The notes beneath the pieces were generated by a model that searched no databases, was not told the origin of the DNA, and worked only from the letters and a program-made list of their open reading frames with translations. Both the position numbers and the translations under genes were made by a program. From positions 1 to 64,000 of the forward strand of contig NZ_DF970160.1 of NCBI RefSeq assembly GCF_000953855.2: a stretch of DNA of 64,000 nt, in the 5' to 3' direction. This document shows, in pieces, positions 1 to 64,000 of this stretch. This DNA is from Mizugakiibacter sediminis. GTDB taxonomy: Bacteria; Pseudomonadota; Gammaproteobacteria; Xanthomonadales; Rhodanobacteraceae. Within the stretch, counting starts at the first letter, position 1. Each line of letters starts with the position of its first letter.

Positions 1-1
1 C

Positions 2-1057
2 TCCGACTGGCTGGCGCATCCGTGGATGCGATTGGCGCTGGCGGTGGCGGTCGCGCTGGCGCTGGGAACGCTGGCGGCGCGCGCGGTACGGTTCACATTG
101 CGCCGCCTGCTCGAGGCCGGCGGCTTCGCGTCGATCGTGCTGCGCCGCTGCGCGCAGCCGTTCGAGCTGGCGCTGCCGCTGATCGCGGCGAAGGCGGCGC
201 TGCACAGCGGTATGGCCGGCGGCGGCGCGGTGGACGCGTTGCAGCATGCGGCCACGGTGGCGGTGGTCGCCGCGCTCACCTGGCTCGGCGTGCGCGCGAT
301 TTCCGGCGTGGAGCGCGCGGTGATCGCGCGCCACCCGGTCGACGTCGAGGACAACCTGCAGGCGCGTCGCGTGCGCACGCAGACGCGTGTGCTCGCGCGC
401 ACGGCGATGTTCGCGGCCGGCCTGTTCGGGTTGGCGGCGGCGCTGATGACGTTTCCCGGCGTGCGCCAGCTCGGCGCCAGCCTGCTCGCGTCCGCCGGCG
501 TGGCCGGCCTGGTGGTGGGCCTGGCCGCGCGGCCGGTGCTGTCCAACCTGCTGGCCGGCCTGCAGATCGCGCTGACGCAGCCGATCCGCATCGACGACGT
601 GGTGATCGTCGAGGGCGAATGGGGGCGCATCGAGGAGATCACCGGCGCCTACGTGGTGGTGAACGTCTGGGACGAGCGCCGGCTGGTGGTGCCGCTGCAG
701 TGGTTCATCGAGCACCCGTTCCAGAACTGGACGCGCACCAGCGCCCGGCTGATCGGCAGCGTGTTCCTGTGGGTCGACTACGCGTTGCCGCTGGCGCCGT
801 TGCGCGCCGAGCTGGAGCGCGTCTGCCACGCCGCGCCGGAATGGGACGGGCGCGTGTCCCTGCTGCAGGTGACCGATGCCGACGCGCGCGCGATGCAGGT
901 GCGCGCGCTGGTCAGCGCGACGGATTCCGGCCGCGCCTGGGATCTGCGCTGCCGCGTGCGCGAGGCGCTGATCGACTTCCTGCAGCGCGAATATCCGCAG
1001 CACCTGCCGCGGCTGCGCATCGACGGAGCGGAGCGCGCCCGCGCCGGCGCGGCATAG
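2..1057 (+). CDS. MscS-family mechanosensitive ion channel (5' end outside window)
   Basis: This is an inner-membrane channel of the MscS family, which releases solutes when membrane tension rises. About 351 residues are visible. Several hydrophobic segments lie in the first half. The pore-lining helix is rich in Gly and Ala (ASAGVAGLVVGLAARPV, coded near 490-540) and is followed by the beta domain (QIALTQPIRIDDVV ... EGEWGRIEEI) that is diagnostic of the family. The frame is open from base 2, and residues SDWLAHPW precede the first ATG at base 26, so the gene probably starts before the window. It converges on typA. The substrate and subtype (YbdG-like or YnaI-like) cannot be told from this fragment. 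Confidence 0.85.
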   Translation, partial: SDWLAHPWMRLALAVAVALALGTLAARAVRFTLRRLLEAGGFASIVLRRCAQPFELALPLIAAKAALHSGMAGGGAVDALQHAATVAVVAALTWLGVRAISGVERAVIARHPVDVEDNLQARRVRTQTRVLARTAMFAAGLFGLAAALMTFPGVRQLGASLLASAGVAGLVVGLAARPVLSNLLAGLQIALTQPIRIDDVVIVEGEWGRIEEITGAYVVVNVWDERRLVVPLQWFIEHPFQNWTRTSARLIGSVFLWVDYALPLAPLRAELERVCHAAPEWDGRVSLLQVTDADARAMQVRALVSATDSGRAWDLRCRVREALIDFLQREYPQHLPRLRIDGAERARAGAA

Positions 1058-1088
1058 CTGCGAGGAGGCGCGGGCCGGCGCCGGAAAC

Positions 1089-1117
1089 GCATCGGGCCGC
1101 GCGCGGCGGCCCGATGC
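1089..1117. terminator. hairpin between convergent MscS gene and typA
   Basis: A perfect 10-bp stem (GCATCGGGCC with GGCCCGATGC) encloses a 9-base GC-rich loop between two convergent genes. It has no T-tract on either strand, so it may be a Rho-assisted end or simply a GC palindrome. The position supports a shared bidirectional terminator. Confidence 0.35.
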
Positions 1118-1141
1118 ATCGGCTTCCGCGCCGGCCGGCGC

Positions 1142-2974
<1,833 letters not shown>

Positions 2975-3121
2975 GCGGATCGCGTCCCGCGCCTGCGCGG
3001 CGGGGGCTCATGGGGGAGGGCGAGCCGCCGATTCTAGCGGGATTCGCGTGCCGGCGTATGAACGCCGCCGCCCCGGCGGGGCGGCGGACTGGATGGAGAG
3101 CCGCAGACTGCGACGGGGGTC

Positions 3122-3456
3122 GGATCGACGCGCCCGGCGGCACTTCCGGCAGCGGGCGCAGCTTCACCGACTTCGGGTCGCCGAGGTACTTGCCGAGATA
3201 GTTCGCGCCTCGCGGCGGTCGACCGCCACCGTGTCACTGCCGCGCGCCTTGCGCAACCGGCCCTGCCACTGCGCCAGCGCGGCGCGCAGCTCGGCATCCG
3301 GCTGCGGGTGCAGCTTGCCGCCGTCGAGCGCGGCCAGCGCGCCCCGTCCAGCTCGGTCCATTCGGCGGCGAGCTGCACGGCGGCGGCGCCGGGCGCGGCC
3401 GCGGTGCGCGGGGCGTTTCGTGCGGGCGTCGCCGCCGGTGCGCGCCGCCCTTGCAC
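3122..3456 (-). pseudogene. degraded or frameshifted reading frame of unknown function
   Basis: Most of the 588-bp gap between typA and the next gene is non-genic, but the minus strand carries a protein-like stretch split over three frames. Read from 3456 it gives ...[12 protein letters not shown], then in a second frame [20 protein letters not shown] and following residues to AVDRREA, then in a third frame [20 protein letters not shown]. At each junction two extra bases (CG) would restore a single frame if removed. The last frame has no stop before typA. I do not recognise the family. It is either a decayed gene or a GC-rich stretch with two sequence errors. Confidence 0.4.
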
Positions 3457-3562
3457 TTGCGGCGCGTGGGGCTAGACTCCGGTCAGACGACTTACGGCGG
3501 GCGCCCCGCCGGTGGTCCCGGCGCGCGCCCGAGGCTGCCTCCATGGCTGGCGGGAGGGTGCA

Positions 3563-5389
3563 GTGCAACCCACCGATATTCGCGTCCCCGACTACTTCCA
3601 CAAGGTCGTCGATTGCCAGTGGGCCTGTCCGGCCCACACGCCGGTCCCCGAATACATCCGCCTGATCGCCGCCGGACGCTACTCCGACGCGTACCTGGCC
3701 AATTGGGTGTCGAACGTGTTTCCCGGCATCCTCGGCCGCACCTGCGACCGTCCCTGCGAGCCGGCCTGCCGGCGTGTGCGCGTCGAGGAAAACAACGGCG
3801 AGAAACCCGAGCCGGTGGCGATCTGCCGGCTGAAGCGCGTCGCCGCCGACTTCAAGGACGACATCCGCGCGCGCCTGCCGAAACCGGCGGCGAGGAAGAA
3901 CGGCAAGCGCATCGCCTGCGTCGGCGCCGGCCCGGCCTCGCTGACGGTGGCGCGCGACCTGGCGCCGCTCGGCTACCACGTCACCGTGTTCGAGGCCGAC
4001 GCCAAGGCCGGCGGTTTCATGCGCACGCAGGTGCCGCGCTTCCGCCTGCCGGAGGCGGTGATCGACGAGGAGGTGGGCTACGTCCTCGGGCTCGGCGTCG
4101 AGTTCTGCGGCGGCTCGCGCATCGACTCGATGAAGGCGCTGCTGGCGGAGGGCTACGACGCCGTGTTCGTCGGCTGCGGCGCGCCGCGCGGGCGCGACCT
4201 CGACCTGCCGGGTCGCCGCGAAGCCGCCGCGCACATCCACATCGGCATCGACTGGCTGGCCTCGGTGTACTTCGGCCATGTCGCTTCGGTCGGCAGGCGC
4301 GTGATCGTGCTCGGCGGCGGCAACACGGCGATGGACTGCTGCCGCTCGGCGAAGCGCCTCGGCGGCGAGGACGTCAAGGTGATCGTGCGCTCCGGCTTCG
4401 AGGAGATGAAGGCCTCGCCGTGGGAGAAGGAGGACGCGATGCACGAGGGCATCCCGATCCTCAACTACCTGGTGCCGAAGACCTTCGAGCACGTGGACGG
4501 CCGGCTGGTCGGCATGAGCTTCGAGAAGGTGCGCGCCGAACACGATGCGCAGGGCCGGCGCAGGCTGGTGCCGACCGGCGAGCCGGATGCCTTCTTCGAA
4601 TGCGACGACGTGCTGGTCGCGGTCGGCCAGGAAAACGCCTTCCCCTGGATCGAGCGCGACCTCGGCATCGCGTTCGACCAGGGGGGCATGCCGGTGGTCG
4701 ACCAGAGCACGCTGCAGTCGACCCTGCCACACGTGCTGTTCGGCGGCGACGCCGCGTTCGGCCCGAAGAACATCATCTGGGCGGTGGCGCACGGCCACGA
4801 GGCGGCGGTCAGCATCGACCGCATGCTCAACGGCGAGGACCCGCGCGAGCGTCCGGCGCCGACCACGCGCCTGATCTCGCAGAAGATGGGCATCCACGAG
4901 TGGAGTTACGACAACGCCGTCTCCGCCGACGGGCGCTACAAGGTGCCGTGGGCGCCGGCGGAGAAGACGCTGAAGAGCGTCAAGGTGGAGGTCGAGCTCG
5001 GCTTCGACGCGGAAACCGCGTTCAAGGAGGCGCAGCGCTGCCTCAATTGCGACGTGCAGACGGTGTTCAGCCGCGAGGCGTGCATCGAGTGCGACGCCTG
5101 CGTCGACATCTGTCCGATGGACTGCATCACCTTCACGAAGAACGGCGAGGAAGCCGAGCTGCGCACGCGTCTGCACGCGCCGGCGCTGAACCTGGCGCAG
5201 GACCTGTACGTCTCCGGCGAGCTGAAGACCGGCCGGGTGATGGTCAAGGACGAGGACGTGTGCCTGCACTGCGGCCTGTGCGCCGAGCGCTGCCCGACGG
5301 GAGCCTGGGACATGCGCAAGTTCGTCATCGAGATGACCCACGCCGGTCCCGGCTGCCGCGACCGGGCCGCACGCAAGGACGCCGCATGA
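3563..5389 (+). CDS. GltD-like NAD(P)H/FAD oxidoreductase with extra C-terminal 4Fe-4S clusters
   Basis: This 608-residue flavoprotein resembles the small subunit of glutamate synthase plus a ferredoxin tail. The N-terminal iron-sulphur region has CQWAC (from residue 18) and CDRPCEPAC (about 62-70). A FAD Rossmann motif GAGPASL lies near 120 and a nucleotide motif [10 protein letters not shown] near 251. Two 4Fe-4S motifs end the protein, [12 protein letters not shown] near 506 and [12 protein letters not shown] near 566. I chose the GTG at 3563 because GGGAGG lies just upstream and the conserved region begins right after; an ATG at 3512 is possible. Its stop overlaps the next start (ATGA). 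It probably exchanges electrons between NAD(P)H and the partner oxidoreductase encoded downstream. Confidence 0.88.
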
Positions 5390-7260
5390 CCCTGCCCTCG
5401 ACCCGCGCTTCCCGCCCCGGCCTGCAGGCGGTCAACGACTTCGTGGTGAAGTTCGCCAACGTCAACGGCTCGGGCTCGGCCTCGGCCAACGAACTGTTCG
5501 CCAAGGCGATCCTGCGCATGGGCGTGCCGGTGAGCCCGCGCAACATCTTCCCGTCGAACATCCAGGGCCTGCCGACCTGGTACGAGGTGCGCGTCAACGA
5601 ACGCGGCTGGCTGGGGCGCCGCGGCGGCGTCGACCTGATGGTGGCGATGAACCCGCAGACCTGGGACGCCGACGTCGCCGAGATCGAGCCCGGCGGCTAC
5701 CTGTTCTACGACAGCACGCGACCGCTGCCGCCGTCGAAGTTCCGCGAAGACGTCGCCGTGATCGGCATGCCGATCACCGAGTTGTGCAACGCCGCCTACG
5801 GCGACGCGCGGCAGCGCCAGCTGTTCAAGAACATCATCTACGTCGGCGCGCTGGCCGAGCTGCTGGGCATCGACGGCGCGGTGCTGGAAACGCTGCTCGG
5901 CGAGCAGTACCGCAGCAAGCCCAAGCTGATCGACGCCAACCGCGAGGCCCTGCGCATGGGCCGCGACTATGCGCGCGAGCACCTGCGCCAGCCGTTCGGG
6001 CTGCGCGTCCGGCGCGCCGACAACGTCGGCGACCGCATCTTCATCGACGGCAACAGCGCCGCCGCGCTGGGCTGCGTCTACGGCGGCGCCACCGTGTGCG
6101 CCTGGTATCCGATCACGCCGTCGTCGTCGCTGGCCGAGGCGTTCCAGAAGTACTGCGCCAGGTACCGCGTCGACAAGGCGAGCGGCCGCAACCTCTACGC
6201 GGTGGTGCAGGCCGAGGACGAGATCGCCTCGATCGGCATGGTGATCGGCGCCGGCTGGAACGGCGCGCGTGCCTTCACCGCCACCTCCGGTCCCGGCATC
6301 TCGCTGATGACCGAGTTCATCGGTCTGGCGTATTTCGCCGAGATTCCGGCGACCATCATCGACGTGCAGCGCGGCGGTCCCTCCACCGGCATGCCGACGC
6401 GCACCCAGCAGGCCGACATCCTCGCCTGCGCCTACGCCTCCCACGGCGACACCAAGCACGTGCTGCTGTTTCCGGAAGACCCGCACGAGTGCTTCGAGTT
6501 CGCCGCGCAGGCGCTAGACCTGGCCGATCGCCTGCAGACGCCGATCTTCCTGATGAGCGATCTCGACATCGGCATGAACCAGCGCCTGTGCGCGCCGTTC
6601 GCCTGGGACGACACGCGCGCCTACGACCGCGGCAAGGTGATGACGCGCGAGGAACTGGAGGCGGGCAAGCCGTTCGGCCGCTATCTGGACGTCGACGGCG
6701 ACGGCATCCCGTATCGCACCTATCCCGGCACGCATCCGACGCGCGGCAGCTTTTTCACCCGCGGCACCACGCGCGACGCCTACGCGCGCTACTCGGAGAA
6801 GGGCGCCGACTACGTCGACAACATGCAGCGCCTGCTGCGCAAGTTCGAGACCGCGAAGACGCTGGTGCCGCCGCCGCTGCTGCGCCGCGCTTCGCGGCCG
6901 ACCGCGCTGGGCGCGATCTTTTTCGGCTCGACCAGCCCGGCCATGGCCGAGGCGATCGACGCGCTGGAGGGCGCCGGCGTGCACCTGGACACGCTGCGCA
7001 TCCGCGCGTTCCCGTTCGCCGACAGCGTGGCGGAATTCATCGCCGCGCACGAGCGCGTGTTCGTGGTCGAACAGAACCGCGACGGCCAGCTGCGCAGCCT
7101 GCTGGTCAACGAATTCGGCATCGACCCGGCGCGGCTGGTGCCGATCCTGCATTACGACGGCACGCCGATCACCGCGCGCTTCATCGCCCGCGCGATCGGC
7201 GAGCAGGCCGGAACGCGCGCGCCCGCCGCGCCGGCCGCCGCGGAGGCGCACGTGCCATGA
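5386..7260 (+). CDS. 2-oxoacid:acceptor oxidoreductase, fused gamma-alpha subunit
   Basis: This is the large subunit of a thiamine-diphosphate, CoA-dependent 2-oxoacid oxidoreductase (KorA or OorA type, 624 residues). The N-terminal gamma domain (GSGSASANELFAKAILRMG, about residues 25-45) is fused to the alpha domain, which starts around 220 with GNSAAALGCVYGG and AWYPITPSSS. This fused order is typical of KorA-type enzymes, which oxidise 2-oxoglutarate or a related acid to the acyl-CoA with a low-potential acceptor. Both ends overlap the neighbouring genes by ATGA, so the three proteins are translationally coupled and should be made in equal amounts. The exact substrate cannot be read from the sequence. 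Confidence 0.9.
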   Translation: MTLPSTRASRPGLQAVNDFVVKFANVNGSGSASANELFAKAILRMGVPVSPRNIFPSNIQGLPTWYEVRVNERGWLGRRGGVDLMVAMNPQTWDADVAEIEPGGYLFYDSTRPLPPSKFREDVAVIGMPITELCNAAYGDARQRQLFKNIIYVGALAELLGIDGAVLETLLGEQYRSKPKLIDANREALRMGRDYAREHLRQPFGLRVRRADNVGDRIFIDGNSAAALGCVYGGATVCAWYPITPSSSLAEAFQKYCARYRVDKASGRNLYAVVQAEDEIASIGMVIGAGWNGARAFTATSGPGISLMTEFIGLAYFAEIPATIIDVQRGGPSTGMPTRTQQADILACAYASHGDTKHVLLFPEDPHECFEFAAQALDLADRLQTPIFLMSDLDIGMNQRLCAPFAWDDTRAYDRGKVMTREELEAGKPFGRYLDVDGDGIPYRTYPGTHPTRGSFFTRGTTRDAYARYSEKGADYVDNMQRLLRKFETAKTLVPPPLLRRASRPTALGAIFFGSTSPAMAEAIDALEGAGVHLDTLRIRAFPFADSVAEFIAAHERVFVVEQNRDGQLRSLLVNEFGIDPARLVPILHYDGTPITARFIARAIGEQAGTRAPAAPAAAEAHVP

Positions 7261-8312
7261 CCTACATCGCCAAGCCCGGGCTGCACCATCCGACCCTGCC
7301 GAAGAACGCGCTGTGCTACACGCGCCGCGACTACGAGGGCAAAGTCTCCACGCTGTGCGCCGGCTGCGGGCACGACTCGATCTCGGCGGCGATCATCCAG
7401 GCCTGCTGGGAGCTGGCGATCGAGCCGCACCGGCTGGCCAAGCTGTCCGGCATCGGCTGCAGCTCGAAGACGCCCGACTACTTCCTCGGCAACTCGCACG
7501 GCTTCAACACCGTGCACGGGCGCATGCCGTCGGTACTGACCGGCGCCAACCTGGCCAACCGTGAGCTGCTGTACCTCGGCGTCTCCGGCGACGGCGACTC
7601 GGCCTCGATCGGCATCGGCCAGTTCGTGCACGCGATCCGCCGCGGCGTGAACATGGTCTACATCGTCGAGAACAACGGCGTGTACGGCCTCACCAAGGGC
7701 CAGTTCTCCGCCACCGCCGACCAGGGCTCGGTGTCCAAGCGCGGCGTGGTCAACACCGACAACCCGATCGACATGGTCGGCCTGGCGCTGCAGCTCGGCG
7801 CCAGCTTCGTCGCGCGCAGCTTCTCCGGCGACAAGCAGCAGCTGGTGCCGCTGATCAAGGCGGCGATCGCGCACAGGGGCGCCGCCTTCATCGACGTGAT
7901 CAGCCCGTGCGTGGCGTTCAACAACCACGCCGGCAGCACCAAGAGCTACGACTACGTGCGCGAGCACAACGAGGCGGTCAACCGCCTCGACGTGATCAGC
8001 GCCCGCGAGGCGATCGGCGTCGACTACGCCGAGGGCGAACTGGCGGAGGTGCGGCAGCACGACGGCAGCGTGCTGCGCCTGCGCAAGCTGCACGCCGACT
8101 ACGATCCGGGCGACCGCATCGCGGCGATGAACTATGTGCACGCGCACCAGGTGCGCGGCGAGATCGTCACCGGCCTGCTCTACCTCGACCCCGACCCGCA
8201 CGACCTGCACGAGCACCTGAACACGGTGGCGACCCCGTTCAACGCGCTGGGTGCCGAGGCGTTGTGCCCCGGCGCGGCGACGCTGGAGCAGATCAACGCC
8301 TCGCTGCGCTGA
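7257..8312 (+). CDS. 2-oxoacid:acceptor oxidoreductase beta subunit (TPP-binding)
   Basis: This is the 351-residue catalytic partner of the preceding subunit. CAGCGHDSI (about residue 36) and the thiamine diphosphate/Mg segment GVSGDGDSASIGIGQF followed by NNGVYGLTKGQ are characteristic of KorB-type beta subunits. Conserved cysteines in CAGCGH, GIGCSS and SPCVAFNNH match the positions that bind the beta-subunit 4Fe-4S cluster in the family. The start overlaps the alpha stop by ATGA. A perfect hairpin follows the stop at once and may end the operon. No separate ferredoxin-like delta subunit is encoded; the first gene of the operon appears to provide those clusters. Confidence 0.92.
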   Translation: MTYIAKPGLHHPTLPKNALCYTRRDYEGKVSTLCAGCGHDSISAAIIQACWELAIEPHRLAKLSGIGCSSKTPDYFLGNSHGFNTVHGRMPSVLTGANLANRELLYLGVSGDGDSASIGIGQFVHAIRRGVNMVYIVENNGVYGLTKGQFSATADQGSVSKRGVVNTDNPIDMVGLALQLGASFVARSFSGDKQQLVPLIKAAIAHRGAAFIDVISPCVAFNNHAGSTKSYDYVREHNEAVNRLDVISAREAIGVDYAEGELAEVRQHDGSVLRLRKLHADYDPGDRIAAMNYVHAHQVRGEIVTGLLYLDPDPHDLHEHLNTVATPFNALGAEALCPGAATLEQINASLR

Positions 8313-8325
8313 GCGCGCTGGATGT

Positions 8326-8361
8326 CCCTCTCCCCCCATCGCTCGCGATGGGGGGAGAGGG
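8326..8361. repeat. perfect 16-bp-stem palindrome after the oxidoreductase operon
   Basis: The arms CCCTCTCCCCCCATCG (8326-8341) and CGATGGGGGGAGAGGG (8346-8361) pair perfectly around a CTCG loop, 13 bases after the stop of the beta subunit. There is no T-tract. It resembles the other CCCTCTCCC-type palindromes in this window (50912 and 51003), so it is probably a member of a dispersed intergenic repeat family that may also terminate transcription. Confidence 0.65.
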
Positions 8362-8495
8362 CAGGGCGAGGGGGCGGGCGTCGCTTTGCGCGCTGCGCGC
8401 CGGCGCCGGAACGCGTAACATCGGCGCTTCGCTTTCCACGCCCTTCCGCCCCCGATCCGCGCGCGCATCGGCGGCGGTCCAACCGAGACGATCCC

Positions 8496-9005
8496 ATGAG
8501 CATCACCGCGACCCTGACCACCTCGCGCGGCCCCATCCGCATCGCCCTGCACGCCGACAAGACGCCGCTGACCGTGGCCAATTTCGTCAATCTCGCGCGC
8601 CGCGGCTTCTACGACGGCCTGAAGTTCCACCGCGTGATCGCCGACTTCATGATCCAGGGCGGCTGCCCGAACGGCGACGGCCGCGGCAATCCCGGCTACC
8701 GCTTCGAGGACGAGTGCCGCGCGGATCTTCGCCACGACCAGCCTGGCGTGCTGTCGATGGCCAACGCCGGCCCCGGCACCAACGGCTGCCAGTTCTTCAT
8801 CACCCACGTCGCCACGCCCTGGCTGGACGGCAAGCACACCGTGTTCGGCGCGGTGCTGGGCGCCGGGGACCAGGCGGTGGTCGACGCGATCCGCCAGGGC
8901 GACACCATCGAGAAGGTGACGATCGAGGGCGACGCCGACGCGGTGCTGGCGCAGGTCAGCGATCGCGTGCGGCAGTGGAATGCGGCGCTGGACGCGCGTC
9001 GCTGA
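8496..9005 (+). CDS. cyclophilin-type peptidyl-prolyl cis-trans isomerase
   Basis: The protein has 169 residues and no signal peptide, so it is a cytoplasmic cyclophilin that speeds proline isomerisation during folding. Family motifs are complete: [13 protein letters not shown] carries the catalytic Arg and Phe, followed by [26 protein letters not shown] and LDGKHTVFG. The ATG at 8496 starts the conserved domain directly. An in-frame codon at 8322 would run through the palindrome and adds unconserved residues. The last 50 bases overlap the 3' end of the convergent cytochrome gene on the other strand. Confidence 0.93.
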
Positions 9006-9495
9006 TTGACGCCTGGGCCCGGGTCTGCCCGGGTACTGGCTGGACCGGCGCGCGCGCCGCGCGCGAACGCCGGCCCAGCCAGATGTGCAGCGGCAGTATC
9101 GCCACTGCGCCCAGTCCGAGCAGCAGGTGCACCCATTTGGCGAACTCGCGCAGGTCCTCGCCGGCGTAGTACAGCGCGTAGCCGGTGAGGATCAGCACCG
9201 CGGCGAACGCGGCTACGCTGCCGCCGCTCCAGCGGTTGCGCCCGGTGTTCCAGCCGAAGCGCACATGCTGCGGCAGCATCGAGCCCAGGAGCAGCAAGGC
9301 GATGAAGCCGCCGGCGCCGTGCAACTGGGTCAGTGAGTGCAGGGCATCGGTCGGTTCGCGGCCAGGCAGATCCCACCACACGGCCCAGACGACGCCGGTG
9401 ACCGCGACCAGCCCGAGGCCACCGTAGAGCAGCCACAGGTGCAGGCGGATGCCGGTGCCGCGCTGCGAGGGGCGGGGGCGACGGCCGCGCGTCAT
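8956..9495 (-). CDS. four-helix b-type cytochrome-like membrane protein of a flavinylation operon
   Basis: This is a 179-residue integral membrane protein with four hydrophobic helices (roughly 18-38, 57-76, 92-111 and 122-140). Histidines 59 and 77 lie in helix 2, and 123 and 137 in helix 4. That paired pattern is typical of bis-heme b cytochromes of the PepSY/DUF4405/ferric-reductase kind. It probably moves electrons across the inner membrane to the FMN-binding protein of the same operon. Its ATG overlaps the apbE stop (ATGA). The hydrophilic C-terminal tail runs 50 bases into the 3' end of the convergent cyclophilin gene. The exact family assignment is an inference. Confidence 0.75.
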
Positions 9496-10286
9496 AGCGT
9501 CACCGCCTGCGCGCGCAGTCGCGCGAGCAGCGACGCGCTGGCCTCGGCGCCGCGCAGCCAGACGATCTTGGTCAGCGCATCCGCACGCAGGCAGCTCGGA
9601 GCGAGCACGCTGACGCTGCGGTAGCGGCGCGGGCTGCCGCCGGCGGGATCGCGAATCGACCAGTCGCCGCCGCTTTCGCTGAAGTACGGCGCACTGGTGG
9701 CGATTGCGCCGTCGGCCAGCGCGCCCAGCGGCAGCAGGCGCTGCGGTTGCTGCGGATCGCGCACGGCGACCATCTGCGGTTCGTCGCCGAGCACGCGCAG
9801 GTCGCCGCCGGCGTTGACCACCGCCGCGGTCGCGCCGTGGCGGCGCAGCGCGTCGACCGCGCGGTCGACGGCGAAACCCTTGGCGATGCCGCCGAGATCC
9901 AGCCACAGCGGGCGGCGGTAGTGCACGCGGAAGCCGGGCAGCAGTTCCACGGCTTCCATACCCGTCGCCGGCGGCGCTTCGTCGGCGGGAGCGGGCAGGG
10001 CGCCCGCGGCTACCGACGCGCCGGCCACGCTGCAATCGAACGCGCCGTCGCTGAGTCGATGCAGGCGACGGGCGGCGCGCAGCACGCGGTAGGTCCACGG
10101 ATGCACGCGCAGCGCGCGCCGTGCCGCCTCGCGATTGAGACGCGACAGCTCGCTCGTCGGATCGTGGAAACTCATCAGCGCGTGTACGCGCTCGACCGCG
10201 GCGAACGCCGCCGTCACCGCGCACGCGTCGCCGCGTGCGCGGATCTCGACCAGCGTGCCCAGCAGCGGTCGCGCGCGTGCGATCAC
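9492..10286 (-). CDS. apbE: FAD:protein FMN transferase (ApbE)
   Basis: ApbE attaches FMN from FAD covalently to a Ser or Thr of a target protein in the periplasm. This copy has about 264 residues. The family motif DLGGIAKGFAVDRA and the later NAGGDLRVLG and AIATSAPYF segments are present. I chose the GTG at 10286: it overlaps the stop of the upstream FMN-binding gene (GTGA) and is followed at once by the conserved RARPLLGTLVEI. An upstream ATG at 10352 would overlap that gene by 70 bases. No signal peptide or lipobox is evident with this start, so export is unexplained. The substrate is almost certainly the FMN-binding protein encoded just upstream. Confidence 0.92.
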   Translation of the reverse strand: MIARARPLLGTLVEIRARGDACAVTAAFAAVERVHALMSFHDPTSELSRLNREAARRALRVHPWTYRVLRAARRLHRLSDGAFDCSVAGASVAAGALPAPADEAPPATGMEAVELLPGFRVHYRRPLWLDLGGIAKGFAVDRAVDALRRHGATAAVVNAGGDLRVLGDEPQMVAVRDPQQPQRLLPLGALADGAIATSAPYFSESGGDWSIRDPAGGSPRRYRSVSVLAPSCLRADALTKIVWLRGAEASASLLARLRAQAVTL

Positions 10287-10807
10287 GACTTCGCCAGGAC
10301 CAGGTCGTACAGCGCGAGGACGCGCTTCACGCCCTGGGTGAGGTGCTTGCACGACAGCGTTGCCCCGCTGATGTTGCGGATGTCGCGGCCCAGCTCGAGC
10401 CGGTCCGCCGGCGTCTTGCCGACGAATTGCGCGCGCCAGTCCGCGTTGCGTACTTGCCCGCCGTAGGTTTCGCTGTAGGTCAGGACCTCGATGCCCTTGA
10501 CCGCGCCGCGTGTGTCGAGCGCGACGGCGTACTTGATCTTCTCGTGCTTGCCGACCACTTCATCGACCACGAAGAACCCCCGGGGGGCGCGCCACACGCG
10601 GCCGGCGTCGAACTCCAGGTGCACGCCGGATGCCGCGAACATCGCCTTGCGCGTGGCCTCGTCCAGCGTCAGCGGCATCGGCTGCAGCGTCTCTCCCGGG
10701 AAGAATTCCGCTTGCGCCTGCGCGACCGACATGTAGTCGGCGGCATACGCCGGCGCCAGCACCAACAGCGCCGGCGCCGGCGCGAGGCTGCGCCATCGCA
10801 TCTTCAT
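10283..10807 (-). CDS. periplasmic FMN-binding domain protein, ApbE substrate
   Basis: This 174-residue protein has a signal peptide (residues 1-22, ending in APAYAA) and an FMN-binding domain. The flavinylation motif SGAT is at 147-150 (RNISGATLSC), and Thr150 is the expected attachment residue. The domain shares the GI.VLTY.ETYGGQV segment of RnfG/NqrC-like FMN-binding proteins. The ATG at 10807 has a GGGGAAC Shine-Dalgarno-like stretch in front. The gene sits between the outer-membrane protein gene and apbE in a four-gene operon. It probably serves as an extracytoplasmic one- or two-electron carrier; the final acceptor is unknown. Confidence 0.9.
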   Translation of the reverse strand: MKMRWRSLAPAPALLVLAPAYAADYMSVAQAQAEFFPGETLQPMPLTLDEATRKAMFAASGVHLEFDAGRVWRAPRGFFVVDEVVGKHEKIKYAVALDTRGAVKGIEVLTYSETYGGQVRNADWRAQFVGKTPADRLELGRDIRNISGATLSCKHLTQGVKRVLALYDLVLAKS

Positions 10808-10826
10808 CGTTTCGTTCCCCCGCGGC

Positions 10827-11717
10827 TCACCGGAACGGAATGCCGATCTTGAGCATGAATTCGTTGCGGGCGTGCTCGTCGCCGTAGATGCGGTCGCCGC
10901 GCACCACCTCCCGCTGTTCCTCGGTGAAGGCCTGTACGACCGGCAACTGGTGGCGCCACGCGGCCGTGAGCCACCAGTGCTGGGCCGCGTAGTGCAGATT
11001 GGGGCCGAGGAACCAGGCGGAGTGCTCCTTGTTGCCGAGGCCGTAGCCTTCGAACTCGCGGTGGTTGCGCGCTTCCAGGCCCAGCGACCAGTGGTCGGCG
11101 AAGCGATAGCTGGCACCGAAGGCCAGGTCGACCATGGTGGCCTTCTCCAGCGCCATCTTCATTTCTTCGCGTTCGATCTCGGCCATCAGGTTGCCGGCGA
11201 GGATCAGGCGGTCGTCGAGGAAGTTCTTCTGCGCGATCAGGCGCAACTCCAGTTCGCGCTCGTCCGGGCCGATCGCCGGCTCGGCGTAGACGGCGAGGCC
11301 GAAGCGGTCGGTCAACGGATTGAGGATCTGGTAGATCGCCTCCACGGACACGCTGTCGAAGTGCGTGCGGCGGAAGCGGCCGAACGGATCGTCGCCGGGG
11401 CCGAGATCGGTGCCCGGGCCGCCGGTGGTGCCGTCAGGCTCGTTGCGGAGGGCGTTGACGTAGCTCCAGTTGAGGTACGCGGACATCTGGAACTTGCTGG
11501 TGATGCCGAACTCGAGTTCCTCGCGGTTCTGCAGGTGGCGGTAGTCGCCGCCGGCTTGCCCCTGCTGCAGGAACGACCAGTGTTCGTACTCGAACGTGCC
11601 GGCCGGATGGATGTCGGCGGTGTAGATCCAGCCGAACGGCGATTCGCCGGCGCGGGCGGCGACGAGTGGCACGAGCAGGGCAAGCGCCAGCAGCGCGGCG
11701 CGGGTGCGTCGAAGCAT
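10827..11717 (-). CDS. predicted outer-membrane beta-barrel protein (DUF6662-like)
   Basis: The protein has 296 residues with a clear signal peptide (MLRRTRAALLALALLVPLVAARA) and many alternating amphipathic strands rich in aromatic residues (FEYEHWSFLQQ, LNWSYV, WFLGPNLHYAAQHWWLT). It ends in a hydrophobic strand, FMLKIGIPFR. I recall such proteins (DUF6662 type) next to FMN-binding proteins, but the family label comes from memory and is not certain. It is the first gene of the flavinylation operon, 20 bases before the FMN-binding gene. It could be a porin or a barrel for a metal or electron acceptor. The AT-rich Fur-like site lies about 72 bases upstream. Confidence 0.7.
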   Translation of the reverse strand: MLRRTRAALLALALLVPLVAARAGESPFGWIYTADIHPAGTFEYEHWSFLQQGQAGGDYRHLQNREELEFGITSKFQMSAYLNWSYVNALRNEPDGTTGGPGTDLGPGDDPFGRFRRTHFDSVSVEAIYQILNPLTDRFGLAVYAEPAIGPDERELELRLIAQKNFLDDRLILAGNLMAEIEREEMKMALEKATMVDLAFGASYRFADHWSLGLEARNHREFEGYGLGNKEHSAWFLGPNLHYAAQHWWLTAAWRHQLPVVQAFTEEQREVVRGDRIYGDEHARNEFMLKIGIPFR

Positions 11718-11788
11718 GAGGTTCTTCTCCCCGGAACGGTCGTGGTGTTGGCCGTGCGTGCGGCGTGCTGGCGGCGGCGAGCGGTCGA

Positions 11789-11822
11789 GATATTAAATGA
11801 TAGTAATTCGCAATTGCAATCA
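11789..11822 (-). promoter_or_regulatory. AT-rich Fur-like box upstream of the flavinylation operon
   Basis: A sharply AT-rich island stands out in a window of roughly 70 percent GC. On the minus strand it contains GCGAATTACTATCATTT, which resembles Fur boxes built from GATAAT/ATTATC hexamers. It lies 72-105 bases upstream of the outer-membrane gene and about 120 bases before lacI on the other strand. It may hold both the promoter and an iron-responsive operator. The match to Fur is by eye only. Confidence 0.45.
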
Positions 11823-11941
11823 AGAGGCGGGCGCCGGCTCTCGCCGGTCACGCCCGCGCCCGCCGCCCGCGCTTGTGCTGGACGGCGCCTGCACGCATAG
11901 TCCGCGCGCGACACGCCGGAGACGCAGAGCAGCGGGAACAC

Positions 11942-12952
11942 ATGCGGGTACGCCTGGAAGACGTGGCACGCGCGGCCGGGGTTTCGCCGAAGACCGTCTC
12001 CCGCGTGCTCAACGACGAAGCCAACGTGACGGCGCGCACGCGCGAGAAGGTGCGCGCGGCGATCGAGGCGATGGGCTACCGGCCGCACCCGTCGGCGCGC
12101 AGCCTGGCCAGCAACCGCTCGTTCCTGGTCGCGACCCTGTACGACAACCCATCGTCCAACTACCTCACCGAGATCCTCGGCGGCGTGCTCGAAGCCTGCG
12201 ACCAGCACCGCTACAGCATGCTGGTGCGGCCGCTGGACGTGAACGCCGCCGACTTCGTCGCGCGCGTGGATGCGTTCATCTCGCATCACCGACCCGAGGG
12301 CCTGGTGCTGACGCCGCCGATCACCGACCACGCCGCGCTGCTCGCGCGCCTGCACGAGCGCGGCGTGCGCTACGCCAGCGTCTCGCCGATCGAGCGCGCC
12401 GGCCGGATCGGCGCCTTCATGGACGAGCCGCTGGCCGCGCGCCAGATGGTGGAGCACCTGCTGGCCCTGGGGCACCGGCGCATCGCCCACGTGGTCGGCC
12501 ATCCCGCGCACGGCGCCAGCCGCTGGCGACTGGACGGCTACCGCGCGGCGTTGCATGCCGCCGGAATGTCCTGTGATCCCGCGCTGGTGGTGCAGGGCGA
12601 TTTCTCGTTCGGCTCCGGCGTGACGGCGGCGCGGGCGCTGTTTTCGCTGCCGCGCGACCGCGGGCCGACGGCGGTGTTCGCCGCCAACGACGACATGGCG
12701 GCCGGCGTGATCTGGACCGCGGGCGAACATGGGCTGGCCGTGCCGCGCGACGTGTCGGTGTGCGGTTTCGACGACACGCCGATCGCGCACCAGATCTGGC
12801 CGGCCCTGACCACCGTTCACCAGCCCAGCCACGACATGGGGCGGATCGCCGCGCTGCAGCTGCTGGAAGTGCTGCGCGGGCGCGGCGAGGGCGCGATGGT
12901 GCAGGTGCCGTTCGCCCTGCGCGTGCGCGAATCGACCGCGCCCGCGGCCTGA
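11942..12952 (+). CDS. LacI-family transcriptional regulator of the adjacent sugar locus
   Basis: This 336-residue regulator has a LacI helix-turn-helix (VRLEDVARAAGVSPKTVSRVLN) and the hinge-binding segment (GYRPHPSARSLASNRS). A periplasmic-binding-protein-like effector domain follows, with LGHRRIAHVVGHP, AVFAANDDMAAG and VCGFDDTPIA. I chose the ATG at 11942 because it places the HTH right at the N-terminus; earlier in-frame codons add unconserved residues. It lies directly upstream of the TonB receptor and two glycosidases. It is therefore the likely repressor of that locus, probably through the palindrome at 13008. The inducer is not known. Confidence 0.93.
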   Translation: MRVRLEDVARAAGVSPKTVSRVLNDEANVTARTREKVRAAIEAMGYRPHPSARSLASNRSFLVATLYDNPSSNYLTEILGGVLEACDQHRYSMLVRPLDVNAADFVARVDAFISHHRPEGLVLTPPITDHAALLARLHERGVRYASVSPIERAGRIGAFMDEPLAARQMVEHLLALGHRRIAHVVGHPAHGASRWRLDGYRAALHAAGMSCDPALVVQGDFSFGSGVTAARALFSLPRDRGPTAVFAANDDMAAGVIWTAGEHGLAVPRDVSVCGFDDTPIAHQIWPALTTVHQPSHDMGRIAALQLLEVLRGRGEGAMVQVPFALRVRESTAPAA

Positions 12953-13007
12953 GCGCCGCGGGATGCGTCCGGCGGCGGGAAGGGGGCGGTCGTGCTGCAC
13001 AGCAAAT

Positions 13008-13021
13008 TGACAGCGCTGTCA
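13008..13021. promoter_or_regulatory. LacI-type operator candidate
   Basis: TGACAGCGCTGTCA is a perfect 14-bp palindrome with a central CG, the hallmark of LacI-family operators. It lies 155 bases before the TonB receptor start and 56 bases after the lacI stop. The position fits repression of the receptor-glycosidase genes and possibly feedback on the regulator. Confidence 0.7.
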
Positions 13022-13175
13022 TCTGGCGCAAATATCCGCGCGGCCTCGGGGGACCCGCACCGGATCGGCAGGGAAACGGGGCATCGGCGCTGCCATCACT
13101 GACGAGACGCATCACCGCCGCGGCGTCCGGGACGCCACGCGGACATCACTGCACTGCTGGGGAGGAACTCATCTC

Positions 13176-15710
13176 ATGACTCGCACGCACCTGGCGCGAC
13201 TGGCGCTTTCCGTGGCGATCGCCGCGGCTCTAGGCCCCGGCCTCGCGCTCGCCCAGAACGACACGCAGAACCCGAACGACACCGCGCCGCCGGACAAGGC
13301 CAAGGCCGCGGAGGCGCGCGCCACCGGCGCGCAGAACCTCGAAGCGGTGGTCGTCACCGGCAACGTCGCCGCGGGCGGCCTGAAGAAGATCGACGCCAGC
13401 TACGCCATCACCACCGCGACGTCCGAGGAGATCAAGCGGGCCAACCCGAAGAGCACGGCGGACCTGCTGAAGATCGCCCCGGGCCTGTGGCCGGAATCCA
13501 CCGGCGGCCAGACCGGCGCCAACATCGAGATCGCCGGCTTCCCCGGCGGCGGCGACGCGCCGTTCAACACCGTGCAGCTGATGGGTTCGCCGTTGTACGG
13601 CATGCCGACGCTGTCGTTCTTCGAACAGACCAGCATCTTCCGCCTCGACGACACCATCGACCGCGTCGAGATCATCCAGGGCGGTCCGTCCGTGGTGTTC
13701 GCCGACGGCCAGATCGGCGCCAGCGAGAACTTCATCCTGAAGCAGGGCACCGCGGTGCCGTCCGGCAGCCTCGGCGTCACCTACGGCGACGAGAACCTGC
13801 GCCGCGTCGACGGTTTCGTCGGCTTCCCGATCGCCAAGGACTGGTACGGCAGCTTCGGCGGCTTCTACCGCGATTCCGACGGCGTGCGCGACCCGCAGTT
13901 CCCCGCCGACAAGGGCGGCCAGCTCACCGGCACGCTGACGCACGACACCGAGAACGGCACGATGACGTTCTACGCGCGCTGGCTGGACGACAAGAACCAG
14001 TTCATCACGCCGATCCCGCTGATCCAGCACGGCACCGACAAGTTCAGCGCCTATCCGGGCTTCGATCCGCTGACCAGCACGTACTACAGCAAGGACATCC
14101 AGCACGTGTTCCTCGCCGGCTATCCGGGCGGCGGCACCAACGCCGACCTGGCCGACGGCCGCGGCGCGCGCATGGGCTTCCTCGGCGCCAATTTCGACTT
14201 CGACTTCGGCGACGGCTGGCACTTCTCCGACAAGGTGCTGTGGGATGCCGGCGACGTCGACACCAACGCGCTGTTCTCCGGCACCAACCCGGCCAGCCTG
14301 GACGACGAGCTGTACAACCTGAGCCCCAGCGTCGGCGGCTTCCAGCTTCCGGCCGGTTCGGCGACCGCCACCTACAAGGACGGCACCGTCGTCGACCCGA
14401 ACCAGAGCGTGATCCATCAGGGCTGGTGGTTCATCCACAAGCACCTGAAGAACCTCAACAACGACATGCGCGTCAGCAAGGAGCTGTTCGAGGGCAACAC
14501 GCTCACCGCCGGCCTGTACCTCGCGCACTACAGCGACGACGACAAGTGGGCGCTGGGCAACCAGATGCTGATGACCAACACGCCCAACGCGAAGCCGATC
14601 CTGGTGAGCTACGTCAACGGCGGCCAGACCTTCCGGCTGACCGACAATCAGGGGTTCCTGGATTACGGCGGCTACAACATCACCGAGCACGGCGTCGCCA
14701 ACAACAAGGCGTTCTACCTGTCCGACCTGTGGCGCGTCGGCCGCTGGCTGTTCGACTTCTCCGCGCGCATCGAGAACCAGCAGGCGCACAACACCGTCTG
14801 CAACCTGAGCAACGTCAACCTGGACGGCGACCCGAACACGCTCTACGACAACGCGGTGCCGGTGTGCAACGGCACGTTCTCGCGCACCGACTACGACAAG
14901 ACCCACCCCTCGTGGACCGTCGGCGCCAACTATCGTCTGGCCGACAACATGAGCGTGTACCTGCGCGCCAACAAGGGCGCCCACTTCGGCGACTTCGACA
15001 ACGCCCTGCGCGGCAACGCCACCGGCAACACGCCGCCGCTGCAGAAGATCCAGAACTTCGAGGGCGGCTTCAAATACCAGTCGCCGCGCGTCTACGCCGA
15101 CATCAGCATCTACCACCGGCAGTTCAGCGGCCTGCCGTACCAGCCGACGGACGGCGCGGGCGTGCCGGTGGGAAGCCCGCTGCTGTACGGCTCCGACTCG
15201 AAGGGCATCAACCTGACCGGCGCGGTCACGCCGATCGAGAACCTGCGGCTGCAACTGGTCGCCAACTACCTGGACGGCCACTACTCGCACAACCAGTCGT
15301 GCCTGCCCTTCACCAATCTGGTGACCGGACAAAGCGGCTGCGCCTTCATCGACGGCAAGCAACTGCAGCGCCAGCCGAAGCTGCGCTACATGTTCACGCC
15401 CAGCTACACGCTGCCCACTTCGTGGGGCGACCTGACCGCGTTCGTCACCTACACCCACGTCGGCTCGCACACCCAGGACCAGTCGGGTCTGCAGCAGCTG
15501 GGCACCTACAGCACCTGGGACTTCGGCGTGATCGCCCACGTGCAGCAGCACTGGGAACTGCGCCTGCAGGGCACCAACGTGACCAACGAACTGGGCCTGA
15601 CCGAGAGCAACTCGCGCATCTTCGGCACCGCCAGCGACACCGGCGGCGTGATCCTGGCCCGCCCGCTCGAGGGCCGCGAGGTCAACCTGCAGGTCCGCTA
15701 CCTGTTCTGA
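13176..15710 (+). CDS. TonB-dependent outer-membrane receptor, sugar locus
   Basis: This 844-residue receptor has a signal peptide (MTRTHLARLALSVAIAAALGPGLALA) and a TonB box (EAVVVTG, about residues 56-62). A plug domain follows (ATSEEIKRANPKSTADLLKIAPG ... DRVEIIQGGPSVVFADG), then a beta barrel ending in the usual C-terminal Phe (VRYLF). Receptors of this kind take up sugars or metal chelates with TonB/ExbB energy. Its position between a LacI regulator and two secreted glycosidases points to a saccharide, as in Xanthomonas carbohydrate-utilisation loci. The N-terminus has no FecR-type signalling domain, which agrees with control by LacI rather than an anti-sigma factor. Confidence 0.92.
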   Translation: MTRTHLARLALSVAIAAALGPGLALAQNDTQNPNDTAPPDKAKAAEARATGAQNLEAVVVTGNVAAGGLKKIDASYAITTATSEEIKRANPKSTADLLKIAPGLWPESTGGQTGANIEIAGFPGGGDAPFNTVQLMGSPLYGMPTLSFFEQTSIFRLDDTIDRVEIIQGGPSVVFADGQIGASENFILKQGTAVPSGSLGVTYGDENLRRVDGFVGFPIAKDWYGSFGGFYRDSDGVRDPQFPADKGGQLTGTLTHDTENGTMTFYARWLDDKNQFITPIPLIQHGTDKFSAYPGFDPLTSTYYSKDIQHVFLAGYPGGGTNADLADGRGARMGFLGANFDFDFGDGWHFSDKVLWDAGDVDTNALFSGTNPASLDDELYNLSPSVGGFQLPAGSATATYKDGTVVDPNQSVIHQGWWFIHKHLKNLNNDMRVSKELFEGNTLTAGLYLAHYSDDDKWALGNQMLMTNTPNAKPILVSYVNGGQTFRLTDNQGFLDYGGYNITEHGVANNKAFYLSDLWRVGRWLFDFSARIENQQAHNTVCNLSNVNLDGDPNTLYDNAVPVCNGTFSRTDYDKTHPSWTVGANYRLADNMSVYLRANKGAHFGDFDNALRGNATGNTPPLQKIQNFEGGFKYQSPRVYADISIYHRQFSGLPYQPTDGAGVPVGSPLLYGSDSKGINLTGAVTPIENLRLQLVANYLDGHYSHNQSCLPFTNLVTGQSGCAFIDGKQLQRQPKLRYMFTPSYTLPTSWGDLTAFVTYTHVGSHTQDQSGLQQLGTYSTWDFGVIAHVQQHWELRLQGTNVTNELGLTESNSRIFGTASDTGGVILARPLEGREVNLQVRYLF

Positions 15711-15835
15711 CCGCAGGCGAGCACGGCGCGCCGCCGCCGCCAGGCGGAGCGCGCCTTTCCGGCGCGGCGGCCGCGCAGGCCGCCGCGTACACTGCGCCGG
15801 GACCGTTCCCGGCGGCGACCTGATCCGGAGTCGCG

Positions 15836-18079
15836 ATGAAATCCGTCCGCATCCCGCTCGCAGCCGTGCTCCTCGCCGCCGCCGTCGCCACGCCGGCGCT
15901 CGCGGCGACCGATCCGAGCTTCCTGTTCACCGCCACGGCCGGGGATTTCGACCGCTACTTCCCCAGCTACCTGGCCAACGGCTACTTCACCACGATGACG
16001 TCCCCGCGCGGCACCGAGGGCAACCGTGCCTACATGGTCGCGTTCATGGACTACACGCAGGACGACATCGCGCGGCCGGCGGCGATTCCCGGCTGGAGCG
16101 AGATCGACTACAACCCGGGCGACGGCTGGCTGAACCGCACGCGCCTCGACGCGCGCTTCTTCGGCGACTACGCGCAGACGCTGGATGCCTACGACGGCAC
16201 GCTGACCACGCGCTACCGCTACCGTTATGCCGACAGGGTCACCGACGTGCAGGTGGTCACCTTCGTCAGCCAGGCCGCGCCGCACCTCGCGGCGACGCGG
16301 CTCACGATCACGCCGCAGTTCGACGGCACCGTGCAGTTGAGCTTCCCGATCCGGCTGTGGTCGGAATACCAGCCGCGCTTTCCGATCGGCAAGCTGGACG
16401 GCGAGGCGATGATCGACGCGGTGATCGCCAGCGGCCAGAACCTCGACAACAAACCGGCGCCGACGTCGGACCGCGCCGCCGTCTGGTACCCCGGCTACAC
16501 GCGCGTCCTCGCCGCCGACGGCGACCCCCGCGCGCTGACGCTGTGGCTGCGCGGCCGCGCCGAGCAAGGCCTGGGCATGGCCGAGGCGGCCGCGATCGGC
16601 CTGCCGCCCGGCTTGCAGGTCGAGGACGTGCGTCTCGAGAACGGCGCGCACAGGCTGTCGCTGGAGCTCACCGCGCGCGTGCTGAAGGGGCGCAGCTACG
16701 CCTTCACCAAGTACGTCGCCGTGTCGCGGGAAGGGTGGGGCGGCGGCGACCGCGAAGACCTCGCCCTCGCCGTCGCCGCGCGCCGCACGGGCTTCGAGCG
16801 CCTGCTCGCCGAGCACCGCGACGCCTGGCACGCGCTGTGGCGCTCGGACATCGTGATCGACGGCGATGCGGCGGCGCAGAAGGCGGTGCATTCCGACCTC
16901 TACTACCTGCTGTCCAACAGCACCGTCGGTACCGCCTGGCCGATGGGCGCCTGCGCGCTGACGCCGAACTACGCCGGCCACGCGTTCTGGGACAGCGACT
17001 CCTGGGTGTTCCCGGCGCTGCTGCTGCTGCATCCCGAGCGCGCCAAGCCGATCGTGATGTTCCGCGCGCGCACCATCGCGCCGGCGGAGAAGCGCGCGGC
17101 GCAGTACGGCGCCAGGGGCACGATGTATCCGTGGGAGGCCGACCCGGAGACCGGCGTCGACGTCACGCCGTACTTCGCCTACGGCATCTACCGCGAGATC
17201 CACGTCAACGCCGACATCGCCATCGCCCAATGGCAGTACTACCTCGCCAGCGGCGACGACGCCTGGCTGCGCCGGTACGGCTGGCCGGTGATCCGCGGCA
17301 TCGCCGAGTTCTGGGCCAGCCGCGTGACCCACGACGCGGCGCAGGACCGCTACGAGATCCTGCACGTCACCTCGCCGGACGAGGCCTACGCCGACGTGCC
17401 GAACGACGCCTTCACCAACGCCGCCGCGCGCAAGGCGCTGAACATCGCCGTCGAGGCGGCGAAGCGCGTCGGCGCGGCGCCGGACCCGCGCTGGGCGGAG
17501 ATCGCCGCGAAGATGTACATCCCGTTCTCCGCGCGCGAGCAGCGCCACCTCGACTTCGACGCCAGCGTGCCGCACGACAAGATCACCTGGATGGGCTCGT
17601 CGCTGGTCTGGCTGATGTACCCCAATCTCGACCTGCCGATGCCGGACGCGGTGCGCGCCAACGACTTCGCCTTCCAGCTCGAGGCGCTGAAGAGCCACGG
17701 CGACGATCCCAACGAGATGATGATGGTGATGCTGGCCGTCGCCGCCGCCGAACTGGGCGATGCCGATGCCGCCGGCCGCTGGATCGAGCGCAATCTGCAA
17801 GGGTTCCTCAAGCCGCCGTTCAACGTGCGCACCGAGACCGTGGCGAACAACGCCGGCTACATCCTCGCCACTTCCGCCGGCTTCCTGCAGAGCATGATCT
17901 ACGGGCTGACCGGCCTGCGCATCGACGAGCGCGGCTTGAGCGAGGCCTACGCGCCGGTGCTGCCGCCGAAGTGGCGCGCGCTGACGCTGAAGAACGTGGT
18001 GTTTCGCGGCCAGCGTTACGACATCCGTGTCGAACGCGACGCCGCCGGCAAGGTACGACTGGTGCGGCGGAAGCCGTGA
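15836..18079 (+). CDS. secreted glycoside hydrolase family 65 protein (acid-trehalase-like)
   Basis: The protein has 747 residues with a signal peptide (1-24, ending in PALAAT). The (alpha/alpha)6-barrel region carries the GH65 signature GHAFWDSDSW (381-390), followed by RARTIAPAEKRAAQYGARGTMYPWE. A later SPDEAYADVPNDAFTN segment contains Glu516 at the position of the catalytic acid in the family. GH65 includes trehalose, maltose and kojibiose phosphorylases and hydrolases such as acid trehalase. A periplasmic location without free phosphate supply favours hydrolysis. It follows the TonB receptor by 125 bases and is probably co-expressed. The substrate, trehalose or another alpha-glucoside, is not decided by sequence alone. 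Confidence 0.82.
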   Translation: MKSVRIPLAAVLLAAAVATPALAATDPSFLFTATAGDFDRYFPSYLANGYFTTMTSPRGTEGNRAYMVAFMDYTQDDIARPAAIPGWSEIDYNPGDGWLNRTRLDARFFGDYAQTLDAYDGTLTTRYRYRYADRVTDVQVVTFVSQAAPHLAATRLTITPQFDGTVQLSFPIRLWSEYQPRFPIGKLDGEAMIDAVIASGQNLDNKPAPTSDRAAVWYPGYTRVLAADGDPRALTLWLRGRAEQGLGMAEAAAIGLPPGLQVEDVRLENGAHRLSLELTARVLKGRSYAFTKYVAVSREGWGGGDREDLALAVAARRTGFERLLAEHRDAWHALWRSDIVIDGDAAAQKAVHSDLYYLLSNSTVGTAWPMGACALTPNYAGHAFWDSDSWVFPALLLLHPERAKPIVMFRARTIAPAEKRAAQYGARGTMYPWEADPETGVDVTPYFAYGIYREIHVNADIAIAQWQYYLASGDDAWLRRYGWPVIRGIAEFWASRVTHDAAQDRYEILHVTSPDEAYADVPNDAFTNAAARKALNIAVEAAKRVGAAPDPRWAEIAAKMYIPFSAREQRHLDFDASVPHDKITWMGSSLVWLMYPNLDLPMPDAVRANDFAFQLEALKSHGDDPNEMMMVMLAVAAAELGDADAAGRWIERNLQGFLKPPFNVRTETVANNAGYILATSAGFLQSMIYGLTGLRIDERGLSEAYAPVLPPKWRALTLKNVVFRGQRYDIRVERDAAGKVRLVRRKP

Positions 18080-18222
18080 GGCATCGCGTGCCGGCGCCTG
18101 CCGCGCGCGGGGATGCGCAGGTTCCGGCGGCAACCGGGACGGGCAGGGCAGCCGCACGATGCTGCGTTTGCGCGAAGACCGCGGCGGCCGCGCGCCGTCG
18201 CCCCACGATGAGGCATGCATCG

Positions 18223-19881
18223 ATGAAGAACGTCAGGCGGATCGCTTTCTTTTTCCTCTCCCTCGCCATGGCGGCTACCGCCGCGGCGGTGGCGCCGGAC
18301 GCGGCGAAGACGCGCGCCTACATCGATCGCGCCTGGGACACCCTGACGCGCTCGATCGACGACTGCTCGGCGCTGGTCGATCCGAAGATCGCCGCGCATC
18401 CGGTGCTGTACCTGCCGCACGGCCTGGCCGAGCCGGCGAACGTCGCCCGCGCCGGCAAGCGCTGCAAGGTCGAGGTGCGCACGCTGCCGCGCCGCATCGA
18501 GCGCCTGGGCGAACTCGATCCGCTGACGCTGCCCGCGCAGGGCCTGCTGTACCTGCCGCATCCGTACGTGGTGCCGGGCGGCGCGTTCAACGAGATGTAC
18601 GGCTGGGACAGCTACTTCATCGTGCTGGGCCTGGCCGCCGACCGCCGCGGCGCGCTGGCGCGCGACATGGTCGACAACGCGCTGTTCGAGGTCGAGCACT
18701 ACGGCAGCGTGCTGAACGCCAACCGCACCTATTACCTGACGCGCTCGCAGCCGCCGTTCCTCACCGCGATGATGGCGGAAGCGATGCGCGCGCCCGGCGC
18801 GTTCCGCGATGCGGCCGAGCGGCGCGCCTGGCTGGCGCGCGCCTATCCGCTCGCTGTGCGCAACTACGCGATCTGGACGCGGCCCGAGCACCAGGCCGGC
18901 GACACCGGGCTGGCGCGCTACTTCGACCTTGGCAGCGGCCCGGTGCCGGAGATGCTCGGCGCCGAGTACTACCGCGGCGTGATCGCCTGGCTACTGGCGC
19001 ATCCGTCGGAGGATCCGGGCTATCTGGTCGATGGCTCGGAGCATCCGGACGCCGCCGAGGCCGCGCGCCTGAAGACCGCAAGTTGTGACGTCGCCGTGTC
19101 GGAAGTTTGCGCCGGCGCCTGGGCGGACGGTCACCGGCTGAGCGCCGACTACTACCGCGGCGACCGCGCGATGCGCGAATCCGGCTTCGACACCAACTTC
19201 CACTTCGGCCCGTACGGCGGCTCCACCCACCACTACGCCGGCGTCGGCCTGAACAGCCTGCTGTACCGCTACGAGCGCGACCTGCACGACTTTGCCGAAC
19301 GGCTCGGCATGAAGGAGGATGCCGCGCGCTGGGCCGCGGCCGCGGCGAAGCGCAAGGCGGCGATGGACAAGTATCTGTGGCGCGCCGACCTCGGCATGTA
19401 CCGCGATTACGACTTCGTCGCGCGCAAGTCCTCCGGGCAGCCGTACATCACCACGTTCTATCCGCTGTGGGCGGGCGCGGCGTCGACGGAGCAGGCCGCG
19501 GCGGTCGAGAAACACCTGCCCGTCTTCGAACGCATGGGCGGGCTGACCATGGACGACCGCCGCAGCGGCGCGCAGTGGGACGCGCCGTTCGGCTGGGCGC
19601 CGACCAACTGGCTGGCGATCGCCGGCCTCGACGCCTACGGCTTCCGCGACGACGCGCAGCGGCTGGCGCGCAAGTTCCTGGGCACGGTCGACCGCAGCCT
19701 GGCCGCCGACGGCACCATCCGCGAGAAATACAACATGGAACTCGGCAACGCCGAGGTGGAGATCACTGCCGGCTACACGCAGAACGTGATCGGCTTCGGC
19801 TGGACCAACGGCGTGTACCTGAAGCTGCAGCAGTTGCTGGACGCCGCGCGTCGCGCGCCGCAGCGCGCCGCCGGCGGTTGA
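18223..19881 (+). CDS. secreted glycoside hydrolase family 37 protein, atypical trehalase
   Basis: This 552-residue secreted protein has a signal peptide of about 24 residues and belongs to GH37 (trehalase). The second trehalase signature QWDAPFGWAP is intact at 451-460, and the acid-bearing ESGFD is at 319-323. The first signature reads PGGAFNEMYGWDSYF (118-132), with Ala121 in place of the usual substrate-binding Arg. The Gly-rich EYPLQDGFGW region before FGWTNGV is replaced by ITAGYTQNVIGFGW. It may cleave a trehalose-like but different sugar. I chose the ATG at 18223 because it gives the shortest n-region; an ATG at 18208 is possible. It lies 143 bases after the GH65 gene. Confidence 0.8.
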   Translation: MKNVRRIAFFFLSLAMAATAAAVAPDAAKTRAYIDRAWDTLTRSIDDCSALVDPKIAAHPVLYLPHGLAEPANVARAGKRCKVEVRTLPRRIERLGELDPLTLPAQGLLYLPHPYVVPGGAFNEMYGWDSYFIVLGLAADRRGALARDMVDNALFEVEHYGSVLNANRTYYLTRSQPPFLTAMMAEAMRAPGAFRDAAERRAWLARAYPLAVRNYAIWTRPEHQAGDTGLARYFDLGSGPVPEMLGAEYYRGVIAWLLAHPSEDPGYLVDGSEHPDAAEAARLKTASCDVAVSEVCAGAWADGHRLSADYYRGDRAMRESGFDTNFHFGPYGGSTHHYAGVGLNSLLYRYERDLHDFAERLGMKEDAARWAAAAAKRKAAMDKYLWRADLGMYRDYDFVARKSSGQPYITTFYPLWAGAASTEQAAAVEKHLPVFERMGGLTMDDRRSGAQWDAPFGWAPTNWLAIAGLDAYGFRDDAQRLARKFLGTVDRSLAADGTIREKYNMELGNAEVEITAGYTQNVIGFGWTNGVYLKLQQLLDAARRAPQRAAGG

Positions 19882-19929
19882 TGCGGCCGCGGCAGGGCGG
19901 GCGGCCGCGGCGCCGCCCGCGTCGGGATC

Positions 19930-20187
19930 TCAGGGCGCCTTCGGCTTCAGCAGCAGCCGGTACAGGAACAGCAGGATCAGCGCGCCGATCACCGACATGA
20001 TGAAGCCGGCGGGCTGGCCCGGCCGATACCAGCCGAGCGCCTGGCCCAGCCAGCCGGCCAGCAGCGAGCCGGCGATGCCGAGCAGGCCGGTGACGACGAG
20101 TCCGCCGGGATCCCTGCCGGGCATCAGGAACTTGGCCACGACACCGATCACCAGGCCGATCAGGAACATCCAGATCCAGTGCAGCAT
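19930..20187 (-). CDS. GlsB/YeaQ/YmgE family small membrane protein
   Basis: This 85-residue protein is almost entirely hydrophobic, with three predicted helices and the family pattern GLVIGVVAKFLMPGRDPGG and LLGIAGSLLAGWLG. The family (formerly called transglycosylase-associated) is linked to stress responses, but its biochemical role is unsettled. The ATG at 20187 is preceded by a strong AGGAGG ribosome-binding site; longer versions lack this. It is convergent with the glycosidase gene and divergent from the aminotransferase gene. Confidence 0.88.
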   Translation of the reverse strand: MLHWIWMFLIGLVIGVVAKFLMPGRDPGGLVVTGLLGIAGSLLAGWLGQALGWYRPGQPAGFIMSVIGALILLFLYRLLLKPKAP

Positions 20188-20289
20188 GCGCCTCCTCCTC
20201 TGCGGGGGCCTTCCCGCGCGGGACGCGGGGGCGTCCATGATGCCCGCTCGGGCATGACTTTGCGCGGCTGCGGGGCCGCCGCGACGCTG

Positions 20290-20298
20290 TGTTAAAAT
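20290..20298 (+). promoter_or_regulatory. extended -10 promoter of the aminotransferase gene
   Basis: TGTTAAAAT combines a TG dinucleotide with a TAAAAT -10 hexamer, an extended -10 element. It sits about 35 bases before the ATG at 20333. No good -35 is seen at 16-18 bases upstream, as expected for extended -10 promoters. Confidence 0.5.
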
Positions 20299-20332
20299 CG
20301 CGGCTTCTTTCTCCCCTCCGCGAGTGTCCTCC

Positions 20333-21532
20333 ATGCCGAAGCTTGCGAAGCGCATGGGCCGCGCCAAGCCGAGCGCGATCATGGTGATCGCCGACAAGGC
20401 GAAGCGGCTCAAGGCCGAAGGCCGCGACGTCGTCAACTTCTCCATCGGCGTGCCGAATTTCCTGCCGGGCGAACACGTCTACGACGCGGTGCGCGCGGCG
20501 CTGTCGAAGGACTCCGGCCAGTACGGCTCCAACCGCGGCCGCGAGGACCTGCTCGACGCCTTCCTCAAGCACCTGGAAGCGGGTGGCTTCCGGGGCTACG
20601 AGCGCAAGCACTGCGCGGTGGCGGTCGGCGCCAAGCACATCCTGTACAACCTCGCCGAGGCGCTGCTGGACGAAGGCGACGAGATCGTCTTCGCCACGCC
20701 GTACTGGACCAGCTACCTCGACATCGCCGAGATCCTGGGCGCGAAGATCACGCTGCTGCCGTGCCCGCCCGAGCAGAACTACAAGATGACGCCGGCGCAG
20801 CTCGACCAGGCGCTGGCGAGCAAGCCCAAGGTGTTCCTGTTCAACAACCCGTCCAACCCCACCGGCATGGTGTACGCCCGCGAGGAGATCGCCGCGCTGG
20901 CCGAGGTGGTGGCCAGGCACCCGGACACCTGGGTGATCACCGACGACATCTACAACCGCATGGTGTTCGACGGCGTCGGCTACCACAACTTCCTGCACGT
21001 GCGCCCGGAGCTGCGCGACCGCGTGATCGTGGTCGATTCGCTGTCGAAGACCTACGGCATGCCCGGCTGGCGCGTCGGCTTCATGGCCGGCCCGGAGGCG
21101 GTGGCGCAGGCGCTGGTGACGCTGAACTCCAACCACATCACCAACGTCCCGGAGGTCGTCACCGCCGCGGCGGTCGCGGCGCTGACCGGCCCGCAGGACA
21201 TCCCGGCGCGGAAGTGCGCCGAGTTCGCCGCGCGCCGCGACGAGGTGCTGGCGGCGCTGGCCGCGATCCCGGGCGTGAAGTGCCCGCGGCCGCAGGGGGC
21301 GTTCTACGTGTTCCCGGACATCTCCTGCGCCTTCGGCAAGTCGCACGGCGGCAGGAAGATCGCCAACGACGTCGACCTCTGCGCCGCGCTGCTCGACGCC
21401 AAGGGCGTCGCCTGCGTGCCCGGTTCCGCGTTCGGCGAGCCGCGCGCGCTGCGCATCTCCTACACCTGCCCGCAGGCGCAGTTGACCGAAGGCCTGAAGC
21501 GCATCCGCGAGTTCTTCGCCGAACTCGCCTGA
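20333..21532 (+). CDS. class I/II pyridoxal-phosphate aminotransferase
   Basis: This 399-residue fold-type I aminotransferase is of the AspC/aspartate-prephenate-like group. The PLP lysine lies in [15 protein letters not shown], and the substrate/PLP loop [11 protein letters not shown] and the C-terminal [11 protein letters not shown] (carboxylate-binding Arg) are conserved. It most likely transfers amino groups between aspartate or alanine and 2-oxoglutarate. The N-terminus may begin at GTG 20324 instead of ATG 20333; neither has a clear ribosome-binding site, and the promoter is close. It is followed 116 bases later by mdh, which produces its likely 2-oxoacid oxaloacetate. The exact substrate is not assigned. 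Confidence 0.88.
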
Positions 21533-21648
21533 CGGAAGCGGGCCATGGGAAATCGGCAACCGGCGATTCGGCGACCGATCGAGCGTGCGCGGCACGCGGC
21601 CCATTTCCGCTTTCCGGTTTCCGTATCCAGTCATCACGGAGTGAACCC

Positions 21649-22635
21649 ATGAAGTCCCCCGTCCGCGTTGCCGTGACCGGCGCCGCCGGCCAAATCGGCT
21701 ATGCCCTGCTGTTCCGCATCGCCGCCGGCGACATGCTCGGCAAGGACCAGCCGGTGATCCTGCACCTGCTGGAAATCACCCCGGCGCTGCCCGCGCTGAA
21801 CGGCGTGGTGATGGAGCTGAACGACTGCGCGTTCCCGCTGCTCGCCGGCATCGTCGCCACCGACGACCCGAACGTCGCCTTCAAGGACGTCGACTACGCG
21901 CTGTTGGTCGGCGCGCGCCCGCGCGGCCCGGGCATGGAGCGCAAGGACCTGCTGGAGGCCAACGGCGCGATCTTCGCCCCGCAGGGCAAGGCGCTGAACG
22001 CGCACGCCAGGCGCGACGTCAAGGTGCTGGTGGTCGGCAACCCGGCCAACACCAACGCGCTGATCGCGCAGCAGAACGCGCCGGACCTCGATCCGCGCTG
22101 CTTCACCGCGATGGTGCGCCTCGACCACAACCGCGCGCTGTCGCAGCTCGCCGAGAAGACCGGCGCGCACGTCACCGACATCCGCAAGATGACCATCTGG
22201 GGCAACCACAGCTCGACCCAGTACCCGGACATCCACCACGCCACGGTCAAGGGCACCGCCGCCACCAGCCTGGTCGACCAGGCCTGGTACAGGGACAGCT
22301 TCATCCCCACCGTGCAGCAGCGCGGCGCGGCGATCATCAAGGCGCGCGGCGCCTCCTCGGCGGCATCGGCGGCGTCGGCGGCGATCGACCACATGCGCTC
22401 GTGGGCGCTCGGCACCGAGCCCGGCGACTGGGTGTCGATGGCGATCCCGTCCGACGGCTCCTACGGCATCGCCCCGGGCGTGATCTACGGCTACCCGGTG
22501 ACCTGCAAGAACGGCAAGTACGAGATCGTGCAGGGCCTGGAGATCAACGCCTTCTCGCGCGAACGCATGGACGCGACCGACAAGGAACTGCGCGAGGAGC
22601 GCGCCGGCGTCGAGCACCTGTTCGCCAGGAAGTGA
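21649..22635 (+). CDS. mdh: malate dehydrogenase
   Basis: This 328-residue NAD-dependent malate dehydrogenase catalyses malate and oxaloacetate interconversion in the TCA cycle. The nucleotide motif is [12 protein letters not shown] (10-21). The substrate arginines lie in [12 protein letters not shown], the catalytic Asp in [13 protein letters not shown] and the catalytic His in [12 protein letters not shown]. It belongs to the bacterial cytosolic-type group common in Xanthomonadales, Burkholderia and actinobacteria rather than the short E. coli type. A GGAG ribosome-binding site precedes the ATG at 21649. Confidence 0.97.
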
Positions 22636-22657
22636 GCGGCGATCCGCGCATCCGCGA

Positions 22658-22684
22658 CGAAGGGCGGCCGCGGGCCGCCCTTCG
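22658..22684 (+). terminator. hairpin downstream of mdh
   Basis: A perfect 12-bp stem (CGAAGGGCGGCC with GGCCGCCCTTCG) with a 3-base loop lies 22 bases after the mdh stop. No T-run follows, so termination would be Rho-assisted or the hairpin may stabilise the 3' end. Confidence 0.5.
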
Positions 22685-22726
22685 CATGTGCGGCGGACGG
22701 CGGCGGCGCATCTTCGCAATGGCCTA

Positions 22727-22738
22727 CGACCTTGGTCG
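22727..22738. promoter_or_regulatory. short palindrome upstream of prpE
   Basis: CGACCTTGGTCG is a perfect 12-base palindrome 59 bases before the prpE start, in an otherwise unremarkable 113-bp gap. It is a candidate activator or repressor site for propionate or acetate use. No regulator gene (prpR) is seen nearby. Confidence 0.35.
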
Positions 22739-22797
22739 GAACCCCGGCGCGGTGCGTTTGCACTAGGCTAGCGCCGTCACCCGCGACGGGGGCGGCC

Positions 22798-24699
22798 ATG
22801 CGCTACGAAGACGCCTATCGGCGCTCGATCGAGGAGCCGGAAGCGTTCTGGGCGGAAGAGGCGCGGGCGATCCACTGGCACACGCCGCCGCAACGCATCC
22901 TCGACTACTCGAACCCGCCGTTCCGCAAGTGGTTCGTCGGCGGCACCACCAACCTCTGCTACAACGCGGTCGACCGCCACCTGGAAACGCGGCCGGACCA
23001 GCTCGCGCTGGTGGCGGTGTCGACCGAGACCGGCATCACCCGCCGCGTCACCTACCGCGAGCTGTACCGCGAAGTGAACGCCTTCGCCGCCGCGCTGCGG
23101 GAGTTCGGCGTCGGCCGCGGCGACCGTGTGGTGATCTACATGCCGAACTTCGCCGAGGCGGTATTCGCGATCCTCGCCTGCGCGCGCATCGGCGCGATCC
23201 ACTCGGTGGTGTTCGGCGGCTTCGCAGCGCACAACCTGGCGCTGCGCATCGACGATGCGAAGCCGAAGCTGCTGATCTGCGCCGACGCCGGCATGCGCGC
23301 CGGCAAGGTGGTGCGCTACAAGCCGCTGGTGGACGAGGCCTGCGCCGCGGCGCGGTCGCCGCCGCCGGCGGTGCTGGTGGTGCGCCGCGGCCTCGATGCC
23401 GATCTCGCCATGCAGCCGGCGCGCGATTTCGAGTACGCGCCGCTGCGCGCCAAGCACGCCAACGCGCGCGTGCCGGTCGCCTGGCTGGAGTCGAACGAAC
23501 CGAGCTACCTGCTGTACACCTCCGGCACCACCGGCAAGCCGAAGGGCGTGCAGCGCGACGTCGGCGGCTACGCGGTGGCGATGGCGTTGTCGATGCGCAC
23601 GGTGTTCGACGTCGGCGCCGGCCAGACGATGTTCACCACCTCCGACATCGGCTGGGCGGTGGGGCATTCCTACAACGTCTACGGCCCGCTGATCGTCGGC
23701 GCCACCTCGCTGCTGTACGAGGGTCTGCCGACGCATCCCGACCCCGGCGTCTGGTGGCGGCTGTGCGCGCAGTACGGCGTGCGCAGCATGTTCTCCTCGC
23801 CGACCGCGATCCGCGTGCTGAAGAAGCAGGACCCGGCCTGGTTGAAGAAGCACGACCTGTCCGCGCTGAAATGGCTGTTCCTCGCCGGCGAGCCGCTGGA
23901 CGAGCCGACCGCGAGGTGGATCAGCGAAGGCATCGGCAAACCGGTGATCGACAACTACTGGCAGACCGAGACCGGCTGGCCGGTGCTGACCCTGCTGCCG
24001 GGCCTGGACCTGAAGCCGCAGAAGTTCGGCTCGCCCGGCCTGCCCAACCTCGGCTACCGCATGCGCGTGGTCAACGAGGTCACCGGCGCGGACGCGGCCG
24101 CCGACGAAAAAGGCGTGCTGACCATCGTGCCGCCGTTGCCGCCGGGCTGCCTCAGCACGATCTGGGGCGACGACGCGCGTTTCCTGAAGGGCTACTTCGG
24201 CCACTTCAGGGAGCTGCTGTACAGCTCGCTGGACTGGGCGATCCGCGACGCCGACGGCTACTACTTCATCCTCGGCCGCACCGACGACGTGATCAACGTC
24301 GCCGGCCACCGGCTGGGCACGCGCGAAATCGAGGAGGCGGTGGCGACGCACGGCGCCGTCGCCGAGGCCGCGGTGATCGGCGTCGCCGACGAGCTGAAAG
24401 GGCAGGTGCCGGTGGTGTTCGCCACGCTGAAGGACGCGTCCGCCGGCGCATCCGCGCGGCGCGCCGCCGCCGAGGGCATGCTGGAGCGCGTCGTCGCGAT
24501 GCTGGGCGCGGTGGCCCGGCCGGCGCGCATCTACGTCGTCGACGCGCTGCCGAAGACGCGCTCCGGCAAGCTGCTGCGCCGTTCGCTGGCGGCGCTGGCG
24601 CAGCACGCCGATCCCGGCGACCTGTCCACCCTGGACGATCCGAACGCGCTGGAGGAGATCAAGCGCGCGCTGGCGCGCGGACCGGAGTGGGGCGGCTGA
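22798..24699 (+). CDS. prpE: propionyl-CoA synthetase
   Basis: This 633-residue AMP-forming acyl-CoA synthetase activates propionate to propionyl-CoA, the entry step of the methylcitrate cycle. The AMP-binding motif YTSGTTGKPKGV is at about 239-250. The NYWQTETGWP segment, the hinge GRTDDVINVAGHR and the C-terminal acetylation-site lysine in PKTRSGKLLRR are intact. The N-terminal ACAS domain (YRRSIEEPEAFWAEEARAIHWH) matches PrpE better than acetyl-CoA synthetase, and the short pre-domain also fits. It is near but not next to prpB and prpC, being separated by the convergent symporter gene. Confidence 0.9.
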   Translation: MRYEDAYRRSIEEPEAFWAEEARAIHWHTPPQRILDYSNPPFRKWFVGGTTNLCYNAVDRHLETRPDQLALVAVSTETGITRRVTYRELYREVNAFAAALREFGVGRGDRVVIYMPNFAEAVFAILACARIGAIHSVVFGGFAAHNLALRIDDAKPKLLICADAGMRAGKVVRYKPLVDEACAAARSPPPAVLVVRRGLDADLAMQPARDFEYAPLRAKHANARVPVAWLESNEPSYLLYTSGTTGKPKGVQRDVGGYAVAMALSMRTVFDVGAGQTMFTTSDIGWAVGHSYNVYGPLIVGATSLLYEGLPTHPDPGVWWRLCAQYGVRSMFSSPTAIRVLKKQDPAWLKKHDLSALKWLFLAGEPLDEPTARWISEGIGKPVIDNYWQTETGWPVLTLLPGLDLKPQKFGSPGLPNLGYRMRVVNEVTGADAAADEKGVLTIVPPLPPGCLSTIWGDDARFLKGYFGHFRELLYSSLDWAIRDADGYYFILGRTDDVINVAGHRLGTREIEEAVATHGAVAEAAVIGVADELKGQVPVVFATLKDASAGASARRAAAEGMLERVVAMLGAVARPARIYVVDALPKTRSGKLLRRSLAALAQHADPGDLSTLDDPNALEEIKRALARGPEWGG

Positions 24700-24706
24700 G
24701 CCCGCC

Positions 24707-26026
24707 TCAGCCGCCGCGCGCTTCGGCGCGCTTCACCTGGGCGTCCACCACGGTGGCGGTGACCATGTCGCTGCCGACGTTGACCATGGTGCGCGTCATG
24801 TCGAGCAGGCGGTCGACGCCGAGCACGATGCCGATGCCTTCGGCCGGCACGCCGAAATTGATCAGCAGCCCGGCGATCAGCGGCATCGAGCCGCCGGGGA
24901 TGCCGGCGACCGCCACGGCGCTCAGCACCGCCAGCATCATCAGCACCAGTTGATGGCCGAGCGACAGCTCGATGCCGAAGGCCTGCGCGACGAACAGCAC
25001 CACGCAGCCCTCGAACAGCGCCGTGCCGCTCATGTTCATCGTGGTGCCGAGCGGCAGCACGAAACCGGCCGTGCCGGGCGCCAGCCCCAGCGTCTCGCGC
25101 GACGCCGCCAGCGCGGCCGGCAGGGTGGCGTTGCTCGAGCTGGTCGAGAACGCGGTGACCAGCACCGCGCGGACCGAGCGGAAGAACTCCAGCGGCCGGC
25201 GCTTCGCCAGCAGCATCAGCCAGATCGACATCGTGCCGAACAGGTGCAGCAGCAGGGCGAACGCGCAACCGAGCACGAACACGGACAGGGTGAGCAGGAT
25301 GTCGGCGCCGACCTTGACGATCACGCCGTACATCAGCGCCGGCACCGCATAGGGGGCCAGGCGCAGGGCGAGGTGCACGATGTGCGTCATCACCTCGCCG
25401 ATGGTCTCCATGCTGTCGAGGAAGCGGCGCCGGGCGGCGTCGCCGAGGCGCATGGCGGCGCCGCCGGCCAGGATCGCGAACAGGATCAGCGGCAGCACGT
25501 CGCCCAGCGCGTCGCGGCTCTGCCCGACCACGGCGCCGAACAGGTTGCGCGGCATGAACATCTCGACGACGACCTCGAAGCTCAGCGGCGGCCGCTCGGC
25601 CTGCCGCGCGATCTGCTGCTGCGCGCTGCCGCCGTATTCCTGCAGCAACTGCGCCTTGGCCGCAGCGTCGAGGTGCCGGCCGGGCTGCAACAGGTTCATC
25701 ACCGCCAGGCCGAGCGCCACGGCGATGCCCATGTTGGCGACGAACAGCAGGAACGTGCGCCCGGCCAGCGGGCCGAGACGGTCGAGCCGTCCGAGCTGCG
25801 CCACGCCGCCGGCCAGCGAGGCGAACACCAGCGGCAGCACGACGAAGAACAGCATGCGCAGGAAGACCTGCCCGACGGGATCGAGCACCGCGTCGGCGAA
25901 GCGCCGCGCGCCGTCGAGCGCGCCTGGCCAGACCGCGCCGGCGGCGAGCGTGGCGACGCCGGCGAGGACGCCGGCGACGAGTCCCCACAGGATGCGGGAG
26001 GCGAGCGAATTCGGGGCAGCGGACAT
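24707..26026 (-). CDS. dicarboxylate/amino acid:cation symporter (DAACS family)
   Basis: This 439-residue secondary transporter of the DctA/GltP family imports C4-dicarboxylates or glutamate/aspartate with protons or sodium. The reentrant-loop motif TSSSNATLP, the [11 protein letters not shown] helix, the second hairpin [15 protein letters not shown] and the substrate helix [16 protein letters not shown] are all present. The last one carries the Asp and Asn residues that bind substrate and cation. Eight transmembrane segments are visible. It is convergent with prpE (7 bases apart) and divergent from prpB. Substrate choice within the family is not resolved. Confidence 0.92.
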
Positions 26027-26105
26027 GCGCGGACTGTAGGCGGAAGCCGCGGGCGCTGTCCACGCGCGGGTACGCGCGCCGTCCCGTGCGCGGGTCGAGT
26101 TCCAC

Positions 26106-26111
26106 TACAAT
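26106..26111 (+). promoter_or_regulatory. -10 element upstream of prpB
   Basis: TACAAT lies 22 bases before the prpB start, and the TCGGAGGA ribosome-binding site sits between them. No convincing -35 is seen at the usual distance, so activator dependence is possible. Confidence 0.4.
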
Positions 26112-26133
26112 GGGCAGGTTTCGGAGGACCTTC

Positions 26134-27024
26134 ATGAGCCCTGTCGCATCCCCCGGCGCGCGTTTCCGCGCCGCCGTCGCCGCCGAGAAGCCGCTGCAGA
26201 TCGTCGGCGCGGTCAACGCCTATGCGGGCATCCTCGCCGCGTCCGCGGGTTTCAAGGCGCTGTACGTGTCCGGCGGCGGCGTGGCGGCGTCCAGCCGCGG
26301 CATTCCCGATCTCGGCATCACCACGCTGGAGGACGTCGCCATCGACGTCGAGCGCCTGACCAGCGCGGTCGACCTGCCGGTGCTGGTCGACATCGACACC
26401 GGCTGGGGCAGCGCCTTCAACATCGCGCGCGCGATCAAGACCATGATCCGCGTCGGCGCCGGCGCCGTGCACATCGAGGACCAGGTGCAGGCCAAGCGCT
26501 GCGGCCATCGCCCCGGCAAGGAACTGGTGCCGAAGGAGGACATGGCCGACCGCATCAAGGCCGCCGCCGACGCGCGCAGCGACGCGCAGTTCGTGATCAT
26601 GGCGCGTACCGACGCGATCGCGGTCGAAGGGCTGGATGCGGCGATCGAGCGCGCGCAGCTGTGCGTCGAGGCCGGCGCCGACATGATTTTCGCCGAGGCC
26701 GTCACCGAGCTGCCGATGTACCGCAGGTTCAAGGACGCGGTGAAGGTGCCGGTGCTCGCCAACATCACCGAGTTCGGCAAGACGCCGTTGTGGAGCACCG
26801 CGGAACTGGCCGCGGTCGGCGTCGACATGGTGCTGTACCCGCTGTCGGCGTTCCGCGCCATGGCCAAGGCCGCGCTCGGCGTGTACGAGGCGATCCGCCG
26901 CGACGGCCACCAGCGCGCGGTGATCGACGCGATGCAGACCCGCACCGAGCTGTACGACAAGCTCGGCTACTGGGACTACGAGCGCAAGCTCGACGAGCTG
27001 TTCGGCAGCCGCAAGGAAGGCTGA
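26134..27024 (+). CDS. prpB: 2-methylisocitrate lyase
   Basis: PrpB cleaves 2-methylisocitrate to pyruvate and succinate, the last step of the methylcitrate cycle. The 296-residue protein has the ICL/PEPM-superfamily catalytic loop [11 protein letters not shown] near residue 121, the Mg-binding VDIDTGWG and HIEDQ segments, and [11 protein letters not shown]. The KRCGH form separates PrpB from isocitrate lyase, which has KKCGH. A good Shine-Dalgarno TCGGAGGA precedes the ATG. prpC follows 184 bases later in the same direction. Confidence 0.96.
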
Positions 27025-27208
27025 CGGTGGCCGCGCCGACGCCGTCCGCCGAGTGCAACCCGTCGCCCGACCGCGCTACCGCTGACGCCGACCGACCGCT
27101 GCCCGCGGCTGCCCGTGGCCGAGATCTTCAACGACCGACGAGTCGATACGAGTAAAGCGTCGCCCCGCCGCGTACCGGTTGCGGTGCCGGCCCGATCCGG
27201 AGAGAACC

Positions 27209-28363
27209 ATGAGCGAGAACGCCCAGCAAGTCCTTCCCAAGGCGAAGAAGTCGGTCGCGCTGTCCGGCGTCGCCGCCGGCAACACCGCGATCTGCACGGT
27301 CGGCCGCAGCGGCAACGACCTGCACTATCGCGGCTACGACATCCACGACCTGGCCACCAGGGCCTCCTTCGAGGAAGTGGCGCACCTGCTGGTGCACGGC
27401 GTGCTGCCCAACTGGTCGGAGCTGAACGCCTACCGCGCCAAGCTGAAGCGGCTGCGCGGCCTGCCGGCGCCGGTGAAGGGCGCGCTGGAGCTGCTGCCGG
27501 CGTCCACCCATCCGATGGACGTGCTGCGCACCGGCGCCTCGGTGCTGGGCACCGTGCTGCCGGAGAAGGAGGACCACAACCTCGCCGGCGCGCGCGACAT
27601 CGCCGACCGCCTGATGGCCAGCTTCGGCTCGATGCTGCTGTACTGGTACCACTGGAGCCACAACGGCAAGCGCATCGACACCGAGACCGACGACGAATCG
27701 ATCGCCGCGCACTTCCTGCACCTGCTGCACGGCAAGAAGCCCAGCGAGCTGCACGCGCAGTCGCTGGACAAGTCGCTGGTGCTGTACGCCGAGCACGAGT
27801 TCAACGCCTCGACGTTCACCGCGCGCGTGATCGCCGGCACCGGCTCCGACATCTACTCCTGCATCACCGGCGCGATCGGCGCGCTGCGCGGCCCCAAGCA
27901 CGGCGGCGCCAACGAGGTGGCGATGGACATCATCGCCCGCTACCGCAGCGCCGAGGAGGCCGAGGCCGACATCCGCGCGCGCGTCGAGCGCAAGGAGATC
28001 GTGATCGGCTTCGGCCACCCGGTCTACACGATCGGCGACCCGCGCAACCCGATCATCAAGGAGATCAGCCGCAAGCTGTGCCAGGAAGGCGGCAACCCGC
28101 GCCTGTTCGAGATCTCCGAGCGCATCGAGACGCTGATGTGGGACATCAAGAAGATGTTCCCCAACCTCGACTGGTACTCGGCCAGCGCCTACCACATGAT
28201 GGGCGTGCCGACGCCGATGTTCACGCCGCTGTTCGTGATCGCGCGCACCTCCGGCTGGAGCGCGCACGTGATCGAGCAGCGCATCGACGGCAAGATCATC
28301 CGCCCCAGCGCCAACTACACCGGCCCGGAGGATCGCGCCTACACGCCGATCGAGAAGCGCTGA
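27209..28363 (+). CDS. prpC: 2-methylcitrate synthase
   Basis: PrpC condenses propionyl-CoA with oxaloacetate. The 384-residue protein is a short, dimeric-type citrate synthase, as expected for PrpC rather than the longer GltA. Catalytic histidines lie in [13 protein letters not shown] and [14 protein letters not shown], and the C-terminal [13 protein letters not shown] and RPSANYTGP segments are conserved. The ATG at 27209 follows GGAGAGAA. A clear rho-independent terminator begins 24 bases after the stop, so the prpBC unit ends here and does not include prpD. Confidence 0.96.
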
Positions 28364-28386
28364 GCGGGTCCGCCCCCGCGCGCGCG

Positions 28387-28417
28387 AAAGGGAGCCCGCG
28401 GGCTCCCTTTTCGTTTT
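28387..28417 (+). terminator. rho-independent terminator of prpC
   Basis: A 24-base perfect palindrome (AAAGGGAGCCCG paired with CGGGCTCCCTTT) is followed by TTCGTTTT. It sits 24 bases after the prpC stop. Confidence 0.85.
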
Positions 28418-28494
28418 CTGAACGCGCGGCGGCCGCATTCGCGGTATAAGCGGGCTGCGTGCGGGAACGAGGCCGTCACGGCGGGGAGGGCCCG

Positions 28495-29331
28495 ATGCGC
28501 GGGCGAATGCGGGCGATGCGGTGGGCGTGCGGCTGCGGCCTGCTGCTGGTCGGCGGACTCGCGCAGGCCGCGCCTTCGATGGCGCTGGACCGCGTCAACC
28601 TGTGGCTGGGCGGCTACCAGCCGGACACGCGCATCCGGCTGAGCGTCGACGCCAGCGGCGGCCCGCAGGGCACGGTGATCGACGCCGAACGCGATTTCGG
28701 CCTGGACCGCCGCCATCCGGTCGGCCGCGCGCGCCTGGATTTCCTGCTCGGCGACCACCAGGGCTTCACCCTCGACGTGTATCGCTACGACAACAGCGGC
28801 GCGCGCGCCCTGGACCGGCAGGTGGTCTACGACGGCAACACCTACGACGTCGCCGCGGCGATCCGCAGCCGCATCGAGATCGATTTCGCCAGCGCCGCCT
28901 GGCACTGGTGGTTCGACGCCGGCGATCGCGACGTGGTCGGCGCCGGGCTGGGCGCGGCGCGCTACCGGCTGGCGGTCGACGTCGCCGGCGAGGCGTCGGT
29001 GCACGGGCCCGTCGGCGGCAGCATCGCGGCGGCCAGCCACCGCAGCGAGGCAGCGTGGGCGCCGGTGCTGACGCTGGGCTGGCGGCACGCGTTCACGCGC
29101 GACCTGCGCCTCTATGCCGACGTCTCCGGCGTGCGCAAGAACGCCGGCACGCTGCAGGGACACATCTACGCCGGCGCGGTCGGCGTCGAGTACTACCCAT
29201 GGCAGCACCTCGGCGTCGGCGCCGAGTACGCCGCCACCCGCATCAATCTCGACAAGGATGGCCGCGACTACGCCGCGCGGCTGAAGCTGCGCCTGCAGGG
29301 ACCCGCCGCCTTCGTGCGCATGCGCTTCTGA
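28495..29331 (+). CDS. predicted outer-membrane beta-barrel protein, unknown function
   Basis: This 278-residue protein has a signal peptide (MRGRMRAMRWACGCGLLLVGGLAQAA) and repeated amphipathic strands (VNLWLGGYQPDTRIRLSV, GFTLDVYRYDNSGAR, LRLYADVSGVRKN, LGVGAEYAATRINL). It ends in FVRMRF, the terminal-Phe pattern that targets proteins to the BAM complex. The general layout resembles OmpW/OmpA-like eight-strand barrels, but I do not recognise the family. I chose the ATG at 28495 because of the upstream GGGGAGGG. It lies between the prpC terminator and convergent fadH, so it is probably monocistronic. Confidence 0.7.
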   Translation: MRGRMRAMRWACGCGLLLVGGLAQAAPSMALDRVNLWLGGYQPDTRIRLSVDASGGPQGTVIDAERDFGLDRRHPVGRARLDFLLGDHQGFTLDVYRYDNSGARALDRQVVYDGNTYDVAAAIRSRIEIDFASAAWHWWFDAGDRDVVGAGLGAARYRLAVDVAGEASVHGPVGGSIAAASHRSEAAWAPVLTLGWRHAFTRDLRLYADVSGVRKNAGTLQGHIYAGAVGVEYYPWQHLGVGAEYAATRINLDKDGRDYAARLKLRLQGPAAFVRMRF

Positions 29332-29340
29332 CCGGCGCGG

Positions 29341-31377
<2,037 letters not shown>

Positions 31378-31393
31378 TCAAACGATCGTTCGA
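31378..31393. promoter_or_regulatory. TetR-type operator candidate upstream of fadH
   Basis: TCAAACGATCGTTCGA is a near-perfect 16-base palindrome (14 of 16 positions symmetric, core AACGATCGTT) located 18 bases upstream of the fadH ATG. Its form resembles TetR-family operators of fatty-acid genes (PsrA or FadR type). No such regulator gene is in the window. Confidence 0.6.
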
Positions 31394-31445
31394 GCATGCC
31401 CGCTGCGCGGCGCCGCGGCAAGCCCGCGCCGCTGGGACGCCGCGC

Positions 31446-32462
31446 TCAGCCCCAGCCGCGCAGCACCAGCTTGCCGATGCTGCGGCCGGATTCCAGCCGC
31501 GCGTGCGCCACGCGCAGGTTGGCCGCGTTGATCGGCGCCAGCGTCCCGGTCAGCGTGCTGCGCAGCGCGCCCGCGTCGACCAGCGCGGCGACGCGGGCGA
31601 GGATGCGGTGCTGCGCGATCATGTCCGGGGTGCGGTACTGCGCGCGCGTGAACATGTACTCCCAGTGCACGCTGGCGCTCTTGCTCTTCAGCGGCTCGAG
31701 GTCGACGGCCTGCTTCATGCCGACGACCAGGCCGATGCGTCCCTGCGGCGCCACCAGGTCCGTCATCTGCGCCCAGTACGGTTCGGCGGCGGTGAAGCAG
31801 ACGATGGCGTCGACCGCGGCGAAGCCGAGCGCTTCGAGCTGCGGTTTCAGCGGCTGGCGATGGTCGACCACGTGGTCCGCGCCCATGCGCCTGCACCAAT
31901 CGACGGTCTCGGCGCGCGAGGCGGTGGCGATCGCGGTGAGGCCGGCGCGCTTGGCGAGCTGGATGGCGATCGAGCCGAGCCCGCCGGCGCCGGCGATCAT
32001 CAGCAGCGTGCGATCGCGGTCGGCGCCGTCGGCGTCGAAGCCGAAACGCTCGAACAGCAGCTCCCACGCCGTCAGCGCGGTCAGCGGCAGCGCCGCGGCC
32101 TCGGCGAAGTCGAGCGTGCGCGGCATCGGCCCGACGATGCGCTCGTCGACCAGATGGAACTCGGCATTGCAGCCGGGACGGTCGATCGCGCCGGCGTAGT
32201 AGACGCGGTCCCCGGGTTTGAACAGCGTCACCGCCTCGCCGACCGCCTCCACCACGCCGGCGGCGTCCCAGCCCAGCACGCGCGGCGCGGCTTCGACCGC
32301 CGCCTTGGGCGCGCGCACCTTGGTGTCGACCGGATTGACCGACACCGCCTCGACGCGCACCCGCAGGTCGTGGCCGGCGGGCGTGGGCGTGGGCAGTTCG
32401 ACGTCGATCAGCGATTCGGGATCGTCGATGGGCAGATAGCGGGTAAGGGCGACGGCTTTCAT
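31446..32462 (-). CDS. MDR-superfamily zinc-type alcohol dehydrogenase / quinone oxidoreductase-like
   Basis: This is a 338-residue medium-chain dehydrogenase/reductase. The GroES-like N-terminal domain (VSVNPVDTKVRA) is followed by a nucleotide-binding motif (AGAGGLGSIAIQLAKRAG, about residues 160-177). The catalytic and structural zinc cysteines of true alcohol dehydrogenases are absent, so it is probably a zinc-independent NADPH-dependent enone/quinone reductase despite the family name. It ends 87 bases before the fadH start on the same strand. The fadH operator lies between, so the two genes may be separate units. The substrate is unknown. Confidence 0.85.
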   Translation of the reverse strand: MKAVALTRYLPIDDPESLIDVELPTPTPAGHDLRVRVEAVSVNPVDTKVRAPKAAVEAAPRVLGWDAAGVVEAVGEAVTLFKPGDRVYYAGAIDRPGCNAEFHLVDERIVGPMPRTLDFAEAAALPLTALTAWELLFERFGFDADGADRDRTLLMIAGAGGLGSIAIQLAKRAGLTAIATASRAETVDWCRRMGADHVVDHRQPLKPQLEALGFAAVDAIVCFTAAEPYWAQMTDLVAPQGRIGLVVGMKQAVDLEPLKSKSASVHWEYMFTRAQYRTPDMIAQHRILARVAALVDAGALRSTLTGTLAPINAANLRVAHARLESGRSIGKLVLRGWG

Positions 32463-32502
32463 GGCGGCTCGTGCGGCGGTGGCGGCGAGGAGAAGAACGG
32501 GT

Positions 32503-32700
32503 TCACACCGGCGGCGGCGTGCGTTCGGCGAACTGGCCGTGCCGGTACGGGTAGTAAGGATAGGGCGGGGTGACGCGGCTGGCTTCGTCCAGGCGGGCGA
32601 CCTGTTCCGCGTCGAGGCGCCAGCCGACCGCGCCGCGGTTCTGCCGCAACTGCGCCTCGTCGCGCGCGCCGATCAGCGGCGACGAAGCGCGGCCGGCCCG
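32503..32700 (-). pseudogene. C-terminal remnant of an aldo/keto reductase
   Basis: The minus strand encodes SSPLIGARDEAQLRQNRGAV, GWRLDAEQVARLDEASRV and TPPYPYYPYRHGQFAER, ending in TPPPV and TGA at 32503. This is a clear aldo/keto reductase C-terminus: the PLIGAR cofactor segment, the alternating helix and the conserved YPYYPY tail. Upstream of about 32700 the similarity stops, and the frame runs into the end of the TerC gene. About 65 of the expected 320-350 codons remain. The rest was deleted, probably when the TerC region became joined here. No stop breaks the fragment, which suggests recent loss. Confidence 0.75.
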
Positions 32701-32728
32701 TCGCCGCGCGCGCTGAGGCCGCCGGCGC

Positions 32729-33433
32729 TCAGCCGCCGGCCTGCTGCGCGATGCGCGCGCGCTGCGCCTGCGCGCGCCGCGCCGCCCACCAGCCGAGTCC
32801 GCACACGCCGGCGACCAGCACCACGTCGAGCAGGTACTCGGCCCAGCCGTAACGGTCGAACCAGGCGGCGACGAGGCCGTCGTGGGCGATCATGCGCGCG
32901 GCGGTCCAGGCGATCGCGCCGGCGCCGACGTAGACGATCGCCGGGAAGCGTTCGATCAGTTTCAGGATCAGCGTCGAGCCCCACACCACCAGCGGCACGC
33001 TGACCAGCAGGCCGATCACCACCAGGCTCAGATGGCCGTGCGAAGCGCCGGCGATCGCCAGCACGTTGTCCAGGCCCATCAGGGCGTCGGCGACGACGAT
33101 GGTGCGCATCGCGCTCCAGAAGCCGCCCGCCGCCTTGACCTCGTGCGCGTCGCCTTCGTCCTGGCGCAACAGTTTCCAGGCGATCGGCAGCAGGATCAGG
33201 CCGCCGGCCAGCATCAGGCCGGGAATCTGCAGCAGGTAGACCACGATCGCGGTCAGCGCCACGCGCACCGCGACCGCGCCGAAGGTGCCCCAGAAGATCG
33301 CCTGCTTCTGCAGGCGCCGCGGCAGATTGCGCGCGGCCAGCGCGATGACGATGGCGTTGTCGCCGGCCAGCACCAGGTCGATCAGGATGATCGACAGCAG
33401 TCCGGAAAAGAATTGCGGGGTGAGGAAATCCAT
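32729..33433 (-). CDS. TerC/YjbE-family integral membrane protein, probable manganese exporter
   Basis: This 234-residue protein has six or seven membrane segments. The two family signature stretches, LAGDNAIVIALAARNLP and DALMGLDNVLAIAGA, carry the conserved acidic and Asn residues of TerC-like metal exporters. YjbE-type members of the family take part in manganese efflux or metal loading of exported proteins. The ATG at 33433 is chosen because it starts the conserved MDFLTPQFF region. Upstream lies a yybP-ykoY riboswitch, which strongly supports a manganese role. The C-terminus is basic and cytoplasmic. Confidence 0.9.
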   Translation of the reverse strand: MDFLTPQFFSGLLSIILIDLVLAGDNAIVIALAARNLPRRLQKQAIFWGTFGAVAVRVALTAIVVYLLQIPGLMLAGGLILLPIAWKLLRQDEGDAHEVKAAGGFWSAMRTIVVADALMGLDNVLAIAGASHGHLSLVVIGLLVSVPLVVWGSTLILKLIERFPAIVYVGAGAIAWTAARMIAHDGLVAAWFDRYGWAEYLLDVVLVAGVCGLGWWAARRAQAQRARIAQQAGG

Positions 33434-33493
33434 GCAGTCTCCGCGGCGCGCTCGATCTTCCGCGATGACGGCGGACGCGCGCACGGTCCGGCG

Positions 33494-33632
33494 TCACCGC
33501 GAAAGTCTCGCTCGCAGCCGGCAGGCTGCCGCGACGGCCGGGGCAGGACATGCCCGTGATGACGGCCGCCGCGCAGGCCGACGGCGCGGGAGGGCGCCGC
33601 GGCCAGGGAGCTACTCCCCTTCGGGGTGAATG
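33494..33632 (-). ncRNA. yybP-ykoY manganese riboswitch
   Basis: On the minus strand the leader of the TerC gene carries the invariant GGGGAGTAGC (33619-33610) and, about 100 bases later, GAGCGAGACTTTCG, the two ends of the yybP-ykoY aptamer. The P1 helix pairs CACCCCGAA (33628-33620) with TTCGCGGTG (33503-33495) with one mismatch. The region between is GC-rich and can form the internal arms. About 60 bases separate the aptamer from the ATG at 33433. This class binds Mn2+ and turns on manganese exporters such as TerC-like and MntP proteins. Confidence 0.88.
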
Positions 33633-33682
33633 TAGCGGAAGCATTCTCTGCAGCGCCGCGGCGCGGCGTCAAGCTTGGTCGT

Positions 33683-34465
33683 TCAGCCATCGAAAGCGTA
33701 GGCGTGCAGCGCCAGGCTGCCGTACTCCCAGGCGCGGTGCAGCGGGCGCGCCGCGCCGCCGGCCGCGCCCCAGGCGACGAACAGCGGCCAGAGGTGCTCC
33801 GGCGTCGGATGCGCCAGGCGCGGCTGCGGCGCCACGCGCAGCCAGTCGCGCGCGGCGGCGTCGTCGCCCGCCGACAGGCGCGACTCCAGCCACGCCGCGA
33901 ACGCGGATGCCCACGGCGGCGCGGGGCCTCCCTGCCAGGCGAGCGCGCCCAGGTTGTGCACGAAGCCGCCGGAGCCGACCAGCAGCACGCCCTCGTAGCG
34001 TAGCGGCGCCAGCGCGGCGCCGAGGCGGAAATGCCAGTCCGCGTCCGCGCCGGGGTTCACCGCCAGCGGCAGCACCGGGATGTCCGCCTGCGGGTACATG
34101 CGCCACAGCGGCACCCACACGCCGTGATCGAGGCCGGCCTGCGCGTCGGCGCGCGCGTCGAAGTCGGCCGCGTGCAGCAGCCCGACGACGCGCGCGGCCA
34201 GCGCCGGCGCGCCCGGCGCCGCGTAGCGCAAGGCGTACAGCGGCGCGGGGAAGCCGTGGAAATCGTGCACGGTCGGCGGCTGCGGGTGCGCGCCGACGAC
34301 CGCTTGCGCCGCTGCGAAATGCGCGGAGGCGACCACGATCGCGGCCGGGCGCGGCAGCCGCCCGCCCAGGCCGTCGAGGAAACGGCCGGTGGGCGAGTCC
34401 TCCAGCGCCAGCGTCGGCGCGCCGTGCGAGACGAACAGCGTGGGCAGCGCGGCGGATGCGGTCAC
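33683..34465 (-). CDS. DODA-type extradiol aromatic ring-opening dioxygenase (YgiD-like)
   Basis: This 260-residue member of the LigB/4,5-DOPA dioxygenase family uses an active-site metal to open catechol rings or, in bacteria, acts on DOPA-like substrates. The metal-binding and catalytic histidines are in VSHGAPTLAL, VHDFHGFP, GLDHGVWVPL and HPTPEHLWPL. The N-terminal LPTLFVSHGAP and the VLLVGSGGFVHNLG segment match E. coli YgiD. It converges on nothing and is followed by the TerC riboswitch on the same strand. The physiological substrate is unknown. Confidence 0.93.
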   Translation of the reverse strand: MTASAALPTLFVSHGAPTLALEDSPTGRFLDGLGGRLPRPAAIVVASAHFAAAQAVVGAHPQPPTVHDFHGFPAPLYALRYAAPGAPALAARVVGLLHAADFDARADAQAGLDHGVWVPLWRMYPQADIPVLPLAVNPGADADWHFRLGAALAPLRYEGVLLVGSGGFVHNLGALAWQGGPAPPWASAFAAWLESRLSAGDDAAARDWLRVAPQPRLAHPTPEHLWPLFVAWGAAGGAARPLHRAWEYGSLALHAYAFDG

Positions 34466-34526
34466 GGCAGGGTGCCTCGGCGATGCGGCGGACCGGCGGC
34501 AGCGTACCGGTCCGCCGCGCGTGCGG

Positions 34527-35156
34527 TCACGCGGTCTTTGCCTTGGCGGATTGCGCCGCGCTTTCCGCCGCCAGCGCCGCCTTCACCGCCGGACGCTGCG
34601 CGACGCGCTGGCGGAACGCGGCCAGGTTCGGCCAGCGGCCGAGGTCGATGCCGACATAGCCGGACCAGCCGGCGACCACGAACAGATAGGCGTCGGCGAT
34701 GCCGAAGCGCTCGCCCATCAGGTAGGGCGTGCCGGCGAGATGGCGTTCGACGGTGTCGAAGCGGCGGCCCAGCATCTCGATCGCCTGGGCCTTGTACGCC
34801 TCCGGCGTCTGCGGGTGGAACAGCGGCGAGAAGCCCTTGTGCAGCTCGGAGGTGATGAAATTCAGCCACGACTGCAGCCGGTAGCGCTCCAGCGTGCCGG
34901 CGGCCGGCGCGAGGCCCGTCTGCGGCGCGCGGTCGGCGATGTACTGCATGATCGCCGGACCTTCGGTCAGCACGACGCCGGGTTCGATCTCCAGCGCCGG
35001 CACGTAGCCGTTCGGATTGACCTGGAGGTAATCGGCGCCGTCCTCGGTGCGCTTGGCGGCGGTGTCGACCTTGACCAGTTCGAACGGCAGGCCGGTTTCG
35101 CGCAACACGATGTGCGGGGCCTGCGAACACACGCCGGGAGAGAAGTAGAGCTTCAT
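34527..35156 (-). CDS. glutathione S-transferase, beta class
   Basis: This 209-residue GST has the thioredoxin-like N-terminal domain MKLYFSPGVCSQAPHI, with Cys10 as the beta-class catalytic residue. VNPNGYVPALEI and the glutathione-binding LTEGPAIMQYI follow. The helical C-terminal domain contains LMGERFGIADAYLFV, the N-capping box. Beta-class enzymes conjugate or reduce glutathione with electrophiles and oxidants in the cytoplasm. It sits alone, 62 bases from the DODA gene on the same strand. Confidence 0.95.
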   Translation of the reverse strand: MKLYFSPGVCSQAPHIVLRETGLPFELVKVDTAAKRTEDGADYLQVNPNGYVPALEIEPGVVLTEGPAIMQYIADRAPQTGLAPAAGTLERYRLQSWLNFITSELHKGFSPLFHPQTPEAYKAQAIEMLGRRFDTVERHLAGTPYLMGERFGIADAYLFVVAGWSGYVGIDLGRWPNLAAFRQRVAQRPAVKAALAAESAAQSAKAKTA

Positions 35157-35205
35157 GGAGCGACCTCTTGGTGGGGAAGGGGGGACGGCCGGATGGGCGC
35201 CCGGC

Positions 35206-35346
35206 TTACGCCGCCTGCGCGGCGCGCCGGTCCAGCGCCCCGGGGCCGACGCCCAACAGCGCCTGCGCCAGGCCGACCACGCCGAGGAACAGCGGGTATT
35301 CCCGGCCGAGGCGCAGCAGCAGGACGGCGGCGGACGAAGCGTGCAT
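35206..35346 (-). CDS. short hydrophobic frame, possible gene remnant
   Basis: A 46-codon frame on the minus strand begins MHASSAAVLLLRLGREYPLF, continues LGVVGLAQALLGVGPGALD and ends RRAAQAA. Codon choice and the clean hydrophobic pattern look coding, and the segment could be one membrane helix. I do not recognise it. It may be a small membrane protein or the C-terminal remainder of a longer one, because it has no clear ribosome-binding site and sits just upstream of the GST gene. Confidence 0.3.
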   Translation of the reverse strand: MHASSAAVLLLRLGREYPLFLGVVGLAQALLGVGPGALDRRAAQAA

Positions 35347-35427
35347 GGATCGGGCAGCGTGATGAACCGGACGGGCCGGCGACGCCGCGAAAGTTAGGGA
35401 TTGCCATGGCGCAACGGAATACGCAAT

Positions 35428-35441
35428 ATCGGCAAGCCGAT
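35428..35441. promoter_or_regulatory. palindrome upstream of the LysR gene
   Basis: ATCGGCAAGCCGAT is a perfect 6-bp inverted repeat with a 2-base spacer, 20 bases before the LysR start. LysR regulators usually bind next to their own genes, so this is a candidate autoregulatory site that could also affect the divergent GST side. Confidence 0.4.
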
Positions 35442-35461
35442 CTTGCAAGCATGCAAAGGCC

Positions 35462-36406
35462 ATGAGGGACTGGAACGACCTGCGCTACCTGCTGGCGATC
35501 GCCCGCGGCGGCAGCCTCGCCGCGGCGGCGCGCGCGCTGGGGGTCAACCATTCCACCGTGTTCCGCCGCCTGAACGCCTTCGAGCGAGCGCTGGGCGTGC
35601 GCCTGTTCGAGCGGCTGCCGGAAGGCTATGTGTTGACCGCGGCCGGCGAAGGCGTGCGCCGGCAAGCCGAGCAGGCGGAGGCGGCATTGCTGGCGCTGGA
35701 GCGCACCGCGGCCGGCGGCGACTATCGCCTGTCCGGCGACATCCGCATGACCACCGCGGCCAACCTCGCGCACGACTACGTGGCGCCGGCGGTGGCCGCT
35801 TTCCGCGGGCGTTATCCCGACATCCGCGTCGAGATCGCCGTCAGCGACCACGACTTCGACCTGAACCGCCGCGAGGCCGACCTGGCGCTGCGCGCCACCG
35901 CGCAGCCGCCGGAGTTCCTGGTCGGCCGCCGCATCGCCACGCTGCGTTGGCACGTCTGCGCCAGTCCGGCCTATCTGCAGCGGCACGGCCGGCCGCGCAA
36001 CGTCGATGAATTGGCGCAGCACGCGCAGATCGGCGCCGATGACGCGTTCGCGCGCATCGGCGTGTTCGCCTGGCAGCGTCGTGCCGTGCCGCCGGAGCGC
36101 ATCGTCGTGCGCGCCAACGAGCTCAACACGATGGCCGCGCTGGCCGAGGCCGGGGTCGGCCTGGCGCTGCTGCCGAGCGACCAGGTGCGCTCCGGACTGG
36201 TGCGCCTGTTCGCGCTGGACGCCGCGTTCGACGGCGCGTTGTGGCTGCTGACCCACCCGGATCTGCGCCATGCGGCGCGCATCCGCGCCTTCGCCGATTT
36301 CCTCCACGAACGGCTGCGCGCCGATCCGCGCCTGGCGGACGCATCGCCCGCCCCGGCCACGGCATCGACGCGCGCGCGCCGCCCGGCGCGGACCCGCGGG
36401 CCCTGA
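35462..36406 (+). CDS. LysR-family transcriptional regulator
   Basis: This 314-residue regulator has an N-terminal winged helix-turn-helix (WNDLRYLLAIARGGSLAAAARALGVNHSTVFRRLNAFE). A type-2 periplasmic-binding-like domain follows (VAPAVAAFRGRYPDIRVEI, LALRATAQPPEFLVGRRI). It belongs to the branch with VNHSTVFRR in place of VSQPAVSRQ, often found beside dehydrogenase or GST genes. The target is likely on the divergent side (short frame and GST). The C-terminus ends in a low-complexity Ala/Arg tail. Confidence 0.93.
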   Translation: MRDWNDLRYLLAIARGGSLAAAARALGVNHSTVFRRLNAFERALGVRLFERLPEGYVLTAAGEGVRRQAEQAEAALLALERTAAGGDYRLSGDIRMTTAANLAHDYVAPAVAAFRGRYPDIRVEIAVSDHDFDLNRREADLALRATAQPPEFLVGRRIATLRWHVCASPAYLQRHGRPRNVDELAQHAQIGADDAFARIGVFAWQRRAVPPERIVVRANELNTMAALAEAGVGLALLPSDQVRSGLVRLFALDAAFDGALWLLTHPDLRHAARIRAFADFLHERLRADPRLADASPAPATASTRARRPARTRGP

Positions 36407-36510
36407 GCCGCGCCGCGAGTTCTGGCAAAATTCCCGGTTCCGCCACGGTTCCCGCCGTGGTCGTCCTCCTCGCGCGCAGATCGCGCGTCCAGCCTGCACA
36501 GGAAATGCCG

Positions 36511-37962
36511 ATGGCCCACCACGACATCCGCTCCGCCAAGCGTCCCGATCCCGACCAGCCGATGCGCGACATCGCCGACTACGTCGTCGATTACCGCATC
36601 GACTCCGCGGAGGCGTACGAAACCGCGCGCTACATGCTGATGGATTCGCTCGGCTGCGCGATGCTGGCGATGAAGTTCCCCGAGTGCGTCAAGCACCTCG
36701 GCCCGGTGGTGCCGGGCGCGACCATGCCGGGCGGCGTGCGCGTGCCGGGCACCAGCCACGAACTGGATCCGGTGCAGGCCGCCTTCGCCATCGGCACGCA
36801 GATCCGTTGGCTCGACTTCAACGACACCTGGCTGGCCGCCGAGTGGGGCCATCCTTCCGACAACCTCGGCGCGATCCTGTCCGTCGCCGACTACCTCAGC
36901 CGCAAGGCCGAACGCGAACGCGGCACGCCGCTGACCGTGCGCGACGTGCTGACCGCGGCGATCAAGGCCCACGAGATCCAGGGCTGCTACGCGCTGAAGA
37001 ACAGCTTCAACCGCGTCGGCCTGGACCACGTGATCTTGGTGCGCCTCGCCTCCACGGCGGTGACCACGCACATGCTCGGCGGCGACAAGGACGCGATCGT
37101 CACCGCCGTCTCGCACAGCTGGATCGACAACGGCGCGCTGCGCACCTACCGCCACGCGCCGAACACCGGCCCGCGCAAGAGCTGGGCCGCCGGCGACGCC
37201 TGCCGCCGCGCCGTCATCCACGCGCTGAACGCGGCCGACAAGGGCGTGGTCGGCTACCCGTCGGCGCTGACCGCGAAGACCTGGGGCTTCTACGACGTCG
37301 CGTTCAAGGGCAAGCCGTTCGAGTTCGAGCGCCCGTTCGGCAGCTACGTGATGGAGAACGTGCTGTTCAAGATCAGCTACCCGGCCGAGTTCCACGCGCA
37401 GACCGCGGTGGAGTGCGCAATGCAGCTGCACCCGCAGGTGGCCGGCAGGCTCGAGCAGATCGAGCGCATCGTGATCGAAACGCAGGAGGCCGGCTGCCGC
37501 ATCATCGACAAGACCGGCCCGCTGGCCAACTATGCCGACCGCGACCACTGCATCCAGTACATGGTGGCGGTGCCGCTGATCTTCGGCCGTCTCACCGCCG
37601 ACGACTACAGCGACGCCGTCGCCGCCGATCCGCGCATCGACGCGCTGCGGCAGTTGATGGAGGTCAAGGAAAACCCGCAGTTCACCCGGGACTATTTCGA
37701 CCCGGATAAGCGCTACATCGGCAATTCGGTGCAGGTGTTCTTCAAGGACGGCAGCAGCACCGAAAAGGTGTCGATCGATTATCCGATCGGCCACCGCAAG
37801 CGGCGCGCGGAGGGCATCCCGGTGTTGCTGAGGAAGTTCGAGGGCGCCCTGGCCGGCCACCTGCCGGCGCGCCGGGTCGAGGCGATCCTGGCCGCCTGCC
37901 GCGACCCCGGCCGGTTCGAGGCCATGCCGGTACACCGCCTGATGGATTTGTTTGCGTCGTGA
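36511..37962 (+). CDS. prpD: 2-methylcitrate dehydratase
   Basis: PrpD removes water from 2-methylcitrate to give 2-methyl-cis-aconitate. The 483-residue protein matches E. coli PrpD along its length from memory, including IRWLDFNDTWLAAEWGHPSDNLG, LRTYRHAPNTG.RKSWAAGDA, GSYVMENVLFKIS and ADRDHCIQYMVAVPL. I chose the ATG at 36511 because AGGAA then has normal spacing; the ATG at 36505 lies too close to it. The gene stands alone, about 8 kb from prpBC and 12 kb from prpE. Xanthomonas species often use the acnD-prpF pair instead; neither gene is in this window. Confidence 0.96.
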   Translation: MAHHDIRSAKRPDPDQPMRDIADYVVDYRIDSAEAYETARYMLMDSLGCAMLAMKFPECVKHLGPVVPGATMPGGVRVPGTSHELDPVQAAFAIGTQIRWLDFNDTWLAAEWGHPSDNLGAILSVADYLSRKAERERGTPLTVRDVLTAAIKAHEIQGCYALKNSFNRVGLDHVILVRLASTAVTTHMLGGDKDAIVTAVSHSWIDNGALRTYRHAPNTGPRKSWAAGDACRRAVIHALNAADKGVVGYPSALTAKTWGFYDVAFKGKPFEFERPFGSYVMENVLFKISYPAEFHAQTAVECAMQLHPQVAGRLEQIERIVIETQEAGCRIIDKTGPLANYADRDHCIQYMVAVPLIFGRLTADDYSDAVAADPRIDALRQLMEVKENPQFTRDYFDPDKRYIGNSVQVFFKDGSSTEKVSIDYPIGHRKRRAEGIPVLLRKFEGALAGHLPARRVEAILAACRDPGRFEAMPVHRLMDLFAS

Positions 37963-38010
37963 GGGGCTGAATAGCCTCTGAAAGGGGGGCGGTGCGGTGG
38001 CGGGAAATGT

Positions 38011-38027
38011 TTGTTTTTTGATAAGAT
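38011..38027 (+). promoter_or_regulatory. AT-rich promoter region of the OmpA-family gene
   Basis: TTGTTTTTTGATAAGAT is an AT-rich block in a GC-rich gap, with a TAAGAT -10 candidate at 38022-38027 and a leader of about 115 bases. The -35 is not well defined. The rest of the 185-bp gap holds no other recognisable feature. Confidence 0.4.
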
Positions 38028-38147
38028 CGCGCCGCCCTGCAAAGGGTCACCATTACAAGGCTTCAAAAGCCGGAAAGCCGCACGTTCGCTTGCAAGGTGC
38101 TCCGCGCGAGGTGGCGCGGATGCGAAAAACGAGAAGAGGAGATTCCC

Positions 38148-39305
38148 ATGAAGCGTAAGGGCCTGTTAGCGCTGGTCGCCCTGGTCGTTGGAGGCGTGGG
38201 CATCGCTCACGCTACGGACTACAGCAACTGGTATATCGCCCCGCGCGTCGGCGCGGTGTTCCCCGACAGCAACCGCAAGACGCAGGAGTCGCCCCTGCTC
38301 GGCCTCGGCGTCGGCTATTGGGTCAACCCCAACTTCGCGGTCGACTTCGAGGCCACGCACAACAACGCGGACTTCAAGGACAACTCGCCGCGTCCCGGCA
38401 AGCAGTGGGAGAGCATGGGCCTCGACGTCGCCGGCCGCTGGATGTTCAGCGACTGGAGCGGCTGGCGCCCGTACGTGATGGGCGGCATCGGCATGCTCAA
38501 GCACGCCGCGGTGTCCGCCGGCACGCCGGCGCCGGGCACCGGCGGCATCGGTGCGGGCTACACCCACGGCTGGGGCCCGATGGTCACCGCCGGCGTCGGC
38601 ATCCAGAAGGCGTTGACCGACCGCGTCGCGTTCCGCGGCGAAGTCGCTTATCGCTACGACCGCGACACGCAGTCCGCGCGCTTCGCCGGCCTCGAGGATC
38701 ACAAGCAGTACGGCGACGCGCTGGCGTCGATCGGCCTGGTGATCTCGATGGGCCAGCCCGCCCCGGCTCCGGCCGCGGCGCCGGCGCCCGCTCCGGCGCC
38801 GACCTGCGACCAGTTGGACGACGACAAGGACGGCGTCAACAACTGTGACGACAAGTGCCCGAACACGCCGGCCGGCACCATCGTCGGTCCGGACGGCTGC
38901 CCGCAGAAGGTGGTGATCGACCTGCGCGGCGTGAACTTCAAGTTCGACCGTCCGAAGAAGGGTGAAACCGACGTCTCCAAGGTCCTGAAGGAGCCGACCG
39001 AGGAGTCGATGGCCATCCTCGACCAGGCCGTGGATACGCTGAAGCGCTATCCGCAGGTGCGCGTCGAGGTTGACGGTTACACCGACGACAAGGGCAAGGA
39101 GGACTACAACCAGGCGCTGTCCGAGCGTCGCGCCAAGATCGTGTACGACTACCTGGTCGCGCACGGCATCGACGCCAGCCGTCTGGACGGCCCGAAGGGC
39201 TTCGGCGAGTCCAACCCGATCGACACCAACAGCACCGAGGAAGGCCGCGCGCGCAACCGCCGCGTCGAGCTGAAGGTGCTGGATCAGGGCGCGCCGCAGC
39301 AGTAA
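38148..39305 (+). CDS. OmpA-family outer-membrane porin with peptidoglycan-binding domain
   Basis: This 385-residue protein has a signal peptide (MKRKGLLALVALVVGGVGIAHA) and an eight-strand-type barrel (about residues 23-205). A Pro/Ala linker (PAPAPAAAPAPAPAP) precedes a thrombospondin-type-3-like Ca-binding segment (DDDKDGVNNCDDKCPNTPAG). The OmpA C-terminal domain follows (VEVDGYTDDKGKEDYNQALSERRA, AHGIDASRLDGPKGFGES, NRRVEL), which anchors the barrel to peptidoglycan. A strong AGAGGAG ribosome-binding site and a perfect terminator suggest high, monocistronic expression. Confidence 0.95.
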   Translation: MKRKGLLALVALVVGGVGIAHATDYSNWYIAPRVGAVFPDSNRKTQESPLLGLGVGYWVNPNFAVDFEATHNNADFKDNSPRPGKQWESMGLDVAGRWMFSDWSGWRPYVMGGIGMLKHAAVSAGTPAPGTGGIGAGYTHGWGPMVTAGVGIQKALTDRVAFRGEVAYRYDRDTQSARFAGLEDHKQYGDALASIGLVISMGQPAPAPAAAPAPAPAPTCDQLDDDKDGVNNCDDKCPNTPAGTIVGPDGCPQKVVIDLRGVNFKFDRPKKGETDVSKVLKEPTEESMAILDQAVDTLKRYPQVRVEVDGYTDDKGKEDYNQALSERRAKIVYDYLVAHGIDASRLDGPKGFGESNPIDTNSTEEGRARNRRVELKVLDQGAPQQ

Positions 39306-39326
39306 GCGGTCCGTTGCTCCGCACGA

Positions 39327-39356
39327 AGAAAAGCCCGGCGCGAGCCGGGCTTTTCT
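39327..39356 (+). terminator. rho-independent terminator of the OmpA-family gene
   Basis: A perfect 13-bp stem (AGAAAAGCCCGGC with GCCGGGCTTTTCT) is closed by a GCGA tetraloop (GNRA type), with the T-run inside the 3' arm. It begins 21 bases after the stop codon. Confidence 0.88.
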
Positions 39357-39402
39357 CTTGCGGCGTCGGAGGGCGCGGCGTCGGGGCCGCGCGCCCTTCG
39401 CC

Positions 39403-39852
39403 TCACAGCCTCAGTTCGACCGCGGTCTTCACCGAGTTGGCGATGAAGCAGGCGGCGTGGGCGCGCTCATGCATCTTCGCGTAGTCCTCGGCGCCGGGCC
39501 GTCTGTCTCCGCCGAAGCCGACGCGCGGCGCCAGCACCGCGCGCACCACGGCCATCTTGCCCTCGGCGTTCTTGTCGAGATAGGCGACCGCGGCGTCCTC
39601 GTAATGGTCGATCACGTAGCCGCGGTTCGCGGCCACGGCGAGGAAGGTCAGCATGTGGCAGCTGCTCAGCGCCGCCAGCAGCAGTTCCTCCGGGTTGCTG
39701 GCGTCCGGGTTGCCGCCGTAGGCGCCGGCCGCGGCCGAGTTGCGCACGATCTGGCCGCCCTCGAAGTGCACGTCGTGGTCGCGGCTGTAGTTGCCGCGCT
39801 CGAACGGGCCGCCGCCGCGCGACCAGACGGTCCTGATGTGGTGTTCGGACAT
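39403..39852 (-). CDS. OsmC-family peroxiredoxin-like protein
   Basis: This 149-residue protein resembles OsmC/Ohr peroxidases, which reduce organic hydroperoxides with a reactive cysteine pair. The first cysteine is in ALSSCHMLTFL and the second in HERAHAACFIANSV. NPEELLLAALSSCHM is the family hallmark. The ATG at 39852 lies 13 residues before the conserved region. It is divergent from the pseudouridine synthase gene, with a 54-base gap. The YjfN/OsmC subgroup is likely rather than Ohr, but this is not certain. Confidence 0.9.
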   Translation of the reverse strand: MSEHHIRTVWSRGGGPFERGNYSRDHDVHFEGGQIVRNSAAAGAYGGNPDASNPEELLLAALSSCHMLTFLAVAANRGYVIDHYEDAAVAYLDKNAEGKMAVVRAVLAPRVGFGGDRRPGAEDYAKMHERAHAACFIANSVKTAVELRL

Positions 39853-39906
39853 GGGGTTCTCCTCGCTGGGCTTGTCGCGCCCGGGCGCCGTGCCTAGGCT
39901 GGTGCG

Positions 39907-40680
39907 ATGAACAAGCCTAGCCCAAGACCGGCGCGATCGCCGCTGCCTGCATCCAGGCACGGCCTGGCGCGCGTGCTGTCGAAGCTGGGCGTGTGCTCGC
40001 GCAGCGAGGCCGAACGGCGCGTCCGTGCCGGCCGCGTCAGCGTGGACGGGCGCTGCGTGCGCGATCCCGAGCGCCCCACCGATGCGGCGCGCGAGCGCAT
40101 CGCGCTGGACGGCGTCGACGTCGGCGGCGTGCCGCGGGTCTACCTGATGCTCAACAAGCCGCGTGGACTGGTGGTCAGCGCCGCCGACGAACGCGGCCGC
40201 GACACCGTCTACCGGCTGCTCGAGGGCTCGGGCCTGCCGTGGCTCGGCCCGGTCGGCCGCCTGGACAAGGCCAGCGAGGGCCTGTTGCTGATGAGCAACG
40301 ACACCGCCTGGGCGGCGGCGATCACCGATCCGCGCACGCATCTCGACAAGACCTATCACGTGCAGATGGCGGGCGCGCCGGACGCCGCGGCGCTGGCGCG
40401 CATGCGCACCGGCATCCTGGTCGACGGCGAGCGGCTGGCGGTCAAGCGCGCCGTGGTGCTGCGCGGCGGCGCCCGCAACACCTGGCTGGAGGTGGTGCTG
40501 GACGAAGGCCGCAACCGCCACATCCGCCGCCTGCTGCAGGCGCTCGGTTTCGAGACGCTGCGGCTGGTGCGCGTCGCGATCGGCCCGCTCGCGCTGGGCA
40601 CGCTGCCCAAGGGCGGCTGGCGGCGGCTGGCTGCGGACGAAATCGCCGCGCTCGCCATCCCCGCGCCGCACGCGCGTTGA
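39907..40680 (+). CDS. RsuA/RluB-family rRNA pseudouridine synthase
   Basis: This 257-residue enzyme converts uridine to pseudouridine in rRNA. An S4 RNA-binding domain ([29 protein letters not shown]) is followed by the catalytic domain with the Asp-containing motif [16 protein letters not shown] and by [10 protein letters not shown]. The C-terminal motif is [17 protein letters not shown]. The family includes RsuA, RluB, RluE and RluF; the length and compact N-terminus do not settle which target is modified. Confidence 0.93.
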
Positions 40681-40702
40681 ACCGCATGCGGCGCGGCGCG
40701 TC

Positions 40703-41167
40703 TCAGTGATGCGACAGGTGGATGTGCTTCGGCGCCACCAGCCGCTCGAATTCGCTGAACGGCATGCGCATCACCTCGGTGTGCGTGCCGGCGTTGAAAG
40801 CGATGTCGCCGTGGCTGACCAAGGCGTCGTCGACATACACCTCCATGCCGTACAGGTTGCCGAACGGCGGCATCGCGCCCGCTTCGCAGTCGGGGAAGCG
40901 GTCGCAGAATTCGGCTTCGGTGGCCAGCTCGGCGGTGGCCGCGCCGGCGGCCTGGCGCAGGCGGCCGAAGTGCACGCGCCGGGCGGCCGGCACGACCACC
41001 ATGGCGAGGCGGCCGTCCAGCTTCACCATCACCGTCTTCGCCATCATGCTGCCGCGGATGTGCGCGCTGGCCGCGGTTTCCTGCGCGGTGACCGCGCGCG
41101 TGTGGTGGATGGTCTCGTAGGGGGTGTGCTGCTCGTGCAGGTAGCGCTGCAGGCGGGGCTCGGGCAT
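40703..41167 (-). CDS. YbaK/ProX-type aminoacyl-tRNA deacylase domain protein
   Basis: This 154-residue protein has a single YbaK/ProRS-editing domain that hydrolyses mischarged aminoacyl-tRNA in trans. Conserved segments include RAVTAQETAASAHIRGSMMAKTVMVKLDG, the catalytic-lysine stretch, and EAGAMPPFGNLYGMEVYVD. The C-terminal FNAGTHTEVMRMPFSEFERLV is also typical. The ATG at 41167 matches the usual N-terminus. It is convergent with the pseudouridine synthase and lies downstream of kbl, on the same strand but with 166 bases between. Confidence 0.9.
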   Translation of the reverse strand: MPEPRLQRYLHEQHTPYETIHHTRAVTAQETAASAHIRGSMMAKTVMVKLDGRLAMVVVPAARRVHFGRLRQAAGAATAELATEAEFCDRFPDCEAGAMPPFGNLYGMEVYVDDALVSHGDIAFNAGTHTEVMRMPFSEFERLVAPKHIHLSHH

Positions 41168-41333
41168 GGCACTGCTCCGCGTGGCCGGCTTCGCTCCCAT
41201 CGGCGCGGCCCGGTTTGGCGGCACGCGCGGCGCGGTCCGTGGCCGCGGCCCGGGGCGGCGCCGATGCGCGGGCGCCGCTCCATGCCCAGCTTACTCCCGC
41301 CCGCCCGACGCGACAAAGCCGCGCCGGAGCGGC

Positions 41334-42539
<1,206 letters not shown>

Positions 42540-42543
42540 CGGA

Positions 42544-47180
<4,637 letters not shown>

Positions 47181-47186
47181 GCAGTC

Positions 47187-48488
47187 CTGTTCGAACGTCA
47201 GAAGAAAGGTGAGCGCGCGCTGCTGGTGCTGCCGCACGCGCGCGGCGACGGCGATGCGGTCCGCCGCGCCGACGAATTCGCCGAACTGGCGAAGTCCGCC
47301 GGCGCGCAGGTGCTGGAGCGCATCACCGCGCGCATCGACCAGCCCAATCCGCGTTTCTACCTGGGCAGCGGCAAGGCCGACGAGGTCGCCGCGCGCGTCA
47401 AGGCGCTGGAGGCCGACCTGGTGTTGGTCGACCATGCGCTGACGCCGGTGCAGGAGCGCAACCTCGAGAAGCATGTCGGCGCGCGCGTCGTCGACCGCAC
47501 CGGCCTGATCCTCGACATCTTCGCCCAGCGCGCGCGCTCGCACGAAGGCAAGCTGGAAGTCGAGCTGGCGCAGCTGAAGCACCTGGCGACGCGTCTGGTG
47601 CGCGGCTGGACCCACCTCGAGCGCCAGCGCGGCGGCGCGATCGGCCTGCGCGGCCCCGGCGAGACCCAGCTCGAGACCGACCGCCGCCTGCTCGGCGAGC
47701 GCGTCAAGCTGCTCACCCGCCGCATCGAGAAGGTGCACGTGCAGCGCGAGCAGCAGCGCCGCGCGCGCCTGCGCAACACCGTGCCGCGCGTCGCCCTGGT
47801 CGGCTACACCAACGCCGGCAAGTCGACGCTGTTCAACGCGCTCACCGCAGGCAGCGTCTACGCCGCCGACCAGCTGTTTGCCACGCTCGATCCGACCGTG
47901 CGCCGCATCGAGGGCCTGAGCTGCGGCCCGGCGGTGCTGGCCGACACCGTGGGCTTCATCCGCGAGCTGCCGCACGACCTGGTCGCCGCTTTCCGCGCCA
48001 CCCTGGCCGAGGCGCGCGATGCCGATCTGCTGCTGCACGTCTCCGACGCCGCCGATCCCGAGCGCGACCGCCTGATCGAGGTGGTGAACGGCGTGCTGGA
48101 GGAGATCGGCGCGGCCGGCGTGCCGCAATTGCACGTCTTCAACAAGATCGACCTGACCGATCTGCCGCCGCGCCTCGAACGCGCCGGCGACGGCCGTCCG
48201 GAGCGCGTGTGGATCTCCGCCGCCACCGGCGCCGGCCTCGACCTGCTGCGCCAGGCCTTGGGCGAGCGCCTGGGCGGCGCGCGCGTGCGCGCCGAGCTGC
48301 GCCTGCCGCCGCGCGCCGGGCGTCTGCGCGCGCGCCTGATCGCGCTCGGCGCGGTCGCGCGCGAGCGTCATGCCGAGGACGGCGGCTGGCTGCTGGAGCT
48401 CGACGCGCCGCAGGCGGTGCTGACGCCGCTGCTCGGCGACGGCAGCGCCGAGGACGCGCGGCTGCTGCGCGGCGTGCTCGGGTCCTAG
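47187..48488 (+). CDS. hflX: GTPase HflX
   Basis: HflX is a ribosome-binding GTPase that splits stalled ribosomes. The glycine-rich N-terminal helical region is GSGKADEVAARVKALEADLV ... RSHEGKLEVELAQLKHLATRL. G1 is GYTNAGKSTLFNAL, G3 DTVGFIRELPHDLV and G4 NKIDL. The N-terminal motif LFERQKKGERALLVLPH seen in homologues begins before the first GTG (47226). I therefore place the start at CTG 47187, 6 bases after the hfq stop and 10 bases after AAGG. GTG 47226 would delete part of the conserved start. The protein is about 433 residues. Confidence 0.9.
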   Translation: MFERQKKGERALLVLPHARGDGDAVRRADEFAELAKSAGAQVLERITARIDQPNPRFYLGSGKADEVAARVKALEADLVLVDHALTPVQERNLEKHVGARVVDRTGLILDIFAQRARSHEGKLEVELAQLKHLATRLVRGWTHLERQRGGAIGLRGPGETQLETDRRLLGERVKLLTRRIEKVHVQREQQRRARLRNTVPRVALVGYTNAGKSTLFNALTAGSVYAADQLFATLDPTVRRIEGLSCGPAVLADTVGFIRELPHDLVAAFRATLAEARDADLLLHVSDAADPERDRLIEVVNGVLEEIGAAGVPQLHVFNKIDLTDLPPRLERAGDGRPERVWISAATGAGLDLLRQALGERLGGARVRAELRLPPRAGRLRARLIALGAVARERHAEDGGWLLELDAPQAVLTPLLGDGSAEDARLLRGVLGS

Positions 48489-48535
48489 CCGTCGAGCGTC
48501 GACTGGTTCGCTCCCGCCCTCTCGCAGGGAGGGAT

Positions 48536-48607
48536 CCGCCCCCTGAGCGGCCCGCGCCCGGCGCCTCGCGCCTCGCGCCCGGCCGCCCCCCCGCGAGCAG
48601 GGGGCGG
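48536..48607. repeat. long inverted repeat in the hflX-hflK gap
   Basis: The arms CCGCCCCCTG (48536-48545) and CAGGGGGCGG (48598-48607) pair perfectly around 52 bases of GC-rich sequence that includes a tandem GCCTCGCG. It occupies most of the first part of the 323-bp gap between hflX and hflK. The remainder holds the hflK promoter and nothing else that I recognise. It resembles the other intergenic palindromes in the window. Confidence 0.55.
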
Positions 48608-48650
48608 TGCGTCATTCGCCTCGCGCGCTCGCCGCGCAACCCCGTTTCCC

Positions 48651-48679
48651 TTGCCGCCCCGCCGCCGCACCCCTAAAAT
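48651..48679 (+). promoter_or_regulatory. sigma-70-type promoter of hflKC
   Basis: TTGCCG (48651-48656) and TAAAAT (48674-48679) are separated by exactly 17 bases, about 130 bases before the hflK start. This is the best-formed -35/-10 pair I see in the window. Confidence 0.6.
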
Positions 48680-48811
48680 TTCAAGCGCTTCCGCTGTGGT
48701 CTCCGGCCGGCACGTCCGTCGCCGGCCCGGCCGCGCGGCCATGCCGACATGCGTGTTCGGGCTTCGCCGGCGCCGCGCGCCGGACCCGACCATGCCCCGA
48801 GGAGCCTGACC

Positions 48812-49846
48812 ATGCCCTGGAACGAACCCGGCGGAAACCCACGCGACCCGTGGGGCGGAGGCAATCGCGGCCCCGACCTGGAGCGCTCGCTGCGCCGCCT
48901 GCGCGAACGCTTCGGCCGCCTCGGCGGCGGCGGCGGGCTGTTCTCGATCCTGCTGGCGCTGGCACTGGCGCTGGTGCTGGTCGATTCCTTCACCGTGATC
49001 AACGCGCGGCAGGTCGGCGTGGTGCTGCGCTTCGGCCGCTTCGAGCGCGTGCTGCCGCCCGGCTTCCACCTGAAGTTCCCGCGCCCGATCGAGGCGGTGA
49101 CCAAGGTCGAGACCACGCAGGTCAAGTCGGTCAGCGACCAGGTGCGCATGATCACCAACGACGAGAACATCGTGCTGGTGGACTTCAACGTGCAATTCCA
49201 GGTTTCCGACGCGCGCAAGTACCTGTTCTCGATGCGCGATCCCGAGGACACGCTGCGCCAGGCCGCCGAGGCGGCGGTGCGCTCGGTGGTCGGCGCCAAC
49301 ACCATGGACACGATCCTGTCCGCGCAGGGCGCCGAGCTGGTGTCGAAGACGCGCGACGCGCTGCAGAAGACCCTCGATGGCTACGACTGCGGCCTCACCG
49401 TCACCGAGGTGAACTTCCAGAACGTCTCGCCGCCGCAGGAAGTGAAGGCCGCGTTCGACGACGTCAACAACGCGCGCGAGGACAAGCAGCGCATCGAGAA
49501 CGAGGCGCAGGCCTACGCCAGCAAGGTGGTGCCGGAGGCGCGCGGCGAGGCGGCGCGCATCACCGCCGAGGCTCAGGGCTACAAGGCCGAGCGCGTCGCC
49601 ACCGCCGAGGGCGAGGCCGCGCGCTTCGAGCAGATCCTGCAGCAGTACCGCGCCGCGCCCGACGTGACCAAGCGGCGCCTGTGGCTGGAGACCGTCGAGA
49701 AGGTGTTGGCCGGCACCACCAAGGTGATCGACGGCAGCCGCGGCAAGAACCTGATCTACCTTCAGCCCGAAGGCGGCGCGGCGCCCGGCGCGGCGCCGGC
49801 GGCAACGGGCACGGCGTCCGTGAGCGCCCCGGGAGACAAGCCATGA
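48812..49846 (+). CDS. hflK: FtsH regulator subunit HflK
   Basis: HflK forms, with HflC, the membrane-anchored SPFH cage that surrounds the FtsH protease and limits its action. The 344-residue protein has a glycine-rich cytoplasmic N-terminus and one membrane helix (FSILLALALALVLVDSFTVI, about 45-64). The SPFH/band-7 domain follows (ARQVGVVLRFGRFERVLPPGFHLKFPRPIE), then a long coiled region (EVKAAFDDVNNAREDKQRIENEAQAYA). GAGGAG precedes the ATG at 48812. The stop overlaps the hflC start by ATGA. Confidence 0.96.
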   Translation: MPWNEPGGNPRDPWGGGNRGPDLERSLRRLRERFGRLGGGGGLFSILLALALALVLVDSFTVINARQVGVVLRFGRFERVLPPGFHLKFPRPIEAVTKVETTQVKSVSDQVRMITNDENIVLVDFNVQFQVSDARKYLFSMRDPEDTLRQAAEAAVRSVVGANTMDTILSAQGAELVSKTRDALQKTLDGYDCGLTVTEVNFQNVSPPQEVKAAFDDVNNAREDKQRIENEAQAYASKVVPEARGEAARITAEAQGYKAERVATAEGEAARFEQILQQYRAAPDVTKRRLWLETVEKVLAGTTKVIDGSRGKNLIYLQPEGGAAPGAAPAATGTASVSAPGDKP

Positions 49847-50706
49847 GGGCGATATCCGCGGTCATCGCCGTGCTGATCGCGCTGGTCGGCATGAACAGCG
49901 TGTTCGTGGTGAAGGAAGGGCAGACGGCGCTGCTGCTGCAGTTCGGCCGCATCGTCGCCACCGACTACGCGCCCGGCCTGCACTTCAAGCTGCCGTTCGT
50001 GCAGCAGGTGGTGAGTTTCGACAAGCGCATCCTCACGCTGGACGCGCAACCGGAGCGCTATTTCACCGCCGAGAAGAAGAGCGTCAACATCGATTTCTAC
50101 GTGAAGTGGCGCATCGCCGACACCGCCGCCTACTACCGCGCCACCGCCGGCGAGGAGCTGCAGGCGGCGCAGCGGCTGACGCCGATCGTCAAGGACGCGC
50201 TGCGCTTCGAGGTCAATGCGCTGCCGCTCGACGAGCTGATCTCCGGCGGCCGCCAGGACATCACCGAGCGCGTGCGCGCGCTCACCGACGCCGCCACGCG
50301 CAAGACGCTCGGCATCACCGTCACCGACGTGCGCATCAAGCGCATCGACCTGCCCGACGAAGTCAGCGAATCGGTCTACAACCGCATGAAGGCGGAACGC
50401 CTGCGCATCGCCAACAGCCTGCGCTCCACGGGCAAGGAAGAGGCCGCCAAGATCGAGGCCGAAGCCGATCGCCAGAAGCAGGTGCTGCTGGCCGACGCGC
50501 AGAAGCAGGCCGCGCAGATCCGCGGCGACGGCGACGCCAAGGCGGCGGCGATCTACGCCGCGGCATACGGCAAGGACCCCGGCTTCTTCGCGTTCTACCG
50601 CAGCCTGCAGTCCTACCGCACCGCCTTCGGCGACGGCAAGAGCGTGATCGTGCTGGACCCGGGCTCGGACTTCATGCGCCAGTTCGGCGAAGAACCCAAG
50701 CGCTGA
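49843..50706 (+). CDS. hflC: FtsH regulator subunit HflC
   Basis: HflC is the partner of HflK in the FtsH-regulating SPFH complex. The 287-residue protein starts with one membrane helix (MRAISAVIAVLIALVGMNSVFVV). The band-7 domain EGQTALLLQFGRIVATDYAPGLHFKLPFVQ follows, with the GFFAFYRSLQSYRTAFGDGKSVIVLDP tail typical of HflC. The start is translationally coupled to hflK. The next gene begins 9 bases after its stop, in keeping with one operon. Confidence 0.96.
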   Translation: MRAISAVIAVLIALVGMNSVFVVKEGQTALLLQFGRIVATDYAPGLHFKLPFVQQVVSFDKRILTLDAQPERYFTAEKKSVNIDFYVKWRIADTAAYYRATAGEELQAAQRLTPIVKDALRFEVNALPLDELISGGRQDITERVRALTDAATRKTLGITVTDVRIKRIDLPDEVSESVYNRMKAERLRIANSLRSTGKEEAAKIEAEADRQKQVLLADAQKQAAQIRGDGDAKAAAIYAAAYGKDPGFFAFYRSLQSYRTAFGDGKSVIVLDPGSDFMRQFGEEPKR

Positions 50707-50715
50707 GCGCCGCCG

Positions 50716-50901
50716 ATGCCGCACGATCTCGCCGCAGCGCTATGCCTGGTGCTGGTGCTGGAAGGCCTGATGCTGTTCGCCGCACCGCGCGGCTGGCAGC
50801 GCATGGCCGCCGAGGCGCAGAAGCTGCCGCCGCGCAGCCTGCGCCTGATCGGCGCTGCGGCGATCGCGATCGGACTGATCGCGCTGCGGCTGATGCATTG
50901 A
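50716..50901 (+). CDS. DUF2065-family small membrane protein
   Basis: This 61-residue protein has two membrane helices (LAAALCLVLVLEGLMLFAAP and LRLIGAAAIAIGLIAL). It matches the DUF2065/YjeT family, which follows hflC in many gammaproteobacteria including E. coli. The function is unknown; its constant position suggests a role with HflKC or purA. It begins 9 bases after hflC. Confidence 0.88.
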   Translation: MPHDLAAALCLVLVLEGLMLFAAPRGWQRMAAEAQKLPPRSLRLIGAAAIAIGLIALRLMH

Positions 50902-50911
50902 TGGCTCGTCT

Positions 50912-50935
50912 CCCACTCCCGCCGGCGGGAGTGGG
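50912..50935. repeat. 24-base perfect palindrome, unit A of an intergenic repeat pair
   Basis: CCCACTCCCGCC pairs with GGCGGGAGTGGG, followed by GCTGCGGTGAGGATGGT. It lies 10 bases after the DUF2065 stop. A second, similar unit in the same orientation starts at 51003. The 460-bp gap between the DUF2065 gene and purA holds these units, the duplicated purA start and three more hairpins. Confidence 0.65.
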
Positions 50936-51002
50936 CTGCGGTGAGGATGGTGCCGCGCAGCGATGCGGCGATGCTCGGGAGTTTGCGCCGCGTCGCGGGT
51001 CT

Positions 51003-51026
51003 CCCTCTCCCGCTGGCGGGGGAGGG
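51003..51026. repeat. palindrome unit B of the intergenic repeat pair
   Basis: CCCTCTCCCGC and GCGGGGGAGGG pair with one wobble around TG, followed by GCTGGGGTGAGGGTGGT. The trailing segment matches that of unit A, so the two are direct repeats of one element about 90 bases apart. Confidence 0.6.
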
Positions 51027-51150
51027 CTGGGGTGAGGGTGGTCCTCCCGATCGCCGCGCGGCGTCGAGCGCGCGGCCGGCGTAGGATGCGCGGTTGGCAA
51101 GAACGTAGCCGCAGAGCGGCTGCGGCATCGAACGAATCTGTTCCATCTAT

Positions 51151-52651
<1,501 letters not shown>

Positions 52652-52671
52652 GCGGAGCGCGCTGCGCACCC

Positions 52672-52701
52672 AGCAAAAAGGCCCGCAAGGGCCTTTTTGC
52701 T
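52672..52701 (+). terminator. rho-independent terminator of purA
   Basis: A perfect 13-bp stem (AGCAAAAAGGCCC with GGGCCTTTTTGCT), closed by GCAA, lies 20 bases after the purA stop and has a T5 run in its 3' arm. The following 250 bases, up to the cyclase gene, hold a degenerate palindrome (52836-52866) and no gene. Confidence 0.9.
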
Positions 52702-52949
52702 TTGCTCATGGCGTCTGTGGCTGCGTCGGGGCTGTACGGTCGAGCTGAAGGGACCGCCGAAGCCGGGCAAGGAAGCGGAGTGGTTTTTGCGCACGTAGCG
52801 ATTGCGCGTGCAGGCGCCGCCCTGCGGACGGCGTCCCCCCTCATCCCGGTCCTCTCGGCGAGGGGGAGCAAATCCGGGCGCGATGGCTTGTGCGCGTATG
52901 GCGCGTCGCGCGGTGCGGGGCACGTTGCCGCGCGAGGCACGCGCGCCGC

Positions 52950-54383
52950 TCAGGCGCTCTGCGCCGCCGGCGGTTCGATGGCGATTTCGATGCGGTTGCG
53001 GCCGTTTTGCTTGGCGCGGTACAGCGCCGCGTCGGCCGCTTTCACCAGCTCGGCTGCGCGCCGGCCGTGCGTGGGCGCGACGGAGGCGACGCCGACGCTG
53101 AGACTGACGCGGCCGGCCGGCGTGTCCTCGTGCGGCAGCGCGAGCTGCTCCACCGCCTTGCAGATGCGCACGGCGACGGCGTGGCCCTCGACGACGCCGG
53201 CGTCTCTCAGCACCACCGCGAATTCCTCGCCGCCGTAGCGCGCGCAGACGATGTCGTGGCCGCGCAGCGAGCCGCGGATGGTCTGGCCGATGCTGCGCAG
53301 GCAGGCGTCGCCGGCGGGATGGCCGTAGCGGTCGTTGTAGGCCTTGAAGTGGTCGACGTCGATCAGCAGCAGCGTGATCAGTTGCGACTTGCTGCGCGCC
53401 TCCGTCCAGGCGCGGCGCAGGCCGAAGTCGAAGCCGCGGCGGTTGCCGATGCCGGTCAGGGTGTCGCGCATCGCCGAGGCGGCGAGCCGGCGGTTGGCGC
53501 GCTGCAGCTTGCCGTTCAGCGCGGCCAGTTCGGACACCATCACCTGTGTGGCGCTGTTCACCTCCTGCAGGCGCAGCTTCAGCATGGTGAGGTGCAGCAC
53601 GCCGCCGATCTGGTCGGCGAGCAGGTCGAGCACGGCGCGCACGTCGGCGTTGAAGCTCTCCGCTGCCGGGCTCTCCATGTTGAGCATGCCGAGGATCTGG
53701 CCGCGATGGCGGATCGGGATCACCAGCTCGGCGCGCGTCAGCGCGTTGCCTTCGATGTACTCGGGGTCGGCGGTGACGTCGGGCACGAACACGGCCGAAC
53801 CCGTGCGCAATGCGCGCCCGGTGATGCCGCGGTCGGCGGGCCAGGTGCGGCCGAGTTCCAGCGGCACGTGCGACTCGCCGGCGAAGGCGCGCAGCGTCAG
53901 CTCGCCGCTGCCGGGCTCGATCAGGCCGATCGTCGCCAGCGACAGGTGGAAGCGGCGATAGATGTAGCCGATCACGCCCTGCAGCAGGGTGTCGAGATCC
54001 TCTTCGAACAGCAGGATGTAGGAAAGATCGACCAGCAGGTCGGCCAGCGCCGACTTCTGCCGCGCGCGCTCCAGCGCCAGCAGCGTGGCGAGGTGGCCGA
54101 GGTGCGGGCGCAACGATTCGAGGATGCCGGCGTGCGCGGGCGCGTCGACGCGCAGGCGGGCGAGCGGCGCGCCGTCCTCGTCGTCGATGCGCAGGCTGTT
54201 CGGGGCCTGCTCCTCCGAGGGGAAAGCATGGCCCGGCTGCGGACGGTGCAATTCCGTCTCGACCGCGCCGCCGCAGCGGCGGGCGAGCGCGCCGCGCAGG
54301 ACGTCCATCCATTCCGCCGCGCTGCCGGCGCGGTTGAGGGAGAGGATGTCTTCGGTGCGGGGAAACATGCGGGGCGGCTCCAC
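52950..54383 (-). CDS. GAF-GGDEF diguanylate cyclase
   Basis: This 477-residue soluble protein makes c-di-GMP from GTP. A GAF sensory domain lies at about 125-275 (IEPGSGELTLRAFAGES, DRGITGRALRTGSAVFVPDV, ELVIPIRHRGQILGMLNMES). A coiled linker leads to the GGDEF domain (DTLTGIGNRRGFDFGL, LLIDVDHFKAYNDRYGH, RYGGEEFAVVL), with an active GGEEF. RGHD precedes GGEEF by six residues rather than the usual five, so product inhibition through an RxxD site is doubtful. It sits where nsrR is found between purA and rnr in E. coli. Confidence 0.93.
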   Translation of the reverse strand: MEPPRMFPRTEDILSLNRAGSAAEWMDVLRGALARRCGGAVETELHRPQPGHAFPSEEQAPNSLRIDDEDGAPLARLRVDAPAHAGILESLRPHLGHLATLLALERARQKSALADLLVDLSYILLFEEDLDTLLQGVIGYIYRRFHLSLATIGLIEPGSGELTLRAFAGESHVPLELGRTWPADRGITGRALRTGSAVFVPDVTADPEYIEGNALTRAELVIPIRHRGQILGMLNMESPAAESFNADVRAVLDLLADQIGGVLHLTMLKLRLQEVNSATQVMVSELAALNGKLQRANRRLAASAMRDTLTGIGNRRGFDFGLRRAWTEARSKSQLITLLLIDVDHFKAYNDRYGHPAGDACLRSIGQTIRGSLRGHDIVCARYGGEEFAVVLRDAGVVEGHAVAVRICKAVEQLALPHEDTPAGRVSLSVGVASVAPTHGRRAAELVKAADAALYRAKQNGRNRIEIAIEPPAAQSA

Positions 54384-54466
54384 GGCTGCGACGCGACCGC
54401 TCGCTCGCCGACGATGGTAGCGCGCCGCGCGCGCGCCGTCCTTCCCGCGGATTGCCGGCAGACACG

Positions 54467-54488
54467 AAAAAGCCCGCTTGCGCGGGCT
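54467..54488 (-). terminator. terminator downstream of tRNA-Leu
   Basis: Read on the minus strand, AGCCCGC and GCGGGCT pair around GCAA and are followed by TTTTT. It begins 16 bases after the tRNA 3' end. Confidence 0.85.
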
Positions 54489-54503
54489 CTTTCGGCTTCA
54501 GAC

Positions 54504-54588
<85 letters not shown>

Positions 54589-54779
54589 AAGGCCGCGGAC
54601 GGCGCCGGGGCGCCGCTGGGAGCCGCGTACGATAGGCAGGCGCGGCGCGCTTGTCAATCCGTCCTTGCAAATCCGGCGGGGCTCCCGCAGGCTGGCCGCA
54701 GCGGCGCGACCGCCGCCGATCCCTCGCCGGCCGGGGCGGCGCCGGCCGCGCGCGACACCCATCGGCACAGAGAACCCAG

Positions 54780-57056
54780 ATGTCCCGACGCAAGAGCCGT
54801 TCCCGCTCGACCCACGGCCAGGACGCGCGCCCCGCGCGTGCGGTCAAGCGCCCGCGCGCCAACCGCAACGCGGTGGCGCCGCGGCCGTTCCACGACCCGC
54901 ACGCCGAGCGCGAGGCGCAGCGCTACGCGCAGCCGATCCCCAGCCGCGAGGCGATCCTCGCCCTGCTGACCGAGCGCGGCGCGCTGATGCCGGCGGAGGC
55001 GATCGCCGAGGCGCTGGGCCTGCGCACCGACACCGAGATCGAGGCGCTGGGCAAGCGCCTCGCAGCGATGCTGCGCGACGGCCAGTTGCTGCTGAACCGC
55101 CGCGGCGGCTACGGCCCGGTGAACAAGCTCGACCTGATCCCCGGCGTGGTGCTGGCCAACGCCGAAGGCTACGGCTTCCTGCGTCCGGACGACGGCGGCG
55201 AGGACGTCTATCTCTCGCCGGCGCAGATGCGCCAGGTGCTGCACGGCGACCGCGTGCTGATCAGCATCGTCGGCCTCGACCGCCGCGGCCGCAAGCAGGG
55301 CGCGATCGCCGAGGTGCTGGAGCGGCGGTCGCCGCGGCTGGTCGGGCGCGTGGTCGAGGAGAACGGCGTCACCGTGGTGGTGCCGGACGACCGCCGCCTG
55401 CACCAGGACATCCTGATCCCGCCCGGGCAGGAGGCCGGCGCGCGCTCGGGCCAGATCGTCGTCGCCGAGATCACCGACCCACCGACCGCCTACCGCGCCC
55501 CGCTGGGGCGCGTGCTGACGGTGCTGGGCGAGCGCCTCACCCCTTCGCTGGTGGTGCAGATGGCGATCGCCAGCCACGACCTTCCGCACGTTTGGCCGCA
55601 GCACGTGCTGCGCGCGGCCGCCGACATCGCGCCGCAGGTCGAGCGCGCCGACCGCGAGGGCCGCGTCGACCTGCGCGGCCTGCCGCTGGTCACCATCGAC
55701 GGCGAGGACGCGCGCGACTTCGACGACGCCGTCTACGCCGAACCGCGCGCCGACGGTTTCCGCCTGGTGGTGGCGATCGCCGACGTCTCGCACTACGTGC
55801 ATCCGGGCGGGGCGCTGGACGAGGAGGCGTACAAGCGCAGCACCTCGGTGTACTTTCCCGGTTACGTGGTGCCGATGCTGCCGGAGACGCTGTCCAACGG
55901 CATCTGCTCGCTGAACCCGCAGGTCGAGCGGCTGTGCATGGTCTGCGACATGCTGGTCGACCGCGACGGCGAGGTCGGCCGCTCGCGCTTCTATCCGGCG
56001 GTGATGCGTTCGCACGCGCGGTTGACCTACCATCGCGTCTGGCAGGCGATCGGCGAGAAGGACGCCGACGCGCGCGCCGAACTGGCCGACGTGCTGCCGC
56101 ACCTCGAGCGCCTGCATCAGCTCTACAAGCTGCTGGCGAAGGCGCGCCAGCGCCGCGGCGCGATCGACTTCGACAGCCACGAGGTGAAGTTCCGCCTGGC
56201 GCCGTCCGGCGAAGTGGTGCAGCTCGGCGCCGAGGCGCGCAACGACGCGCACCGCCTGATCGAGGAGTGCATGATCGCCGCCAACGTGCAGGCGGCGAAG
56301 TTCCTGGCCAGGCGCAAGGTGCCGACGCCGTACCGCGTGCACGCGCCGCCGCCGGACGACAAGTACGAGGACCTGCAGCAGTTCCTGCGCGAATTCAAGC
56401 TGCGCCTGCCGCCGATCGGCGAGGTGACGCCGGCCGATTTCTCCGCGCTGCTGCGCAAGGTGCGCAAGCGCCCGGAGGCCGCGCTGATCCAGTCGGTGCT
56501 GCTGCGCGCGCAGAGCCTTGCCGTCTACCACCCGGCCAACCACGGCCACTTCGGCCTGGCGCTGGAAGCCTACGCGCACTTCACCTCGCCGATCCGCCGC
56601 TATCCGGATCTGCTGGTGCACCGCGCGATCCGCCACGCGCTGGGCAAGGGCAAGCCGTCCGACTACCGTTACAGCGAGGTCGAGATGGCGAGCATGGCCG
56701 TGCACTGCTCGCAGCGCGAACGCCGCGCCGAGGAGGCCGAGCGCGACGTCGACGAGCGCTACAAGTGCGCGTGGATGGAGAAGCATGTCGGCGAGGAATT
56801 CGACGGCATCGTCACCGGCGTCACCTCGTTCGGCCTGTTCGTCGAGCTGATCGAGTCGAAGATCTCCGGGCTGGTGCACATCACCCAGCTACCCAACGAC
56901 TACTACCATTTCGACCCGATCCGCCATCTGCTGGAGGGCGAGCGCACGCGCGGCAAGTTCCGTCTCGGCGACACGGTGCGCGTGCAGGTGCTGCGCGCCA
57001 GCCTGGAGGACCGCAAGATCGATTTCCGCCTGGTGCGCGACAAGGGCAAGGCATGA
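54780..57056 (+). CDS. rnr: ribonuclease R
   Basis: RNase R is a 3'-to-5' exoribonuclease that degrades structured RNA. At 758 residues it has a basic N-terminus (RRKSRSRSTHG), a winged helix-turn-helix (SREAILALLTERGALMPAEAIAEAL), cold-shock domains (GYGFLRPDDGGEDVYLSPAQM) and the RNB catalytic core. The core carries the metal-binding aspartates in DGEDARDFDDAVYAE and the RYPDLLVHRAI segment. A C-terminal S1 domain (FDGIVTGVTSFGLFVELIESKISGLVHI) completes the protein. Its stop overlaps the rlmB start (ATGA), as in the E. coli rnr-rlmB pair. Confidence 0.97.
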   Translation: MSRRKSRSRSTHGQDARPARAVKRPRANRNAVAPRPFHDPHAEREAQRYAQPIPSREAILALLTERGALMPAEAIAEALGLRTDTEIEALGKRLAAMLRDGQLLLNRRGGYGPVNKLDLIPGVVLANAEGYGFLRPDDGGEDVYLSPAQMRQVLHGDRVLISIVGLDRRGRKQGAIAEVLERRSPRLVGRVVEENGVTVVVPDDRRLHQDILIPPGQEAGARSGQIVVAEITDPPTAYRAPLGRVLTVLGERLTPSLVVQMAIASHDLPHVWPQHVLRAAADIAPQVERADREGRVDLRGLPLVTIDGEDARDFDDAVYAEPRADGFRLVVAIADVSHYVHPGGALDEEAYKRSTSVYFPGYVVPMLPETLSNGICSLNPQVERLCMVCDMLVDRDGEVGRSRFYPAVMRSHARLTYHRVWQAIGEKDADARAELADVLPHLERLHQLYKLLAKARQRRGAIDFDSHEVKFRLAPSGEVVQLGAEARNDAHRLIEECMIAANVQAAKFLARRKVPTPYRVHAPPPDDKYEDLQQFLREFKLRLPPIGEVTPADFSALLRKVRKRPEAALIQSVLLRAQSLAVYHPANHGHFGLALEAYAHFTSPIRRYPDLLVHRAIRHALGKGKPSDYRYSEVEMASMAVHCSQRERRAEEAERDVDERYKCAWMEKHVGEEFDGIVTGVTSFGLFVELIESKISGLVHITQLPNDYYHFDPIRHLLEGERTRGKFRLGDTVRVQVLRASLEDRKIDFRLVRDKGKA

Positions 57057-57799
57057 GCGAGACCTGGATCGCCGGCATCAACCCCGTCGAAGGCGCGCTG
57101 GCCAACGATCCGCAGCGCGTGCGCGAGCTGCTGGTCGAGCAGGGGTCGCACAACCCGCGCGTGGCCGGGCTGCTGGACCGGGCGCGCGCGCTGAAGATCC
57201 CGGCGCACCGGCGTCCGCGCGAGCAGCTCGACCGGCTGGCTGGCGAAGCGCGCCACCAGGGCGTGATCGCGCGCTACGAGGTGCCGCCGCCGCGCGGCGA
57301 CGCCGAGCTGCCGGCGCTGGCCGAGCGCGCCGGCGCCGACGCGCTGTTCCTGGTGCTGGACGGCGTCACCGATCCGCACAACCTCGGCGCCTGCCTGCGC
57401 AGCGCGGCGGCCGCCGGCGTCACCGCGGTGATCGTGCCGAAGGACCGCGCGGTCGGCCTGACGCCGGTGGTGCGGCGCGCCGCCGCCGGCGGCGCCGACC
57501 TGGTGCCGCTGGTCGCCGCCACCAACCTGGCGCGCGCGCTGCGCACGCTGAAGGAAGCCGGCGTGTGGCTGGTCGGCCTGGCCGGCGACACCGAGCAGTC
57601 GCTGTACGCGCAGGACCTGAAAGGCCCGCTGGCGCTGGTGATGGGCGGCGAAGGCGAGGGCATGCGCCGGCTGACGCGCGAGGCCTGCGACTTCGTCGCG
57701 CGCATCCCGATGCCGGGCGCGATGGAGAGCCTGAACGTCTCGGTGGCCACCGGCATCGCCCTGTTCGAGGCGCTGCGCCAGCGCGGAGGCGCGTCATGA
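57053..57799 (+). CDS. rlmB: 23S rRNA (guanosine-2'-O-)-methyltransferase RlmB
   Basis: RlmB methylates the 2'-OH of G2251 in 23S rRNA with SAM. The 248-residue SPOUT enzyme has the N-terminal substrate-binding domain (WIAGINPVEGALANDPQRVRELLVEQG). The three SpoU motifs are DGVTDPHNLGACLRSAAAAG, ALVMGGEGEGM and MESLNVSVATGIALFEALRQ, which together form the trefoil knot. It is coupled to rnr upstream and to a small membrane-protein gene downstream by ATGA overlaps at both ends. Confidence 0.97.
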   Translation: MSETWIAGINPVEGALANDPQRVRELLVEQGSHNPRVAGLLDRARALKIPAHRRPREQLDRLAGEARHQGVIARYEVPPPRGDAELPALAERAGADALFLVLDGVTDPHNLGACLRSAAAAGVTAVIVPKDRAVGLTPVVRRAAAGGADLVPLVAATNLARALRTLKEAGVWLVGLAGDTEQSLYAQDLKGPLALVMGGEGEGMRRLTREACDFVARIPMPGAMESLNVSVATGIALFEALRQRGGAS

Positions 57800-58047
57800 G
57801 TCTGACCTGGCAGGATTGGGCCGGCCTCGCCGGCGTGGCGATGGTGCTGGCGGCCTACCTGTTGATGCAGACGCGCCACCTCGACGGCCGCGGCGTCGTC
57901 TACTTGCTGCTGAACGGCATCGGCTCGCTGCTGGTGCTGCTGTCGCTGTTCAAGACCTTCAACCTGTCGGCCTTCGTGATCCAGTGCTTCTGGATCGCGA
58001 TCAGCATCTACGGCCTGCTGCGCTGGGCGCGCGAGCGGCGCGGATAG
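57796..58047 (+). CDS. CBU_0592-like small membrane protein
   Basis: This 83-residue protein has three membrane helices (WAGLAGVAMVLAAYLLM, VVYLLLNGIGSLLVLLSLF, AFVIQCFWIAISIYGLL). The pattern matches the CBU_0592-type family of short bacterial membrane proteins as I remember it; the function is unknown. The ATG overlaps the rlmB stop, so it is the third gene of the rnr-rlmB operon. Confidence 0.75.
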   Translation: MSLTWQDWAGLAGVAMVLAAYLLMQTRHLDGRGVVYLLLNGIGSLLVLLSLFKTFNLSAFVIQCFWIAISIYGLLRWARERRG

Positions 58048-58114
58048 CGGCATAGCGGCGACGCAGCCGCACGCGGCCCGGGCTTCGTGCGAGTCGCGTT
58101 CGAGTCACGCGCCT

Positions 58115-58140
58115 GCGGTCGCCTGCACGCAGGCGACCGC
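58115..58140. terminator. hairpin between convergent small-protein gene and cysK
   Basis: A perfect 11-bp stem (GCGGTCGCCTG with CAGGCGACCGC) with a CACG loop lies between two convergent genes, 11 bases from the cysK stop. There is no T-tract. Confidence 0.5.
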
Positions 58141-58150
58141 GGTGGCCGGT

Positions 58151-59107
58151 TCAGATGATCGCCGTCTGCCAGTCCTCGTCGGTGCCTTCGTTGACGCCTT
58201 CCAGCAGGAAGGTGCTGAGGTAGCGCTCGCCGGTGTCGGGCAGCATGGCGAGGATGACGTCGCCCTGGCGCGCCTGCTTCGCCACCTCGAGCGCGGCGGC
58301 GAAGGTGCCGCCGGCGGAGATGCCGACGAAGATGCCTTCCTTCTGCGCGAGCTGGCGCGCGGTGTCGCGCGCGGTCACCTCGTCGACCGGCAGGATGCGG
58401 TGCGCCACGGCCTTGTTCAGCACCGCCGGCACGAAGTCGGGCGTCCAGCCCTGGATCTTGTGCGGATGCCACTCGTCGCCCTTCAGCAGCGCGGCATTGG
58501 CCGGCTCGGTGGCGACGATCTGCACTTCCGGCCGCGCCGTGCGCAGCACTTCGCCGACGCCGGTGAGCGTGCCGCCGGTGCCCCAGCCGCTGACGAACCA
58601 GTCGAGGCGGCGGCCGGCGAAGTCGGCGAGGATTTCCGCGGCGGTGGTCTGACGGTGATAGGCCGGATTGGCGGGGTTGTCGAACTGGCGGGCGAGGAAG
58701 GCGCCGTGCTTCTTGGCGTAGGCCTCGGCCGCGCGCACCATGCCGCTGCCGCGCTCGGCGGCGGGCGTCAGGATCACCTTGGCGCCGTAGGCGCGCATCA
58801 GCTTGCGGCGCTCGATCGAGAACGTCTCGGTCATGAAGGCGACGAACGGGTAGCCGCGCGCGGCGCACACCATGGCCAGCGCCACGCCGGTGTTGCCGCT
58901 GGTCGCCTCGACCACGGTCTGCCCGGGTTTCAGCAGCCCGCGCTGCTCGGCATCGAGGATGATGGCGATGGCCAGGCGGTCCTTGACCGAACCGCCCGGA
59001 TTGAACGCCTCGACCTTGACGTACATCTCGACGCCCGCGGGCGCCAGACGGTTGATGCGGACGACGGGAGTGCGGCCGATGGTGTCGGTGATGCTCGCGT
59101 GGATCAT
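58151..59107 (-). CDS. cysK: cysteine synthase A (O-acetylserine sulfhydrylase)
   Basis: This 318-residue PLP enzyme replaces the acetyl group of O-acetylserine with sulphide to make cysteine. The PLP lysine is in NPGGSVKDRLA, the substrate loop is EATSGNTGVALA, the phosphate-binding loop GWGTGGTLTGVG and the C-terminal GISAGGTFAAA. The C-terminus DEDWQTAII ends in a double isoleucine. I chose the ATG at 59107 because it begins the conserved IHASITDTIGRTPVVR; codons further upstream are not conserved. The CysM isoform cannot be fully excluded, but the loop sequences fit CysK better. Confidence 0.9.
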   Translation of the reverse strand: MIHASITDTIGRTPVVRINRLAPAGVEMYVKVEAFNPGGSVKDRLAIAIILDAEQRGLLKPGQTVVEATSGNTGVALAMVCAARGYPFVAFMTETFSIERRKLMRAYGAKVILTPAAERGSGMVRAAEAYAKKHGAFLARQFDNPANPAYHRQTTAAEILADFAGRRLDWFVSGWGTGGTLTGVGEVLRTARPEVQIVATEPANAALLKGDEWHPHKIQGWTPDFVPAVLNKAVAHRILPVDEVTARDTARQLAQKEGIFVGISAGGTFAAALEVAKQARQGDVILAMLPDTGERYLSTFLLEGVNEGTDEDWQTAII

Positions 59108-59365
59108 GGGGGCGTCCTCGGATGGGAGCGGGGATGGCACGCAGGCCTGCGCGAAGCCGCGCAAGGGTCGCGCGCAGCGGGTTAAGCGGGTGTTGCGGCC
59201 GGGGGGCCGCGGGCCGCCTCAACGGCGGCAGAGACATCGGCCGCCGAGGGCGTCCGGGAAGAGAGGCAGGAGCGGGCGGGAAGCGATCCGCATGGGCGCC
59301 GAGCTTGCGGGCGTCGCCGCCCGCGTGTCAAGCGTTCGGACGTCCAAACGCCGCGCGGCGGCGAT

Positions 59366-60088
59366 TCAGCGCGGCAGGTCGGGGAGCTGCGGGCTGGCGG
59401 TGAGGTCGCGCTTCTGGCGCGTGCCGGCCAGCTCTTCGCCGTGCACCACGTACCAGACGTTCTCGGCGATGTTGGTGGCGTGGTCGCCGATGCGCTCGAT
59501 GTTCTTCGCCATGAACAGCAGGTGCGTGCATGGCGTGATGCTGCGCGGGTCCTCCATCATGTAGGTGAGCAGCTCGCGGAACAGGCCGGTGTACATCGCG
59601 TCCAGTTCGGCGTCGCGCGACCAGGCGACGCGCGCGCGCTCGGCGTCGCGGTCGCGATAGGCGGCCAGCACCTCGCGCACCAGCTCCGCCGCCAGGCCGG
59701 CCAGCACCGGCAGGCCGTGCGCCGGCGCCACCGGCGCGACCACGTTCAGCGCCATCGAACGCTTGGCGACGTTGGCGGCGTAGTCGCCGATGCGCTCGAT
59801 CGCCGAGGCGATGCGCAGCGCGGCGAGGATCTCGCGCAGGTCGCGCGCCATCGGCTGGCGCAGCGCCAGCAGGCGCACGACGTCGTGGCTGACCTCGTGC
59901 TCGAGCGCGTCGATCGCCTCGTCGTTGTCGATCACCCGCTGCGCGGCCTTGCTGTCGCGGCGCATCAGCACGTCGATCGCCGCTTCCAGCTGGTTCACGG
60001 CGAGTTCGCCCATGCGCACGATCTCGCCGGTGAGGCGGGCGAGTTCGGTGTCGTAGCTCTTCAGGATGTGGTCGTGGGGCGTGCTCAT
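59366..60088 (-). CDS. phoU: phosphate signalling protein PhoU
   Basis: PhoU connects the PstSCAB transporter with the PhoR kinase and represses the Pho regulon when phosphate is plentiful. The 240-residue all-helical protein has two PhoU repeats, with metal-binding acidic residues in IVRMGELAVNQLEAAIDVL / DNDEAIDALEHEVSHDVVRLLALRQP and LRIASAIERIGDYAANVAKR / MAKNIERIGDHATNIAENV. It is the last gene of the pst operon and is separated from pstB by a 186-base gap with an inverted-repeat element. Confidence 0.96.
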   Translation of the reverse strand: MSTPHDHILKSYDTELARLTGEIVRMGELAVNQLEAAIDVLMRRDSKAAQRVIDNDEAIDALEHEVSHDVVRLLALRQPMARDLREILAALRIASAIERIGDYAANVAKRSMALNVVAPVAPAHGLPVLAGLAAELVREVLAAYRDRDAERARVAWSRDAELDAMYTGLFRELLTYMMEDPRSITPCTHLLFMAKNIERIGDHATNIAENVWYVVHGEELAGTRQKRDLTASPQLPDLPR

Positions 60089-60124
60089 GGTGGCGCCTCG
60101 CTTGCGTGGCCGGCTTCCGTTTCC

Positions 60125-60236
60125 CGTCGTTCCGGCGAACGTCGGAACCCGGCGTCTTCATCAGGTCCGTATACGTCTACTTGCGTGCTTCGCACGGTGT
60201 TTCCACTGCATGCCGGCTTTCGCCGGAAGGGCGACG
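60125..60236. repeat. 112-bp inverted-repeat element between phoU and pstB
   Basis: The left arm CGTCG-TTCCGGCGAA (60125-60139) and the right arm TTCGCCGGAA-GGG-CGACG (60219-60236) are near-perfect inverted copies. Each arm can also fold on itself (GTTCCG with CGGAAC; CCGGC with GCCGG). The layout resembles the dispersed TTCCGGCGAA...TTCGCCGGAA small intergenic repeats of many proteobacteria. It lies inside the pst operon and may affect phoU expression. Confidence 0.6.
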
Positions 60237-60274
60237 CGGGGCGTTACGCCGTTCCCGCCTCCCGCCTCCCGTCC

Positions 60275-61102
60275 TCACCCGAACCGCCCCGTAATGTAAT
60301 CCTCGGTCTGCTGTCTGGCCGGCTTGGTGAAGATCGTCTCGGTGCGGTCGAACTCGACCAGCTCGCCGAGATACATGAAGGCGGTGTGGTCCGAGCAGCG
60401 CGCCGCCTGCTGCATGTTGTGGGTGACGATCACGATGGTGTAGTCGCGTTTCAGTTCCTCGATCAACTGCTCGATGCGGCCGGTGGCGATCGGGTCGAGC
60501 GCCGAGGTCGGCTCGTCGAGCAGCAGCACCTCCGGCTTCAGCGCGATCGCGCGGGCGATGCACAGGCGCTGCTGCTGGCCGCCGGACAGGCCGAGCGCGT
60601 TCTGCTTCAGCTTGTCCTTGACCTCGTCCCACAGCGCGGCCTGGCGCAGCGCGCGCTCGACGCGCGCGTCCATCGCGGCGCGGCCGAGCTTCTCGTGGTG
60701 GCGGATGCCGTAGGCGATGTTGTCGTAGATCGACATCGGGAACGGCACCGGCTTCTGGAACACCATGCCGACCTTGCTGCGCAGGCGGTTCAGCGAGTAG
60801 CGAGGATCGAGGATGTTCTCGCCGTCCAGCAGCACCTCGCCCGTGGCTTCCAGCTTCGGGTAGATCGCGTAGATGCGGTTCAGCACGCGCAGCAGGGTCG
60901 ACTTGCCGCAGCCGGAGGGGCCGATGATCGCCGTGACCTGGCGCGTCGGGATGTCCAGCGAGATGCCCTTCAAAGCATGGAAGCCGTGGTAGTAGAAGTC
61001 GAGGCCGCGCACCGCGATCTTCGGCGTCTGCGGGGCGGACGCCTGCGCGGGCGCGGAAGCGGCGGTGGCGGGAGCGATCGACGCGGCGGCGCTGTCAGTC
61101 AT
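60275..61102 (-). CDS. pstB: phosphate ABC transporter ATP-binding protein
   Basis: PstB is the ATPase of the high-affinity phosphate importer. The 275-residue protein has Walker [10 protein letters not shown], the Q-loop [11 protein letters not shown], the signature [17 protein letters not shown], Walker [13 protein letters not shown] and the H-loop VTHNMQQA. An Ala/Pro-rich N-terminal extension of about 28 residues precedes the ATPase domain. Its ATG at 61102 overlaps the pstA stop by 8 bases, so it is translationally coupled. Confidence 0.97.
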
Positions 61103-61952
61103 GGGTCACCTTGCTGCGCGCGAGCAGGAAGCGGGAAATCAGGCTGAGCGCGAGGACGAACAGGGTCACGACGAAGGCACCCGCCCAGGCCAGCGCGTGC
61201 CAGCTCTCGAACGGGCTCATCGCGAACTGGAAGATCACCACCGGCACGCTGGCCATCGGCTTGGTGACGTCCGCGCTCCAGTACTGGTTGTTGAGGGCGG
61301 TGAACAGCAGCGGCGCGGTCTCGCCGCTGATGCGCGCCAGCGCCAGCAGCACGCCGGTGACGATGCCGGCGCGCGAGGCGCGCAGCAGGATCTGCAGCAC
61401 CATTTTCCACTGCGGCACGCCCAGCGACAGCGCCGCCTCGCGCATCGTCGACGGCACCAGGCGCAGCATCTCGTCGGTGGTGCGCACCACCACCGGGATC
61501 ACCAGCAGCGCCAGCGCGATGGCGCCGGCGATCGCCGAGAACTGCCTGGTCTGCGCCACGATCAGCGTGTAGACGAACAGGCCGAGCACGATCGAGGGCG
61601 CGGACAGCAGGATGTCGTTGAGGAAGCGGATCGTCTCGCCGAGCTTGCCGCGGCGCGCGTACTCCGCCAGCCAGGTGCCGGCGCAGATGCCGATCGGCGC
61701 GCCGATCGCCAGCGCCATCAGGCTCATCAGCACGCTGCCGAACAGCGCGTTGGCGAGGCCGCCGTCGGCGCCGGGCGGCGGCGTCATCTGCGTGAACAGC
61801 GCCGGCTTCAGCGCGTCGATGCCGCGCAGGAAGGTGATGCCGAGGATCCACACCAGCCAGAACAGCCCGAACAGCGTGGCCAGGCTGCCGAGGCCGAGCG
61901 CCATCGCGTTCTTGATCGCGCGCCAGCGGTAGAGGGAGGCGTTGCCGGCCAT
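61095..61952 (-). CDS. pstA: phosphate ABC transporter permease PstA
   Basis: PstA is one of the two membrane subunits of the phosphate importer. The 285-residue protein has six membrane helices. The cytoplasmic EAA loop ([34 protein letters not shown]), where PstB docks, is well conserved, as is [20 protein letters not shown] near the C-terminus. The ATG at 61952 shares one base with the pstC stop (TGATG). The stop overlaps pstB by 8 bases. Confidence 0.96.
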
Positions 61953-62935
61953 CACGCGCCCTCCCGGCGGGCCAGGCGCAGCAGCATCAGCTTGGCGACC
62001 GCCAACACCACGAAGGTGACCACGAACAGCAGGAAGCCCAGCGCGATCAGCGAGGAGCGGTGCAGGTCGGTATAGGCCTCGGTGAATTCGTTGGCGATCA
62101 CCGAGGCGATCGAATTGCTCGGCATCAGCAGCGAGGCGGAGAGCTGATGCGCGTTGCCGAGCACGAAGGTGACGGCCATGGTCTCGCCGAGCGCGCGGCC
62201 GAGACCGAGGAACACGCCGCCGATCACCGCCGAGCGCGTGTACGGCAGCACGATGTCCCAGACCACCTCCCAGGTGGTCGAGCCGAGCGCGTAGGCGGAT
62301 TCCTTCAGCCGCGTCGGCACGGTCAGGAACACCTCGCGCATCACCGAGGAGATGTAGGGGATGATCATGATCGCCAGCACGATGCCGGCGGTGAGCATGC
62401 CGATGCCGAGTGGCGGCCCCTGGAACAGCGCGCCGACGCCGGGGATCGCGCCGAGGTGGTCGTTGACCCAGGGCTCGACGTGCTCGGCCAGGAACGGTGC
62501 GAACACGAACAGGCCCCACATGCCGAAGATGATCGAGGGGATGCCGGCCAGCAGCTCGATCGCCGAGGCGATCGGCGTGCGCATCCAGTTCGGCGCCACC
62601 TCGGTCAGGAACAGGGCGATGCCGAAGCTGACCGGCACGGCGATCGTCATCGCGATCAGCGCGGTCACCACGGTGCCGTAGATCGGCACCAGCGCGCCGA
62701 AATCGCCGTTGACCGCGTCCCACGCCTCGCTCCACAGGAACCTGAGGCCGAAGGTCTCGAAGGCGAGCCGGCCGCCCCACGCGGTCGAGGCGGCGGCGCC
62801 GAGCAGCGCGGCCAGCACCAGCAGCGCGCAGGCCATCAGCGCATAGCGGAACAGGCGGTCGTGGCGCGCGTCGCGGACGCCGCGCAGGTCGACGTCGGTG
62901 TCGCCGGGTTCGGGCGGGGCGGTGGTCGCGTGCAT
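61952..62935 (-). CDS. pstC: phosphate ABC transporter permease PstC
   Basis: PstC is the second membrane subunit. The 327-residue protein has an N-terminal cytoplasmic stretch and six helices. The EAA loop is [66 protein letters not shown] is a characteristic PstC segment. It is separated from pstS by 85 bases containing a strong hairpin. Confidence 0.96.
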
Positions 62936-62963
62936 GCTCGCTCTGGGGTCCGTTCAACGCGAA

Positions 62964-62992
62964 GCGCGCACGCCGTGATGCGGCGTGCGCGC
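62964..62992 (-). terminator. strong hairpin between pstS and pstC
   Basis: A perfect 12-bp stem (GCGCGCACGCCG with CGGCGTGCGCGC) and a 5-base loop lie in the gap after pstS, with no T-tract. It may protect the pstS mRNA 3' end or reduce read-through so that the binding protein is made in excess over the permease. Confidence 0.6.
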
Positions 62993-63020
62993 CCGCGTCA
63001 TGTTGCGTTGACGAAGCGTC

Positions 63021-64000
63021 TTACTGCTTGAATTCGGTCTTCCAGTAGTTCTCGATGCGGTCGACCAGTTCCTTCGGCAGGGCGACGTAGTCCAGCGAGG
63101 CCGCCTGCTGCTGGCCGTTCTCGAACGACCACTTGAAGAAGTCGAACGCGGCCTTGGCGTGCTCGGCGTTCTTCGCCTGCTTGTACATGATCGCCCAGGT
63201 GGTGGCGGTGATCGGCCACGCGTCGGCGCCCGGCGCGTTGGTCATGATCAGGTTGAAGTCCTTGGCGCCGGCCCAGTCGGCGGTGGCCGCCGCGGCCGCG
63301 AAGGCCTTGGCGTTCGGCTCGAGGTAGTTGCCGGCCGCGTTCTGCATCTGCGTGTAGGTCATCTTGTTCTGCAGCGCATACGCGTACTCGACGTAGCCGA
63401 TCGAGTTCTTGATCTGGCTGACGTAGGCGGACACGCCCTCGTTGCCCTTGCCGCCGAGGCCGGTCGGCCACGGCACGGAGGTGCCGAAGCCCACCTTCGC
63501 CTTCCACTCCGGGCTGACCTTCGACAGGTAGTTGGTGAAGTTGTAGCTGGTGCCGGAACCGTCGGAGCGGTGCACCACGGTGATCGCCTTGGCCGGCAGC
63601 GCCACGCCCGGGTTCAGCCCGGCCAGCGCCGGATCGTTCCACTTGGTGATCTTGCCGAGGTAGATGTCGGCCAGCACTTCGCCGGTGAGCTTGAGCTGGC
63701 CGGCCTTGACGCCTTCCACGTTGATCACCGGCACGATGCCGCCGACCACGACCGGGAACTGGCCGAGGCCGAACTTGGCGAGGTCCTCGGCGCTCAGCGG
63801 CGCGTCGGAGGCGCCGAAGTCGACGGTCGCCGCCTTGATCTGCGCAATGCCGCCGCCGGAGCCGATCGACTGGTAGTTGATGCGGTTGCCGGTCTTCTCG
63901 GCGTAGGTGGCCGACCACTTGGACAGCACCGGATAGACGAAGCTCGAGCCGGCGCCGGTGATGTCGGTCGCGTGCGCGGACGCGGCGCCGAACAGCACGG
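63021..64000 (-). CDS. pstS: phosphate-binding periplasmic protein PstS (5' end outside window)
   Basis: PstS binds phosphate in the periplasm and hands it to PstCA. About 326 residues are visible. The phosphate-contact residues are in TGAGSSFVYPVLSKW, SIGSGGGIAQIKAATVDFGASDAPL and VHRSDGSGTSYNFTNYLSK. The final residues DRIENYWKTEFKQ are typical. The visible part starts inside the signal peptide (GAASAHATDI). The frame runs to the window edge, so the true start codon and any Pho box lie to the right. Confidence 0.95.
   Translation of the reverse strand, partial: VLFGAASAHATDITGAGSSFVYPVLSKWSATYAEKTGNRINYQSIGSGGGIAQIKAATVDFGASDAPLSAEDLAKFGLGQFPVVVGGIVPVINVEGVKAGQLKLTGEVLADIYLGKITKWNDPALAGLNPGVALPAKAITVVHRSDGSGTSYNFTNYLSKVSPEWKAKVGFGTSVPWPTGLGGKGNEGVSAYVSQIKNSIGYVEYAYALQNKMTYTQMQNAAGNYLEPNAKAFAAAAATADWAGAKDFNLIMTNAPGADAWPITATTWAIMYKQAKNAEHAKAAFDFFKWSFENGQQQAASLDYVALPKELVDRIENYWKTEFKQ

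Follow-up and report, generated by a model that had tools for sequence, protein, structure and literature searches.

The gene at the downstream end of a row of sugar-related genes in Mizugakiibacter sediminis, located in a stretch of 64,000 nucleotides of contig NZ_DF970160.1 (the window), encodes an intact and probably active member of the trehalase family of sugar-cleaving enzymes, GH37, as judged from its sequence. Our preferred reading, to which we assign a probability of about 0.55, is that the protein acts in the periplasm as an inverting exo-alpha-glucosidase whose -1 site is intact and whose +1 site has been rebuilt, and that it works within an alpha-glucoside uptake system. Its substrate would slightly more likely be some other alpha-glucoside than free trehalose, at about 55:45. 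The features under discussion are collected in Table 1.

Table 1. Features of the window discussed in the text
Feature	Position	Strand	Description
LacI-family regulator	11873..12952	+	frame as listed; true start probably further in
Perfect 14-base palindrome TGACAGCGCTGTCA	13008..13021		ends 154 bases before the receptor start
TonB-dependent receptor	13176..15710	+	844 aa; profile match
GH65 protein	15836..18079	+	747 aa; profile match
GH37 protein	18223..19881	+	552 aa open reading frame; Pfam and alignment

The GH37 protein is recognised by the Pfam Trehalase model (PF01204, E = 4.2e-98, 329.9 bits against a cut-off of 21), and its hydrophobic N-terminus reads by eye as a Sec signal. Its key residues are A121, V241, R318, the acid D323, H327, the base E501 and Y518. 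The original prediction had noted an alanine in place of the substrate-binding arginine of the first trehalase signature, and this proved true: PGGAFNEMYGWDSYF is confirmed in the DNA, and its alanine, encoded by GCG at 18583-18585, occupies the position of R152 in TreA of E. coli. A sequencing error at this site was considered and rejected, since two base changes separate GCG from an arginine codon and the conserved columns are all kept. The protein conforms at every column with 95% conservation or more among the 97 other sequences of its branch and is, therefore, unlike a decayed copy; with the frame open as well, gene decay was discarded as an explanation. The source genome (3.12 Mb) yielded no GH37 gene besides this one, the two matches being its pieces.

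The protein stands nearer to trehalases of fungi than to TreA of E. coli. The yeast neutral trehalase Nth1 heads the phmmer results (6.4e-66, against 2.4e-53 for TreA), and in a Foldseek search with a predicted model (pLDDT 90) four Nth1 entries lead, with values of 1.5e-29 to 4.2e-28 against 2.6e-26 for TreA. VIA-align, in contrast, ranks TreA (Z 45 over 398 residues) above Nth1 (Z 39 over 480 residues). The cytosolic Nth1 is regulated by 14-3-3 proteins, and its 14-3-3 complex 5n6n is among the VIA-align results. In the GH37 tree, built from 80 of 106 prepared rows, the 106 together including only about half of the TreA-type rows, Nth1 joins the branch with an SH-aLRT of 99, and a grouping of Nth1 with the TreA-type sequences is rejected by an AU test that was named after the tree had been seen (p 0.0165). 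Because Nth1 sits on a long branch and its sequence had to be assembled from pieces, we treat the tree as support and not as proof. Sequence comparison and tree together uphold the earlier proposal of a separate GH37 branch. Nth1-type features of the protein are this grouping, the arginine of RESGxD beside the catalytic acid and the lack of a Gly-rich lid; the arginine that Nth1 has in signature 1 is replaced by A121. Most of the differences from E. coli TreA are normal for a second GH37 type, shared with a true trehalase, and the oddity left after the comparison with Nth1 is site 121.

Are the means of catalysis retained? Acid D323 (TreA D312) and base E501 (TreA E496), whose catalytic roles in TreA are described in PMC9604388, are present in 86/86 branch and 36/36 TreA-type sequences of our alignment. 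The 86 include the window's protein and still contain near-duplicate species; the loci L001-L003 (the window itself), L014, L015, L022 and L026 (GH63-like) and identical copies were left out, and L016 and L027 gave no match. The TreA-type set comprises E. coli TreA and TreF and 34 sequences from the window's order. The catalytic base had been placed in the loop before FGWTNGV, which is incorrect: in TreA, E496 lies in EKY and is kept here as E501, so that loss of the base is ruled out. TreA positions 153, 159, 160, 196, 205, 207, 310, 446, 447 and 453 are likewise unchanged in all 86 branch sequences, the roles of single residues within the subsites being partly our own assumption. A changed mechanism, one of the two outcomes suggested by the original prediction, is therefore unsupported, as the acid and the base are retained along with every residue tested on the -1 side; the other, a substrate different from trehalose, is possible. 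That the protein is a GH37 paralogue with very weak or no catalytic activity, as the loss of two arginines kept by all 36 TreA-type sequences might suggest, is very unlikely in view of the retained acid and base, the unbroken set of conserved columns and the retention of the gene in a recurring cluster.

The +1 (leaving-group) side is rebuilt, through the changes of R152 to A121, R277 to V241 and A307 to R318 and the exchange of the Gly-rich lid with its E511. The rest of the fold was described as intact, which is correct for ESGFD and QWDAPFGWAP (at 451), both found in the protein, and incorrect for three further positions: TreA R277 is V241 here (V in 80/86 branch sequences), R316 is H327 (R 48, H 37 and V 1 among the 86), and A307 is R318 (R in 86/86). 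TreA W311 is F in 85/86 branch sequences, and E511 corresponds to Y or, with one gap allowed, to G, each invariant in the branch. The reported replacement of the Gly-rich loop stands, with GGGGGEYPLQDGFGW of TreA corresponding to EVEITAGYTQNVIGFGW here; the lid GGGGGEY occurs in 34/36 TreA-type sequences and 0/98 branch sequences, while RESGxD, with R318 five residues before the acid, occurs in 98/98 and 0/36, respectively. Signature 1, PGGRFxExY[GY]WD[ST]Y as printed in PMC10969515, is matched by all 36 TreA-type and 33/98 branch sequences and reads PGGAFNEMYGWDSY here. Signature 2, QWDxPx[GA]W[PAS]P as printed in PMC6384254, is found in the protein, in 78/98 branch sequences and in 34/36 of the TreA-type. 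Motif 3 of PMC10969515, N[AG]xRxYYxxRSQPP, is found at 165, in 77/98 and in 36/36; motifs 2, 4 and 5 from there are unmatched here, and as strings they are too strict to be decisive, matching 0/36, 18/36 and 4/36 TreA-type sequences. The protein stays below the cut-offs of the NCBIfam TreA/TreF models (229.3 against 941, 213.1 against 560 and 206.4 against 512 bits).

Site 121 varies within the branch. Among the 98 branch sequences, arginine occupies it in 34/34 Acidobacteriota and in 3/64 Pseudomonadota, the remaining 61 of which have F (51), M (4), Q (3), A, V or K (1 each); alanine belongs to the present protein alone. A second draw from one acidobacterial family gave 35 loci, 2 of them TreA-type and at least 7 of the branch loci repeating the first set; its 33 branch loci comprise 28 with R, 3 with F, 1 with S and 1 unmatched by the pattern at 121, and residues other than arginine therefore occur among acidobacterial sequences also. 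Columns 242 and 245, in the loop with E243 (TreA E279), differ between the forms with and without the arginine, mostly along the phylum split, and P242 is kept in the window's protein and its Frateuria relatives. Among the alignment columns that differ between the two forms, the catalytic motifs hold no replacement Arg or Lys accompanying the loss of R121, and no arginine evidently stands in for the lost one. The original prediction had allowed for an alternative arginine filling the site; R318 comes close to this, but it answers the loss of R277 and not that of the signature-1 arginine. In a mosquito trehalase, Arg142, Arg256 and Ala287 are among the predicted pocket residues, according to PMC9694508. 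By motif spacing we match these to A121, V241 and R318, which suggests that one pocket arginine is absent and another has moved as in Nth1.

The same residues bear on the main alternative, according to which the protein is a fungal-type (Nth1-like), ordinary alpha,alpha-trehalase, the signature-1 arginine has become dispensable, and the GH65 enzyme serves another sugar of the diet. We regard this as a real possibility, if on balance the less likely one. It accords with the presence of R318 as in Nth1 and with the uniform arginine at 121 in the acidobacterial sequences of the main set. We presume the signature-1 arginine to be one of the essential arginines of insect trehalase. Three such active-site arginines are described for the insect enzyme in PMC9604388, which speaks against dispensability, as do the at least three changes of the R/not-R label on the 98-row tree, with Phe as the commonest replacement. 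With this arginine lost in the proteobacterial sub-branch, the +1 group there is most likely held differently, making another alpha-glucoside the somewhat likelier substrate.

The branch is common in Rhodanobacteraceae and Acidobacteria. The best 80 loci of the relatives search all belong to it, each with more than 590 bits; some relative is encoded by 569/585 candidate stretches, branch membership having been checked for the best loci. By score pattern, 12/37 branch-bearing genomes, among 299 genomes of the order, also keep a TreA-type gene, which argues against an ordinary trehalase. TreA-type genes of the order reach at least 483 bits, one split gene excepted; no such score was found when 150 genomes from one acidobacterial family were searched, the best match there reaching 379.7 bits, and in 6/6 acidobacterial genomes examined the branch gene is the sole full-length match, which favours an ordinary trehalase. 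That reading may also draw on the acid trehalase, with an optimum at pH 2.5, that is reported to have been purified from Acidobacterium capsulatum (PMC9604388). The source genome of the window encodes OtsA, and with no other GH37 gene found there the present protein could be the genome's trehalase. We found no literature title naming this GH37 branch in a search that left subscription papers mostly outside its scope.

Four genes, for the regulator, the receptor, GH65 and GH37, follow each other on the same strand with gaps of 223, 125 and 143 bases. On the opposite strand, at 9492-11717, lies a row of an ApbE-like flavin transferase, an RnfG/NqrC-like FMN-binding protein (both weakly matched) and a DUF6662 protein. 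The GH65 gene is the only one found in the source genome; the best solved relative of its product is PDB 7fe3 (GH65), which we take to be FjGH65A, a kojibiose hydrolase, and its 332.3 bits lie below the cut-off of 800 of the kojibiose hydrolase model NF053734. Upstream sequence of 6 kb or more was present at 58 proteobacterial loci, the window included; of these, GH65 lies within 9 kb in 38, the receptor in 33, either in 42 and neither in 16; near acidobacterial branch genes, a window-like GH65 or receptor was found at 0/20 loci. The search for neighbouring GH65, receptor and LacI genes relied on similarity to the window's proteins, so that neighbours of other kinds go unseen, and the gene calls in the neighbour loci are crude. 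Two GH65 matches occur in 17 loci, with about 70-78% and about 49-62% identity to the window's GH65, and a second copy is absent from the source genome. In Frateuria terrea, GH65 and GH37 are separated by a further GH65 gene (L028:4673-6910), where the window (18080-18222) has none. In the printed rows, both kinds of GH65 retain the Trp-Glu pair employed by FjGH65A at +1, and the region around Thr407 differs from that enzyme. Other clusters contain an MFS transporter (L041), a sugar-porter gene after GH37 (L060) or a glucokinase gene about 3 kb beyond GH37 (L058), and between two GH65 genes at L036:3834-5657 there is a TPR protein carrying a 2OG-Fe(II) oxygenase domain.

A link between the GH65 neighbour and residue 327 or 121 was considered and is not claimed. 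For residue 327 it looks strong by raw counts, but it comes down to four independent pairs, in which H/V327 goes with GH65 in 1.4 on average and never against it. For loss of the arginine at 121, the averages over these pairs are 0.4 in agreement with GH65 and 1.0 in opposition, and both associations are far from significance. Two forms with Arg-121 (L084 and L152) have GH65 beside them, arguing against a tight link between loss of R121 and GH65.

The palindrome listed in Table 1 is likely the operator of the LacI-family regulator. The source genome holds one exact copy and one other site at one mismatch. The exact palindrome recurs in 4/100 branch loci, always beside LacI or receptor genes, and in L050, L058 and L060 it lies between the two; it is absent from the other 96, including L029, L030, L031, L046 and L062, whose pre-receptor stretch is covered. 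Tolerating as many as two mismatches gives 14 matches against 7 for the reversed control, and for this reason only exact, well-placed sites were counted. At L142:8356-12856, in the same order, GH37 and a receptor diverge from the fourth exact copy of this operator-like palindrome and no GH65 was found, so that GH37 does not need GH65 in order to be paired with a receptor.

How might these proteins act together? We infer a periplasmic location, release of glucose, an import path and control by LacI. The TonB receptor would carry an alpha-glucoside into the periplasm, where GH65 and GH37 would release glucose, GH37 performing the last step; the glucose would then enter the cell, and the LacI-family regulator would control the system. 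The bolder proposition is that the proteins form a non-trehalase sub-branch of GH37, periplasmic alpha-glucosidases with a leaving group of their own, in which the signature-1 arginine was lost on a fungal-type site and which share one LacI/TonB regulon with GH65. We hold it tentatively, its chances falling somewhat short of even. Trehalase is the only GH37 enzyme according to PMC10969515, and the proposition, if true, would give a second specificity to a family described as trehalase only. The residues that occur in nature at the place of the signature arginine (R, F, M, Q, K, V, S, A) could serve as a direct test of its role, and the name 'trehalase' for genes of the branch needs an assay first.

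Three known systems place the protein. E. coli TreA (Tre37A, GH37; 2jf4) shares its fold, the catalytic Asp and Glu and the conserved -1 side; it differs at R152, which is A here, as well as in the substitutions of R277, A307 and R316 and in the lid with E511, which is gone here. The outer-membrane import and periplasmic GH65 exo-glucosidase of the Flavobacterium johnsoniae dextran locus (PMC10316084 and PMC8626586) resemble the arrangement in the window; GH37 is not among the genes that we found named for that locus, whereas here LacI and the TonB receptor adjoin GH65/GH37. Nth1 (GH37; 5m4a and 5nis) resembles the protein in having RESGxD (as VRESGHD) and NANRxYYxxRSQPP and in lacking both PRPES and the Gly-rich lid, and differs from it in keeping the arginine of signature 1.
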